Made by a program: the position numbers and the translations under genes
Shown here: positions 1 through 51,311 of the stretch, piece by piece
Layout of the letters: every line of letters begins with the position of its first letter
Numbering within the stretch: position 1 is the stretch's first letter
Assembly: GCA_001803205.1 (NCBI GenBank)
Contig: MHBE01000062.1
Span: forward strand, 1-51,311
Source of the DNA: Lentisphaerae bacterium GWF2_38_69
GTDB lineage: Bacteria; Verrucomicrobiota; Lentisphaeria; Victivallales; GWF2-38-69
Length of the DNA stretch: 51,311 nucleotides
Reading direction: 5' to 3'
The notes under the pieces: model-generated
What the model was told of the DNA's origin: nothing
The model's input: the letters and a program-made list of their open reading frames with translations, nothing else
Database searches by the model: none

Positions 1-52
1 TCTTTTCATTTAACGAACTTTCTACTCCCTTGAAAAATAATCCTAAATCCAT
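1..52 (-). CDS. N-terminal start of an unidentified gene running off the left edge
   Basis: On the minus strand an ATG at 52-50 opens a frame that stays open to the window edge (17 codons, beginning MDLGLFFKGVESS). A good Shine-Dalgarno AGGAGA (61-66) lies 8 nt upstream. Too little protein is visible to name it. The start is supported mainly by the ribosome-binding site. Confidence 0.5.
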   Translation of the reverse strand, partial: MDLGLFFKGVESSLNEK

Positions 53-558
53 CTTTATCTTCTCCTGTAAAAATGATTACAGAAGAATTATAGTATTATT
101 TCATAAATGTAACACTTATGTTATGACAATTCCTTACTGAACAATGACATATATTTCAAAATACATAGGGAAAATCATAATCTAGACAGATGCAGAACGC
201 AGTTTGCACTGTTAAGATGCATTGAATCTGAATGGAACGAATTAATAGAAATAGTGGGAAGTATTAGAAGTTTATAAAATTTTATCCTTGTTGATTTTTT
301 CCATTATTGCGGTTATAAACGCTGCAGAAAATAATACATCACCTAATCTGCACATTACATTATGGTGTGAATATCCGACATGGAAAGATGCTGCTCCTAA
401 CTCTGAACAGATGGGCCAAAATTTAGGCTTAAATAGTTAATAATGAATCTTAAATCTTGGAGATAAGTTGTTTTTAAAAATACCTATTGCTTTTATTAGT
501 GAAAACATGTAAAATTAATGAACATTAATAAATAAATGCTCACTAATGCACAAAATAA
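53..558. other. Intergenic region with coding-like remnants
   Basis: About 500 bases lie between two divergent genes. A short plus-strand frame from a TTG at 288 to a TAA at 440 (50 codons) begins with a hydrophobic, signal-peptide-like stretch (LLIFSIIAVINAA) followed by a polar tail. Just upstream, around 182-280, another frame is coding-like and ends in TAA. Neither has a convincing ribosome-binding site or recognisable family, so they look like debris of older genes. The last 65 bases hold the nested inverted repeats annotated separately. Confidence 0.3.
495..547 (+). promoter_or_regulatory. Nested inverted repeats upstream of the AbiEi-like gene (putative operator)
   Basis: Two perfect inverted repeats are nested just before the antitoxin start: ATTAGTGA at 495-502 with TCACTAAT at 540-547, and inside them TTAATG at 515-520 with CATTAA at 523-528. 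AbiEi-type antitoxins are known to repress their own operon by binding inverted repeats in the promoter. That these repeats are the operator is inferred from position and symmetry. Confidence 0.5.
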
Positions 559-1653
559 ATGAATAGAATTCAACAAAAGAAAGACTATTTAAAGCAAAGT
601 CTATCTCTTCTAAGGGATAAATTTTCTAATATTCCAGCCGATAAATCCGTTATTCATAAGGTTGCTAGCCCCCTAAGATTAGAGCATGCAAAGGGAATAG
701 TAGCTGATGCTATCCTCAAAATTATGAATGATCATAACCTGCAGATGCTAGCCTTGTTAGTTAATAGTTGCCGAAGTGAAGTGGTTAAAATTCTAAATGA
801 ATATTCAGAAAAATATTTTAAAGAACTTAAATGGGCAGTCATAGATGAATTTGGTTCTGTAATACTCAAACTAAACACAAATATTGCTACTCATAACTAC
901 TTACTACCCCCATTGCTAGATGATTTAGAAGAATCATCTGAGAGTTCAGATTTCTATGCCAAGTCAACAAATTATTTTTCTGCTATAAATCAAAACTTAC
1001 TCAAAATTGTGATTTATCATTGGCGATTATTCAAGAATGCTACCGAGCAAGGATATTTGTCTGCAAGTGAGCTTATTTTAAAATCAAATGTATCTCAAGC
1101 TTCAGTGTCTAATTTTATTAGGTATTCTTTAGAGAAAAATTATTTACTTAAACATAAGATACACAATTTGTATAAGTTTAATAATAATTGCCTTGAAGAT
1201 CTATTGGAAGACTGGAGTTTCTATTATAAGAACAATTATGGGAAAGCTATAAGATTCATTTCATACGATACTACATACTCTATTGACACTCTTTTACTTA
1301 AAGTCAAAGTGCTGCGTGATCATAATATAAGGATAGCCATTGGTGGATTCCTGGCATTAGAGCTACAAAAACTCAATTATGTATCAGATATTCCTGATAT
1401 ACGAATATATACAGATAATATCAAGTATACAAAAGATGAGCTTGATTTAATTGAGTATCAAAGTCAAGATGATGTAACAGGTAGAAAAATAATTGAATTG
1501 GTATCTCCTAAGGCAGAAGCTTCAATCTTTTCTCATATAATGAACAAGGATATTCCTATTTGTGATATCATTCAGTGCTATTTAGATGTTAGACACAAAG
1601 CATCGAGAGGGATGGAACAGGCAGATTTTATAAAAAAATCTGTATTATTGTAA
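559..1653 (+). CDS. AbiEi-like antitoxin/transcriptional regulator (type IV toxin-antitoxin)
   Basis: A 364-residue protein. Around residues 150-205 is a winged-helix-like segment (SASELILKSNVSQASVSNFI). The C-terminus (about 340-357) carries YLDVRHKASRGMEQADF, resembling the conserved end of AbiEi antitoxins (YLDL...RG.EqA.fL). AbiEi proteins are DNA-binding antitoxins that repress their operon and counter an AbiEii nucleotidyltransferase toxin. The next gene, 12 nt downstream, is such a nucleotidyltransferase. The N-terminal 140 residues are not recognised. No Shine-Dalgarno is visible before ATG559; an ATG a little upstream runs into a stop, so 559 is the only reasonable start. Family assignment comes from the C-terminal motif and the partner gene. 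Confidence 0.65.
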   Translation: MNRIQQKKDYLKQSLSLLRDKFSNIPADKSVIHKVASPLRLEHAKGIVADAILKIMNDHNLQMLALLVNSCRSEVVKILNEYSEKYFKELKWAVIDEFGSVILKLNTNIATHNYLLPPLLDDLEESSESSDFYAKSTNYFSAINQNLLKIVIYHWRLFKNATEQGYLSASELILKSNVSQASVSNFIRYSLEKNYLLKHKIHNLYKFNNNCLEDLLEDWSFYYKNNYGKAIRFISYDTTYSIDTLLLKVKVLRDHNIRIAIGGFLALELQKLNYVSDIPDIRIYTDNIKYTKDELDLIEYQSQDDVTGRKIIELVSPKAEASIFSHIMNKDIPICDIIQCYLDVRHKASRGMEQADFIKKSVLL

Positions 1654-1665
1654 TAAAAGATAACT

Positions 1666-2493
1666 ATGATCATAAACAAAGAATACGATGAGTTTCTACT
1701 AACAACATTAAATGCTCTTGCCTCATACCTTGATAGTATTGTTATTGGAGGAGGCTTGGCTTGTGCTCTATATAGATTTCATTCTTATGCAAAAGAAGCT
1801 CCTGTTGTTCTGTTTACAAAAGATATTGATATATTGTCTCCACGAGTTATTCCTGTTAAGGAGACTAGTATTAATATACTTTTAGGGTTTGCTGGAATAA
1901 AAACTAATTATGATGCTGACCAATACAGGTACAAAATGAGTTCTGAATCTCCATATGAAATTGAATTTATCTGTGATGAATCAGGGTTGCCAGCTAAAAT
2001 TAAACAGAAATCACCTCCTGTTATAGAGATACAGAAAGATACGCCAGCTCAATTTATTAATTACATTGATATGATTAGAAATAATGCTTGGAGAATTATT
2101 CTAGACAAGAAAAACACTGGGGATGACCGTACCTTTTCGCTGAATCTGCCAAACCCCTTCAATTACATCTTTACTAAAAGCCTTATAAACTCAGATAGAC
2201 CAAGAGATAAAAAGATGAAAGACTGTGTTTATATCTATAACACAATCTATACTTTCAGAAACACATTTTCTGAAGTCTTAAATGAGGCAAGAACGACTAA
2301 AGAACAAATTCCTAAAAGAACTTTTAATAAAGCACTATCTGCTTTTAAGAATTTGTTCTGTAAAGAGGATGCTCCAGGGTATTACTACATTTCAGAATAT
2401 GCAAAAGAAAATAGAATAAGGGAATATGACATGCGTGTAGTATTGAAAGTTTTTAATAACTTTAACAAACAGTTGGATGCTTGTGATTTATAG
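1666..2493 (+). CDS. Nucleotidyltransferase-fold protein, AbiEii/GSU2403-like putative toxin
   Basis: A 275-residue protein with the two-part motif of minimal nucleotidyltransferases: GGGLA at 28-32 and TKDIDIL at 51-57 with Asp53 and Asp55 as metal ligands. A third acidic strand (EIEFICD, near 92) fits the usual third carboxylate. In type IV systems this fold is the toxin (AbiEii), modifying RNA or another target with a nucleotide; the GSU2403 family is the main alternative. It follows the AbiEi-like gene by 12 nt, so the two are almost certainly co-transcribed. The Shine-Dalgarno is poor, as for its partner, unlike most housekeeping genes here. That may indicate foreign origin. Confidence 0.65.
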   Translation: MIINKEYDEFLLTTLNALASYLDSIVIGGGLACALYRFHSYAKEAPVVLFTKDIDILSPRVIPVKETSINILLGFAGIKTNYDADQYRYKMSSESPYEIEFICDESGLPAKIKQKSPPVIEIQKDTPAQFINYIDMIRNNAWRIILDKKNTGDDRTFSLNLPNPFNYIFTKSLINSDRPRDKKMKDCVYIYNTIYTFRNTFSEVLNEARTTKEQIPKRTFNKALSAFKNLFCKEDAPGYYYISEYAKENRIREYDMRVVLKVFNNFNKQLDACDL

Positions 2494-2958
2494 ATACAGC
2501 TAGGGTGCAATTATCTCAAAAACTGAGAAGTTGTCGTTTAAATATTTGCCTCATGACCTGTTAAAACTTTGAAATCTAAACTTTTGCTTTTTGATTAAAT
2601 TGAATCTATCAAGATTATTACCTTATGTTTATTAACTTACAAGGAACTATCAATGCGTTTGGCACACCGCTTTCGCAGACGCAGTAGATGTATGACTGGA
2701 ATAAGTTTTATGCGTTTTTGCAGGCATTCGGTCAGAAATATAACACTGGAAATGTCGCATTTTCCTATTCAATCTGCTCCCTGCACTATGGGCTGCAGAC
2801 AGCGAAAAGTGAAGCGTGATGTCCTTCTGTCGTTAATAACTCGAAAAAATGCTAAAAAGCTCATTTCCTTGGGCTGATTATTTTTCTCCTCCGGATTATA
2901 CTTGTAAAATCAAGTAAAACTATGAATCTGACTTTACGAATTTCAGACCGGGATACTG
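2494..2958. other. Intergenic region with a possible gene remnant
   Basis: About 465 bases between the toxin-antitoxin pair and threonine aldolase. The first 150 bases are A+T-rich and featureless. From about 2649 to 2817 one plus-strand frame reads like protein (MYDWNKFYAFLQAFGQKYN and onward) but has an internal TAG and ends in TGA, so it looks like a fragment of a dead gene. The open frame at 2653-2877 in another phase has an implausible Arg/Cys/His-rich composition and is not annotated. No riboswitch fold was recognised. Confidence 0.3.
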
Positions 2959-3990
2959 ATGAAACTTTTTCTAAGCGACAACTGTTCTGGAGTACATCCT
3001 GAAATAATCAAAGCTTTGTTAGGAGCAAATAACGAGCATTCGCCTTCTTATGGAGAAGACCCGATGACTGCAGAACTTCAGGAGAAAGTCAGAAAGCTTT
3101 TCAGCTATGACAGAATAAAAGTTTTTCCAGTCTGCTCAGGGACAGCTGCAAATATTGTGGCTCTGGCATCTTTGCTTCATTCCTATGAAGGAGTAATATG
3201 CACTGATACTGCTCATATCAATACATATGAGTGCGGTTCACTGGAAAAACTTACCGGCGGTAAAATCCTGCCAGTATCTAACAAGATGGGAAAGCTTGAA
3301 AAAACAGACGCGGAAGTTTATCTCGAATACCTTGGAGATGAACATTTAGTTCAGCCAAGAGCAGTTTCAATTTCTCAAACCACAGAATTTGGGACTGTTT
3401 ACTCTATGGAAGAGCTCAAAGTAATATCTGATTTTTGCAAAAAGAATGATTTCATATTCCATATGGATGGAGCTAGGTTGGCCAATGCAATGGTTTTTCT
3501 GAATAAGACACCTTATGAGATGGTAACTGAAATAGGAGTTGACCTTCTTACTTTCGGGGGTACGAAGAATGGTTTGATGAGTTGTGACCTGATAGTATCT
3601 TTTAACGAAAAGGCCTCAGGGAAAATGAGGTTTATAAGAAAACAATTCGGGCATCTGATGTCAAAAATGAGATTTGTTTCAGCCCAGTTTCTAGCATATC
3701 TTGACAATTCTCTCTATCTCAAACTGGCAGAACATTCTAATACTATGGCCATGTATTTTGAATCCAGATTAAAGGAATTTAATTTTATTGAGATGGCATA
3801 TCCTGTCGAGTCCAACATGTTATTTGTAAAACTTCCCAGAAAGATAACTCCTCCACTTATGAAAGAATTTCCATTCCATATTCTTGATTCGAAGAAGAAT
3901 ATGGCAAGATTTGTAACTTCATTCGATACAACTACCCTGGAAATAGATAGTTTTATAAATCTGCTATCGGAATTGAAAAGGGAATTGTAA
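2959..3990 (+). CDS. ltaE: Low-specificity L-threonine aldolase
   Basis: Cleaves L-threonine and L-allo-threonine to glycine and acetaldehyde using pyridoxal phosphate; cytoplasmic. The 343-residue protein has the family start (LFLSDNCSGVHPEII...SYGEDP), the cofactor-region HMDGARLANA and the PLP lysine in TFGGTKNGLM (about residue 200). Length is normal. It begins the plus-strand run and the permease starts 5 nt after its stop, so it is co-transcribed with an ABC importer. Acetaldehyde made here could feed the CoA-acylating aldehyde dehydrogenase encoded at 10.9-12.4 kb, but that link is inference. Confidence 0.88.
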   Translation: MKLFLSDNCSGVHPEIIKALLGANNEHSPSYGEDPMTAELQEKVRKLFSYDRIKVFPVCSGTAANIVALASLLHSYEGVICTDTAHINTYECGSLEKLTGGKILPVSNKMGKLEKTDAEVYLEYLGDEHLVQPRAVSISQTTEFGTVYSMEELKVISDFCKKNDFIFHMDGARLANAMVFLNKTPYEMVTEIGVDLLTFGGTKNGLMSCDLIVSFNEKASGKMRFIRKQFGHLMSKMRFVSAQFLAYLDNSLYLKLAEHSNTMAMYFESRLKEFNFIEMAYPVESNMLFVKLPRKITPPLMKEFPFHILDSKKNMARFVTSFDTTTLEIDSFINLLSELKREL

Positions 3991-3994
3991 CAGG

Positions 3995-4975
3995 ATGAGA
4001 TATATTTTTTTAAGAAAGTTTACTTTTTCTGTAACAATACTAATTTCTCTTCTTATATTCTACTGTTCCCTTTCTCTCGGCAATAGTTACATAAACATTG
4101 TTTCCTATCTCTCTCTCGGAGAACTTCAGAAGGAAATCGTTATAATGAGGTTAACGCGAATGATAATAGCTTTTACCGTGGGGGGAGCTTTGGCCGTGGC
4201 CGGGGCAGGGTACCAGGCTATTTTGCGTAATGTCCTGGCAGAACCCTTCATCCTTGGAATAAGCGGAGGTGCAAGTGTCGGGGCAGCGTGCGCCATTGCC
4301 TTAGGTGTTTATATTTTCGGGGCTTTAACTCTACCTATCTTCGCTTTTGCAGGCTCCCTGATTGTTTTGTTGCTTATTTTGTTTATGTCCAAAGGAGATG
4401 GAATTGAATATTCAAGCAATATAATTCTTAGTGGAGTTATACTTAGCACCATCACATCAAGCATAATGATGTTTATGATCAGTTATCTGAATATGGCTCA
4501 ACTAAACAGCATTACCTGGTGGCTTTTGGGCAGCCTTGAAACTGACAATTGGTTTCTGATAATACTTGCCGTATGTGTTGTTTTTTCAGGAGCTTTTATT
4601 CTTTTTCTGTATGGAAGAGAGATAAATGCCTGCTCAATGGGAGAAGAGGTAGGCTATTATCTTGGAATATCACCAGTGAAACTTGCGATAGTTGTGTTAG
4701 GAATTTCATCGCTGATGACTGCCTGTGTGGTTTCAGTTTCAGGCGTGATAGGTTTTGTAGGCCTGATTATTCCGCATATAGTCAGGAAGTTTGTCGGAGC
4801 CGACCACAGAAGGCTAATACCTTATGCGCTGGTATATGGAGGATTGTATCTGGTTTTCTGCGACACTGTGGCAAGAACTGTTATACACCCTCAGATTTTG
4901 CCTGTAGGAGTTGTTACAGCTCTTATCGGCGGACCTGTTTTTCTATGGATTTTGAATAGAAGGATTAAGGGATGA
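3995..4975 (+). CDS. FecCD/BtuC-family ABC transporter permease
   Basis: Inner-membrane permease of the iron-siderophore/heme/cobalamin class. The 326 residues are strongly hydrophobic with about nine to ten membrane segments. Hallmarks are MRLTRMIIAFTVGGALAVAG near the N-terminus, GFVGLIIPHIVR around 245-256 (the ATPase-contact region) and PVGVVTALIGGPVF at the end. It starts 5 nt after threonine aldolase and overlaps the ATPase gene by 4 nt (ATGA). No binding-protein gene of this class is adjacent, so the ligand (siderophore, heme, corrinoid) cannot be read from context. Confidence 0.9.
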   Translation: MRYIFLRKFTFSVTILISLLIFYCSLSLGNSYINIVSYLSLGELQKEIVIMRLTRMIIAFTVGGALAVAGAGYQAILRNVLAEPFILGISGGASVGAACAIALGVYIFGALTLPIFAFAGSLIVLLLILFMSKGDGIEYSSNIILSGVILSTITSSIMMFMISYLNMAQLNSITWWLLGSLETDNWFLIILAVCVVFSGAFILFLYGREINACSMGEEVGYYLGISPVKLAIVVLGISSLMTACVVSVSGVIGFVGLIIPHIVRKFVGADHRRLIPYALVYGGLYLVFCDTVARTVIHPQILPVGVVTALIGGPVFLWILNRRIKG

Positions 4976-5766
4976 TGGATAGAGGAGCGGAAAAACAAGA
5001 AGTACTGACGCTGAAGAATGTTACTTATGCCTATCCAAATGCAGATGCTGTTTTAAAAGAATTTGACCTATCGGTGGAGAAAGGTCAATTTCTGGGTATA
5101 ATCGGTCCCAGCGGAGCCGGAAAAACAACTATTTTCAGAGTGCTTTCGGGTTATCTCAAACCTCAAAAAGGTAAAGTACTGATCAAAGGCAAAGAATTAA
5201 AAGAGTTGTCTCATTCAGAACGAGCAAGAACTATGGCAATGGTTCCTCAGGGAATATATGCTGTTTTACCGTACACTGTCTGGCAGATTGTTGAGATGGG
5301 AAGGCTTTCAAGAAGTTCGAGAATATCCGGAATGGCATCTGACGATATAAGAAGAATCGAAGAAGCTCTGGATTTTGTAAAGATGACGAGATATTCAGCG
5401 CGATATTTTAATAGCCTGAGCGGAGGAGAAAAACAGAGAGTTCTAATAGCCATGTCTCTTGCTCAGGATCCCGAAATACTGCTTCTTGACGAGCCTACAG
5501 CTTCTCTTGATATCGGACTCAAATCGCATTTGATGAGTTTATTAAAGAAGTTAAACAGAGAAAAGGGCATAACCGTGGCAACCATTTCTCACGATATACA
5601 GCTTGCATCTTCCTTCTGCGATAAACTTGTCATGATAAAAAACGGCATGATTGTTTCTCATGGCACGGTGAAAGATGTTCTCAACTCTGATACAATTAGT
5701 AGGGTGTATTCGTGCGAGGCCGAAGTTTTTGAACATATGAATAAAATTTATATAGAAACAAAATAA
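4972..5766 (+). CDS. ABC transporter ATP-binding protein, FecE/BtuD type
   Basis: Energises the upstream permease. The 264-residue protein has Walker A GPSGAGKTT (about residue 45), Q-loop VPQG, signature LSGGEKQRV (about 148), Walker B ILLLDEPTASLD and the switch histidine in TISHDIQ. The gene starts inside the stop of the permease gene (4-nt overlap), showing translational coupling. It ends 13 nt before the first fused symporter, so the run may be a single transcript. Confidence 0.92.
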   Translation: MMDRGAEKQEVLTLKNVTYAYPNADAVLKEFDLSVEKGQFLGIIGPSGAGKTTIFRVLSGYLKPQKGKVLIKGKELKELSHSERARTMAMVPQGIYAVLPYTVWQIVEMGRLSRSSRISGMASDDIRRIEEALDFVKMTRYSARYFNSLSGGEKQRVLIAMSLAQDPEILLLDEPTASLDIGLKSHLMSLLKKLNREKGITVATISHDIQLASSFCDKLVMIKNGMIVSHGTVKDVLNSDTISRVYSCEAEVFEHMNKIYIETK

Positions 5767-5779
5767 TACTTTCCGGTAA

Positions 5780-8059
5780 ATGTCAACATTAAAATGGTAT
5801 AAAGAATTATCGCTCAGTAAAAAGATATATGTCTCTACTGTCTTTGGTTTTTGTATCGGGATGTTTTTTGGAGACAGATGTTCAGCTCTAGAAGATTTAA
5901 ATACTTCTTTTATCAGATTTTTTCAGATTGCCATTATTCCGTATATGACTTTCAGTATTGTTCATTCTATAGGAGCTCTGACAACTGAGCGGGCTAAAAG
6001 GGTAGGGAAAAAAGGCGGAATAGTCCTGATTTGTTTATGGGCTATAAGCATTTTTTATGCTTTTGGCCTGCAGTATTCATTCCCGAATATTGAGAGAAGC
6101 AAGTTCTTTCGCCCGGAAAACGCTTTAGCCAGCAGCGGTATAGATTTCTTCGATATGTTCATACCTTCTAACCCTTTTCACTCTTTTGCCAATGGCTATA
6201 TTCCTGCGATCGTCATATTCTGTATTCTTTTAGGAGTTGCTCTCATAAACCATAAGAACAAGGCAGGCATTGTTAAATCAGCAAAAATATGGTCCTCTCT
6301 GATGAGCGATATAAATGAATATGTGATGCTTCTGCTGCCATTGGGCGTATTGGTAATGTCAACATATACATTTGGCACATTGAGTTTCATGAAACTCAAA
6401 GGACTGCTTCTTTTTGTGGTAGCTTCGACTTTTTATTTGGTTTTTATATCAATGATTATTTACCCTTTCCTTATTTCAAGCGTAAGCAAATTTAATTACA
6501 GAAAGTTTCTTAACACTGCCATGCCTGCAGCTCTTATTGGTTTTACTACAGGAAGTGTATTTTTGTCTCTCCCTGTCATATATGATCAGATGTATAAATT
6601 TAATGAAGAAGAGCAAGGCTTTAAAGATATGCAGGATGCCAATCTTAATTATATTGAGAGAGGAAGAAATGCAATTAGCATTTTAGTCCCTCTGGCCTGG
6701 GTGGTGCCGGCCAGCTATAAGTTCCTTGTTATATTTTACATTGTTTTTGCTCATTGGTATTATGATAGGATATTTCCTTTCTCCGAGCAACTTATCTATT
6801 ACATAGGCGGTATTCCTTGCCTGTTCGGGAGTAATTCTGTCGTAGTTCCTTTTCTGCTAGATATGAGCGGCGGGATGATTCCCAATAAAGCTTATGATAT
6901 TTTCATGATTCTGTCCAGCTTTTTGGTGTATTTTAATAACGCCAATGGTTCTATATTCATCGTCGTCTGCACGATTCTTTGTTATTATTCATTATGCAAC
7001 AAACTAAAAATCCGCTGGTTCAAGCTTCTTATCCTATTAGGAATCAGTACTGTTTTCTTTATTATAGTTATGGGTTCTTTGAGCTTTTTAATGACAAAGT
7101 TCTTATCTGGCGATGACGAGGTCAAGGAAGAGCTTACTCACATGAATGTGGAACCTTACAACAAGCACTACTACGAGGAAATAAATGCGCGTTATTTAAC
7201 TTTTGATCAATATCATGAAATACCTTATCTATCTCCTGAAGAGCCTCTTTTGGATAAAATAGCCAGAACCAAGACTCTACAGGTAGGCTATGATCCAGAA
7301 GCAATACCTTTTGCATTTTTCAACAGTCAGAAAAAACTGGTAGGATATGATATTGACTTTATCAATACTATTGCGCAAAATCTCAGATGCAACACTATAG
7401 AATTTTATAAAATCGATAACTTTTTTATATATCAGGATTGTATAGCAAAAGGGACTTTATTAGACATATGTGTAGGCGGATATACATATATGGCCTATAC
7501 TGAAGGCGGCGTAATAACCTCTGCTCCTTACATGAAATACACCCCTGCAATAGTTATTCCTATGGAATACAAAGAACAGTATCCTGACCTGGCATCGGTA
7601 TTCACGAGCAATAACTTGTCTGTAGGGGTTCGGGTAAATCCCGATTACAAAGATCTGATGCCTGATAAACATTTAATAGGGCTCAAAAATTTCAATGAAT
7701 TTTATCAGGATCATAAAACAGATGCACTTCTTACATCTGCAGAAATAGCTTCAGCTACATGCATTTTGTATCATGGATACTGGGTGTACTATTATTCAGA
7801 GACTGACATAAAAATTTTTTATGCCTATCTTATGCCCTACGATAATAGATCTCGTTCATTCAGAGACATGGTAAATACATTGATTGATACTGCAAAGTGG
7901 GATGGTACTGCTCAGCAAAGATATGAATACTGGATAATGGGTGAAACTCAATATAAATTTGGCAGACCATGGTCTGTTTTGGACTGGCTCAAAAGTAAAA
8001 ACTTCTTTTTAGCGTCTACCAATCATAAGCCTAAAGAATCTAGCATGATTGATCAATAA
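5780..8059 (+). CDS. DAACS-type symporter fused to a C-terminal extracytoplasmic solute-binding domain (copy 1)
   Basis: A 759-residue fusion. Residues 1 to about 410 resemble cation:dicarboxylate/amino-acid symporters: many membrane segments, a hairpin-1-like stretch TTGSVFLSLPV near 255 and FNNANGS near 386 in the terminal transport helices. The usual NMDGT loop is absent; VVPASY (near 308) stands about where it should be. An extra hydrophobic helix (about 413-440) follows the symporter core and would carry the C-terminus across the membrane. After a linker, residues about 498-725 form a family-3 solute-binding domain (LQVGYDPEAIPF...LVGYDIDF), ending in GRPWSVLDWL. The domain lacks the TxxR-type arginine that usually grips an amino-acid carboxylate, so the ligand is unknown. 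Copy 2 follows 30 nt later. Fusion of a secondary transporter to its own binding protein is unusual. Confidence 0.8.
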   Translation: MSTLKWYKELSLSKKIYVSTVFGFCIGMFFGDRCSALEDLNTSFIRFFQIAIIPYMTFSIVHSIGALTTERAKRVGKKGGIVLICLWAISIFYAFGLQYSFPNIERSKFFRPENALASSGIDFFDMFIPSNPFHSFANGYIPAIVIFCILLGVALINHKNKAGIVKSAKIWSSLMSDINEYVMLLLPLGVLVMSTYTFGTLSFMKLKGLLLFVVASTFYLVFISMIIYPFLISSVSKFNYRKFLNTAMPAALIGFTTGSVFLSLPVIYDQMYKFNEEEQGFKDMQDANLNYIERGRNAISILVPLAWVVPASYKFLVIFYIVFAHWYYDRIFPFSEQLIYYIGGIPCLFGSNSVVVPFLLDMSGGMIPNKAYDIFMILSSFLVYFNNANGSIFIVVCTILCYYSLCNKLKIRWFKLLILLGISTVFFIIVMGSLSFLMTKFLSGDDEVKEELTHMNVEPYNKHYYEEINARYLTFDQYHEIPYLSPEEPLLDKIARTKTLQVGYDPEAIPFAFFNSQKKLVGYDIDFINTIAQNLRCNTIEFYKIDNFFIYQDCIAKGTLLDICVGGYTYMAYTEGGVITSAPYMKYTPAIVIPMEYKEQYPDLASVFTSNNLSVGVRVNPDYKDLMPDKHLIGLKNFNEFYQDHKTDALLTSAEIASATCILYHGYWVYYYSETDIKIFYAYLMPYDNRSRSFRDMVNTLIDTAKWDGTAQQRYEYWIMGETQYKFGRPWSVLDWLKSKNFFLASTNHKPKESSMIDQ

Positions 8060-8089
8060 TGGGAATAATAATTTAAGGCTATTTAAACT

Positions 8090-10351
8090 ATGAGAGTGCT
8101 CTCGTTTTATAGAAATCTTTCAACAAGCAGAAAAATATATTTGTCTGTTTTTGTCGGATTAGTGCTCGGCATGTTTTTTGGCAATTTATGTGAAGTTCTT
8201 GAACCGGTTAACACTCTCTTCATAAGATTATTTCAGATTGCAATCATCCCCTATATGATTTTCAGTATAATTCATTCGATAGGTTCTCTTACTGTAGAAA
8301 GAGCCAAAAGAGTAGGCAGAAAGGGAGGACTGGTTCTTATTTGTCTTTGGGCTGTAAGTATAATTTTTGCCTTTGGACTGCAGTTTTCTTTTCCGGATAT
8401 TCAGAGAAGCAAATTCTTCCGTCCTGATGGGGATATTCAAAGCAGCGGAATTAATTTTTTTGATTTATTCATACCTTCAAATCCTTTCTATTCTTTTGCC
8501 AACGGATACATACCGGCAATAGTGATATTTTGTATTCTTCTAGGAATAACTATGATAAAGCATCAGAATAAATCAAACATAGTAAGCTCTGCTCAGGTTT
8601 GGGCATCTCTTATGAATAATTTGAATGATCATATAATGCTTCTGCTGCCATTAGGCGTGCTGGTAATGTCGACTTTTACATTCGGAACTTTAAGTATAAT
8701 GAAGCTCAAAGGGATTCTTCTTTATATCCTTGCTTCGATTTTTTATATAGTTTTTATATCAATGATCATCTACCCTATAATTTTATCTGCTGCATGTTCA
8801 ATTAATTATAAAAAATTCCTTCACTTGATTATGCCCGCTGCTTTGATTGGATTTTCAACCGGAAGTGTTTTTCTTGCACTTCCGGTTATCTATAAACAAA
8901 TGTATAAGTTTAACGAAGAAAATAATGCATTTGAAGGAATCAGCGGAAACTATAAGGAACGGGGGCGAAATGCCATAAGCATACTGGTGCCTTTAGCCTG
9001 GGTGGTCCCTGCAAGTTACAAATTTTTAGTTATATTTTTTGTCGTCTTTTCATATTGGTACTATGATAGAGTGTTTCCTTACTCTAAACAGCTTCTCTAT
9101 TTTATTGGAGGAATTCCTTGTCTTTTTGGCAGCAATTCTGTGGTTGTGCCTTTTCTTCTCGAATTAAGCGGAGACATTCCGAACAGGACTTACGATATAT
9201 TCATGATCGTTTCCAGTTTTCTTGTATATTTCAACAATGCAAACGGAGCAGTATTTGTAATAGTAGTTACTATTCTCTGTTATTATTCTCTCAGTGACAG
9301 GTTAAAAATAAATTGGATTAAACTTCTTACTAATTTCTTTTTAAGTATCTTATTTTTTTGCTTTGTTATTGGAGGGTTAAGCATTCTGATGACAAAAATA
9401 CTTTCGGGAAATGACGAAGTTAAAGAGGAACTTACTCATATGAATGTGGAACCTTATAACCAGAAGTATTATGAAAATATTACCGCTGAATACTTATCAT
9501 TAGATCAGTATAGGCATCGCAGCAAATCCTCCTCTGAAGAACCTCTTCTAGACACAATAGTAAGAACTCAAATACTTCAAATAGGATATGAACCTGAAGC
9601 AATTCCTTTTTCTTTCTTCAACAGCGATGGAGTTCTTGTAGGATATGATATTGATTTTATTTATGATATAGCAGAGCAGTTGCACTGTAATAAAATTGAA
9701 TTCTATCCTATTTACAATTCCGTGCAATTCAAAGAATGTCTGGATAACGGCATTGTTCTGGATGTGGGTGTGGGAGGTCACAGATATACTGCTGACTCTG
9801 CGGGAGAGGCAATAACTTCAGACCCATATCTGGATTATATGCCTGCTATAGTTGTTCCTGTGACAGATAAAAAGAAGTATCCTGACTTTGAATCTGTTCT
9901 GGAAGACAAAGAGATAACGATAGGAAGGATAAAGTCTTGCTTTAAACCCTTTCTAAAAGGGAAAAATATCAAAGATCTGAATTCAATAAAGGAATATTAT
10001 ATAGATCGCGATGCATATGCTTTTATAACATCTGCTGAAATTGCTTCATCTATGGGGATAATCTACAAGGGATTCTGGGTATATTTTTATAAAGAATCAG
10101 ACATAAAGTTTTTTTATGCATACTATCTTAATTCGAGCCCTGATGCGGAGACTTTTCGTCATTTGATTAATACCTGGATAGATACCTGTTATAAAATAGG
10201 CTTGTCTGAAAAAAGATACAGATACTGGGTTATGGGGGAATCTGTTGAAAGTTCTAACAAAAAGCACTGGTCCGTATTGGAATGGCTTGAAGAAAACAAT
10301 TACTTTGTGGGAGAAAATGGACCGGAAAAACTCCCTCTTCTGGATCATTGA
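8090..10351 (+). CDS. DAACS-type symporter fused to a solute-binding domain (copy 2)
   Basis: A 753-residue tandem paralogue of the preceding gene, collinear over its whole length. Long near-identical stretches include NPF.SFANGYIPAIVIFCILLG, GGIPCLFGSNSVVVPFLL and DEVKEELTHMNVEPYN. The architecture is the same: symporter core, extra helix (about 410-440), linker, family-3 binding domain (LQIGYEPEAIPF near 500) and the WSVLEWL tail. The binding domains differ more than the membrane parts (GGHRYTADSAGE here, GGYTYMAYTEGG in copy 1), suggesting different ligand ranges. It starts 30 nt after copy 1 with only a weak AAGG ribosome-binding site, and ends facing the convergent STAS gene. Confidence 0.8.
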   Translation: MRVLSFYRNLSTSRKIYLSVFVGLVLGMFFGNLCEVLEPVNTLFIRLFQIAIIPYMIFSIIHSIGSLTVERAKRVGRKGGLVLICLWAVSIIFAFGLQFSFPDIQRSKFFRPDGDIQSSGINFFDLFIPSNPFYSFANGYIPAIVIFCILLGITMIKHQNKSNIVSSAQVWASLMNNLNDHIMLLLPLGVLVMSTFTFGTLSIMKLKGILLYILASIFYIVFISMIIYPIILSAACSINYKKFLHLIMPAALIGFSTGSVFLALPVIYKQMYKFNEENNAFEGISGNYKERGRNAISILVPLAWVVPASYKFLVIFFVVFSYWYYDRVFPYSKQLLYFIGGIPCLFGSNSVVVPFLLELSGDIPNRTYDIFMIVSSFLVYFNNANGAVFVIVVTILCYYSLSDRLKINWIKLLTNFFLSILFFCFVIGGLSILMTKILSGNDEVKEELTHMNVEPYNQKYYENITAEYLSLDQYRHRSKSSSEEPLLDTIVRTQILQIGYEPEAIPFSFFNSDGVLVGYDIDFIYDIAEQLHCNKIEFYPIYNSVQFKECLDNGIVLDVGVGGHRYTADSAGEAITSDPYLDYMPAIVVPVTDKKKYPDFESVLEDKEITIGRIKSCFKPFLKGKNIKDLNSIKEYYIDRDAYAFITSAEIASSMGIIYKGFWVYFYKESDIKFFYAYYLNSSPDAETFRHLINTWIDTCYKIGLSEKRYRYWVMGESVESSNKKHWSVLEWLEENNYFVGENGPEKLPLLDH

Positions 10352-10586
10352 TATAGGCTGAAGCTCCAGAATATAATATAGGGACAAGAATCGCACCTTA
10401 TTTCTGGCATACTTGGTCGACTCCGTCGTCAACAGACATTCTTAGCTGTTTTTATAAAACAAGGGAGCTCAGCTCATATCACCACAATGCATATCACTCT
10501 TGCTTTAGTTACATACTGATATTTCAAGTTTCTGTAATAACTTTACCAAACCCCCAAAAGTGCAAAGAGTTATTACTAACTTATTT

Positions 10587-10886
10587 TTATACTTCAGCTT
10601 TTATAAGATTGTCTATTCCGGAAATTTTAAACACTTTTCTTATGCTAGGTGAGACATTTATAAAAGAAAAGCCTCCAGAATTTGCTAGTTGTGCGCATAT
10701 ACTGCAAATTCGAAGAAAAGAGGAAGAGACATAACTTACTTTTTCGAGATCGAAGACTATTGTTTTACAATCTTTTGCTTTTTCTACTACTTTTTCATCT
10801 AGTTCCCGGCACTTGATGGTATCCAGCCGACCATCGAACTTAAAGATAACTTTGGAAGAATCGGGTTTTACAAATTCAAAAGACAT
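10587..10886 (-). CDS. STAS-domain anti-sigma-factor antagonist
   Basis: A 99-residue single-domain STAS protein of the SpoIIAA/RsbV class. In partner switching such a protein is phosphorylated by an anti-sigma kinase and reactivated by a PP2C/SpoIIE phosphatase. The phosphorylation region is clear: IVFDLEKVSYVSSSFLRI (about residues 43-60), with the serines where RsbV has its target Ser. It has a strong Shine-Dalgarno (AGGAGG, 5 nt before ATG) and starts 26 nt after the aldehyde dehydrogenase stop, so the two share a transcript. The SpoIIE phosphatase encoded at 15.4 kb is the natural candidate partner; no cognate kinase is in the window. Confidence 0.85.
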   Translation of the reverse strand: MSFEFVKPDSSKVIFKFDGRLDTIKCRELDEKVVEKAKDCKTIVFDLEKVSYVSSSFLRICSICAQLANSGGFSFINVSPSIRKVFKISGIDNLIKAEV

Positions 10887-10912
10887 TTTTCCCTCCTAAA
10901 TGGAATGCAGGT

Positions 10913-12379
10913 TTATAGATAATTTTCATTATATTTGTTTTCAAATTCACTTACAGAAATTGCCTCATTGAAAAATAAATCCTTTTCTAATTTAAAAAGT
11001 CTTATGTTTTCTCGTCTGCTCGCAACTCTTTGTATATTCATCAAATGCAGTGCAGTCACATTATCTGTTGTTATATTTTTACCGGTAGTCCCACAGCCGA
11101 GAGTAAGCGAAGTATGAAGTTTATTATAAATGCCGCCTACGCCGCCCTGTGATGAAGGAGAATTTAAGACAATTCTGCCGGCATTCATTTCCATTGCGAA
11201 TCTTTCAATGACCTGCTTGTCATTGGCATAAAGGCTAGCTGAATGTCCCATCCCGCCATGGAAATTCAAGTCAATACATATACTTAGAGCTGTGTCGAAA
11301 TTATCAGCCGTATAGAAAGCAATAATAGGGCAGAGTATTTCTGATGAGAGCGGGGCATCCTTTCCAACTTTTTTTTGATGAGCTATAAGCAGTCTGGTTC
11401 CTTCAGGAATATTTATTCCGGCAAGCTCTGCAATTCTTTTTACAGATTGACCTACGACAAATTCGCTCATCGAATCTCTTTCTTTATCATAGGCAAATTT
11501 TTCGACTTTTACTACTTCATCTTCTGTAAGAAAATAGCCTTTCTGCTTTTTAAATTCTTCAATTACTTCTTTAGCAATGGACTTTTCAACTACTACGGCC
11601 TGTTCACTTGCACAGATTGTTCCATTATCAAAAGTTTTAGAAATCAGGATGTTTTCTACAGCAAAAGGTATTTTCGCTGATTTGTCTATAAATACCGGGA
11701 CATTTCCAGCACCTACGCCATACGCTGGAGTTCCAGAAGCATAAGCAGCCTTAACGATGCCGCTTCCGCCGGTAGCCAGGATCAAGGCAAGCTTGGGATG
11801 TGACATAAGAGCTTTGGAATGAGCTCTGTGATTTGCCGCTTCTTCGGCGCTTTCTGAGCCGTCTCTTGCCCACTGTATACAGTTTTCAGGGGCATCTTCA
11901 CTCAGAGCCGCTTCATAACATATTCTTGCTGTTTCTACCGAACTTTTTATAGCTTTAGAGTGGGGGCTTATTATAACAGGATTACGCGTTTTTAGCGCAA
12001 TGAGTATTTTAAAAATGACAGTTGAAGTGGGATTAGTGACAGGTATTATTGCCAGGATAGGGCCTATAGGCTGGGCTATTTCCATTATTCCCAATTCTCT
12101 GTCATCTGAAATAATACCTGCGGTTTTCATGTCCTTTATATCTTCGTATACGAGCAGAGAACCTACGACATTTTTAATTACTTTATCTTGCCAGACACCA
12201 ATTTTTGTTTCTTCTACTGCCATCTTTGCAAGTTTTACTCTATTTTTAAGACCTGCCTGATATACAGCTTTTACTATTCTGTCAGTATGTTCCTGTGTGA
12301 GCTGTGAAAAAACTGCGGCGGCATCAGTGGCCTTCTTGATCAGTATTTCGACTTTCGAATCGGATTGGATATTTGACAT
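10913..12379 (-). CDS. CoA-acylating acetaldehyde (aldehyde) dehydrogenase
   Basis: Interconverts an aldehyde plus CoA and NAD+ with acyl-CoA and NADH; acetaldehyde is the likely substrate. The 488-residue protein matches the N-terminal half of AdhE and EutE-like enzymes: IAQPIGPILAIIPVTNPTST, the catalytic cysteine in FDNGTICASEQ (about 260) and the C-terminal SLTLGCGTTGKNITTDNV typical of the AdhE aldehyde domain. It lacks the iron alcohol dehydrogenase half. A good ribosome-binding site (GAAGGAGAG) precedes ATG12379. It lies between two STAS genes on the same strand, an uncommon setting that hints at partner-switch control of this metabolism or of a nearby compartment. Confidence 0.88.
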   Translation of the reverse strand: MSNIQSDSKVEILIKKATDAAAVFSQLTQEHTDRIVKAVYQAGLKNRVKLAKMAVEETKIGVWQDKVIKNVVGSLLVYEDIKDMKTAGIISDDRELGIMEIAQPIGPILAIIPVTNPTSTVIFKILIALKTRNPVIISPHSKAIKSSVETARICYEAALSEDAPENCIQWARDGSESAEEAANHRAHSKALMSHPKLALILATGGSGIVKAAYASGTPAYGVGAGNVPVFIDKSAKIPFAVENILISKTFDNGTICASEQAVVVEKSIAKEVIEEFKKQKGYFLTEDEVVKVEKFAYDKERDSMSEFVVGQSVKRIAELAGINIPEGTRLLIAHQKKVGKDAPLSSEILCPIIAFYTADNFDTALSICIDLNFHGGMGHSASLYANDKQVIERFAMEMNAGRIVLNSPSSQGGVGGIYNKLHTSLTLGCGTTGKNITTDNVTALHLMNIQRVASRRENIRLFKLEKDLFFNEAISVSEFENKYNENYL

Positions 12380-12559
12380 TGATTCTCTCCTTCTAAATAA
12401 ATAAATTTTTGAATTTAATATTTTTAATATTAATATTCCAGAGTCAAAAGCATATACACCATATGTTTACACTGGCTACTCAAGAAACACAAGAAACTAA
12501 TCGGTTTTGGGCAAAAACTCCTTCATTCTGGTATTATATGAAAATTCTATGACTGTTTT

Positions 12560-12883
12560 TTATTCTGACAGATAAAAAATTAAACCGCATTCTTGAAGAA
12601 TTTTTTTTATGCATGAATTCGTATTGATTATAGTGAAATTCTTAGAGTTCAATCTGTTTAAAGTCATACATATAATCCTTATAAAAGCAGAAGAAATGTA
12701 TTCTGATTCAGCCATGTCAAAGACTACCTTTAATGTATCAGACTTCTTGTCTTGCCCTACAATCTTGTCTAGTTCGCTTTTAACTGTCTCTAGAAGAGAT
12801 GGAGATATGTTCCAATCCAACTTTTTCTCTAAAAACTTAAAAGAAAGCAATTCGTCTGTTTTAGAATAATCTGTTTTAACCAT
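12560..12883 (-). CDS. Second STAS-domain anti-sigma-factor antagonist
   Basis: A 107-residue STAS protein with the phosphorylation-site pattern VVFDMAESEYISSAFIRI (about 49-66). It differs clearly from the STAS protein at 10587-10886, so the two are probably not a recent duplication. It lies upstream of the aldehyde dehydrogenase on the same strand, separated by 180 nt, giving the order STAS, dehydrogenase, STAS. A TATAAT-like -10 box (minus strand, 12910-12915) precedes it, but no good -35 is visible. The likely role is substrate of the SpoIIE phosphatase encoded immediately to the right. Confidence 0.8.
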   Translation of the reverse strand: MVKTDYSKTDELLSFKFLEKKLDWNISPSLLETVKSELDKIVGQDKKSDTLKVVFDMAESEYISSAFIRIICMTLNRLNSKNFTIINTNSCIKKILQECGLIFYLSE

Positions 12884-13181
12884 ATTTTACCTTTTTTGTG
12901 TTAGATTAAATTATATCAATAAGAGTAACTACAGACTAGAAATAAATAAAGCTATTTAAACCTCATTATAAAGTGCTTTGATTACTTTGCTACTTCTGTT
13001 TGTTAATTATTTTGAGAGTTGCATTTTTGTTGTTTTAATAATGTTCTGCTTTTACGGAAGTATTTTGAATGGAATTCAAGAAAGGTTATAACCAATTACG
13101 AAACTGTTAAGGCATAGTTGATTTTTACTATAGCGATTATAATCCAGAAAAAGTATTCATTAATATAAACATTAGGAATTT

Positions 13182-15151
13182 ATGCCATTTTTTAACTTTA
13201 AAGTAAAGAAATTTTTTGAAAGTTTTTTAAAAAACCGCAGTATAGTATTCAAACTTAATACTCTGATGTTAGCTACCAGCTCTGTGATTCTTATCGTTGC
13301 TTTGCTTTTTAATTATCATTTCACTAAAAAACTCTTGTGGATATTATGCAGAAATCCAATTCAGGAAAAAATAACTTATCGGCATTGTTGGCTTCAATGG
13401 TTAAAAATAATCAGCATATTTTTGGCAGTTCACTAGCATTTGAACCATATGAATTTAAGGAAGAAATTGAATTTTATTCTCCATATGCCTACGAGACAAA
13501 ATATGGCATAAAGATATATAATGAATCAATTGTAACTATTGATTACACTAAACTTGACTGGTACAGCAATCTGAAAGATGGAAAACAAGATTACTGGGCT
13601 GAACCTTACAGAGAAGAGTTAACCAAAAAAGAGCTTATTACATACTCTGTTCTTTTTTTTCAGAAGATAAAAGCATAAAAAAAATAAAGGGTGTTGCAAG
13701 AGTTGATATTTCTCTTCAATGGCTTTCAAAAATCATAAGAGAAATAGATAATAATGGAAAATTTTACGCAATGATAATAACGAAAGAAGGCAATCTTATA
13801 TCTCGCCCTTTTCTAGGCGACTTTGTATCTCTCCCTTATTTGGAAAAACTCATTTCACGCTCTTATATAGGCAGCTATATAAGCTCTTATTTGAAAAACT
13901 ATATATCTTACTTTTATATAGAAAGCCTTAAACCAGAAAACCTGTTTGATTACGCTAAAATCACCAATAATAAAAACCTTGAAAGACTCGGACGTAAAAT
14001 GATTGCCGGCAAGTCTCAGTTTATACATATTTATTCTGAATTCGTCGGTGATTCCGGCTGGCTATATTTTGCACCGATTGGAAATAGAGGCTGGTCTAAA
14101 GCTTTGTTCTTTCCTGACAACGAATTGAGAAAATCTCTTAAAGAACTAAACAGTATAATAGTCTTTGTCTGTCTAAGTAGTAACTGCTCTGCTCATGCTT
14201 CTTATTTTCTTTATAACCAGAAAATTGATAGGATCTGTAATTAGATTGACACATTCCATGAACTTAATAAGCAACGGAAATCTTGATATGGAAATCGCTA
14301 TTTCTAATAGCAATGATGAAGTAGGAATTCTTACCCGTTCTTTCAGAGATATGCAGAACTCACTGAAAGATTATATCGAGAATCTCAAGAGAACTACTGC
14401 AGAGAAAGAAAATTACCTTACAGAGCTCAAATTAGCCTCGTCAATTCAGAATTCCATTCTTCCTGATATAACTGATAAATTTAAGAGTGACTTGTTTGAA
14501 CTATATGTCAAACTAATTCCTGCCAAAGATATATCTGGTGACTTCTATGATTTCTTCTATGTTGATAATCAGACTATTGCTATTACTGTCGCAGATGTTT
14601 CAGGTAAAGGTTTTTCTGCGGCTTTCTTTATGCGCATGGCAAAATTTGCCATAAAAAATATTTGCAATTCTTCAAAAAACCTGACTCCCGGAGAGGTGTT
14701 GACTGTTGTAAACGAGCTGATAATTTCTGAAAATGTTTCAAGTATGTTTTTAACTTGTTATTTAGCCTTCTACAACATCAATACAGGACTTTTCAGATAT
14801 ACAAACGCAGGACATCATGATCTGATACATGTCTTAAACAATGGAAATATCGAAGAAATGGGGATGATGAGGATTCCTTCAGTGGGTTTTTTCCAAAAAA
14901 CAAAATATCAGAATAAAGAATTTATTCTAGGTAAAGGAGAAATGATAGCCATTTTTACAGATGGAATACCAGAAGCTTCAAATTCAGAAGCTGTGCAGTT
15001 TGGCAATGAAAGAATAAATGAACATTTTTCTTCGCAATATAAAGAAAAACTGTCCGATATAGGCGATTCTCTCATAGGAAAAGTTCTTGAATTTGAAGAA
15101 GGTCTGAGATTTGATGATATCACTATCCTGATCTTAAAACGAAAAGAATAA
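13182..15151 (+). pseudogene. Broken dCACHE-HAMP-SpoIIE phosphatase (duplicate copy 1)
   Basis: Homologous along its length to the intact gene that follows, but with at least three lesions. After YHFTKKLL (near 13335) about 35 codons of the sensor domain are deleted and the frame shifts. At a run of eight T (near 13658) one base is missing relative to the intact copy. Near 14180, in the second membrane helix, the frame changes again. The last part (14195-15151) is an open HAMP-phosphatase segment with its metal-binding aspartates (ISGDFYDFF, VADVSGKG, FTDGIPEA, FDDIT) intact and could still be made as a fragment. The sensor region also has extra repeated Tyr/Ser-rich sequence near 13810-13930. 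It retains an AGGA ribosome-binding site that the intact copy lacks. Confidence 0.8.
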
Positions 15152-15357
15152 TATTTATAGCACTGATTTTTTTGCTTCTGTTTGTTGTTTATTTTTTGAT
15201 TTGCAATTCACTGTTTCCGTAATGCTCTATTTTTAAGGAAGTCTCTTGAATGGAATTTAAGAAAAGTTATACTCAATTATGAAGTTATTAAGACAGGAGT
15301 AGTTTTTACAATATGGAATGTAATCATGTATAACATTCATTTCTTTATTAATAGTTT

Positions 15358-17319
15358 ATGTCATTATTGAACTTAATATTTAAAAATTACATTGTTAGTT
15401 TTTTTAAAAAACGCGGAATTGCTTTTAAACTCAATAATCTAATATTAGTTGTCAGTTCAGTGATTTTTATAGTTGCTTTGTTTATTAATTATCATTTTAC
15501 GAAAATATTGTTAGTGAAGGATATTGAGAATCAAGCTGAAACGATTGCTAGAATTACTGCTGGAGAGATAGAACGCATTTTTATATCTTCCGAAGAGGTA
15601 GCAAAATTTCTTGTTTCGATTATGCAAAAGTCTGACTTGGGTAAGAATAACCTGGCAGTCATGCTGGCTTCAATTGTTGAAAATCATCAGCAGCTTTATG
15701 GTGGTTCACTAGCATTTGAGCCATATGAATATGACCAAAAAATTAAGTTTTATTCTCCTTATGCTTACGAGACAAGAAATGGAATAAAAGTTATAAATCA
15801 GCTCAGTGAAACAACAGATTACACAAAATTCCCGTGGTTCAGCAATCTGAAGGATGGAAAGCAAGAATATTGGACTGAGCCTTACAGAGAAGAGATAACA
15901 AAAAAAGAGCTTATTACCTACTCTGTTCCGTTTTTTTCCGAAGTTGAAGGCGTGAAAAAATTAAAAGGTGTTGCAAGAGTAGACATATCTCTTAAATGGC
16001 TTTCAAAAATTATAAAAGAAATTGATTCCAGCGAAAAATTTTACGCAATGATAATATCGAAAGATGGCAGTCTTATATATTACCCGTTTTCTGATAAGAA
16101 AGAACTAGACAACATATTTGAATATGCAAAGAAGAATAAGGAGCAATCTCTGGAAGAACTTGCCAGGGAGATGGCCTCAGGGAAAACTAATTTTCTGTAT
16201 ACATATGTTCCACTGCTGAAAGAAACAGCATGGTTATACTATGCTCCCATTGGTCATAAAGGTTGGGCTATCGCACTTTTTTATCCGGACAAGGAACTCA
16301 AGAAAAATTTAGCTCAAATCAATATTTTAATGATTACAATTTGTTTGCTTGGAATTGTTCTGCTTATGCTTCTTATTTTCTTTATAACCAGAAAATTGAT
16401 AGGCCCTATAATTAGATTGACGCATTCAGTAAAATTAATAGGCAGAGGAAATCTTAATTGGGAAATTGCTACTTCCAATAGCAATGATGAAGTAGGAATT
16501 CTTACCCGTTCTTTCAAAGATATGCAAGATTCACTGAAAGAATATATCGAGAATCTCAAGAGAACTACAGCAGAGAAAGAAACTTACCTGACAGAGCTTA
16601 AAATAGCCTCAACAATTCAGAATTCCATTCTTCCTGATATAACTGATGAATTTAAGCGTGACCTTTATGAATTATATGTCAAGCTAGTTCCTGCAAAAGA
16701 CATATCCGGAGACTTCTATGATTTCTTCTATATTGATAATCAGACTATTGCCATTACAGTCGCAGATGTTTCCGGCAAAGGTTTTCCTGCGGCTTTCTTT
16801 ATGAGCATGGCAAAATTTGCCATAAAAAATATATGCAATTCTTCTAAAAATCTGACTCCTGGAGAGATTTTGACTGTAGTAAATGAACTGATAATTTCTG
16901 AAAAAGTCTCAAATATGTTTTTTACCTGTTATTTAGTCTTCTACAACATAAATACCGGTCGTTTCAGGTATGCAAACGCAGGGCATCATGATCTGATACA
17001 TGTCTTAAGCAACGGAAAAATCGAAGAAAAGGGGATGATGGGGATCCCTCCGGTAGGTTTTTTCCAAAAAACAAAATACCAGGATCAAGAATTCATTCTA
17101 GGGAAAGGTGAAATAGTAGCTCTTTTTACAGACGGAATACCGGAAGCTTCAAATTTAGAAGATGTGCAGTTTGGCAATAAAAAAATAAACGAACATTTTT
17201 CTTTGAAATATAAAGAAAAACTTTCCGATATTGGTGATTCTTTAGTAGCAAATGTATTAGACTTTGAGGAACATCACAGATTCGACGACATTACATTGCT
17301 GATATTAAAACGCAATTAA
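15358..17319 (+). CDS. Membrane sensor phosphatase: dCACHE, HAMP and SpoIIE/PP2C domains
   Basis: A 653-residue receptor phosphatase. One membrane helix (about 27-46), an external dCACHE-like sensor (about 50-305, including SLAFEPYEY and VARVDISLKWLSKII), a second helix (322-344), HAMP (about 345-400), a coiled-coil linker and a PP2C/SpoIIE domain (about 435-653). Metal ligands are present: SGDFYDFF (Asp near 452), VADVSGKG, FTDGIPEA and FDDIT near the C-terminus. Such proteins sense a small molecule outside the cell and dephosphorylate STAS proteins inside. Two STAS genes lie 2.5-4.7 kb away. No Shine-Dalgarno is evident before ATG15358, in contrast to the dead upstream copy. Confidence 0.87.
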   Translation: MSLLNLIFKNYIVSFFKKRGIAFKLNNLILVVSSVIFIVALFINYHFTKILLVKDIENQAETIARITAGEIERIFISSEEVAKFLVSIMQKSDLGKNNLAVMLASIVENHQQLYGGSLAFEPYEYDQKIKFYSPYAYETRNGIKVINQLSETTDYTKFPWFSNLKDGKQEYWTEPYREEITKKELITYSVPFFSEVEGVKKLKGVARVDISLKWLSKIIKEIDSSEKFYAMIISKDGSLIYYPFSDKKELDNIFEYAKKNKEQSLEELAREMASGKTNFLYTYVPLLKETAWLYYAPIGHKGWAIALFYPDKELKKNLAQINILMITICLLGIVLLMLLIFFITRKLIGPIIRLTHSVKLIGRGNLNWEIATSNSNDEVGILTRSFKDMQDSLKEYIENLKRTTAEKETYLTELKIASTIQNSILPDITDEFKRDLYELYVKLVPAKDISGDFYDFFYIDNQTIAITVADVSGKGFPAAFFMSMAKFAIKNICNSSKNLTPGEILTVVNELIISEKVSNMFFTCYLVFYNINTGRFRYANAGHHDLIHVLSNGKIEEKGMMGIPPVGFFQKTKYQDQEFILGKGEIVALFTDGIPEASNLEDVQFGNKKINEHFSLKYKEKLSDIGDSLVANVLDFEEHHRFDDITLLILKRN

Positions 17320-17320
17320 T

Positions 17321-17494
17321 GAGAACATTTACTATGATTTTGAGTTCTTATTATAAACTGTCACCAAACAGAAAGATTTATATTGCGACAGTATTAGGTC
17401 TTTTTTTTGGTATCTTTTCCGTGCAGAAATGTGAAGTTCTAGATAAGGATATTTCAGATTACAATTATCCCCTGCAAGTAGATTATTCAGGATG
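17321..17494 (+). pseudogene. Degenerate N-terminal fragment of the fused symporter (copy 3)
   Basis: Starts about 2 nt after the phosphatase stop. The first 45 codons (YYKLSPNRKIYIATVLGLFF...KCEVLDK) match the N-termini of the two large symporters. After DK the homologous FFQI.IIP sequence resumes in another frame (FQITIIPCK, ending in TAG), so there is an internal deletion with frameshift and nothing more remains. A dead relic of a further transporter duplication. Confidence 0.7.
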
Positions 17495-17501
17495 AATTAA
17501 A

Positions 17502-18137
17502 ATGTATCTTATAAAAAAATATAATAAATGGTCATTGAGCCAGAAGATTTACTGCGCAACTGCTTTCGGTTTCGCTTTAGGCATGTTTTTCGGGATAAGA
17601 TGCGAAGTGCTTAGTGCGTTTAACTCTGTGTTCATCAATTTTTTTCAGATTACTATCATTCCTTATATGATTTTCAGCATAATTAAGTCTATTGATTCTC
17701 TCTTTTATCTCTTCTTTATTTCAATGATAATATATCCGGTAATTATGAACAGATTTTACGGGATGAAGTATAGAAAATTTCTGGATTATTCGATTTCTGC
17801 AGGAATTGTTGCTTTTACTACCGGTAATGTATTTCTTGCACTTCCTGTAATATATGAACTTATGTATAAAGACGATTATTTAAAGAAATTATTATCGAGA
17901 GTAAATAATAATGATATTTTGAAAATGGTACAATTGGAAAACTATGACGCTTTTTATCTAGATCATAAAGTTGATGCATTGCTGACCACAGCCACGAAAA
18001 GATATGAATACTGGATAGAAGGCAAGACAGATGATATCGCTGTAGGCAGGCCTTGGTCTGTTCTTGACTGGCTTTTGGGCGAGAAGTACAAAATTAAAAA
18101 ATATGAACAGAAAACTATTCACTCACACGGATTCTAG
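17502..18137 (+). pseudogene. In-frame internally deleted fused symporter (copy 4, 211 residues)
   Basis: An open 211-codon frame made of collinear pieces of the approximately 755-residue transporters. The N-terminal two helices (SLSQKIYCATAFGFALGMFF...FFQITIIPYMIFSIIKSID) jump to FISMIIYP...RKFLDYSI...TTGNVFLALPVIYELMYK, then to LENYDAFYLDHKVDALLTTA, then to the C-terminal tail RYEYWIEGKT...GRPWSVLDWL. About 150 residues, then about 300 residues, then a shorter segment are missing, yet the frame is open throughout. It cannot form a symporter or a complete binding domain. Preserved frame could be chance or could mean a retained miniature protein. Confidence 0.65.
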
Positions 18138-18158
18138 ATTATAAAAAAGTAAAAAATT

Positions 18159-18917
18159 ATGCTGGCAAAAAGAATTATACCATGTTTGGATGTAACAGGC
18201 GGAAGAGTCGTTAAAGGAACTAATTTCATTAACCTTATTGATGCCGGAGATCCTGTTGAGTGTGCTGTGGAATACAACAGACAATCAGCCGATGAACTTG
18301 TTTTTCTTGATATCACTGCAACCAGCGATGGCAGAAAATCAATAGTTGATATAATAGCCAAGACTGCGGAAAAAGTTTTTATTCCTCTTACAGTCGGAGG
18401 AGGAGTAAGAACTATAGAGGATATGAGAACTATGCTTAATTCAGGAGCTGATAAAGTTTCTGTAAACAGTGCAGCGGTAGCAGATCCTTCGATAATTAAA
18501 GCAGGCGCGGGGAAATTCGGAAGCCAGTGTATTGTTTTGGCAATAGATGCCAAAAAAGCTCAAAACGGCAGATGGAAAGTCTATACCCATGGAGGAAGAA
18601 AAGAAACTGTTCTTGATGCGTTAGAGTGGGCTAAGTACTGCGTATCATTAGGAGCTGGAGAAATTCTTCTTACAAGTATGGATAAAGATGGAACAAAATC
18701 CGGTTATGATATAGAATTAACTAAAATTATATCTGAGTCGGTAAATGTGCCGGTAATTGCTTCAGGAGGAGCAGGGAGCCTTGAGCATATGTATGATGTG
18801 CTAAATGCAGGTAAAGCTGATGCGGTATTGGCAGCAAGTATTTTCCATTTTGGACAATTTACTATTCCTCAGGCTAAGCTTTTTCTAAAAAACAAACACA
18901 TTCCTGTCAGGATTTGA
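18159..18917 (+). CDS. hisF: Imidazole glycerol phosphate synthase cyclase subunit HisF
   Basis: Uses ammonia from HisH to convert PRFAR to imidazole glycerol phosphate and AICAR in histidine biosynthesis. The 252-residue TIM barrel has the catalytic aspartates in [15 protein letters not shown] (Asp11) and VLAIDAKK (about 128), plus the phosphate-binding loops TVGGGVR and ASGGAGS. Normal length. No other his genes are in the window, so histidine genes are dispersed. It starts 21 nt after the deleted symporter remnant with a weak ribosome-binding site and leads a short plus-strand run. Confidence 0.95.
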
Positions 18918-18930
18918 CAGAGCTGGATGA

Positions 18931-19965
18931 ATGAATGATAAAAAAGAAATAACTTTTGTTTCAAAGATCAGATCTCTGATTTGGCTTCTGGTCAAATACT
19001 TAATAGCTTTTTCCATTATAGGGTATTTGATTTTCAACAACTACCATTCATTTTTAAATGCTTTGGAAGAGATTGATTTATCATGGCTGATTTTTGCGAT
19101 GATAGGGTATTTCTTAATGATGGTTAGCCAGGCTTTGAGATGGTATATGCTCCTCAAAGTACAGGGCATAATGGTTTCCTTTTTTGAAACTTTTTCTCTT
19201 ACGATGCAGGGAGTCTTTTTTTCACTGGTTATTCCCGGGGGTGCAATAGGAGGAGATTTGGTAAGAACAACTTTCCTTGTCTCCAGAACTCCATCAGGCA
19301 ATAAGCTTGCAGCAACATCTACTGTGTTTATGGATAGGTTCATGGGGATGTTTGCCCAATTTTTATTTGCACTTATTTTTGCCGTTCCATTTATAGCATC
19401 ATTTGAAAGGATGGATAACACTTTGAAATATACTATTATTCTAATCCTAATTATAAGCGCGCTTGGCCTTGTTGCCGGTTTCTGTCTTGTTATTCACAGA
19501 AGGATTGAAAAGCTTCCGGGAATATCATTTTTAATCAAGTTTGCAGATAAGCTTACTAAAGGTTTTGTGACCAGAACATTTGAAATACTAGATGTCTATC
19601 ACAGTCAAAAGATGGTGATGATATATTGTGTTCTTATTAGTATGGTTATGACACAACTTCTTATGTCTTTTCTTCTTTTTCTTATCGCCAAGGGGATTCA
19701 CTGTGCAAATATAATAATTAATCCGTTAATTCTTTCAATTGCGCTTGGTAATACTGCAGGCCTTTTGCCAATTACACCGGGAGGCCTTGGCACGCGGGAT
19801 GCTGTTGTGAAGGCTACCCTTACTGCAGGCGGCTATTCTTCTGGCGATGCAGTCGCGATGCCGCTTCTTTTGTCAATAATAATGTTAGTTGTTTCAATTT
19901 CAGGTGGACTATTCTTTCTTTTCCACAAGAGAAGTAAAAGAGAATACAAGATTATCAAAGAATAA
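18931..19965 (+). CDS. UPF0104 / lysylphosphatidylglycerol synthase transmembrane-region family protein
   Basis: A 344-residue integral membrane protein with about eight hydrophobic segments. It shows the family signatures SLVIPGGAIGGDLVRTTFL (about 95-113), a Met-Asp-Arg-Phe-Met stretch (VFMDRFMGMFA) and LLPITPGGLGTRDAV (about 276-290). The family includes the membrane half of MprF and AglD-like proteins, thought to move or modify lipid-linked molecules. The exact substrate is unknown. It sits 13 nt after hisF and 32 nt before gmhB, and the gmhB neighbour suggests an envelope or LPS role. Confidence 0.85.
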   Translation: MNDKKEITFVSKIRSLIWLLVKYLIAFSIIGYLIFNNYHSFLNALEEIDLSWLIFAMIGYFLMMVSQALRWYMLLKVQGIMVSFFETFSLTMQGVFFSLVIPGGAIGGDLVRTTFLVSRTPSGNKLAATSTVFMDRFMGMFAQFLFALIFAVPFIASFERMDNTLKYTIILILIISALGLVAGFCLVIHRRIEKLPGISFLIKFADKLTKGFVTRTFEILDVYHSQKMVMIYCVLISMVMTQLLMSFLLFLIAKGIHCANIIINPLILSIALGNTAGLLPITPGGLGTRDAVVKATLTAGGYSSGDAVAMPLLLSIIMLVVSISGGLFFLFHKRSKREYKIIKE

Positions 19966-19997
19966 TGAAGCAGTTTCCATATATAATCTAGAAGTAT

Positions 19998-20573
19998 ATG
20001 ATTCTTAAGGAAAAAAATAAAGCTTGTTTTCTTGACAGAGACGGAGTTATAAATGTTGAAAAAAACTATGTGCACAGAGTTGAAGATTTAGTTGTTTATG
20101 ATGAAACATATAAGGCGATTGCCTTGCTCAGGGACAGAGGTTTTAAAGTCATTGTAATCACAAATCAGGGCGGTGTTGCCAAAGGCTATTACAAAGAACA
20201 GGATGTTTTTGCTGTCCATACAGAACTTGATAAACTTTTAGCAGCAAGGGATCTTTGTATTGATGCTTATTATTACTGTTTACATCATCCAGGCGGTATT
20301 ATAAAAAAGTACGCGATGGATTGTGACTGCAGAAAGCCGGCTCCAGGGATGATTCTGAGGGCAGCAAGGGATCTTAATATTGACCTTTCCAGCTCTTTTA
20401 TGGTTGGTGATAAAATGTCAGATATCAAGGCGTCCATAAATGCTGGCTGTTTAGGCATACTTGTAAAAACAGGCCATGGCTTTGAGCATATTGAATCTGC
20501 TGTCAAAAAAGGTATAATCATAAAAGAAAATATTCTGGATGCAGTCAGATATTTTATTGAAAATAAAATGTAG
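19998..20573 (+). CDS. gmhB: D-glycero-manno-heptose 1,7-bisphosphate 7-phosphatase-like HAD hydrolase
   Basis: Removes the 7-phosphate of heptose bisphosphate during ADP-heptose synthesis for LPS inner core. The 191-residue HAD-IIIA protein has motif I FLDRDGVIN (Asp nucleophile about 13), motif II VITNQGGVAKG, the zinc site CLHHPGG...CDCRKPAPGM and motif III MVGDKMSDIKA. Length fits GmhB. No ribosome-binding site stands out before ATG19998, but no better start exists. A related histidinol-phosphatase activity is possible, particularly with hisF upstream, though the zinc motif and length are typical of GmhB. Confidence 0.85.
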   Translation: MILKEKNKACFLDRDGVINVEKNYVHRVEDLVVYDETYKAIALLRDRGFKVIVITNQGGVAKGYYKEQDVFAVHTELDKLLAARDLCIDAYYYCLHHPGGIIKKYAMDCDCRKPAPGMILRAARDLNIDLSSSFMVGDKMSDIKASINAGCLGILVKTGHGFEHIESAVKKGIIIKENILDAVRYFIENKM

Positions 20574-20577
20574 TGTT

Positions 20578-20600
20578 CAACACTCGGCTAATTAGTGTTG
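20578..20600. terminator. Stem-loop after gmhB
   Basis: CAACACT at 20578-20584 pairs with AGTGTTG at 20594-20600 (7-bp stem, 9-nt loop), starting 4 nt after the gmhB stop. No T-tract follows, so it may act as an attenuator or mRNA-stabilising hairpin rather than a full terminator before glgA. Confidence 0.4.
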
Positions 20601-20648
20601 GTTCTGCCTAGTTAATAAAGCAATTTTCTATACATAAGGAAAAAGTTA

Positions 20649-22325
20649 ATGAAAGTTCTATATATTGCCGCAGAGTGCAAACCTTTTTCTAAGGCTGGTG
20701 GAGTTGCTGATGTGGCAGGCGAACTGCCTCCTGAGCTGAAGAAACAGGGTGTTGATATTGAGGTACTTACTCCTCTCTATAAATCTGTCGAAAGGCATCA
20801 TATAAAAGATTTTGGATTTAATTACAATGTATCATTTGAACACGAATCTGAGAAGATAAGTGTAAGTTATGGCGAGCTTGACGGGGTAAAAGTCAATTTC
20901 CTTGAAAATGAAAAATATTTTGGAGATAAATTTACAAGCATTCTAACATGCCATGCGTATATAGAATTATTGTCTAAAGCCATCAGGGAATCTTATTTTA
21001 ATTCTCCTAATAATCTTATGTGCGATATATCTGAAGTTAAGGAACTTCCTTCTTTGACATCTTTTTCTCAGCCATATGTGCATTCGAAGTATATTCCCTA
21101 CTACGATGATATAATAAGGTTCTCCTTTTTTTGCGCTTCATGTATAGAAATTATCAAAAGGATAAATCCTGATATTGTCCATATCAATGACTGGCCGCTG
21201 TGCTTCCTTTTTGGTTTTATGAAAATTGAAGGAATGACTCAAAAAAGAGTACTGACTATACACAATATAGCATACCAGGGGGTTATTGGGACAGGCGCTA
21301 TCTGGAGATGGGATATAGGCAGGATTTTGCAGAATGATTTAACCAGGAAAGATTTTCTTAATCCTCCTGAAGAGGACACTCAAAGAAGTGTAAATCCTCT
21401 TTCTCTTGGAATAAAACTTTCAGACATGATAAATACTGTTAGTCCTACTTACTGTAAAGAGATGATGTTGAGCGAAGTTCCTTCCAGATACTTTGAAGGG
21501 GGAAAGGGACTAGAAAAAGTCATAAGAGAAAAAAATCAAGTTACTAGAGTACACGGTATTCTGAATGGAATCAGATACAATAATGATACAACAGAGGCTG
21601 CTTTCAGGGAAAAAATGTTGGAAAAAACTGCTGCAAGGAAAGAAATAACCGGCAGATTTAAAAAGCCAAACAACATACTTTTTGGTTTTGTCGGCAGGGC
21701 AGTAGAACAGAAATTCCTTCTTCTTTCTGAAAAAATAGAGGGTAAAAGTGTATTAGAACACCTTCTGGCTATAGATGGAGTGAATATTATTATTCTTGCT
21801 TCCGGCACACCAGATTATGAGAATTTTCTTAAATCAATAAATAAGGATAATTTCGATGCAGTCCTGACTTTTAATCCTGATTTGGCTCATCAAATAATCT
21901 TAGGTTGTGATGTTTTTCTTATGCCCAGTTTGTTTGAGCCCTGCGGTATAACTCAAATGGAAGCTATGAGCAATGCAACTTTGCCTCTGATAAGAGAAAC
22001 GGGAGGGCTTAAAGACACGGTTAATTTATACAAGGAAGGAATAGGTTGCAAAACTGCAGATGGTTTTGGTTTTGATGGACAGTCAAAGGAAGAAGTTCTC
22101 AAGGGATTTATAAAGACTATAAAATTGGCCAGAAATCTTTATCTTAAAAAGAAAACAGTAATTAAGGCAATGCAGAAAAATGCTTTTTGCAAGAGATTCT
22201 TATGGGAAGACACTGCTAGAGAATATATCAGTAAGATTTATAAACCTCTTTTAACATCGACTGAAATCGAAATAAAAACTGCATCTGGGAAAAAAACGCC
22301 CAAAAAGAAGAAACTTGCACTATAG
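20649..22325 (+). CDS. glgA: Glycogen/starch synthase GlgA
   Basis: Glycosyltransferase family 5 enzyme extending alpha-1,4-glucan from ADP-glucose (or UDP-glucose). The 558-residue protein begins with CKPFSKAGGVADVAGELP, the nucleotide-sugar-binding KxGG motif, and has HINDWP, TIHNIAYQG and the C-terminal donor-site SLFEPCGITQMEAM. It is somewhat longer than the E. coli enzyme (477), with extra sequence in the N-terminal half and a basic tail (KKTPKKKK). A clear AAGGA ribosome-binding site lies 9-10 nt before ATG20649. It converges on tsaC with no gap. Confidence 0.92.
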   Translation: MKVLYIAAECKPFSKAGGVADVAGELPPELKKQGVDIEVLTPLYKSVERHHIKDFGFNYNVSFEHESEKISVSYGELDGVKVNFLENEKYFGDKFTSILTCHAYIELLSKAIRESYFNSPNNLMCDISEVKELPSLTSFSQPYVHSKYIPYYDDIIRFSFFCASCIEIIKRINPDIVHINDWPLCFLFGFMKIEGMTQKRVLTIHNIAYQGVIGTGAIWRWDIGRILQNDLTRKDFLNPPEEDTQRSVNPLSLGIKLSDMINTVSPTYCKEMMLSEVPSRYFEGGKGLEKVIREKNQVTRVHGILNGIRYNNDTTEAAFREKMLEKTAARKEITGRFKKPNNILFGFVGRAVEQKFLLLSEKIEGKSVLEHLLAIDGVNIIILASGTPDYENFLKSINKDNFDAVLTFNPDLAHQIILGCDVFLMPSLFEPCGITQMEAMSNATLPLIRETGGLKDTVNLYKEGIGCKTADGFGFDGQSKEEVLKGFIKTIKLARNLYLKKKTVIKAMQKNAFCKRFLWEDTAREYISKIYKPLLTSTEIEIKTASGKKTPKKKKLAL

Positions 22326-23273
22326 TTAATTCGAATATCTGTAAGAGGCTTTTCTGAGTTTGTCCATTATAGCTAAACCAATGCCTGATTCAGGTACTTT
22401 TTCTGCGACTATGTAATCAATGTCTGACTCTTCAAGTCTGTGAAGAGCTCCAAATAGGTTTGCAGCTGCCTCTTTTAGATCCCCTTTTCCCGAAAGAATC
22501 TCTACAGATTTATATTTTTCACTGTCAGCTCCTGTGAAAGATATTAGTCCGGCATTGCTTTTATTTAATGGAATCTCATATTCTCCAAGGATATAAATAG
22601 GCTTAATCGGGCTGTAATGAGATTTCAGGAGGCCCGGAGAAGATAACCCCTTATTTTTATCGATATGGCTGGAGCAGGGGAGAACTTTTTCCAAATCTTC
22701 TCTTGTTATTATTCCCTGCCGGAGAATAAGAAATCCGTCTTCTTTTAAACTTATAACAGTTGATTCTATTCCTACGCTGGTTGACCCGCCGTCAAGAATA
22801 CATGGAAGGAATGGCAGCTGTTTTCTTACATGCTCGGCTTTTGTAGGGCTCAACTGCCCGAATTTGTTTGCGCTTGGTGCCGCTATCGGGCAATCTGACA
22901 TTTTTATAAGATTAAGGGCAATATTGTTTGCAGGCATTCTGATTGCGACATTAGGCAAACCTGAGGTAATTATGTCAGGGACTATATTTTTTTTAGGCAT
23001 GACAATAGTAAGAGGTCCCGGCCAGAATTTATCAGTAAGTTTATATATTCTTTCGTCTATTACAGATATCAGCCTGGTCAAATCTTCGATAACGGCTATA
23101 TGGACAATCAGAGGATCGAATGAGGGTCTGGCTTTTGCTTCAAAAATTTTTGCAACAGCTACTGGGTCAAGCGCGTTTGCTCCAAGACCGTAAACTGTTT
23201 CAGTGGGAAATGCTACCAGCCCACCATGCCTGATAATCTCTGCCGCTCTTTCTATTTCTTTTAAATTCATCAC
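22326..23273 (-). CDS. tsaC: L-threonylcarbamoyladenylate synthase (TsaC/Sua5 family)
   Basis: Makes threonylcarbamoyl-AMP for t6A37 modification of ANN-decoding tRNAs. The 315-residue protein has the YrdC core (GGLVAFPTETVYGLGANA at about 18-35, AKARPSFDPLIVH, and PIAAPSANKFGQLSPT) and a C-terminal Sua5 domain beginning around GLSSPGLLKSHYSPI. It is therefore the long Sua5/YwlC type. It starts 6 nt after the comM stop, in the same transcript. Confidence 0.93.
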   Translation of the reverse strand: MMNLKEIERAAEIIRHGGLVAFPTETVYGLGANALDPVAVAKIFEAKARPSFDPLIVHIAVIEDLTRLISVIDERIYKLTDKFWPGPLTIVMPKKNIVPDIITSGLPNVAIRMPANNIALNLIKMSDCPIAAPSANKFGQLSPTKAEHVRKQLPFLPCILDGGSTSVGIESTVISLKEDGFLILRQGIITREDLEKVLPCSSHIDKNKGLSSPGLLKSHYSPIKPIYILGEYEIPLNKSNAGLISFTGADSEKYKSVEILSGKGDLKEAAANLFGALHRLEESDIDYIVAEKVPESGIGLAIMDKLRKASYRYSN

Positions 23274-23279
23274 CGTTGT

Positions 23280-24830
23280 TTACCATATTCTTTTATCAAG
23301 TGATCTATACTGAACAGCTTCGCAGATATGATTGAGCTGGATTGATTGGCTATTTTCCAGGTCAGCTATGGTTCTGGCTACTTTTAGAATTTTATCGAAT
23401 GCTCTGGCGCTCAACTGCAGTTCGCTGATTGACTGTTTCAAATAATTTGCGCTTTCAGAATCAAGAGTGCAGAAAGTTTGAATTTCTGATGCTTCCATCT
23501 GGGCGTTAGAAAACTTTTTGCGTTTTTCAAGCCGTTTAAATTGAATTTCTCTGGCCGAAATCACTCTCTTCCTTATTTCTGCAGATGACTCTCCGGCAGG
23601 AGCTTTTAGAAGTTCATGTTCGCTTAATGGAGAAACTTCAATATGTATATCTATTCTATCCAATAGAGGACCGGAAATCTTCCTTCTATAACGCATTACA
23701 TCAGAAGTAGAACATCTGCATTCTCTCTGGGAACTCCCATAATGGCCGCAAGGGCAGGGATTCATGGCTGCTACAAGCATAAATCTAGCAGGGTAGGTGC
23801 ATGATCCTGAAGATCTGGATATTGTGACATTCCCATTCTCCATAGGCTGTCTTAGAACTTCAAGCACATTTCTTTTGTATTCAGGGAATTCATCCAGGAA
23901 GAGTACTCCATGATGGGCAAGTGAAATTTCACCCGGAGATGGATTGCTCTGCCCTCCGCCGAGAAGACCTGCGTCTGAAATAGTGTGATGGGGAGCTCTG
24001 AAAGGGCGGTTCTTTAAAATAGGCATGTGTTCTGGGAGTAATCCCATTATGCTGTGAGTTTTTGTAACTTCCAATGCCTCAGCAAGGTGAAGTGAAGGCA
24101 GTATCCCGGGTATTCTTTTAGCCAACATTGATTTGCCGGAACCCGGAGAGCCTATCATAAGAACATTGTGCCCGCCTGCCGCTGCAATTTCCAGAGCTCT
24201 TTTTACATAGAACTGGCCTTTAACTTCAGAAAAATCAGGAAAATTTTCAGGAAAAATATCTGAATTGAAATATACGGAATGATCAACTCTGGTTGGAATT
24301 ATATCTTTTTTACCGGAAAGGAAGTCATAGGCCTCTTTTAAATGGGATATTCCGTAAACCGGAAGTTTGCCTGAAGCTATTGCTGCTTCTTCAGCATTGC
24401 CGGATGGAACCATTATAAAAGCAATGTCTTCCTTTTCCGAAGCCATCATTGCTATAGAAAGTATTCCTTTTACGGAGCGTATGGAACCGTCGAGAGCAAG
24501 TTCGCCAAGAATCAAACCGCACTTTACTTTATCTCCTTTTAGCGTGCCGTTGGCATGCAGCATGCCCAGAGCTATAGGAAGATCAAAGGAAGCCCCCTCT
24601 TTTTTTATGTCTGCAGGAGCGAGGTTCACAATTGTTTTTCCAAAAGGATAGGCAAGTCCTGAAGATTCAATTGCCGATTGAACCCTGTCTCTGGATTCTT
24701 TTACAGCGCTGTCAGGCAAACCTACTATATTTACATAGGACTCCTTTCCTGCTAAAGTGGCATTTACTTCTATGCCGACGATGTAGGCATCTATACCTGA
24801 AACAGCTCCGGATGTAACTGCAGAAAGCAT
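23280..24830 (-). CDS. comM: YifB/ComM-family Mg-chelatase-like AAA+ ATPase
   Basis: ComM is a hexameric helicase promoting branch migration during natural transformation. The 516-residue protein has the N-terminal ChlI domain (IVNLAPADIKKEG...FDLPIALG), Walker A GSPGSGKSMLAKR (about 226), RAPHHTISDAGLLGG, Walker B LFLDEFPEY, a zinc-like CPCGHYGSSQRECRC cluster and the C-terminal Mg-chelatase helical domain. Full length. Its place downstream of two pilus retraction ATPases fits a DNA-uptake connection. It lies 9 nt after the lipoprotein gene. Confidence 0.92.
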   Translation of the reverse strand: MLSAVTSGAVSGIDAYIVGIEVNATLAGKESYVNIVGLPDSAVKESRDRVQSAIESSGLAYPFGKTIVNLAPADIKKEGASFDLPIALGMLHANGTLKGDKVKCGLILGELALDGSIRSVKGILSIAMMASEKEDIAFIMVPSGNAEEAAIASGKLPVYGISHLKEAYDFLSGKKDIIPTRVDHSVYFNSDIFPENFPDFSEVKGQFYVKRALEIAAAGGHNVLMIGSPGSGKSMLAKRIPGILPSLHLAEALEVTKTHSIMGLLPEHMPILKNRPFRAPHHTISDAGLLGGGQSNPSPGEISLAHHGVLFLDEFPEYKRNVLEVLRQPMENGNVTISRSSGSCTYPARFMLVAAMNPCPCGHYGSSQRECRCSTSDVMRYRRKISGPLLDRIDIHIEVSPLSEHELLKAPAGESSAEIRKRVISAREIQFKRLEKRKKFSNAQMEASEIQTFCTLDSESANYLKQSISELQLSARAFDKILKVARTIADLENSQSIQLNHICEAVQYRSLDKRIW

Positions 24831-24839
24831 GGCGATTTA

Positions 24840-25388
24840 TCAAAGATCCTCCGTGTCATCGTTTTTATGAAAGTGTTCATAGTTAGGTTCTGCATATTTT
24901 ACAAGGGCATCAGCTATTTCTTTGGGCAGATATGCATCTATTATTACTTCTGAATAATCATCAAATTTAGTATCTTCAGCTTTTTTAAACTCAATAGTCT
25001 TGTAATAGACCCCGTCTATAGAAAGCCCCCATGGCGGGTGTATTTTCTCATTGCATAATCTCATTGCAATCATAGAACCTTGCTTATCAAGCGAAAGTTG
25101 CAAGTTTACCTTATCAGGATCTGCCGTGGGGAGAACTGTGATTTTCTTGATAGACTTAGAGTTGAATTCATAGTGCTTTCTAACCCAGACTGTTTCTCCA
25201 TTGAATGTGGGAATTTCCTTTTCTCCAATCGAAGCCCTGGGATATTTGATCATTTGATTGACTGAAAGAGTCCATTTGGGCAGATCCATCATATTTATAT
25301 CGCCTTGCATATCCAAAGTTTTGCATGACACAAGGAGTAGAACTGCCATAGCTGAAAGAAATATTTTGTAATAGACTCTATTAATCAT
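24840..25388 (-). CDS. Predicted lipoprotein of unknown function
   Basis: A 182-residue protein with a signal peptide and lipobox (AVLLLVSC, Cys about 22). The mature part is soluble and alternates beta-type strands; no known domain was recognised. It sits 81 nt after pilT and 9 nt before comM on the same strand, so it may serve the envelope or pilus, but only position supports this. Confidence 0.7.
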   Translation of the reverse strand: MINRVYYKIFLSAMAVLLLVSCKTLDMQGDINMMDLPKWTLSVNQMIKYPRASIGEKEIPTFNGETVWVRKHYEFNSKSIKKITVLPTADPDKVNLQLSLDKQGSMIAMRLCNEKIHPPWGLSIDGVYYKTIEFKKAEDTKFDDYSEVIIDAYLPKEIADALVKYAEPNYEHFHKNDDTEDL

Positions 25389-25469
25389 TTTGTCTTCTTC
25401 CTTATAAAAATGTTATTTCCTGAAATATAGATAATTTGATTTTTAAACAGTACAATGAAATTATAAAAG

Positions 25470-26513
25470 TTAAGCAAAGTTTTTTTTATCCTGTGCTTTG
25501 GATAAAGCTTCCTCTCTGGAAATTATGCCTTTATTTAAAAGAGTTTTAATGGTTTGATCCATCGAACACATTCCCATAGCAGTATTGTTTTCAATGATTG
25601 TTCTGATGTTTGAAGTTTGTCCTTCTCTTATGGTATTAGGAAGAGCTTCGGTCCACATAAGAACTTCGTGAACAGCTGCTCTGCTTTTCTTGTCAGCAGT
25701 TTTGCAAAGAAGCTGGGATACAATTCCCTGTATAGCTTCTGAAAGCATTACTTTAATTTGAGGCTGTTCATCAGCAGGAAAGACATCGATTATTCTGTCG
25801 ATGGTTTTTGGGGCATTATTTGTATGAAGAGTCGCAAAGACCAACACTCCCATTGCCGCTGTAGTAAGAGCCAGTCTTATGGTTTCCAGGTCTCTCATTT
25901 CTCCGAGCAGAATTATATCCGGGTCGGATTTCATAGCAGATCTCATTGCTTCGGCGAAAGTTCTTGCATGTATGCCTACTTCCATATGCTCGATTGTTGA
26001 TTTCTTATTCTGATGTACAAACTCTATAGGATCTTCAATTGTTATTATATGTTTTGAATAGTTTTTATTGATATAGTCAATCATTGCGGCCATTGTCGTG
26101 GATTTACCGCTTCCCGTAGGACCTGTTACTAGAACCAAACCGCTTGGAGTTTGGGAAATTCTGGAAAGGACTTCAGGAAGTTTGAGGTCTTCCACTGACA
26201 ATATTTTTGAAGGTATGAGCCTGAATATGGCTCCCATACCATTAATATTATACAAAAAATTACTTCTGAATCTTGCCACACCTGGAATTTCATAGGCAAA
26301 GTCAAGATCCTTCTTTTCCATAAAAAGTTTCCATTTCTCTTCAGGGCATATCTCTTTGAGCATGCTTAGCATAAGATCCTTATCTATTACATCTTCTGTA
26401 ATAGCAACTAAATCTCCTCTGATCCTTATTTTTGCTCGCTGGCTTACCATAAGATGCAAGTCAGACCCTCCCATAGTCGATACGCTAGTCAAAAGTTCAT
26501 CAATAAGAGACAT
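25470..26513 (-). CDS. pilT: Type IV pilus retraction ATPase PilT
   Basis: Cytoplasmic hexameric ATPase that depolymerises type IV pili. The 347-residue protein has the N-terminal PAS-like domain (GGSDLHLMVSQRAKIRIRG), Walker A GPTGSGKSTTM (about 131), the Asp box TIEDPIEF, Walker B region PDIILLGEMRDLET, the His box FATLHTNNA and a C-terminal VHEVLMWTEALPNTIREGQ. All catalytic boxes are present. It starts 11 nt after the neighbouring PilT-like gene. No pilin or assembly genes are in the window. Confidence 0.93.
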   Translation of the reverse strand: MSLIDELLTSVSTMGGSDLHLMVSQRAKIRIRGDLVAITEDVIDKDLMLSMLKEICPEEKWKLFMEKKDLDFAYEIPGVARFRSNFLYNINGMGAIFRLIPSKILSVEDLKLPEVLSRISQTPSGLVLVTGPTGSGKSTTMAAMIDYINKNYSKHIITIEDPIEFVHQNKKSTIEHMEVGIHARTFAEAMRSAMKSDPDIILLGEMRDLETIRLALTTAAMGVLVFATLHTNNAPKTIDRIIDVFPADEQPQIKVMLSEAIQGIVSQLLCKTADKKSRAAVHEVLMWTEALPNTIREGQTSNIRTIIENNTAMGMCSMDQTIKTLLNKGIISREEALSKAQDKKNFA

Positions 26514-26524
26514 AATTAGAATTC

Positions 26525-34706: not shown

Positions 34707-35423
34707 ATGAGAAAGATATTTTATAATGGCATTTTTTTCATAGCTTTGCTTTTTCTGTCTTTCTCTGTTTCAGCCCAGGATGATGATATTCTGAGCAAGC
34801 TTCAATCAGCAGTCGATCCTAAAGGCATACTTGCCTCTTCAAAAACAAAGATAAGTAGTGGAACGGTAGAAATACCGATACTCAAGATCAAAGCTGAAGT
34901 TATTTCCTATTACAAAAAACCTGATAAATACAGGATTGATACAATTCTGGAAGACGGAACAAGAGAGATAAGAAGTTACGACGGAGAAAAGGCTTTTAAA
35001 TGGAACTCAAATGAAAATACTATAAAGGAAATTGAAGGTTCTGATAAGAAAGCAATTATTCTGAGTGCCTATCTTCAAAACCCAGATATGCAATTTTGGA
35101 ACAAGGAAATATTCAGTTTTGTGGAAGAAAAAGACTTAAAGGTTTCCTGTACACTTAAGAAGGAATTTGGATTTGATTTACCTGTATGTTTGTACATAGA
35201 CAGAAATACCTTCCTGATTTCTCAAATGGATATGCCTACTGTAATAATGGGAAATGAATTGAATCATAAGATTACGATAAAAAGTTATAGGAAAAAAGGG
35301 AACTACCTTGTTGCCGAAAATGTAAGCAGCTCTATATTGGGGGCGGAAATGAATTATCATTTGACTAATATCAGTCTTAATGAAGACATAGAAGATTCAT
35401 TTTTTACAGAAATAGACAAGTGA
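34707..35423 (+). CDS. LolA-like outer-membrane lipoprotein-sorting family protein
   Basis: A 238-residue exported protein with a clear signal peptide (IFFIALLFLSFSVSAQ, cleavage about 24). The mature part fits the half-barrel LolA/LppX-type fold: repeated beta strands (YYKKPDKYRIDTILEDG, REIRSYDGEKAFKWN) and a late MNYHLTNISLNEDI.DSFF motif as in lipoprotein-sorting proteins. It has no lipobox, so it is periplasmic. It starts 2 nt after murE. Whether it is a true LolA chaperone is uncertain. Confidence 0.75.
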   Translation: MRKIFYNGIFFIALLFLSFSVSAQDDDILSKLQSAVDPKGILASSKTKISSGTVEIPILKIKAEVISYYKKPDKYRIDTILEDGTREIRSYDGEKAFKWNSNENTIKEIEGSDKKAIILSAYLQNPDMQFWNKEIFSFVEEKDLKVSCTLKKEFGFDLPVCLYIDRNTFLISQMDMPTVIMGNELNHKITIKSYRKKGNYLVAENVSSSILGAEMNYHLTNISLNEDIEDSFFTEIDK

Positions 35424-35430
35424 TTAAAAG

Positions 35431-35488
35431 TACCACGGGCGTCCCTGGCCGTCTCCGACTTGCTCGGGCAGGCTCGCCCGTGGCACGG
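35431..35488. repeat. Intergenic copy of the palindromic element between the LolA-like gene and pyrK
   Basis: Begins TACCACGGGCGTCCCTGGCC and ends GGCTCGCCCGTGGCACGG. The arms CCACGGGCG and CGCCCGTGG are perfectly inverted. It starts 7 nt after the LolA-like stop and ends 12 nt before the pyrK ATG, so in mRNA it forms a strong hairpin close to the pyrK start. Confidence 0.85.
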
Positions 35489-35500
35489 AGTTAAGAAAAT

Positions 35501-36277
35501 ATGTTTACCGAAAAAGCAGAAATTTTATCTAACAAGAACTTAAAAGGAGACTATTATCAGGTGGATTTTTATTCGCCCAAGATAGCCGAGAATGCCAGAG
35601 CCGGACAGTTCGCCCATGTGCAGATAGGAAACATGGAAGCTCATATATTAAGAAGACCCTTTAGTATCTTTGATACCAGAAAAGATGGAACTCTTTCTAT
35701 TGTGTATAAGGCAGTAGGGCACGGAACTAAAGTTCTGTCTGAAATGAAATATCGAGATATCTGTGATATCCTTGGGCCTCAGGGCAATGCTTATACTCCC
35801 GCCACTGAAAATATTTATCCTGTTATAGTCGTAGGTGGATACGGTGCTGCTGCTGCTTATATGCTTGCAAAGGAAGCCAAAATAAAAGGAAAACTCCTTA
35901 TTGGAGCAAGGACTAAGGAAGATTTGATTCTTATTGATAATTACAAAGAATTAGGATTTGAAGTTGAGATAGCCACAGAAGACGGCAGTATGGGGCGTAA
36001 GGGACTTGTCACAGAGTTGCTGTCTCCATATCTAAACAGGAAAAACTCTATGATTTATGCCTGCGGACCGAATGGAATGATGTATGCTGTTGCTAAACTT
36101 GCCAGAGCAAACGATTCAATTTGTGAAGTAAGTCTGGATCATCCGATGTGCTGCGGCGTGGGAGCATGTTTTGCCTGTGTGGTAAAAGTTTATGACAAGA
36201 AGAAAGAGAGTTGGGTCTATGCAAGGTCATGCAAGGAAGGGCCGGTTTTTAACTCAAAAGACATTTTTATAGAGTAG
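35501..36277 (+). CDS. pyrK: Dihydroorotate dehydrogenase electron-transfer subunit PyrK
   Basis: FAD and [2Fe-2S] subunit passing electrons from PyrD to NAD+. The 258-residue protein has the FAD-binding RRPFSIFD (about 50), the NAD-binding stretch PVIVVGGYGAAAAYMLA, and the cluster cysteines in MCCGVGACFACVV and a later ARSCKEGP. It is directly upstream of pyrD (16 nt). Its start lies 12 nt after a strong palindrome and lacks an obvious Shine-Dalgarno beyond GGAG near 35487. Confidence 0.93.
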   Translation: MFTEKAEILSNKNLKGDYYQVDFYSPKIAENARAGQFAHVQIGNMEAHILRRPFSIFDTRKDGTLSIVYKAVGHGTKVLSEMKYRDICDILGPQGNAYTPATENIYPVIVVGGYGAAAAYMLAKEAKIKGKLLIGARTKEDLILIDNYKELGFEVEIATEDGSMGRKGLVTELLSPYLNRKNSMIYACGPNGMMYAVAKLARANDSICEVSLDHPMCCGVGACFACVVKVYDKKKESWVYARSCKEGPVFNSKDIFIE

Positions 36278-36286
36278 GGGGGGGGA
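36278..36286 (+). promoter_or_regulatory. Poly-G tract at the pyrD ribosome-binding site
   Basis: Nine consecutive G between the pyrK stop and the pyrD start, followed by AGAAAAAT and ATG. The tract supplies the Shine-Dalgarno of pyrD, so a change in G number would alter the spacing. It could be a slippage site or an unreliable homopolymer in the assembly. Confidence 0.4.
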
Positions 36287-36293
36287 GAAAAAT

Positions 36294-37214
36294 ATGGCTG
36301 ATCTTACTACAAAATTAGGCTCTCTAACTTTGAAAAATCCGGTAATGACTGCTTCTGGCACTTTCGGATATGGCAGAGAATATGCTTCCTTTTATCCTCT
36401 TAACTCTCTTGGCGCGATAGTTGTTAAAGGTATTTCACCATTTCCGCACCATGGCAATCCGGTACCAAGAATTTGTGAAACAGCTAGCGGTATGATGAAT
36501 GCCATCGGCCTTCAAAATCCGGGCGTTGAGGATTTCATCAGGAAAGATGAATATCTTCCTTTTCTAATAAGAGAAAAGGCCACAGTAATTGTAAATATCT
36601 GGGGCAAGAGCATCAGCGACTACTGCAAGGTGGCCGAAAGGCTTGACTGCGTCGAGGGGATAGCTGCTCTAGAGATTAATATTTCCTGTCCAAATATTAA
36701 GGAAGGCGGTATCGCCTTTGGTACCGATCTTGGACAGGCGGCAAAAGTGGTTTCACAGATAAGAAAGGTAACGAGAAGGCTTCCGTTGATTACAAAACTC
36801 AGTCCTAATGTAACCAGAATTTCCGATTTCGCGAAATGCGTAGTGGATGCCGGATCAGATATGGTTTCGCTTATAAATACTTTTACTGCCATGGCTATTG
36901 ATATTGAAACTAGAAAACCGAAAATAGCCAATGTTTATGCGGGTTTGAGCGGCGCGTGTATCAAACCTATAGCAGTCCGCATGGTTTACGAGGTTGCCAA
37001 GGCTGTCAATGTTCCTGTAATAGGCATGGGAGGCATATTCAGCGCGGCTGACGCGATAGAGTTTTTTCTTGCCGGAGCAGATGCCGTGGCAGTCGGAACA
37101 GCAAATTTTATTGACCCGATGGCATCTATGAATATATTAAATGGAATCAGTGAGTATCTTGATGCGCATGGATATAATTCAATATCTGAACTCATTGGTA
37201 ATTTGAACTTATAG
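36294..37214 (+). CDS. pyrD: Dihydroorotate dehydrogenase catalytic subunit, class 1B
   Basis: FMN enzyme oxidising dihydroorotate to orotate in pyrimidine synthesis. The 306-residue TIM barrel has NPVMTASGTFGYGREY, the catalytic cysteine region LEINISCPNIKEGG (about 125-138), TKLSPNV and IGMGGIFSAADAIEF. Pairing with pyrK shows the NAD-dependent 1B type that does not need a respiratory quinone, consistent with an anaerobe. Confidence 0.95.
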   Translation: MADLTTKLGSLTLKNPVMTASGTFGYGREYASFYPLNSLGAIVVKGISPFPHHGNPVPRICETASGMMNAIGLQNPGVEDFIRKDEYLPFLIREKATVIVNIWGKSISDYCKVAERLDCVEGIAALEINISCPNIKEGGIAFGTDLGQAAKVVSQIRKVTRRLPLITKLSPNVTRISDFAKCVVDAGSDMVSLINTFTAMAIDIETRKPKIANVYAGLSGACIKPIAVRMVYEVAKAVNVPVIGMGGIFSAADAIEFFLAGADAVAVGTANFIDPMASMNILNGISEYLDAHGYNSISELIGNLNL

Positions 37215-37221
37215 AGAAACT

Positions 37222-37383
37222 CGAAGCACGAATCCCGACTTTTTCGGTATCGACTAAAATATAAAACGAAAGAGGTTTATCAACTAATTACGCCAATTTT
37301 TACTAATTATTCCAACTGATTTTTTGTTAAAAATCAGATGAAAGAGTTATTTAAAATTCGTGCTGATTCAAGTAATTCGTGGA
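37222..37383. repeat. Degenerate ACGAAT/ATTCGTG repeat with internal hairpin
   Basis: Begins GAAGCACGAATCCCGAC and ends AATTCGTGCTGATTC...AATTCGTGG, imperfectly inverted copies of a CACGAAT/ATTCGTG unit. Inside, CTGATTTTT (37316-37324) pairs with AAAAATCAG (37329-37337). It may end the pyrKD transcript, though no T-tract follows. Confidence 0.45.
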
Positions 37384-37442
37384 CAAGAAAGAATTTGATT
37401 TTGAAGCTTTAGAATTTAGAATTATTTATAGGAGGTTATCTT

Positions 37443-38135
37443 ATGTTTTACTTTGATCCAATGTATTTAATCTTTGCCGTTCCCGGACTTATTCTTGCCT
37501 TGATGGCATCTTTCTATACTAAATCGACATTTGCCAAATATTCGCAGGTCGGGGCATCTACAGGACTGTCCGGAGCTATGGCTGCAAAAAGGATGCTGCA
37601 GTATGCAGGAATTTATGATGTGAAAATTGAAGAAGTATCCGGTTTTATGTCTGACCACTATGACCCAACTACCAAAACTCTCCGTCTTTCTCCTGATGTA
37701 TTTAAAGGTAAAAGCCTCTCTTCAATGGGGGTTGCCTGTCATGAAGCAGGCCATGCGATTCAACATGCAAGAGGTTATGCTCCGTTGAAACTCAGGACTA
37801 TGATGGTGCCAATGACAAATATCTGCAGCACTATGTCATATTTTATCATTTTTCTGGGCTTTGTGATGTCCAAGGAATTGATACTGGTCGGCGCGATTCT
37901 ATTCAGCGTGGCAGTGCTGTTTTCAATAATCACCCTTCCTGTCGAGTGGGATGCCAGCGCCAGAGCCAAAGAAATGCTTGTAAGCGCAGGGATAGTCACC
38001 CCTAATGAAGCCAGAATGTCAGGTGAAGTACTAAATGCCGCATTCCTTACTTATGTCGCCGCCGCTGTCAGTGCAATTCTCACACTGCTCTACTACCTTC
38101 TTCGTTCAGGCGTTTTCGGCGGAAGGGACGAATAG
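37443..38135 (+). CDS. YugP-type membrane zinc metallopeptidase
   Basis: A 230-residue membrane protein of the Zn-dependent neutral protease family PF04298. The N-terminal helix (about 5-27) is followed by DHYDPTTKTLRLSP, the zinc motif CHEAGHAIQHA (His about 101 and 105), two more helices and the LPVEWDASARA motif supplying the third ligand. The function in bacteria is not well defined. Strong ribosome-binding site (TAGGAGG). Starts about 230 nt after pyrD, past the repeat. Confidence 0.9.
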   Translation: MFYFDPMYLIFAVPGLILALMASFYTKSTFAKYSQVGASTGLSGAMAAKRMLQYAGIYDVKIEEVSGFMSDHYDPTTKTLRLSPDVFKGKSLSSMGVACHEAGHAIQHARGYAPLKLRTMMVPMTNICSTMSYFIIFLGFVMSKELILVGAILFSVAVLFSIITLPVEWDASARAKEMLVSAGIVTPNEARMSGEVLNAAFLTYVAAAVSAILTLLYYLLRSGVFGGRDE

Positions 38136-38461
38136 TCTTTGCGGACTTGAAAAAGCGATGGTTAAGAATTTTAGAGTAACGGGTTGTGCAACGGGTGCCG
38201 TTATGCTTTGCAAATGGTATTCATTGTGCTGTTGGTTGTCTGTTGCTGGCCACCTCTTCTTTCTTTTCTTGGGCACGCATTCTTCTTCTTATGAGAATAT
38301 AGAATCCAGAGTTTCGGCATCCGTTCTTTCACGGCTTTAATGAATGCCTCAACCTGCTTATGAATGAATTGCTCTGCTTTTTCCATAGTTTACGGACTTC
38401 CCTTATTTAGTAAGTCCTTTTTGTTTTTGAGTTAGCATTATTGAAAACAATGTTGTAAAGC
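38136..38461. other. Intergenic region with nested palindrome and a doubtful small gene
   Basis: At about 38179-38209 TAACGG and CCGTTA form outer arms around GTTG-TG-CAAC. On the minus strand a 61-codon frame (38201-38386) starts after an AAGGGAAG ribosome-binding-like site and begins MEKAEQFIHKQVEAFIKAVK, which looks protein-like. Its second half is Lys/Arg/Gln/Thr-rich and unconvincing, so the small gene, if any, is probably truncated. Confidence 0.3.
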
Positions 38462-39082
38462 TTATGACAATCCTAAGTTTTTCAGGACTTTTTTGAAGCC
38501 TGTTAGATAGGCATTCCCCCAATCGTCAAGTTTGCCAAATGACTTGTGATCTATTACTGAGATAACAAATCTATTCACATCTTTGAGGATTACTTTCGCA
38601 TTGCTTATTGTTGCTTTATCTCCTCGAAGAAACTTCGGTTGTGGTATGCATTTAGGCTTAGTTATACGTTGTTTCGTTAGGTGTGCTATGAATTTGTTTA
38701 TCGAATTCCTTGTAAACATCTTATTGGCTTGAAAACCAACAAGATTCTTGGTATCATATTGTTTATCAATTCCAAAAGAAGAGAAATTTTTGCACATTAT
38801 AAAATCATCTGTACTGTCTGAATTATACATAAAATCAAATAACAACCGAATTTTAACCAGAGCAATAGATTTCAGTACTTCAGAGGGTGAAAACTTACCT
38901 ATACCTACATCATATATCAATTGGCTTTGCCATTTTCCAGTTGTCCATGCCTGGATAGCAATGCCAAGAGTAAATGCTTCATAAAGAATACATCTAATTA
39001 TTGATTCCGGAGCTTCTATGTCGCCATTGTAGTGCAATGGGTTTTTGTCTATGCCAATGCATTCAGTGCATTTTTTATTCAT
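38462..39082 (-). CDS. Protein of unknown function in an accessory block
   Basis: About 206 residues from ATG39082, preceded by AAGGAAG (39086-39092) at short spacing. An upstream in-frame extension to 39172 is possible but reads unlike the rest. The N-terminus has CTECIGIDKNP, a possible Cys pair; the remainder is soluble and mixed, with no domain I recognise. It lies between two GC-rich palindromic segments and next to an HNH nuclease gene on the same strand. Confidence 0.55.
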   Translation of the reverse strand: MNKKCTECIGIDKNPLHYNGDIEAPESIIRCILYEAFTLGIAIQAWTTGKWQSQLIYDVGIGKFSPSEVLKSIALVKIRLLFDFMYNSDSTDDFIMCKNFSSFGIDKQYDTKNLVGFQANKMFTRNSINKFIAHLTKQRITKPKCIPQPKFLRGDKATISNAKVILKDVNRFVISVIDHKSFGKLDDWGNAYLTGFKKVLKNLGLS

Positions 39083-39167
39083 ATGCTTCCTTCTTACTGA
39101 AAGTTTACTTATCAGGTCATTATTTCTGAGCGTGTCCTCAAGTTGTCTTGGGTGGTTAGCAATTGCA

Positions 39168-39270
39168 GTCAACGGTGCCCGTAGCCGAAGTTGCCGCAGG
39201 GTACTCCCGGAGGCAATTTGGGTGAAGGCGGTACTCCTCCAGAACCGGATACGGATTGTTGGACATAGTA
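39168..39270. repeat. GC-rich imperfect palindrome with AAC/GTT ends (attC-like)
   Basis: Ends AGTCAAC (39168-39174) and GTTGGAC (39258-39264) are near-complementary; GTTGGAC fits the integron core consensus GTTRRRY. Inside them CCGTA (39179-39183) pairs with TACGG (39250-39254). The interior contains repeated GGTACTCC. This resembles an integron attC site, but the other core does not fit well and no integrase is present. Confidence 0.3.
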
Positions 39271-39283
39271 AAGCCGCTTAATA

Positions 39284-40015
39284 CTAATCTATTTTTTTAT
39301 TCTTTTTTTTATATCTTTCTAAAGCTTGTATTAAACGCTTTTTTAAAGATTCATCATTTGTTTTATTTGACAGCTTTTCAAAAAAATCAAAGAGATTAGG
39401 AAAATTATCTAATCTTTTATTGATTAAATTCCTTGTATTAGCTGATTTTGCCATTTCAATTAATAGGCAAAAATCTTCTTCTGATTTTGCATATGATTGA
39501 ATTTCTGGAATCATTACTCTAATATGTCCTGGTAATGAAGAAAATTGAGATTCTAAATTTTTACCTTCATCTGTATTCCAAAATTCTCGTCTAAATTTTT
39601 TTTCAAGTTTTTTTTGAGCTGTTTTTCCTGATAATTTAATTTCATTTTTCCTATATTTACCAATTAATTTTTTCCTTAATAATCTAATTTGTATAGGAAT
39701 TTTTTCATTATCAATAATAGGATCCCCATAAACTGGTAAATCTTCAATATCAATATTAAGTTCTATTGAAAATAAATTTAAGGGTTTATCTGCTTTCTTT
39801 TGATTACAATCTTTACAACAAGTAACAAAATTTATCATTTCATTTAAACCGCCAGCAGAAAGCGGAATTAAATGATCTATAGTTAAACTATCCTTTGGAA
39901 ATGAGTTGCCACAATATATGCATTTATAATCATCTCTTTTATAAATTTGAGAACGTACTACTTTTGGAATACCACCTCTTCCAAATTTACTTTCATGTGT
40001 AAAACGATCTTCCAT
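39284..40015 (-). CDS. HNH endonuclease
   Basis: About 243 residues from ATG40015 (a TTG four codons upstream is less likely). The HNH/McrA-like nuclease domain is N-terminal: SQIYKRDDYKCIYCGNSFP, DHLIPLSAGGLNEMINFV and CCKDCNQKKADKP, with two zinc cysteine pairs and the metal-binding His. The C-terminal two thirds is Lys/Asn-rich and helical with no known domain. It is more A+T-rich than the neighbouring housekeeping genes. Possibly part of a defence or mobile module; no partner is recognised. Confidence 0.8.
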   Translation of the reverse strand: MEDRFTHESKFGRGGIPKVVRSQIYKRDDYKCIYCGNSFPKDSLTIDHLIPLSAGGLNEMINFVTCCKDCNQKKADKPLNLFSIELNIDIEDLPVYGDPIIDNEKIPIQIRLLRKKLIGKYRKNEIKLSGKTAQKKLEKKFRREFWNTDEGKNLESQFSSLPGHIRVMIPEIQSYAKSEEDFCLLIEMAKSANTRNLINKRLDNFPNLFDFFEKLSNKTNDESLKKRLIQALERYKKKNKKID

Positions 40016-40204
40016 AATTTTACCCAAAAAATTGCGGCTTTATTTCGTCTAACGGTTCATGTTTACAAACAAGTTAATATTTCCTTAAAATCTTGTTGCC
40101 GGATATCCGTAATAACAGGTTGTTTTTATTTTTTCTCTTAACTGCGAATAATCCCCTGTTAGGAATTCTAACTGGTTGATAAGAAAAGGCAAGAGGGAGG
40201 GGAG

Positions 40205-40464
40205 AGATAGTGAATGGGGGGATAGTGAATAATGGATAGTTGATAATGGATAATGGAGGGGGAATTTTAGATTGAAGAGATAGAGAAATTAGAGCAGAAT
40301 TCAAGGTTGGCAGAGAAGGGAGAGAGTCCACGGGCGAAGCCTGAAATTTTATCAAGAAAACTTTGAATATCCAATATCGAACAATGGAATATCCAATAAC
40401 GAAGTGAAAATGCTTTGAATTGCATTTTCCTTGAAAATTGAGTGTTTCGTGTTGGGTGTTGGTT
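40205..40464. repeat. Purine-rich and GAATATCCAAT dispersed-type repeats
   Basis: Units of GATAGTGAAT, ATGGATAGTTGATAATGGAT and TGGAATATCCAATAACGAAG follow one another with degeneration. The last part (GTGTTTCGTGTTGGGTGTTGG) is also low-complexity. Typical of non-coding dispersed repeats in some uncultivated bacteria; family membership is by eye. Confidence 0.45.
40327..40343. repeat. Truncated copy of the CACGGGCG palindromic element
   Basis: TCCACGGGCGAAGCCTG matches the arm CCACGGGCGAGCCTG of the murE element apart from one base, with no second arm. A half-element. Confidence 0.45.
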
Positions 40465-40502
40465 ATTCGGTTTCATCCCAGATTTGAAGGGAAGAATAAG
40501 AG

Positions 40503-40554
40503 GGCACGGGCGAGATCAATGCTAGAACGCATGACTTTGCGCCCATGGTACGGG
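40503..40554. repeat. CACGGGCG palindromic element, variant
   Basis: GGCACGGGCGAG at the left and GCGCCCATGGTACGGG at the right form imperfect inverted arms with an unrelated middle of about 25 nt. Confidence 0.5.
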
Positions 40555-40578
40555 CAGGGCAGATATGGTTTTGTGTTC

Positions 40579-40605
40579 GTATCACGAGCGTCTCGCCCGT
40601 GGTAC
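40579..40605. repeat. CACGGGCG palindromic element, short form
   Basis: GTATCACGAGCGTC (40579-40592) and TCGCCCGTGGTAC (40593-40605): arms GTATCACGAGCG and CGCCCGTGGTAC are inverted with two mismatches. It lies 28 nt beyond the stop of vapC. Confidence 0.6.
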
Positions 40606-40632
40606 TGTTTGAGTCAAGGAAGAGGATCGTGT

Positions 40633-41031
40633 TTATACCCAGTTTTCGAGTTTAAGATTTTTTATACGGTTAAATTCATCAGTATTATTCGAGACTAATG
40701 TGAGGTTTCTTGCAATAGCCTGAGATGCTATCTGTAAATCGTAAGAGCCGATTATCTGACCTCTCTGTTCCAGGTCTGCTCTTAAAATTCCGTATATTTC
40801 GGTATCATTATCGTCAAAAGGCAGGATGTCGAAAGCTGATACAAAATTGAGTAGAGCGCATCTGTTCTTCTCTCTGAAGCGGCTTTTTGATACGCCATAC
40901 TCGAGTTCAGCAAGCGAAACAGAAGAGAGTTTTATCTGATGAGGTTTGAGGCTTTTTACCTTATCTATAATTAGTTGAGATTTTCTATTAATAGCATATA
41001 TGCAGATATTTGTATCAAGCATGTATATCAT
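40633..41031 (-). CDS. vapC: VapC-type PIN-domain toxin
   Basis: Predicted tRNA-cleaving ribonuclease toxin. The 132-residue protein has the PIN acidic residues in MLDTNICIYAI (Asp6), SLAELEYGV (Glu43) and GSYDLQIASQA (Asp98), and resembles the VapC group that cuts initiator tRNA. Starts 5 nt after the vapB stop, on the same strand. Complete and apparently functional, unlike the toxin at 30.9 kb. Confidence 0.9.
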   Translation of the reverse strand: MIYMLDTNICIYAINRKSQLIIDKVKSLKPHQIKLSSVSLAELEYGVSKSRFREKNRCALLNFVSAFDILPFDDNDTEIYGILRADLEQRGQIIGSYDLQIASQAIARNLTLVSNNTDEFNRIKNLKLENWV

Positions 41032-41036
41032 GGAGT

Positions 41037-41258
41037 TTATCTTTTCTGCATTTCTGGCTGAGAGCGGCCTTCGGTCATGAAGTCTTCAGAAAATTCATTC
41101 AAGCTTTTTTCAAAAGCCTCCCATGGGTTTTTTTGAGGGAAAAGCACAATTGTTTTTCCTATTTTCTGAATGAAGAGTTCTTTTTCTTTAAGCTGGTATT
41201 CTTTTGGCAGTCTTATTGCCTGGCTGTTGCCGCTCGTGAAAACTTTGGAAGTGAGCAT
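41037..41258 (-). CDS. vapB: VapB-type AbrB-like antitoxin
   Basis: A 73-residue antitoxin with the AbrB-like hairpin KVFTSGNSQAIRLPKEYQL near the N-terminus and a toxin-binding C-terminal tail. Strong Shine-Dalgarno (AGGAGG, 41267-41272) 8 nt before ATG41258 and a good promoter upstream. Cognate to the vapC that follows. Confidence 0.9.
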   Translation of the reverse strand: MLTSKVFTSGNSQAIRLPKEYQLKEKELFIQKIGKTIVLFPQKNPWEAFEKSLNEFSEDFMTEGRSQPEMQKR

Positions 41259-41283
41259 AATTGATTCCTCCTGATTGTATTTG

Positions 41284-41312
41284 AGTATATACTGTTGTAT
41301 CTACACAGTCAA
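41284..41312 (-). promoter_or_regulatory. Sigma-70-type promoter of vapBC
   Basis: On the minus strand TTGACT (-35, 41307-41312) and TATACT (-10, 41284-41289) are separated by exactly 17 nt, followed 25 nt later by the vapB start with its AGGAGG site. The -10 overlaps an A/T symmetric AGTATATACT (41284-41293), a possible VapB operator. Confidence 0.65.
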
Positions 41313-41336
41313 GTATGCTTGCAATGTATAAACTTT

Positions 41337-43427
41337 TTATGATTTAGATTTGAAAGAGGTCTTTGTGAGCGGATTCCTTAATGAACCGTTTTCGAACTGC
41401 TGTGTATAAACTGTTATCATATTGTTATTCTTAAAGTGTTTTTCCAGTTTCTGAGGAGCTTTTTCTAAAACAGGATTATAAGCAAGAGAATCCCGCCGCG
41501 ATGAATTCAATATTATCATATCGTTTTTATCTATTTCGCGGGATAAAACAAGAAAGTCCTCCCAATCCCTGAATATTTCATAGACAGGTTTTACGCTGAT
41601 GTTGTTTTTTGTCAGTGTATCGGTTATCGCTGAATGGGTTTTTTCTTCACCGAAAACGATTATTGGCAGTGTATATTCCTGCGCCAGCCTGGCTATTTTT
41701 TGAACAAGTACTTTGAAGCCGTAATTCTTTTCTGTCAGCGGAGGGGCAATAAAAATTATTTTATCCTTGTTGATTAGCGGTTTAACAAAGCGGCATACGA
41801 ATATGTTCTTATCCGGCAGATCATCCACGATTGAATTGATTTTTTCTCCGAAAAGTTTATCGAAGAACCTAGCTTTTTGCTGCCATGCCATAACCAATAT
41901 ATCAGATAAGATTTCCCGTGATATTCTTACAGTTCCGCTTACCATATTATGATCTATTGTGGCAATGGTTTCGACTTGTATCTCTGTTTCTGAAGTATGC
42001 TTTGTAATGCCGTTGAGTTTCTTCTGATACTTAAGGATATTAACTTCTGCTTCGTCATTATTTGGAACTACTGAGAGCAAAGAAATGGGATTATCGGATT
42101 TCCTGTCTTTTATAAGCGATGCGAATTCAAGGAGTTTTTCCACTTCAGAATAGTCTGATACAGGGATAAGAATGTGCTCATTGGAAGAAATTTTCTTCAA
42201 GGCTTCTTTTACATCTTCCCCTTCTGTTTCCAATGCCATTCTCTTAGCTGCTTTTTCCGTTATAAATGAAGCTATAAGACAGGTTATGAGAATTAGTATT
42301 ATAGTACCGTTGAATACATTGATATTGAGTATATTTGCCTGATATCCTACAAGGATCACCGCAAGGGTTGCCGCGGCGTGAGCGCTGCTCAGTCCGAAAA
42401 TCAGCTTTCTTTGAGAGGATGAATATCTGAATATAAGCTGAGTAATAAGAGCAGCTATCCACTTGCCTGACAAAGCAACTACAGTTAAAACCCCCGCGAC
42501 TATTATTGCTCTTGGGGAATGGAAAATGACCCGTATGTCCACAAGCATGCCTACTGATATCAGGAAGAATGGTATAAAGAGAGAGTTTCCTATGAATTCA
42601 ATTCTGTTCATTAAAGCCGAGGATTGAGGAATGAGAGGGTTGAGGGCAAGCCCCGCCAGGAACGCTCCTATTATCGGTTCTATTCCTGCTGACTGCGCAA
42701 GAAAAGCCGAGAAAAAAACTGCCGAAAGGACAAATATATAATGAGCGTGCTTTTCGCTCTCTAGTTTTTCAAAAAACCATTTGGCAATCTTGGGAAGCAG
42801 AAGAAAGACAATCAGAACAAAAACTATCAATGATACGCCCAGTTTTATCCAGAAGAGATAGTCCAGAGTTCCCTTATCGTTACCTAATACAATTGCCAGA
42901 ATCAGGAGTACGGCAGTATCTGTAAGAATTGTACCTCCTACCGTAACGGCTACTGCCTGATTCTTGGCAAGCCCGAGTTTACTTACAATAGGATATGCTA
43001 CAAGTGTATGAGTGGCAAACATGCTTGCGACAAGCAAACTGGCGTTGAAACTGTAATCAAGGAGCCAGTAGCAAACAGGAAATCCTATACTCAGAGGAAA
43101 CATAAATGTAAAAAAACCGAATAGAAAGCTTTTGTATTTGTAGCTTTTAAATTCGTTAATGTCCAGTTCAAGCCCGGCTATGAACATTATATAAAGCAGT
43201 CCTATCGTTGAAAAGAGGTCAACTGCAGATGTTTTTGCAAGTATATTTATACCGTATGGGCCGATTATTGCTCCTGAGATTATCAAACCTATTATCCCTG
43301 GGATATGAAATTTCTGTAAGATAATTGGAGCTAAGAGTATAATAATAAGAATTAAAGAAAATATAAGAACAGGATTGCTTAGGGGCAGGCTGAATTCCTG
43401 TAGAAGAGGACTCAAGAGATCATGCAT
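41337..43427 (-). CDS. CPA2/Kef-type cation:proton antiporter with C-terminal universal-stress-like domain
   Basis: A 696-residue protein. Residues 1 to about 400 hold some 12 membrane helices of the Na+/H+ exchanger family (IPGIIGLIISGAIIGPYGIN near 45, FIAGLELDI, IEPIIGAFLAGLALNPL, and FIPFFLISVGMLVDI). The C-terminal 280 residues form soluble UspA-like repeats (EHILIPVSDYSEVEKLLEFA, later ILVMAWQQKARFFDKLFG). It exchanges Na+ or K+ for H+, probably with nucleotide-controlled gating. Strong ribosome-binding site (GGAAGGAGAA). No KTN domain is visible. Confidence 0.88.
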   Translation of the reverse strand: MHDLLSPLLQEFSLPLSNPVLIFSLILIIILLAPIILQKFHIPGIIGLIISGAIIGPYGINILAKTSAVDLFSTIGLLYIMFIAGLELDINEFKSYKYKSFLFGFFTFMFPLSIGFPVCYWLLDYSFNASLLVASMFATHTLVAYPIVSKLGLAKNQAVAVTVGGTILTDTAVLLILAIVLGNDKGTLDYLFWIKLGVSLIVFVLIVFLLLPKIAKWFFEKLESEKHAHYIFVLSAVFFSAFLAQSAGIEPIIGAFLAGLALNPLIPQSSALMNRIEFIGNSLFIPFFLISVGMLVDIRVIFHSPRAIIVAGVLTVVALSGKWIAALITQLIFRYSSSQRKLIFGLSSAHAAATLAVILVGYQANILNINVFNGTIILILITCLIASFITEKAAKRMALETEGEDVKEALKKISSNEHILIPVSDYSEVEKLLEFASLIKDRKSDNPISLLSVVPNNDEAEVNILKYQKKLNGITKHTSETEIQVETIATIDHNMVSGTVRISREILSDILVMAWQQKARFFDKLFGEKINSIVDDLPDKNIFVCRFVKPLINKDKIIFIAPPLTEKNYGFKVLVQKIARLAQEYTLPIIVFGEEKTHSAITDTLTKNNISVKPVYEIFRDWEDFLVLSREIDKNDMIILNSSRRDSLAYNPVLEKAPQKLEKHFKNNNMITVYTQQFENGSLRNPLTKTSFKSKS

Positions 43428-43661
43428 CCTTTTCTCCTTCCATGTAGTTTATTTAAGATGAATTTTTTTGTTTTCAATCCGCATTAATAGAGGCATTAGA
43501 AAGGAGTAAATGTATAAAGAAGTATTGTTTTTTCAAATCATATGAAAAAACAGCAAGGCATTCCATGTTAGGCTGGATAGCTCATCTTTATAGGGCATAA
43601 TGCTTTCCATTGTATTAAAAAAGACAGCATATTTTTAAAAGCAAAAACAATCAGCAGTAAT

Positions 43662-43677
43662 TTTATTGATCAATAAA
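43662..43677. promoter_or_regulatory. Perfect 16-bp palindrome in the gap upstream of the antiporter
   Basis: TTTATTGATCAATAAA reads identically on both strands. It lies in the 284-nt gap between the stop of the DUF4185-like gene and the start of the antiporter gene, about 235 nt before that start. It could be a regulator-binding site or a weak terminator hairpin; the rest of the gap holds nothing recognisable. Confidence 0.35.
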
Positions 43678-43711
43678 TTTTACAATCTTTATCTCTGTCG
43701 AATTGAGCTTA

Positions 43712-44830
43712 TTATTTTGCTGATTTGATGATTTCAAACTCAATCATTTCGTTATTGATATCGAACCATCTGCTTTTCATGTAGATGGAATAAGTCAGAA
43801 CCATGATTTTGCCGTTTTCTCTGAAAAGTTCAGGGTGAAAGTAGGAGCAATAGATAAGGTCAACCTGGCCATTTTGGGCTTGCTCTGGAACTTTGATAGA
43901 AGCGAAAGGTTCGCTCCATGGGCCAATAGGGGCAGGGGAAGTTCTGAATCTGATTTCTCTTGGATGGAAAAAGTCACTTGACTGAGCCATTACATAGAGT
44001 TTTAGATATTCATTCCATGCTATTGATAACTGTCCGTAGATGTCTGATAGGAAGACGGTTTTTTCATTATTTCTTGTGAAGTTGCCATTATCTGAATAAA
44101 AATAATACGCTTCGGGATTCTCTATTTCTGTCGGTCTGACTCTAGACAGATAAACATCTCTTCCGTTTATTCCGATGCTATAGCAGTAAAGGTAGTCTCC
44201 TTCCAATACTAATGCGGACGGAGCAATAGGAAAATGGAAGTCTCCATTTTTTAAAACTCTTTTATAGGAAGTAATGGGTTTGTCTGATTCAGCCAAACCG
44301 CTTCCTGTCTGCTTAAAATCCCATGTGCCGTTTCCTGTCTTTTCTATATACGAATAAAAACAGTAGTATTTGCCGTTTAAATAAATTCCAGATAATGGCC
44401 AAAGCCGAATTTTATCAGGATTTTCATTAGGCAGATATTCAATAGCCTGTTCAGCTAATCCGGTTCCATCTGTAAAATATTTCAAGCGCGGAGGGAGAGG
44501 GGCGTTGAAGTCTTTTTTATCCAAAAAGGCCAAAGAACAGGAAAGTCCTCCTTTTGTATCGTATTTGTTGTCAGGCAGTCTCTGTCCGAGAAAAGTATCT
44601 CCGAAGTACCATAGACTTCCTCCTGGAACTATAAAGGAAAAACCTCCGTCCTGTGAAATGACAGAAGCATTTTCCTGCCCTTTATTCCAGACAGTGCCCA
44701 GGTAGCTTACTTTTGCGACAGTGAAACTATTCTGTTCTCTTTCTGTGAAAAAACTACAGGCTGTTAAAAAAAAGCTCAGAGAGACAAATAATATGAATCT
44801 CTGAACTTTAAAAGGAGATTGTAAGGACAT
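43712..44830 (-). CDS. Secreted lipoprotein with a DUF4185-like beta-propeller domain
   Basis: A 372-residue lipoprotein with signal peptide and lipobox (SLSFFLTAC, Cys about 25). The mature part has repeated motifs of five-bladed glycosidase-like propellers: GGSLWYFGDTFLG, KYYCFYSYIEKTGNGTW, ESDKPITSYKRV and APIGPWSEPF. These fit DUF4185 and neighbouring glycan-acting families. Probable role is binding or degrading polysaccharide at the cell surface. It starts 6 nt after the UroD-like gene with a GAGGT ribosome-binding site, so the two are co-transcribed. Confidence 0.72.
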   Translation of the reverse strand: MSLQSPFKVQRFILFVSLSFFLTACSFFTEREQNSFTVAKVSYLGTVWNKGQENASVISQDGGFSFIVPGGSLWYFGDTFLGQRLPDNKYDTKGGLSCSLAFLDKKDFNAPLPPRLKYFTDGTGLAEQAIEYLPNENPDKIRLWPLSGIYLNGKYYCFYSYIEKTGNGTWDFKQTGSGLAESDKPITSYKRVLKNGDFHFPIAPSALVLEGDYLYCYSIGINGRDVYLSRVRPTEIENPEAYYFYSDNGNFTRNNEKTVFLSDIYGQLSIAWNEYLKLYVMAQSSDFFHPREIRFRTSPAPIGPWSEPFASIKVPEQAQNGQVDLIYCSYFHPELFRENGKIMVLTYSIYMKSRWFDINNEMIEFEIIKSAK

Positions 44831-44836
44831 TCTACC

Positions 44837-45850
44837 TCAAAGGCCGGCTAAACTAAGGGCAGCATCTCTAAAAGCTTTGAAATTTTCCACTGTTGTTCCG
44901 GGAGGAACTTCGCATCCGGCCGAGACTATACAGCGGTGACCTGTTTCCTCGTAGCATTTTATTACGCTATTTCTGATAGTTTCAGGAGTTCCATCCTGGA
45001 TTACGGAGACAGGGTCGCTATTTCCGCTTACTACCTGTGTCGGTTTTAGCAGGTGAACGAAAGGTTTCATGGAGCCTACAAGGTGGTCGACATCAATTAT
45101 GTCGGCTCCTGTTGCTATCATATCGGGAAGAATTGCTGTCGTATTTCCGCAGATATGCAATTTTGCAATGGCACCGAGTGAATGAATATGGTTTACAATA
45201 GCTTTATCAAGTTCAAAGAAGAGCTCTTTGTATAGTTCAGGGCCTATTTGGGAACAGGCAGCTTCGCCTATACCTATGCAATGGGCTCCGGCCTTGACCT
45301 GATAAGTAACAAAGTCAATTGCATTAGCGGTTATTATTTTTGCTGCTTTTGCAATTTTATCAGGAGCGTCATAGAGGTCCATACAGGCATTGGCAAAACC
45401 TCTGATGTCGGCATATTCAGCCATAGGGCCTTCTACCCAGCCTACTATGAGGTATTTATCTTTACAGAGGCGGGAAAACTCTTCAACTTCATGAACTCTG
45501 GCGAGCATCCTCGCATTTTCATGAGTTTTAATCACACCAATTTTATCTATTTCAGAAACATCATTATATGGATATTCCACCGGTTCCGGAAGATTGTCTT
45601 GGGGATATTCGCATTTTAGGCCGTAAGCTTCTGTTTCAGCAAAAGGGTCGGACATTACCGTAACCCAGTCAATAGAAAAGTCTTCAGCGCACTTAATTGC
45701 AGCTCTGCATTTTGATTTATAATCCAGGCAGAAATCTCTATATTTTACACCGGCATATTTTGCCGCCCATCTCATGATAATTGGATGAAATGGGGGTCTG
45801 TCTACTTTTTCGCCTTTGATGAACTTCAATGTCCTTTCCAGTGATGTCAT
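44837..45850 (-). CDS. Uroporphyrinogen decarboxylase-family protein (cobamide methyltransferase-like)
   Basis: About 337 residues from ATG45850, chosen because AAAGGGGTG lies just upstream; an in-frame start at 45904 would add 18 unlike residues. The TIM barrel belongs to the UroD/MtaA superfamily. The zinc-type ligand set H-x-C (LHICGN, about 235) and a later Cys in VSAGCEVPPGT indicate a methyltransferase rather than a heme-pathway decarboxylase. Substrate unknown. Partner of the DUF4185-like lipoprotein gene, suggesting use of methylated carbohydrates or demethylation, which is inference. Confidence 0.85.
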   Translation of the reverse strand: MTSLERTLKFIKGEKVDRPPFHPIIMRWAAKYAGVKYRDFCLDYKSKCRAAIKCAEDFSIDWVTVMSDPFAETEAYGLKCEYPQDNLPEPVEYPYNDVSEIDKIGVIKTHENARMLARVHEVEEFSRLCKDKYLIVGWVEGPMAEYADIRGFANACMDLYDAPDKIAKAAKIITANAIDFVTYQVKAGAHCIGIGEAACSQIGPELYKELFFELDKAIVNHIHSLGAIAKLHICGNTTAILPDMIATGADIIDVDHLVGSMKPFVHLLKPTQVVSGNSDPVSVIQDGTPETIRNSVIKCYEETGHRCIVSAGCEVPPGTTVENFKAFRDAALSLAGL

Positions 45851-45976
45851 AATCTGCACCCCTTTATAATTAATGCGTTGGTAGATGAATCCTGCTCTTT
45901 CCATTAATTATAGTGTTTTATCCGGCAAATCCATTGTTTGAATAATAATACTCTCTATACTGGTATAAATTCTGAT

Positions 45977-47091
45977 TTAAGGTTCAACCATATTCAGCGC
46001 TATTTCCTTAAATTTCTTTTCCAGTGCAATGAACGCATCGACTATATCAGGATCGAAGTGAGTTCCTCTTTCTTCTTCGATTATCTGCATGGCTCTTTCG
46101 TGAGTAAAGGCCGGCTTGTAAATGCGTTTTGTCACCAGGGCATCATAGACATCTGCAATTGCCATGAGTCTTCCTGAGATGGGGATTTCATCTCCTTTTA
46201 GTCCGTAAGGATAGCCTGTGCCGTCCCATTTCTCATGATGTGTGACAGCTATTTCCTTTGCGAGTTTGAGAAATGAATTTGTGGCTAATTCCCTCTCAGA
46301 CTTTTCTATCATTTCACATCCCAGAAGAGAATGTTTTTTGATAATATCAAACTCTTCCTGAGTGAGGTTACCAGGTTTCAACAGAATGTTGTCCGGAATA
46401 GCCACTTTGCTGATATCATGTAACGGAGCAGCCTGATAAATGAGTTTGATTGTCTTATCAGTAAGATAATTCTTGAATCTAGGGTGGCTCTTCAAGTGAA
46501 GGGCAGGAGTTTAACATAATTCCTGGTTCGTGAAATATGCAGACCTGTTTCTAGATCTCTGAACTCGGCAACTGACGCCATGCTGTCAATTATGACTTCC
46601 TGAGTCAATAATAATTCGTTGGTTCTTTCTTTGACAATATTTTCAAGGTTCAGATTAAGCTCTTCGAGCTTGCTTTGGTTTTTCTTGAGTTCCTTTAATG
46701 TATTTTTAAGGGCATCGCCTCTTTGCTTGAGTTCCAGTTGCGTATTAACTCTGGTTCGAAGGATTTCTTTTTTAAAGGGTTTGGTAACATAATCTACGGC
46801 GCCGCACTTAAGCCCTTTGATCTGGTTGGTCTCATCTGAAAGAGCCGTAATGAATATTATTGGAATGTCTTTAAGGGCATTATCAGCTTTCATGGCAGAG
46901 CAGACTTCATAACCGTCCATATCCGGCATCATGATATCCAGAAGCACGAGGTCTGCATCAGGGGTCTGCCGGAGAATTTCAAGAGCACTTCTGCCGTTCA
47001 TGGCTTTTAGCAATGTATGATTCAGGGGAAGAAGCATATCAAGAAGCAGCTTCAGATTCCTTTCTTCATCGTCAACAAGCAGAATTTTCAT
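45977..47091 (-). pseudogene. Frameshifted response regulator with HD-GYP domain
   Basis: The first frame (47091 to 46492) encodes a receiver (MKILLVDDEERNLKLLLDML, phospho-Asp in LVLLDIMMPDMDGYE, KPF switch) and a coiled-coil linker, ending HISRTRNYVKLLPFT. The second frame (46495 to 45977) continues KSHPRFKNYL...APLHDISKVAIPD...WDGTGYPYGLKGDEIP, a c-di-GMP phosphodiesterase-type HD-GYP domain. One missing base near 46500 separates them; restoring it would give the usual NYVKLLxLHLKSHPRF. The second part begins with a TTG and may not be made alone. It belongs to a damaged two-component operon. Confidence 0.85.
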
Positions 47092-47162
47092 AATTCAAAC
47101 CTTCCTATTTTTAAATTTAAACAAGTCTGTACAGCGTTCAGCGTTTAGAATTCAACTATCCG

Positions 47163-48168
47163 CTATTCCTCTACGCTGATTTTAAATGGTATTGTAAAAT
47201 AGAAACGACAACCTGTTTTCCTCCCCTCGGGCGAAGAAACGACGCCTATCTTTCCATTCCACAATTGGACAATTCTTTTGCTCAAGGCCAAACCCAGTCC
47301 CGTACCTGCCTTTTGGCTTTGAAGCCTCTCAAAGGGATTAAAGAGCTTTTTCTGCAACTCTTCTCTGATTCCCTTTCCGTTGTCAGTAATTGATATCATC
47401 ATTTCATTATCAGTGGTTCTGACTGCTTCAAAAAGGATAGTGCCGCCGTCAGGAGTAAATTTGAAAGCATTTGAAATTAAATTGATAACTACTTGTGAGA
47501 TTTTGAGCCCGTCAGCATCAAATTTTGAATTATCTTTTCGAACGGCAGTGAACTTTCCAATGAAACCTCCTTTATCATGCATTTCCTCTACAATGCTGTC
47601 TATATTTTCAGCCCTGAGGGTGAACGATGTACCGATAACCTCAGAAGCATCATTGAATCCGTGAATTTTGAGATAGACCGGATTGGCATATTTTATGTTT
47701 CCTTCTTTGTTTGCTAGAGCAACTGCGCTAAGAGAAGTATCGATAGCCATGAACATTTCGCGCATCTGTTCTTCAGTCTCCTTGCGCTCGGTGATGTCCT
47801 CAATGGTCAGGAGAATAAACTGCACATGATCAATGCGTCTGGCATTCAAAAGCATTGTTTTCCTGCCGATAGTTTCAAAATTATGTTCAATCTCATAATT
47901 ATCAAAGGATCTCTTTTTAGGAAGGATGTCTTCTAGTAGTTCCCGTAACTTGGGAATATCCCACTGTTTATTGCCCACATCGTAGATGAACTGATTTATG
48001 GTTTCCTCAGGATTAACTTTAAAAGTATCATAAAAAGATTTGTTGACAGAACTACCTTCAGCTCATAATCAAGCACTATTACAGGATCCCTAGCGTAGCT
48101 ATTATATTTTCAGCAAAAAGGAGAGCATCTTTGCTAACTTGCAGTTTCAGTTTAAGATATTCGTTCAT
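47163..48168 (-). pseudogene. Damaged PAS histidine kinase lacking its HisKA domain
   Basis: The start is at ATG48168 (MNEYLKLKLQVSKDALLFAE). Two frameshifts near 48090 and 48045 interrupt the first PAS domain, which resumes as VNKSFYDTFKVNPEETINQF and continues in the open frame from 47978. A second PAS (about 47520-47740) joins directly to the ATPase domain: KFDADGLKISQVVINLISNA, with N, G1 (DNGKG) and G2 (GTGLGLALSK) boxes intact. The dimerisation/phospho-acceptor helices with the catalytic His are absent, so even with frames repaired it could not autophosphorylate normally. Confidence 0.82.
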
Positions 48169-48191
48169 CTATTTTTGCCATAGATGCGCCT

Positions 48192-49694
48192 TTATTTACG
48201 GTCTGGAATGTTGCTGATAACAGGAAAATAAATATAAAAACTTGTGCCTTTATCAAGTTTGCTGTCAACAGAAATAGCACCGTTATGACTGCTTATCACC
48301 CGCTTTACTATGCTAAGCCCAAGTCCTGTCCCGTTGTCTTCTTTTGTAGTAAAGAATGTATCAAAAATCCGTTTCTTTACTTCAGAAGTCATTCCCCTGC
48401 CAGTGTCTTTTATGGTAAGCTTTAGATATCTGCCAGGTTTGAGTTCAGGCAAAGGAAGAGCATTCTGAAGAAATGAAACTTCGTCAATGGTGATGTCGAG
48501 TTTTCCCCATTTTCCTTCCATTGCGTCGCATGAGTTAGAGATAAGATTCAGAAGCATCTGGCTTATCTGGGTGGCATCTCCCATTATTGGAAGGCGCTGT
48601 TTTGGTATGACTGTGACTGATGTAGCAGCAATATGTCTCAGCCTAATCTGAAGCAAATTAAGAATGTCTTCAACAACAGGTTTTATGTCAATAGGTTCAA
48701 ATATGATTTCCTTGGGTTTAGAGAATTTGCGAATCTGGTTTACTATGTCTGCACCTTTTTTACCTAAATCCTGCACCTTTTGTATATAGTCTTTTTTGGG
48801 GTCATTCTTTAAATATTCGCTTAGGAAGAGAGATGTGTAGGCAGAAATGGCAGAGAAAATGTTATTCATATCATGGGCAATACTTCCACTTAGAGACCCG
48901 ATTGCTTCCATTTTCTGTGATTGATAGAGCTGTTTTTCAAGGTTCAGTCTCTCATACTGTTCTTTTTTCAGTTTGGAAATATCCTGGGAGATTGTGGCTA
49001 ATATTTCAATTTCTCCGTTAGGATTCATAAGAGGAATTACAACCATCAAAACAGGTATCTCTTTATTGTCTTTAATGTTTTTAAAAGCACATTCTCCCGA
49101 CCATGACTTATCCCTCACAGCTACAGGCAATATTTCAGTAGATAGCTTATGATTTGCCCCTGCAGGATGTAAATCTTCAATTTTCAACTTAGTAATATCT
49201 TCATCGCTACCGATGCCGCACATTTGCCGCCCAGCCTTATTTACATATTGGATACGCTTATCTTTTGCATCAGCGAAACCTACGAAATTCGGGGATGAAT
49301 CTATAATTTCAACAAGTCGTTTCTTCTCCTGTTCTAGCCTCTTGGTCTCAGTGACATCTCTGGCAATGCCAAAAACTCCGATAATATCTCCTTTGTCTGA
49401 TTTAAGAGGAAGTTTAATAGTATCAAAAATTCTAATGTCACCGCATACATTGGCTGGGTCGTATGGGTTATGAATTGTTTTTCCAGATAAAGCGTCTAAG
49501 TCATCCTGCTCAAATCCTTTTATGCCTTTAGCTGGATTACCCTTGACAAGTTCTGGATCCCAACCGTTTTCTATATCTGTTTTTCCATATATTTCATCTG
49601 GACGCTTTCCCACTGCTTTTGCATAAGCATTATTGCAGACAAGTAAACGCAGGTTTCTATCTTTAACAAAGATAAAACCCAGCGATGATAACTC
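48192..49694 (-). pseudogene. 5'-truncated PAS-PAS sensor histidine kinase
   Basis: The frame is open from 49694 (just after an in-frame TAA at 49697-49695) to 48192. It begins inside a PAS domain (LGFIFVKDRNLRLLVCNNAY), followed by a second PAS (SSPNFVGFADAKDKRIQYVN), HisKA with phospho-acceptor His in SIAHDMNNIFSAI (about 247 counted from GTG49613) and a complete HATPase (NLISNSCDAM, DTGRGM, GTGLGLSIVKRV). The N-terminal sensor part and a normal start are missing; a GTG at 49613 could start a shortened kinase. Immediately upstream is a GC-rich palindrome and an 11-C tract, marking the break point. Confidence 0.75.
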
Positions 49695-49965
49695 TTATAG
49701 CAAATCAATGTCATTGAATTAAGCGCAGGGACGCATCTCCGAGGCGCCCGATATATAGGGGACAATAGTCCCCCCCCCCCGGCGGTCTACCTGATAAAGC
49801 TATATGAAATTTGAAAATCATTTCGGCAAAGTTATAGATAACGCTGATGGATTTTTAATAAAGTTTTTAAGAAACAAGGATTATTTTATTTTCTCGACAT
49901 ATAATCATATTGCATAGTAACCTTGATATCAATTTAGGAATAAACTCAAAAATGGAGAGCGAAGC
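49695..49965. other. Break-point intergenic region with GC palindrome and poly-C
   Basis: Between the truncated kinase and the UroD-like gene. It holds the imperfect palindrome at 49731-49760, eleven consecutive C at 49770-49780 and an A+T-rich promoter-like stretch before 49966. No gene is seen. Confidence 0.45.
49731..49760. repeat. GC-rich imperfect palindrome at the kinase break point
   Basis: AGGGACGCATCTCCGAGGCG followed by CCCGATATAT. GGGACGC and GCGCCC form imperfect arms around ATCTCCGAG. It resembles the GGGACGCATCTCCGA type of dispersed palindrome and is different from the CACGGGCG family. Confidence 0.45.
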
Positions 49966-51024
49966 ATGAACAGGAGTTTTTATATTGACCTTGCAGAGAA
50001 AGGACTAAAAATGCCGATCGGGACAGATCTTATCCTTTGCGAGAAACCAAATCACACTCAAATTCCTTATAATGGTAAACTTCTCGGTGAAGTAATGGTG
50101 GAAGCTGCTCAAAGATTCAAAACGCCTCTTGCTTTTCCTCTGATGGATCTGAAAGTGGAAAAAACCTGGCTTGCTGCTCTGCTTGGTATTCCGAAAGAAA
50201 ATGCTCTTACCTTTCAGTTTGACGAGAATCCTTCATTAGAAACTTTAGACAAAGTAAAACAAGGGGTTGAAGAGAACAAATTTATAACAGAGCGTATTAT
50301 TGCCAACTGTGAGGCAATCAAATATGTCGCACAGAATTCTGACTTAATTCCTGTCGGCATGTCCATAGGGCCATTTTCAATGATGACTACGCTCCTGAAA
50401 GATCCCATAATCCCTGTTTATATGGCTGCTTCTGGTATGACGGCGAGCGATGATCCGGATGTAGCAACAGTTGAAACTGCACTGGAGATGTCCATGGCAA
50501 TAATCCTTAAGTCAATAAAAATGCAGCTTGAGGTTGGGGCTAAAGGAATATGCGTATGCGAACCTGCAGCAAACAATGTTTATATTTCACCTAATCAGGT
50601 TGAAGAAGGTTCCGATATTTTTGACCGTTATGTGATTAGCTATAACAAGAAAATCAGAAAACTGCTAGCTGATTACGATGCTGACCTGATATTCCACGAC
50701 TGCGGCGAATTGATTGATAAAATGTTAATTAAATTCAATGAACTTGACCCGGCTATTCTGAGTCTGGGTTGCTCAAGAAAGCTTTGGGAAGACGCTAAAC
50801 TCATACAGAAAACGACTGTGCTTTTCGGCAATTTGCCAACCAAGAAATTTTATTCAGATAAGGATATTACAAAGGAACAGGTAAGAGAGATGTCTATACA
50901 GCTTGTCAATAACATGAAGAAGACCGGCCATCCATTTATCCTTGCTTCTGAATGCGATGTTCTTAGCGTACCAGGAGCTACGCCAACTATCATTGAAAAA
51001 GTAAATGCAATGCTCAGCGTGTAA
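49966..51024 (+). CDS. UroD/MtaA-family cobamide methyltransferase-like protein
   Basis: A 352-residue TIM-barrel protein of the UroD superfamily. It has GMSIGPFSMMTTLL in the middle, the H-x-C zinc pair in IFHDCGEL (about 244) and the distal Cys in ASECDVLSVPGATP near the end, as in MtaA/CmuA-type enzymes that move methyl groups between corrinoid proteins and thiols. Ribosome-binding site GGAGAG before ATG49966. No corrinoid protein gene is in the window, but a strong ribosome-binding site for another gene follows at the right edge. Confidence 0.85.
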   Translation: MNRSFYIDLAEKGLKMPIGTDLILCEKPNHTQIPYNGKLLGEVMVEAAQRFKTPLAFPLMDLKVEKTWLAALLGIPKENALTFQFDENPSLETLDKVKQGVEENKFITERIIANCEAIKYVAQNSDLIPVGMSIGPFSMMTTLLKDPIIPVYMAASGMTASDDPDVATVETALEMSMAIILKSIKMQLEVGAKGICVCEPAANNVYISPNQVEEGSDIFDRYVISYNKKIRKLLADYDADLIFHDCGELIDKMLIKFNELDPAILSLGCSRKLWEDAKLIQKTTVLFGNLPTKKFYSDKDITKEQVREMSIQLVNNMKKTGHPFILASECDVLSVPGATPTIIEKVNAMLSV

Positions 51025-51311
51025 TTCGAAGATTGTCAGTCGTTAGGAATTTTTAAGATATACGCAGAAGAAGATGGATGGCTGCTCGATTGGATCTCTG
51101 CTTATTATAGATTTTCCTATGTAATAAATGGTCTGGTACATACATATATTTTATTCTCTATTGTTATGCTTTTATAATCCCTTTTCGCATTGTCTTTTTC
51201 GTTAACTTCACCTCGCAGTGGTAAGCGTCAAATATGACCCATCTTTTTTTCCTAGAGTTTGAGAGATAATTTTTCTCATGTTCGATTTTAACAAGCAGGA
51301 GGAAAAAGAAC
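51025..51311 (+). other. Intergenic region and ribosome-binding site of the next gene
   Basis: Mostly featureless. The last bases, GCAGGAGGAAAAAGAAC (51295-51311), contain a consensus AGGAGG on the plus strand, so a gene almost certainly starts just beyond the window, possibly in one operon with the methyltransferase-like gene. Confidence 0.5.

Follow-up and report, generated by a model that had tools for sequence, protein, structure and literature searches.

The stretch of DNA from Lentisphaerae bacterium GWF2_38_69 analyzed here (contig MHBE01000062.1, 51,311 nucleotides, below called the window) carries two adjacent genes whose products join, in one chain, a DAACS/SLC1-fold transporter core, an additional transmembrane helix and a periplasmic family-3 solute-binding domain. 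The residues which bind sodium ions and substrate in known members of this fold are replaced in all 32 members of the protein family examined by a different set. We propose, at about an even chance, that the fusion works in the manner of a TRAP system, as an "elevator with a tethered operator" whose ligand is something other than an ordinary amino acid. The genes and their surroundings are listed below.

2959-3990: beta-eliminating-lyase-type PLP enzyme, upstream of the fusions
3995-4975, plus strand: FecCD-type permease, upstream of the fusions
4972-5766, plus strand: ABC ATPase, upstream of the fusions
5780-8059, plus strand: copy 1, DAACS-core/SBP_bac_3 fusion of 759 amino acids (open reading frame, Pfam, AlphaFold2 model)
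8090-10351, plus strand: copy 2, paralogous fusion of 753 amino acids (open reading frame, Pfam)
17502-18137, plus strand: decayed third fusion copy, open reading frame of 211 amino acids with three in-frame pieces matching copy 1

Both fusion genes are intact open reading frames, and their products are 62% identical. A domain search against Pfam identified two domains in each chain, as originally predicted: PF00375 (sodium:dicarboxylate symporter, SDF) at residues 12-273 of copy 1 and 15-273 of copy 2, with E values of 2.6e-41 and 1.3e-40, and PF00497 (family-3 solute-binding protein, SBP_bac_3) at residues 500-719 and 496-714, with E values of 1.5e-10 and 3.1e-10. All of these matches exceed the Pfam gathering scores. 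Gaps of 13 and 30 bases precede the genes of copy 1 and copy 2, respectively, and the PLP enzyme, the FecCD-type permease, the ABC ATPase and both fusions look like one operon, presumably co-transcribed, in which the fusions come last. The permease and ATPase genes (3995-5766, plus strand) are without a recognised binding protein among the adjoining genes scanned. Further downstream, the decayed third copy consists of pieces equivalent to residues 3-67, 215-274 and 710-746 of copy 1; since these form a single open frame of 211 amino acids, the internal deletions preserved the frame. Upstream of it lies a tandem of similar phosphatase-type regulator genes (13337-17319, plus strand), the second of which (15358-17319) is intact while the first is split into three open reading frames (13337-13678, 13771-14244 and 14195-15151) and apparently broken. 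An Rfam search of the window gave no match.

To describe the architecture of the protein we used an AlphaFold2 model of copy 1, calculated as a monomer from 32 family sequences (mean pLDDT 81.3, pTM 0.69). The resulting elements, together with their equivalents in copy 2, are as follows.

5804-7000, plus strand: copy 1 DAACS/SLC1-fold core, residues 9-407 (TM1-6, HP1, TM7, HP2, TM8)
7016-7105, plus strand: copy 1 additional transmembrane helix TM9, residues 413-442 (DSSP on the model, hydropathy, flanking charges)
7247-7936, plus strand: copy 1 periplasmic SBP_bac_3 domain, residues 490-719 (Pfam, Foldseek)
9314-9403, plus strand: copy 2 TM9, residues 409-438 (alignment with copy 1)
9575-10231, plus strand: copy 2 SBP_bac_3 domain, residues 496-714 (Pfam)

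Residues 9-407 of the model superpose on EAAT3 (8ctc) with a Z score of 36 and an rmsd of 2.5 over 361 aligned residues, and GltPh, GltTk and ASCT2 superpose on the same core. As judged from these superpositions, the core of copy 1 is a complete DAACS/SLC1 fold, in agreement with the DAACS fold that had been proposed for the N-terminal part. Of the 387 positions of the Pfam SDF model, only the first 268 are matched, up to HP1, because the region from HP1 to TM8 has strongly diverged. By fold and profile the core nevertheless belongs to the DAACS/SLC1 superfamily. The C-terminal domain gave a Foldseek TM-score of 0.82 (by target) with AncCDT-1 (5t0w).

An extra hydrophobic helix after the core had been placed at about residues 413-440, and the model assigns it to residues 413-442. 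The same order of elements including TM9, here at residues 403-431, was obtained in the model of a protein from the sister clade. In DAACS transporters TM8 ends with a cytoplasmic C-terminus. The loop between TM8 and TM9 of copy 1 contains three basic and no acidic residues, whereas the 50 residues after TM9 contain 3 basic and 12 acidic ones. Together with the cytoplasmic end of TM8 these charges place the binding domain outside, as expected in the original prediction, and not in the cytoplasm. The charge contrast across TM9 is weaker in the sister clade, owing to basic residues after TM9 in several members. Since the genome encodes an Omp85 protein and the cell is thus a diderm, outside means the periplasm. 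By the positive-inside charge rule and the model, the binding domain is therefore periplasmic.

The survey for the same fusion that had been suggested along with the prediction demonstrated that the tandem is a small part of a larger family. In the genome of 3.1 Mb (66 contigs) we identified nine intact full-length fusions, namely the two in the window, six close relatives and a divergent one with a frame of 732 amino acids, and in addition a truncated copy and the decayed one in the window. The predicted pair is thus real, and with seven further intact copies it accounts for two of nine. The divergent ninth copy (L083:3183-5363; G000:C17:3246-5366) has a long branch and carries TGPSM instead of PASYK in TM7; it possibly has a different function. 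Fusions were present in 20 of the 197 genomes of the class, two of which contain only a truncated or disrupted fusion gene, and in 16 of 288 genomes sampled across the phylum (14 of the 16 within the class). In one genome of the class the gene (L040/L042; G067:C156) is broken by stops and a change of frame. A scan of named genomes gave at least two loci, which do not enter these frequencies, and added a metagenome-assembled genome labelled Negativicutes; 298 other genomes of the phylum of that assembly contained no fusion. Full-length relatives sharing most features were also identified on plasmid records, in Pseudoalteromonas xiamenensis (WP_308362721.1) and in Halioglobus pacificus; viral contigs yielded no relative. 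As far as these partial genome samples reach across bacteria, the family spans at least two phyla and extends to Pseudomonadota. No description of the fusion was found in open-licence PMC papers, with a report elsewhere possible, and the family is apparently undescribed.

Both PF00375 and PF00497 matched in all 32 family members scanned, and the two halves appear inseparable. Using a profile of the membrane half, the intact and truncated fusions in the 197 genomes scored 407-549 bits. One disrupted gene gave 316 and 186 bits for its two pieces, and the other stand-alone DAACS proteins of the same genomes reached at most 106 bits; a stand-alone form of the fusion-type core was not found in these genomes. 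Trees of the core and of the binding domain show the same main clades, in agreement with a single ancient fusion event after which both halves were passed on together.

The core was then compared with GltPh, in which Na+ is bound by [S/T]92-93, N310, [M/S]311, [D/E]312 and [D/E]405 and substrate by T314, D394, R397 and N401 (PMC12668577). The GltPh and GlnBP reference sequences were checked against the PDB. The relevant positions in copy 1 are the following.

6038-6040, plus strand: Trp87, at the position of S93 in the Na3 site of GltPh; Trp in 10 of 10 proteins of the window clade
6707-6721, plus strand: PASYK, residues 310-314 in TM7, at the place of NMDGT
6902-6991, plus strand: TM8, residues 375-404, uncharged throughout; Asn386-Asn387 invariant; D394, R397, N401 and D405 not kept

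In all 32 fusions the Na+/substrate pattern of GltPh (NMDGT, D394, R397, N401, D405, T92/S93 and the HP2 tip) is replaced. The NMDGT motif reads P-x-x-x-K/Q/R in 31 of the 32, with PASYK in the window clade, and the Thr/Ser pair of TM3 has become a hydrophobic residue followed by Trp in most. The serine run of HP1 is lost, and the tip of HP2, the outer gate in GltPh, is about six residues shorter. The register of TM8 against GltPh is uncertain, a second alignment having placed this helix differently. A switch to known proton coupling was not detected either: of its signature, a hydrophobic residue at 92, L311 and N405 (PMC12668577), the last two occur together in none of the 32 fusions. Seven stand-alone DAACS proteins from the same class, one of them from the same genome, served as controls in the same alignment, and all seven keep N310, M311, D394 and N401 plus most of the other residues. 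The change at the NMDGT site is less drastic in the sister clade (e.g. FNFPDAGK) than in the window clade, and the sister clade could retain some polar function there. The original term "DAACS-like symporter" thus holds for the fold; the symporter in the DAACS sense does not stand, and with the stand-alone proteins as controls a canonical DAACS symporter was rejected on its residues. Since the core fails on the residues that define ion-coupled transport, the name Na+:dicarboxylate symporter is unsuitable, and the annotation of the Pseudoalteromonas relative as "cation:dicarboxylase symporter family transporter" is probably wrong.

The rewritten site is conserved. Within the ten members of the window clade, the site columns in HP1-TM8 have a mean pairwise identity of 0.89 compared with 0.59 in the surrounding core, and none of 10,000 random sets of columns was as conserved. 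This difference argues that the transport site is in use and not decaying, and a dead transporter core is accordingly disfavoured. For the binding pocket the corresponding value was 0.34 against 0.39 in the whole binding domain; 31% of random sets were as low, so that the pocket is not significantly more variable than the rest of the domain and diversifying change is not claimed. One reading of these data is that the core does a constant job and that the copies vary in what the binding domain recognises.

The residues of the binding pocket were compared with GlnBP, and those that bind an amino acid are mostly missing in the fusions. Asp157, which holds the alpha-amino group, is replaced in all members except, by alignment, L008, in most cases by Ser or Thr. 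Arg75, the residue for the alpha-carboxylate, is missing from the genome's eight closely related copies and from L009, but most of the sister clade and L010 retain it. R75 and D157 occur together in none of the members. The acidic residue for the amino group is thus lost from both halves of the protein (L008 excepted by alignment), which makes an ordinary alpha-amino acid improbable as the ligand; with so many of the GlnBP-type residues missing, even ligand binding is putative.

The neighbours of the other copies share no common theme and give no consistent pointer to an imported nutrient. They comprise RND efflux genes, a topoisomerase, radical SAM and serine-biosynthesis-like genes, thiC, EPSP synthase and HisRS, and an assignment of the substrate from such disparate genes was dropped. 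In one genus of the class (L070 and L071; G070 and G071) the fusion lies about 30-45 bases downstream of thiC. A riboswitch near thiC was considered as a clue and discarded, as the 13 regions searched yielded tRNAs only. One copy (L078:546-11803) has an RND efflux/HlyD gene pair on either side, all on the same strand.

Taken together, we favour a model in which the single chain would form an elevator-type transporter of the DAACS/SLC1 fold whose ninth helix returns the C-terminus across the membrane. TM9 would anchor the Venus-flytrap domain on the periplasmic side, separated from the outer gate by a linker of about 50 residues, and by analogy this domain would most likely capture the ligand and operate the elevator like the separate P subunit of a TRAP transporter. 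This assumes that the protein transports, that the direction is import and that the ligand moves from the binding domain to the core. Coupling would probably not proceed via the classical Na+ sites, judging from the residues found there, and as a speculation the conserved basic or amide residue at the position of T314 (Lys, Gln or Arg; Lys314 in copy 1) may bind an anionic substrate or take part in proton coupling. The presence of two domains per chain, the fold, TM9, the topology, the inseparable halves and the conserved rewritten site all support this model. It has to account for the fact that none of the known DAACS ion and substrate ligands is kept, so that transport itself is putative, and for the shortened HP2 tip, the neighbours without a nutrient pointer and the missing pocket residues.

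The main rival is a receptor derived from a transporter (transceptor), in which the binding domain would sense and a non-transporting core would signal inward, perhaps to a partner, in the way of DctA with DcuS. In its favour, none of the ion or substrate ligands known from DAACS proteins is left, a constant core site with variable pockets would correspond to many inputs and one output, and unions of transporter and sensor exist in DctA with DcuS (PMC8307970) and in the SLC5/STAC histidine kinases (PMC9100948). However, the fusions contain no cytoplasmic signalling domain, a kinase, chemotaxis or cyclase gene was not recognised as a signalling partner among the neighbours scanned, and a mere scaffold would not need so highly conserved a site. 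We therefore regard the transceptor as unlikely, though worth serious consideration.

A ligand-gated transporter or channel, in which the binding domain would open a DAACS-derived path for another species, for example an ion, appears to us less probable still. SLC1 transporters carry an anion conductance, and the binding domain shares its origin with the ligand-binding domain of ionotropic glutamate receptors; four of the 32 members also match the corresponding model PF10613. A core site that stays constant while the pockets vary would fit this alternative too. PF10613 and PF00497 are, however, related models, so that such a match is expected by homology, and there is no direct sign of a pore.

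Even more doubtful is an ordinary Na+-coupled dicarboxylate or amino-acid DAACS symporter with an accessory capture domain. The fold, the Pfam family and the annotated name of the Pseudoalteromonas relative speak for it, but NMDGT, T92/S93, D394, R397, N401, D405 and the HP2 tip, most of which the stand-alone DAACS proteins keep, are missing, TM8 of copy 1 is uncharged, and the Arg and Asp that bind amino acids in the binding domain are lost in the clade. A misassembly, frameshift or chance fusion can be practically dismissed, because nine intact copies in the genome, the match to both Pfam models in every member scanned, the occurrence in 20 of the 197 class genomes and full-length relatives in many genomes, some of them on a single contig, show that the fusion is neither a chance nor a sequencing join.

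Among secondary transporters, TRAP systems are the best-documented case of dependence on a binding protein, and their parts are normally separate. The way in which a binding protein drives an ion-coupled elevator is described as poorly understood (PMC9971032). One chain with both parts on the well-studied SLC1 elevator fold would make that question testable, and the family is accessible to experiment through its members in strains of Pseudoalteromonas xiamenensis and Halioglobus pacificus. The family would also represent a natural experiment in SLC1 evolution, in which the fold was kept and the known ion and substrate ligands were swapped for a new conserved set. We give only a small chance to the boldest interpretation, a distinct class of single-chain, binding-protein-operated membrane proteins of the SLC1 fold with a transport site and coupling unlike those of any known SLC1 protein, in the extreme a glutamate-transporter core gated through a ligand-binding domain of the glutamate-receptor type.

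Compared with known systems, the fusions have the core fold including HP1, TM7, HP2 and TM8 in common with the DAACS/SLC1 family (GltPh, GltTk, EAATs, ASCT2, DctA; PF00375), but the known residues for Na+ and substrate have all been replaced in them, as has the HP2 tip, and TM9 and the periplasmic binding domain are added. The C-terminal domain belongs by fold and sequence to the family of GlnBP, AncQR and AncCDT (amino-acid-binding proteins and cyclohexadienyl dehydratases), although nearly all fusions have another residue in place of GlnBP Asp157 and Arg75 is absent in the eight closely related copies of the window clade. SLC5/STAC kinases and DctA-DcuS likewise link a transporter core to a sensor (PMC9100948, PMC8307970); these add a cytoplasmic kinase, whereas the fusions add a periplasmic ligand-binding domain with no kinase seen. 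GlnPQ-type ABC importers, of which the structure 6h30 is among the listed homologues, also tether a family-3 binding domain to a membrane domain in one chain, but the fusions have no ATPase and a secondary-transporter fold. The resemblance to TRAP transporters (SiaPQM) would be one of function: like these, the fusions would join an elevator of the secondary-transporter type to a periplasmic binding protein of its own. The TRAP M subunit shares the VcINDY/DASS fold, in contrast to the SLC1 fold, the other binding-protein family and the lack of a Q subunit in the fusions, in which Pfam identified SDF and SBP_bac_3 and neither TRAP membrane domains nor a TRAP-type binding protein. The parts of TRAP systems are usually separate and Q-P fusions are rare (PMC8276074); TRAP transporters work as an "elevator-with-an-operator" in which transport depends strictly on the binding protein (PMC9971032).
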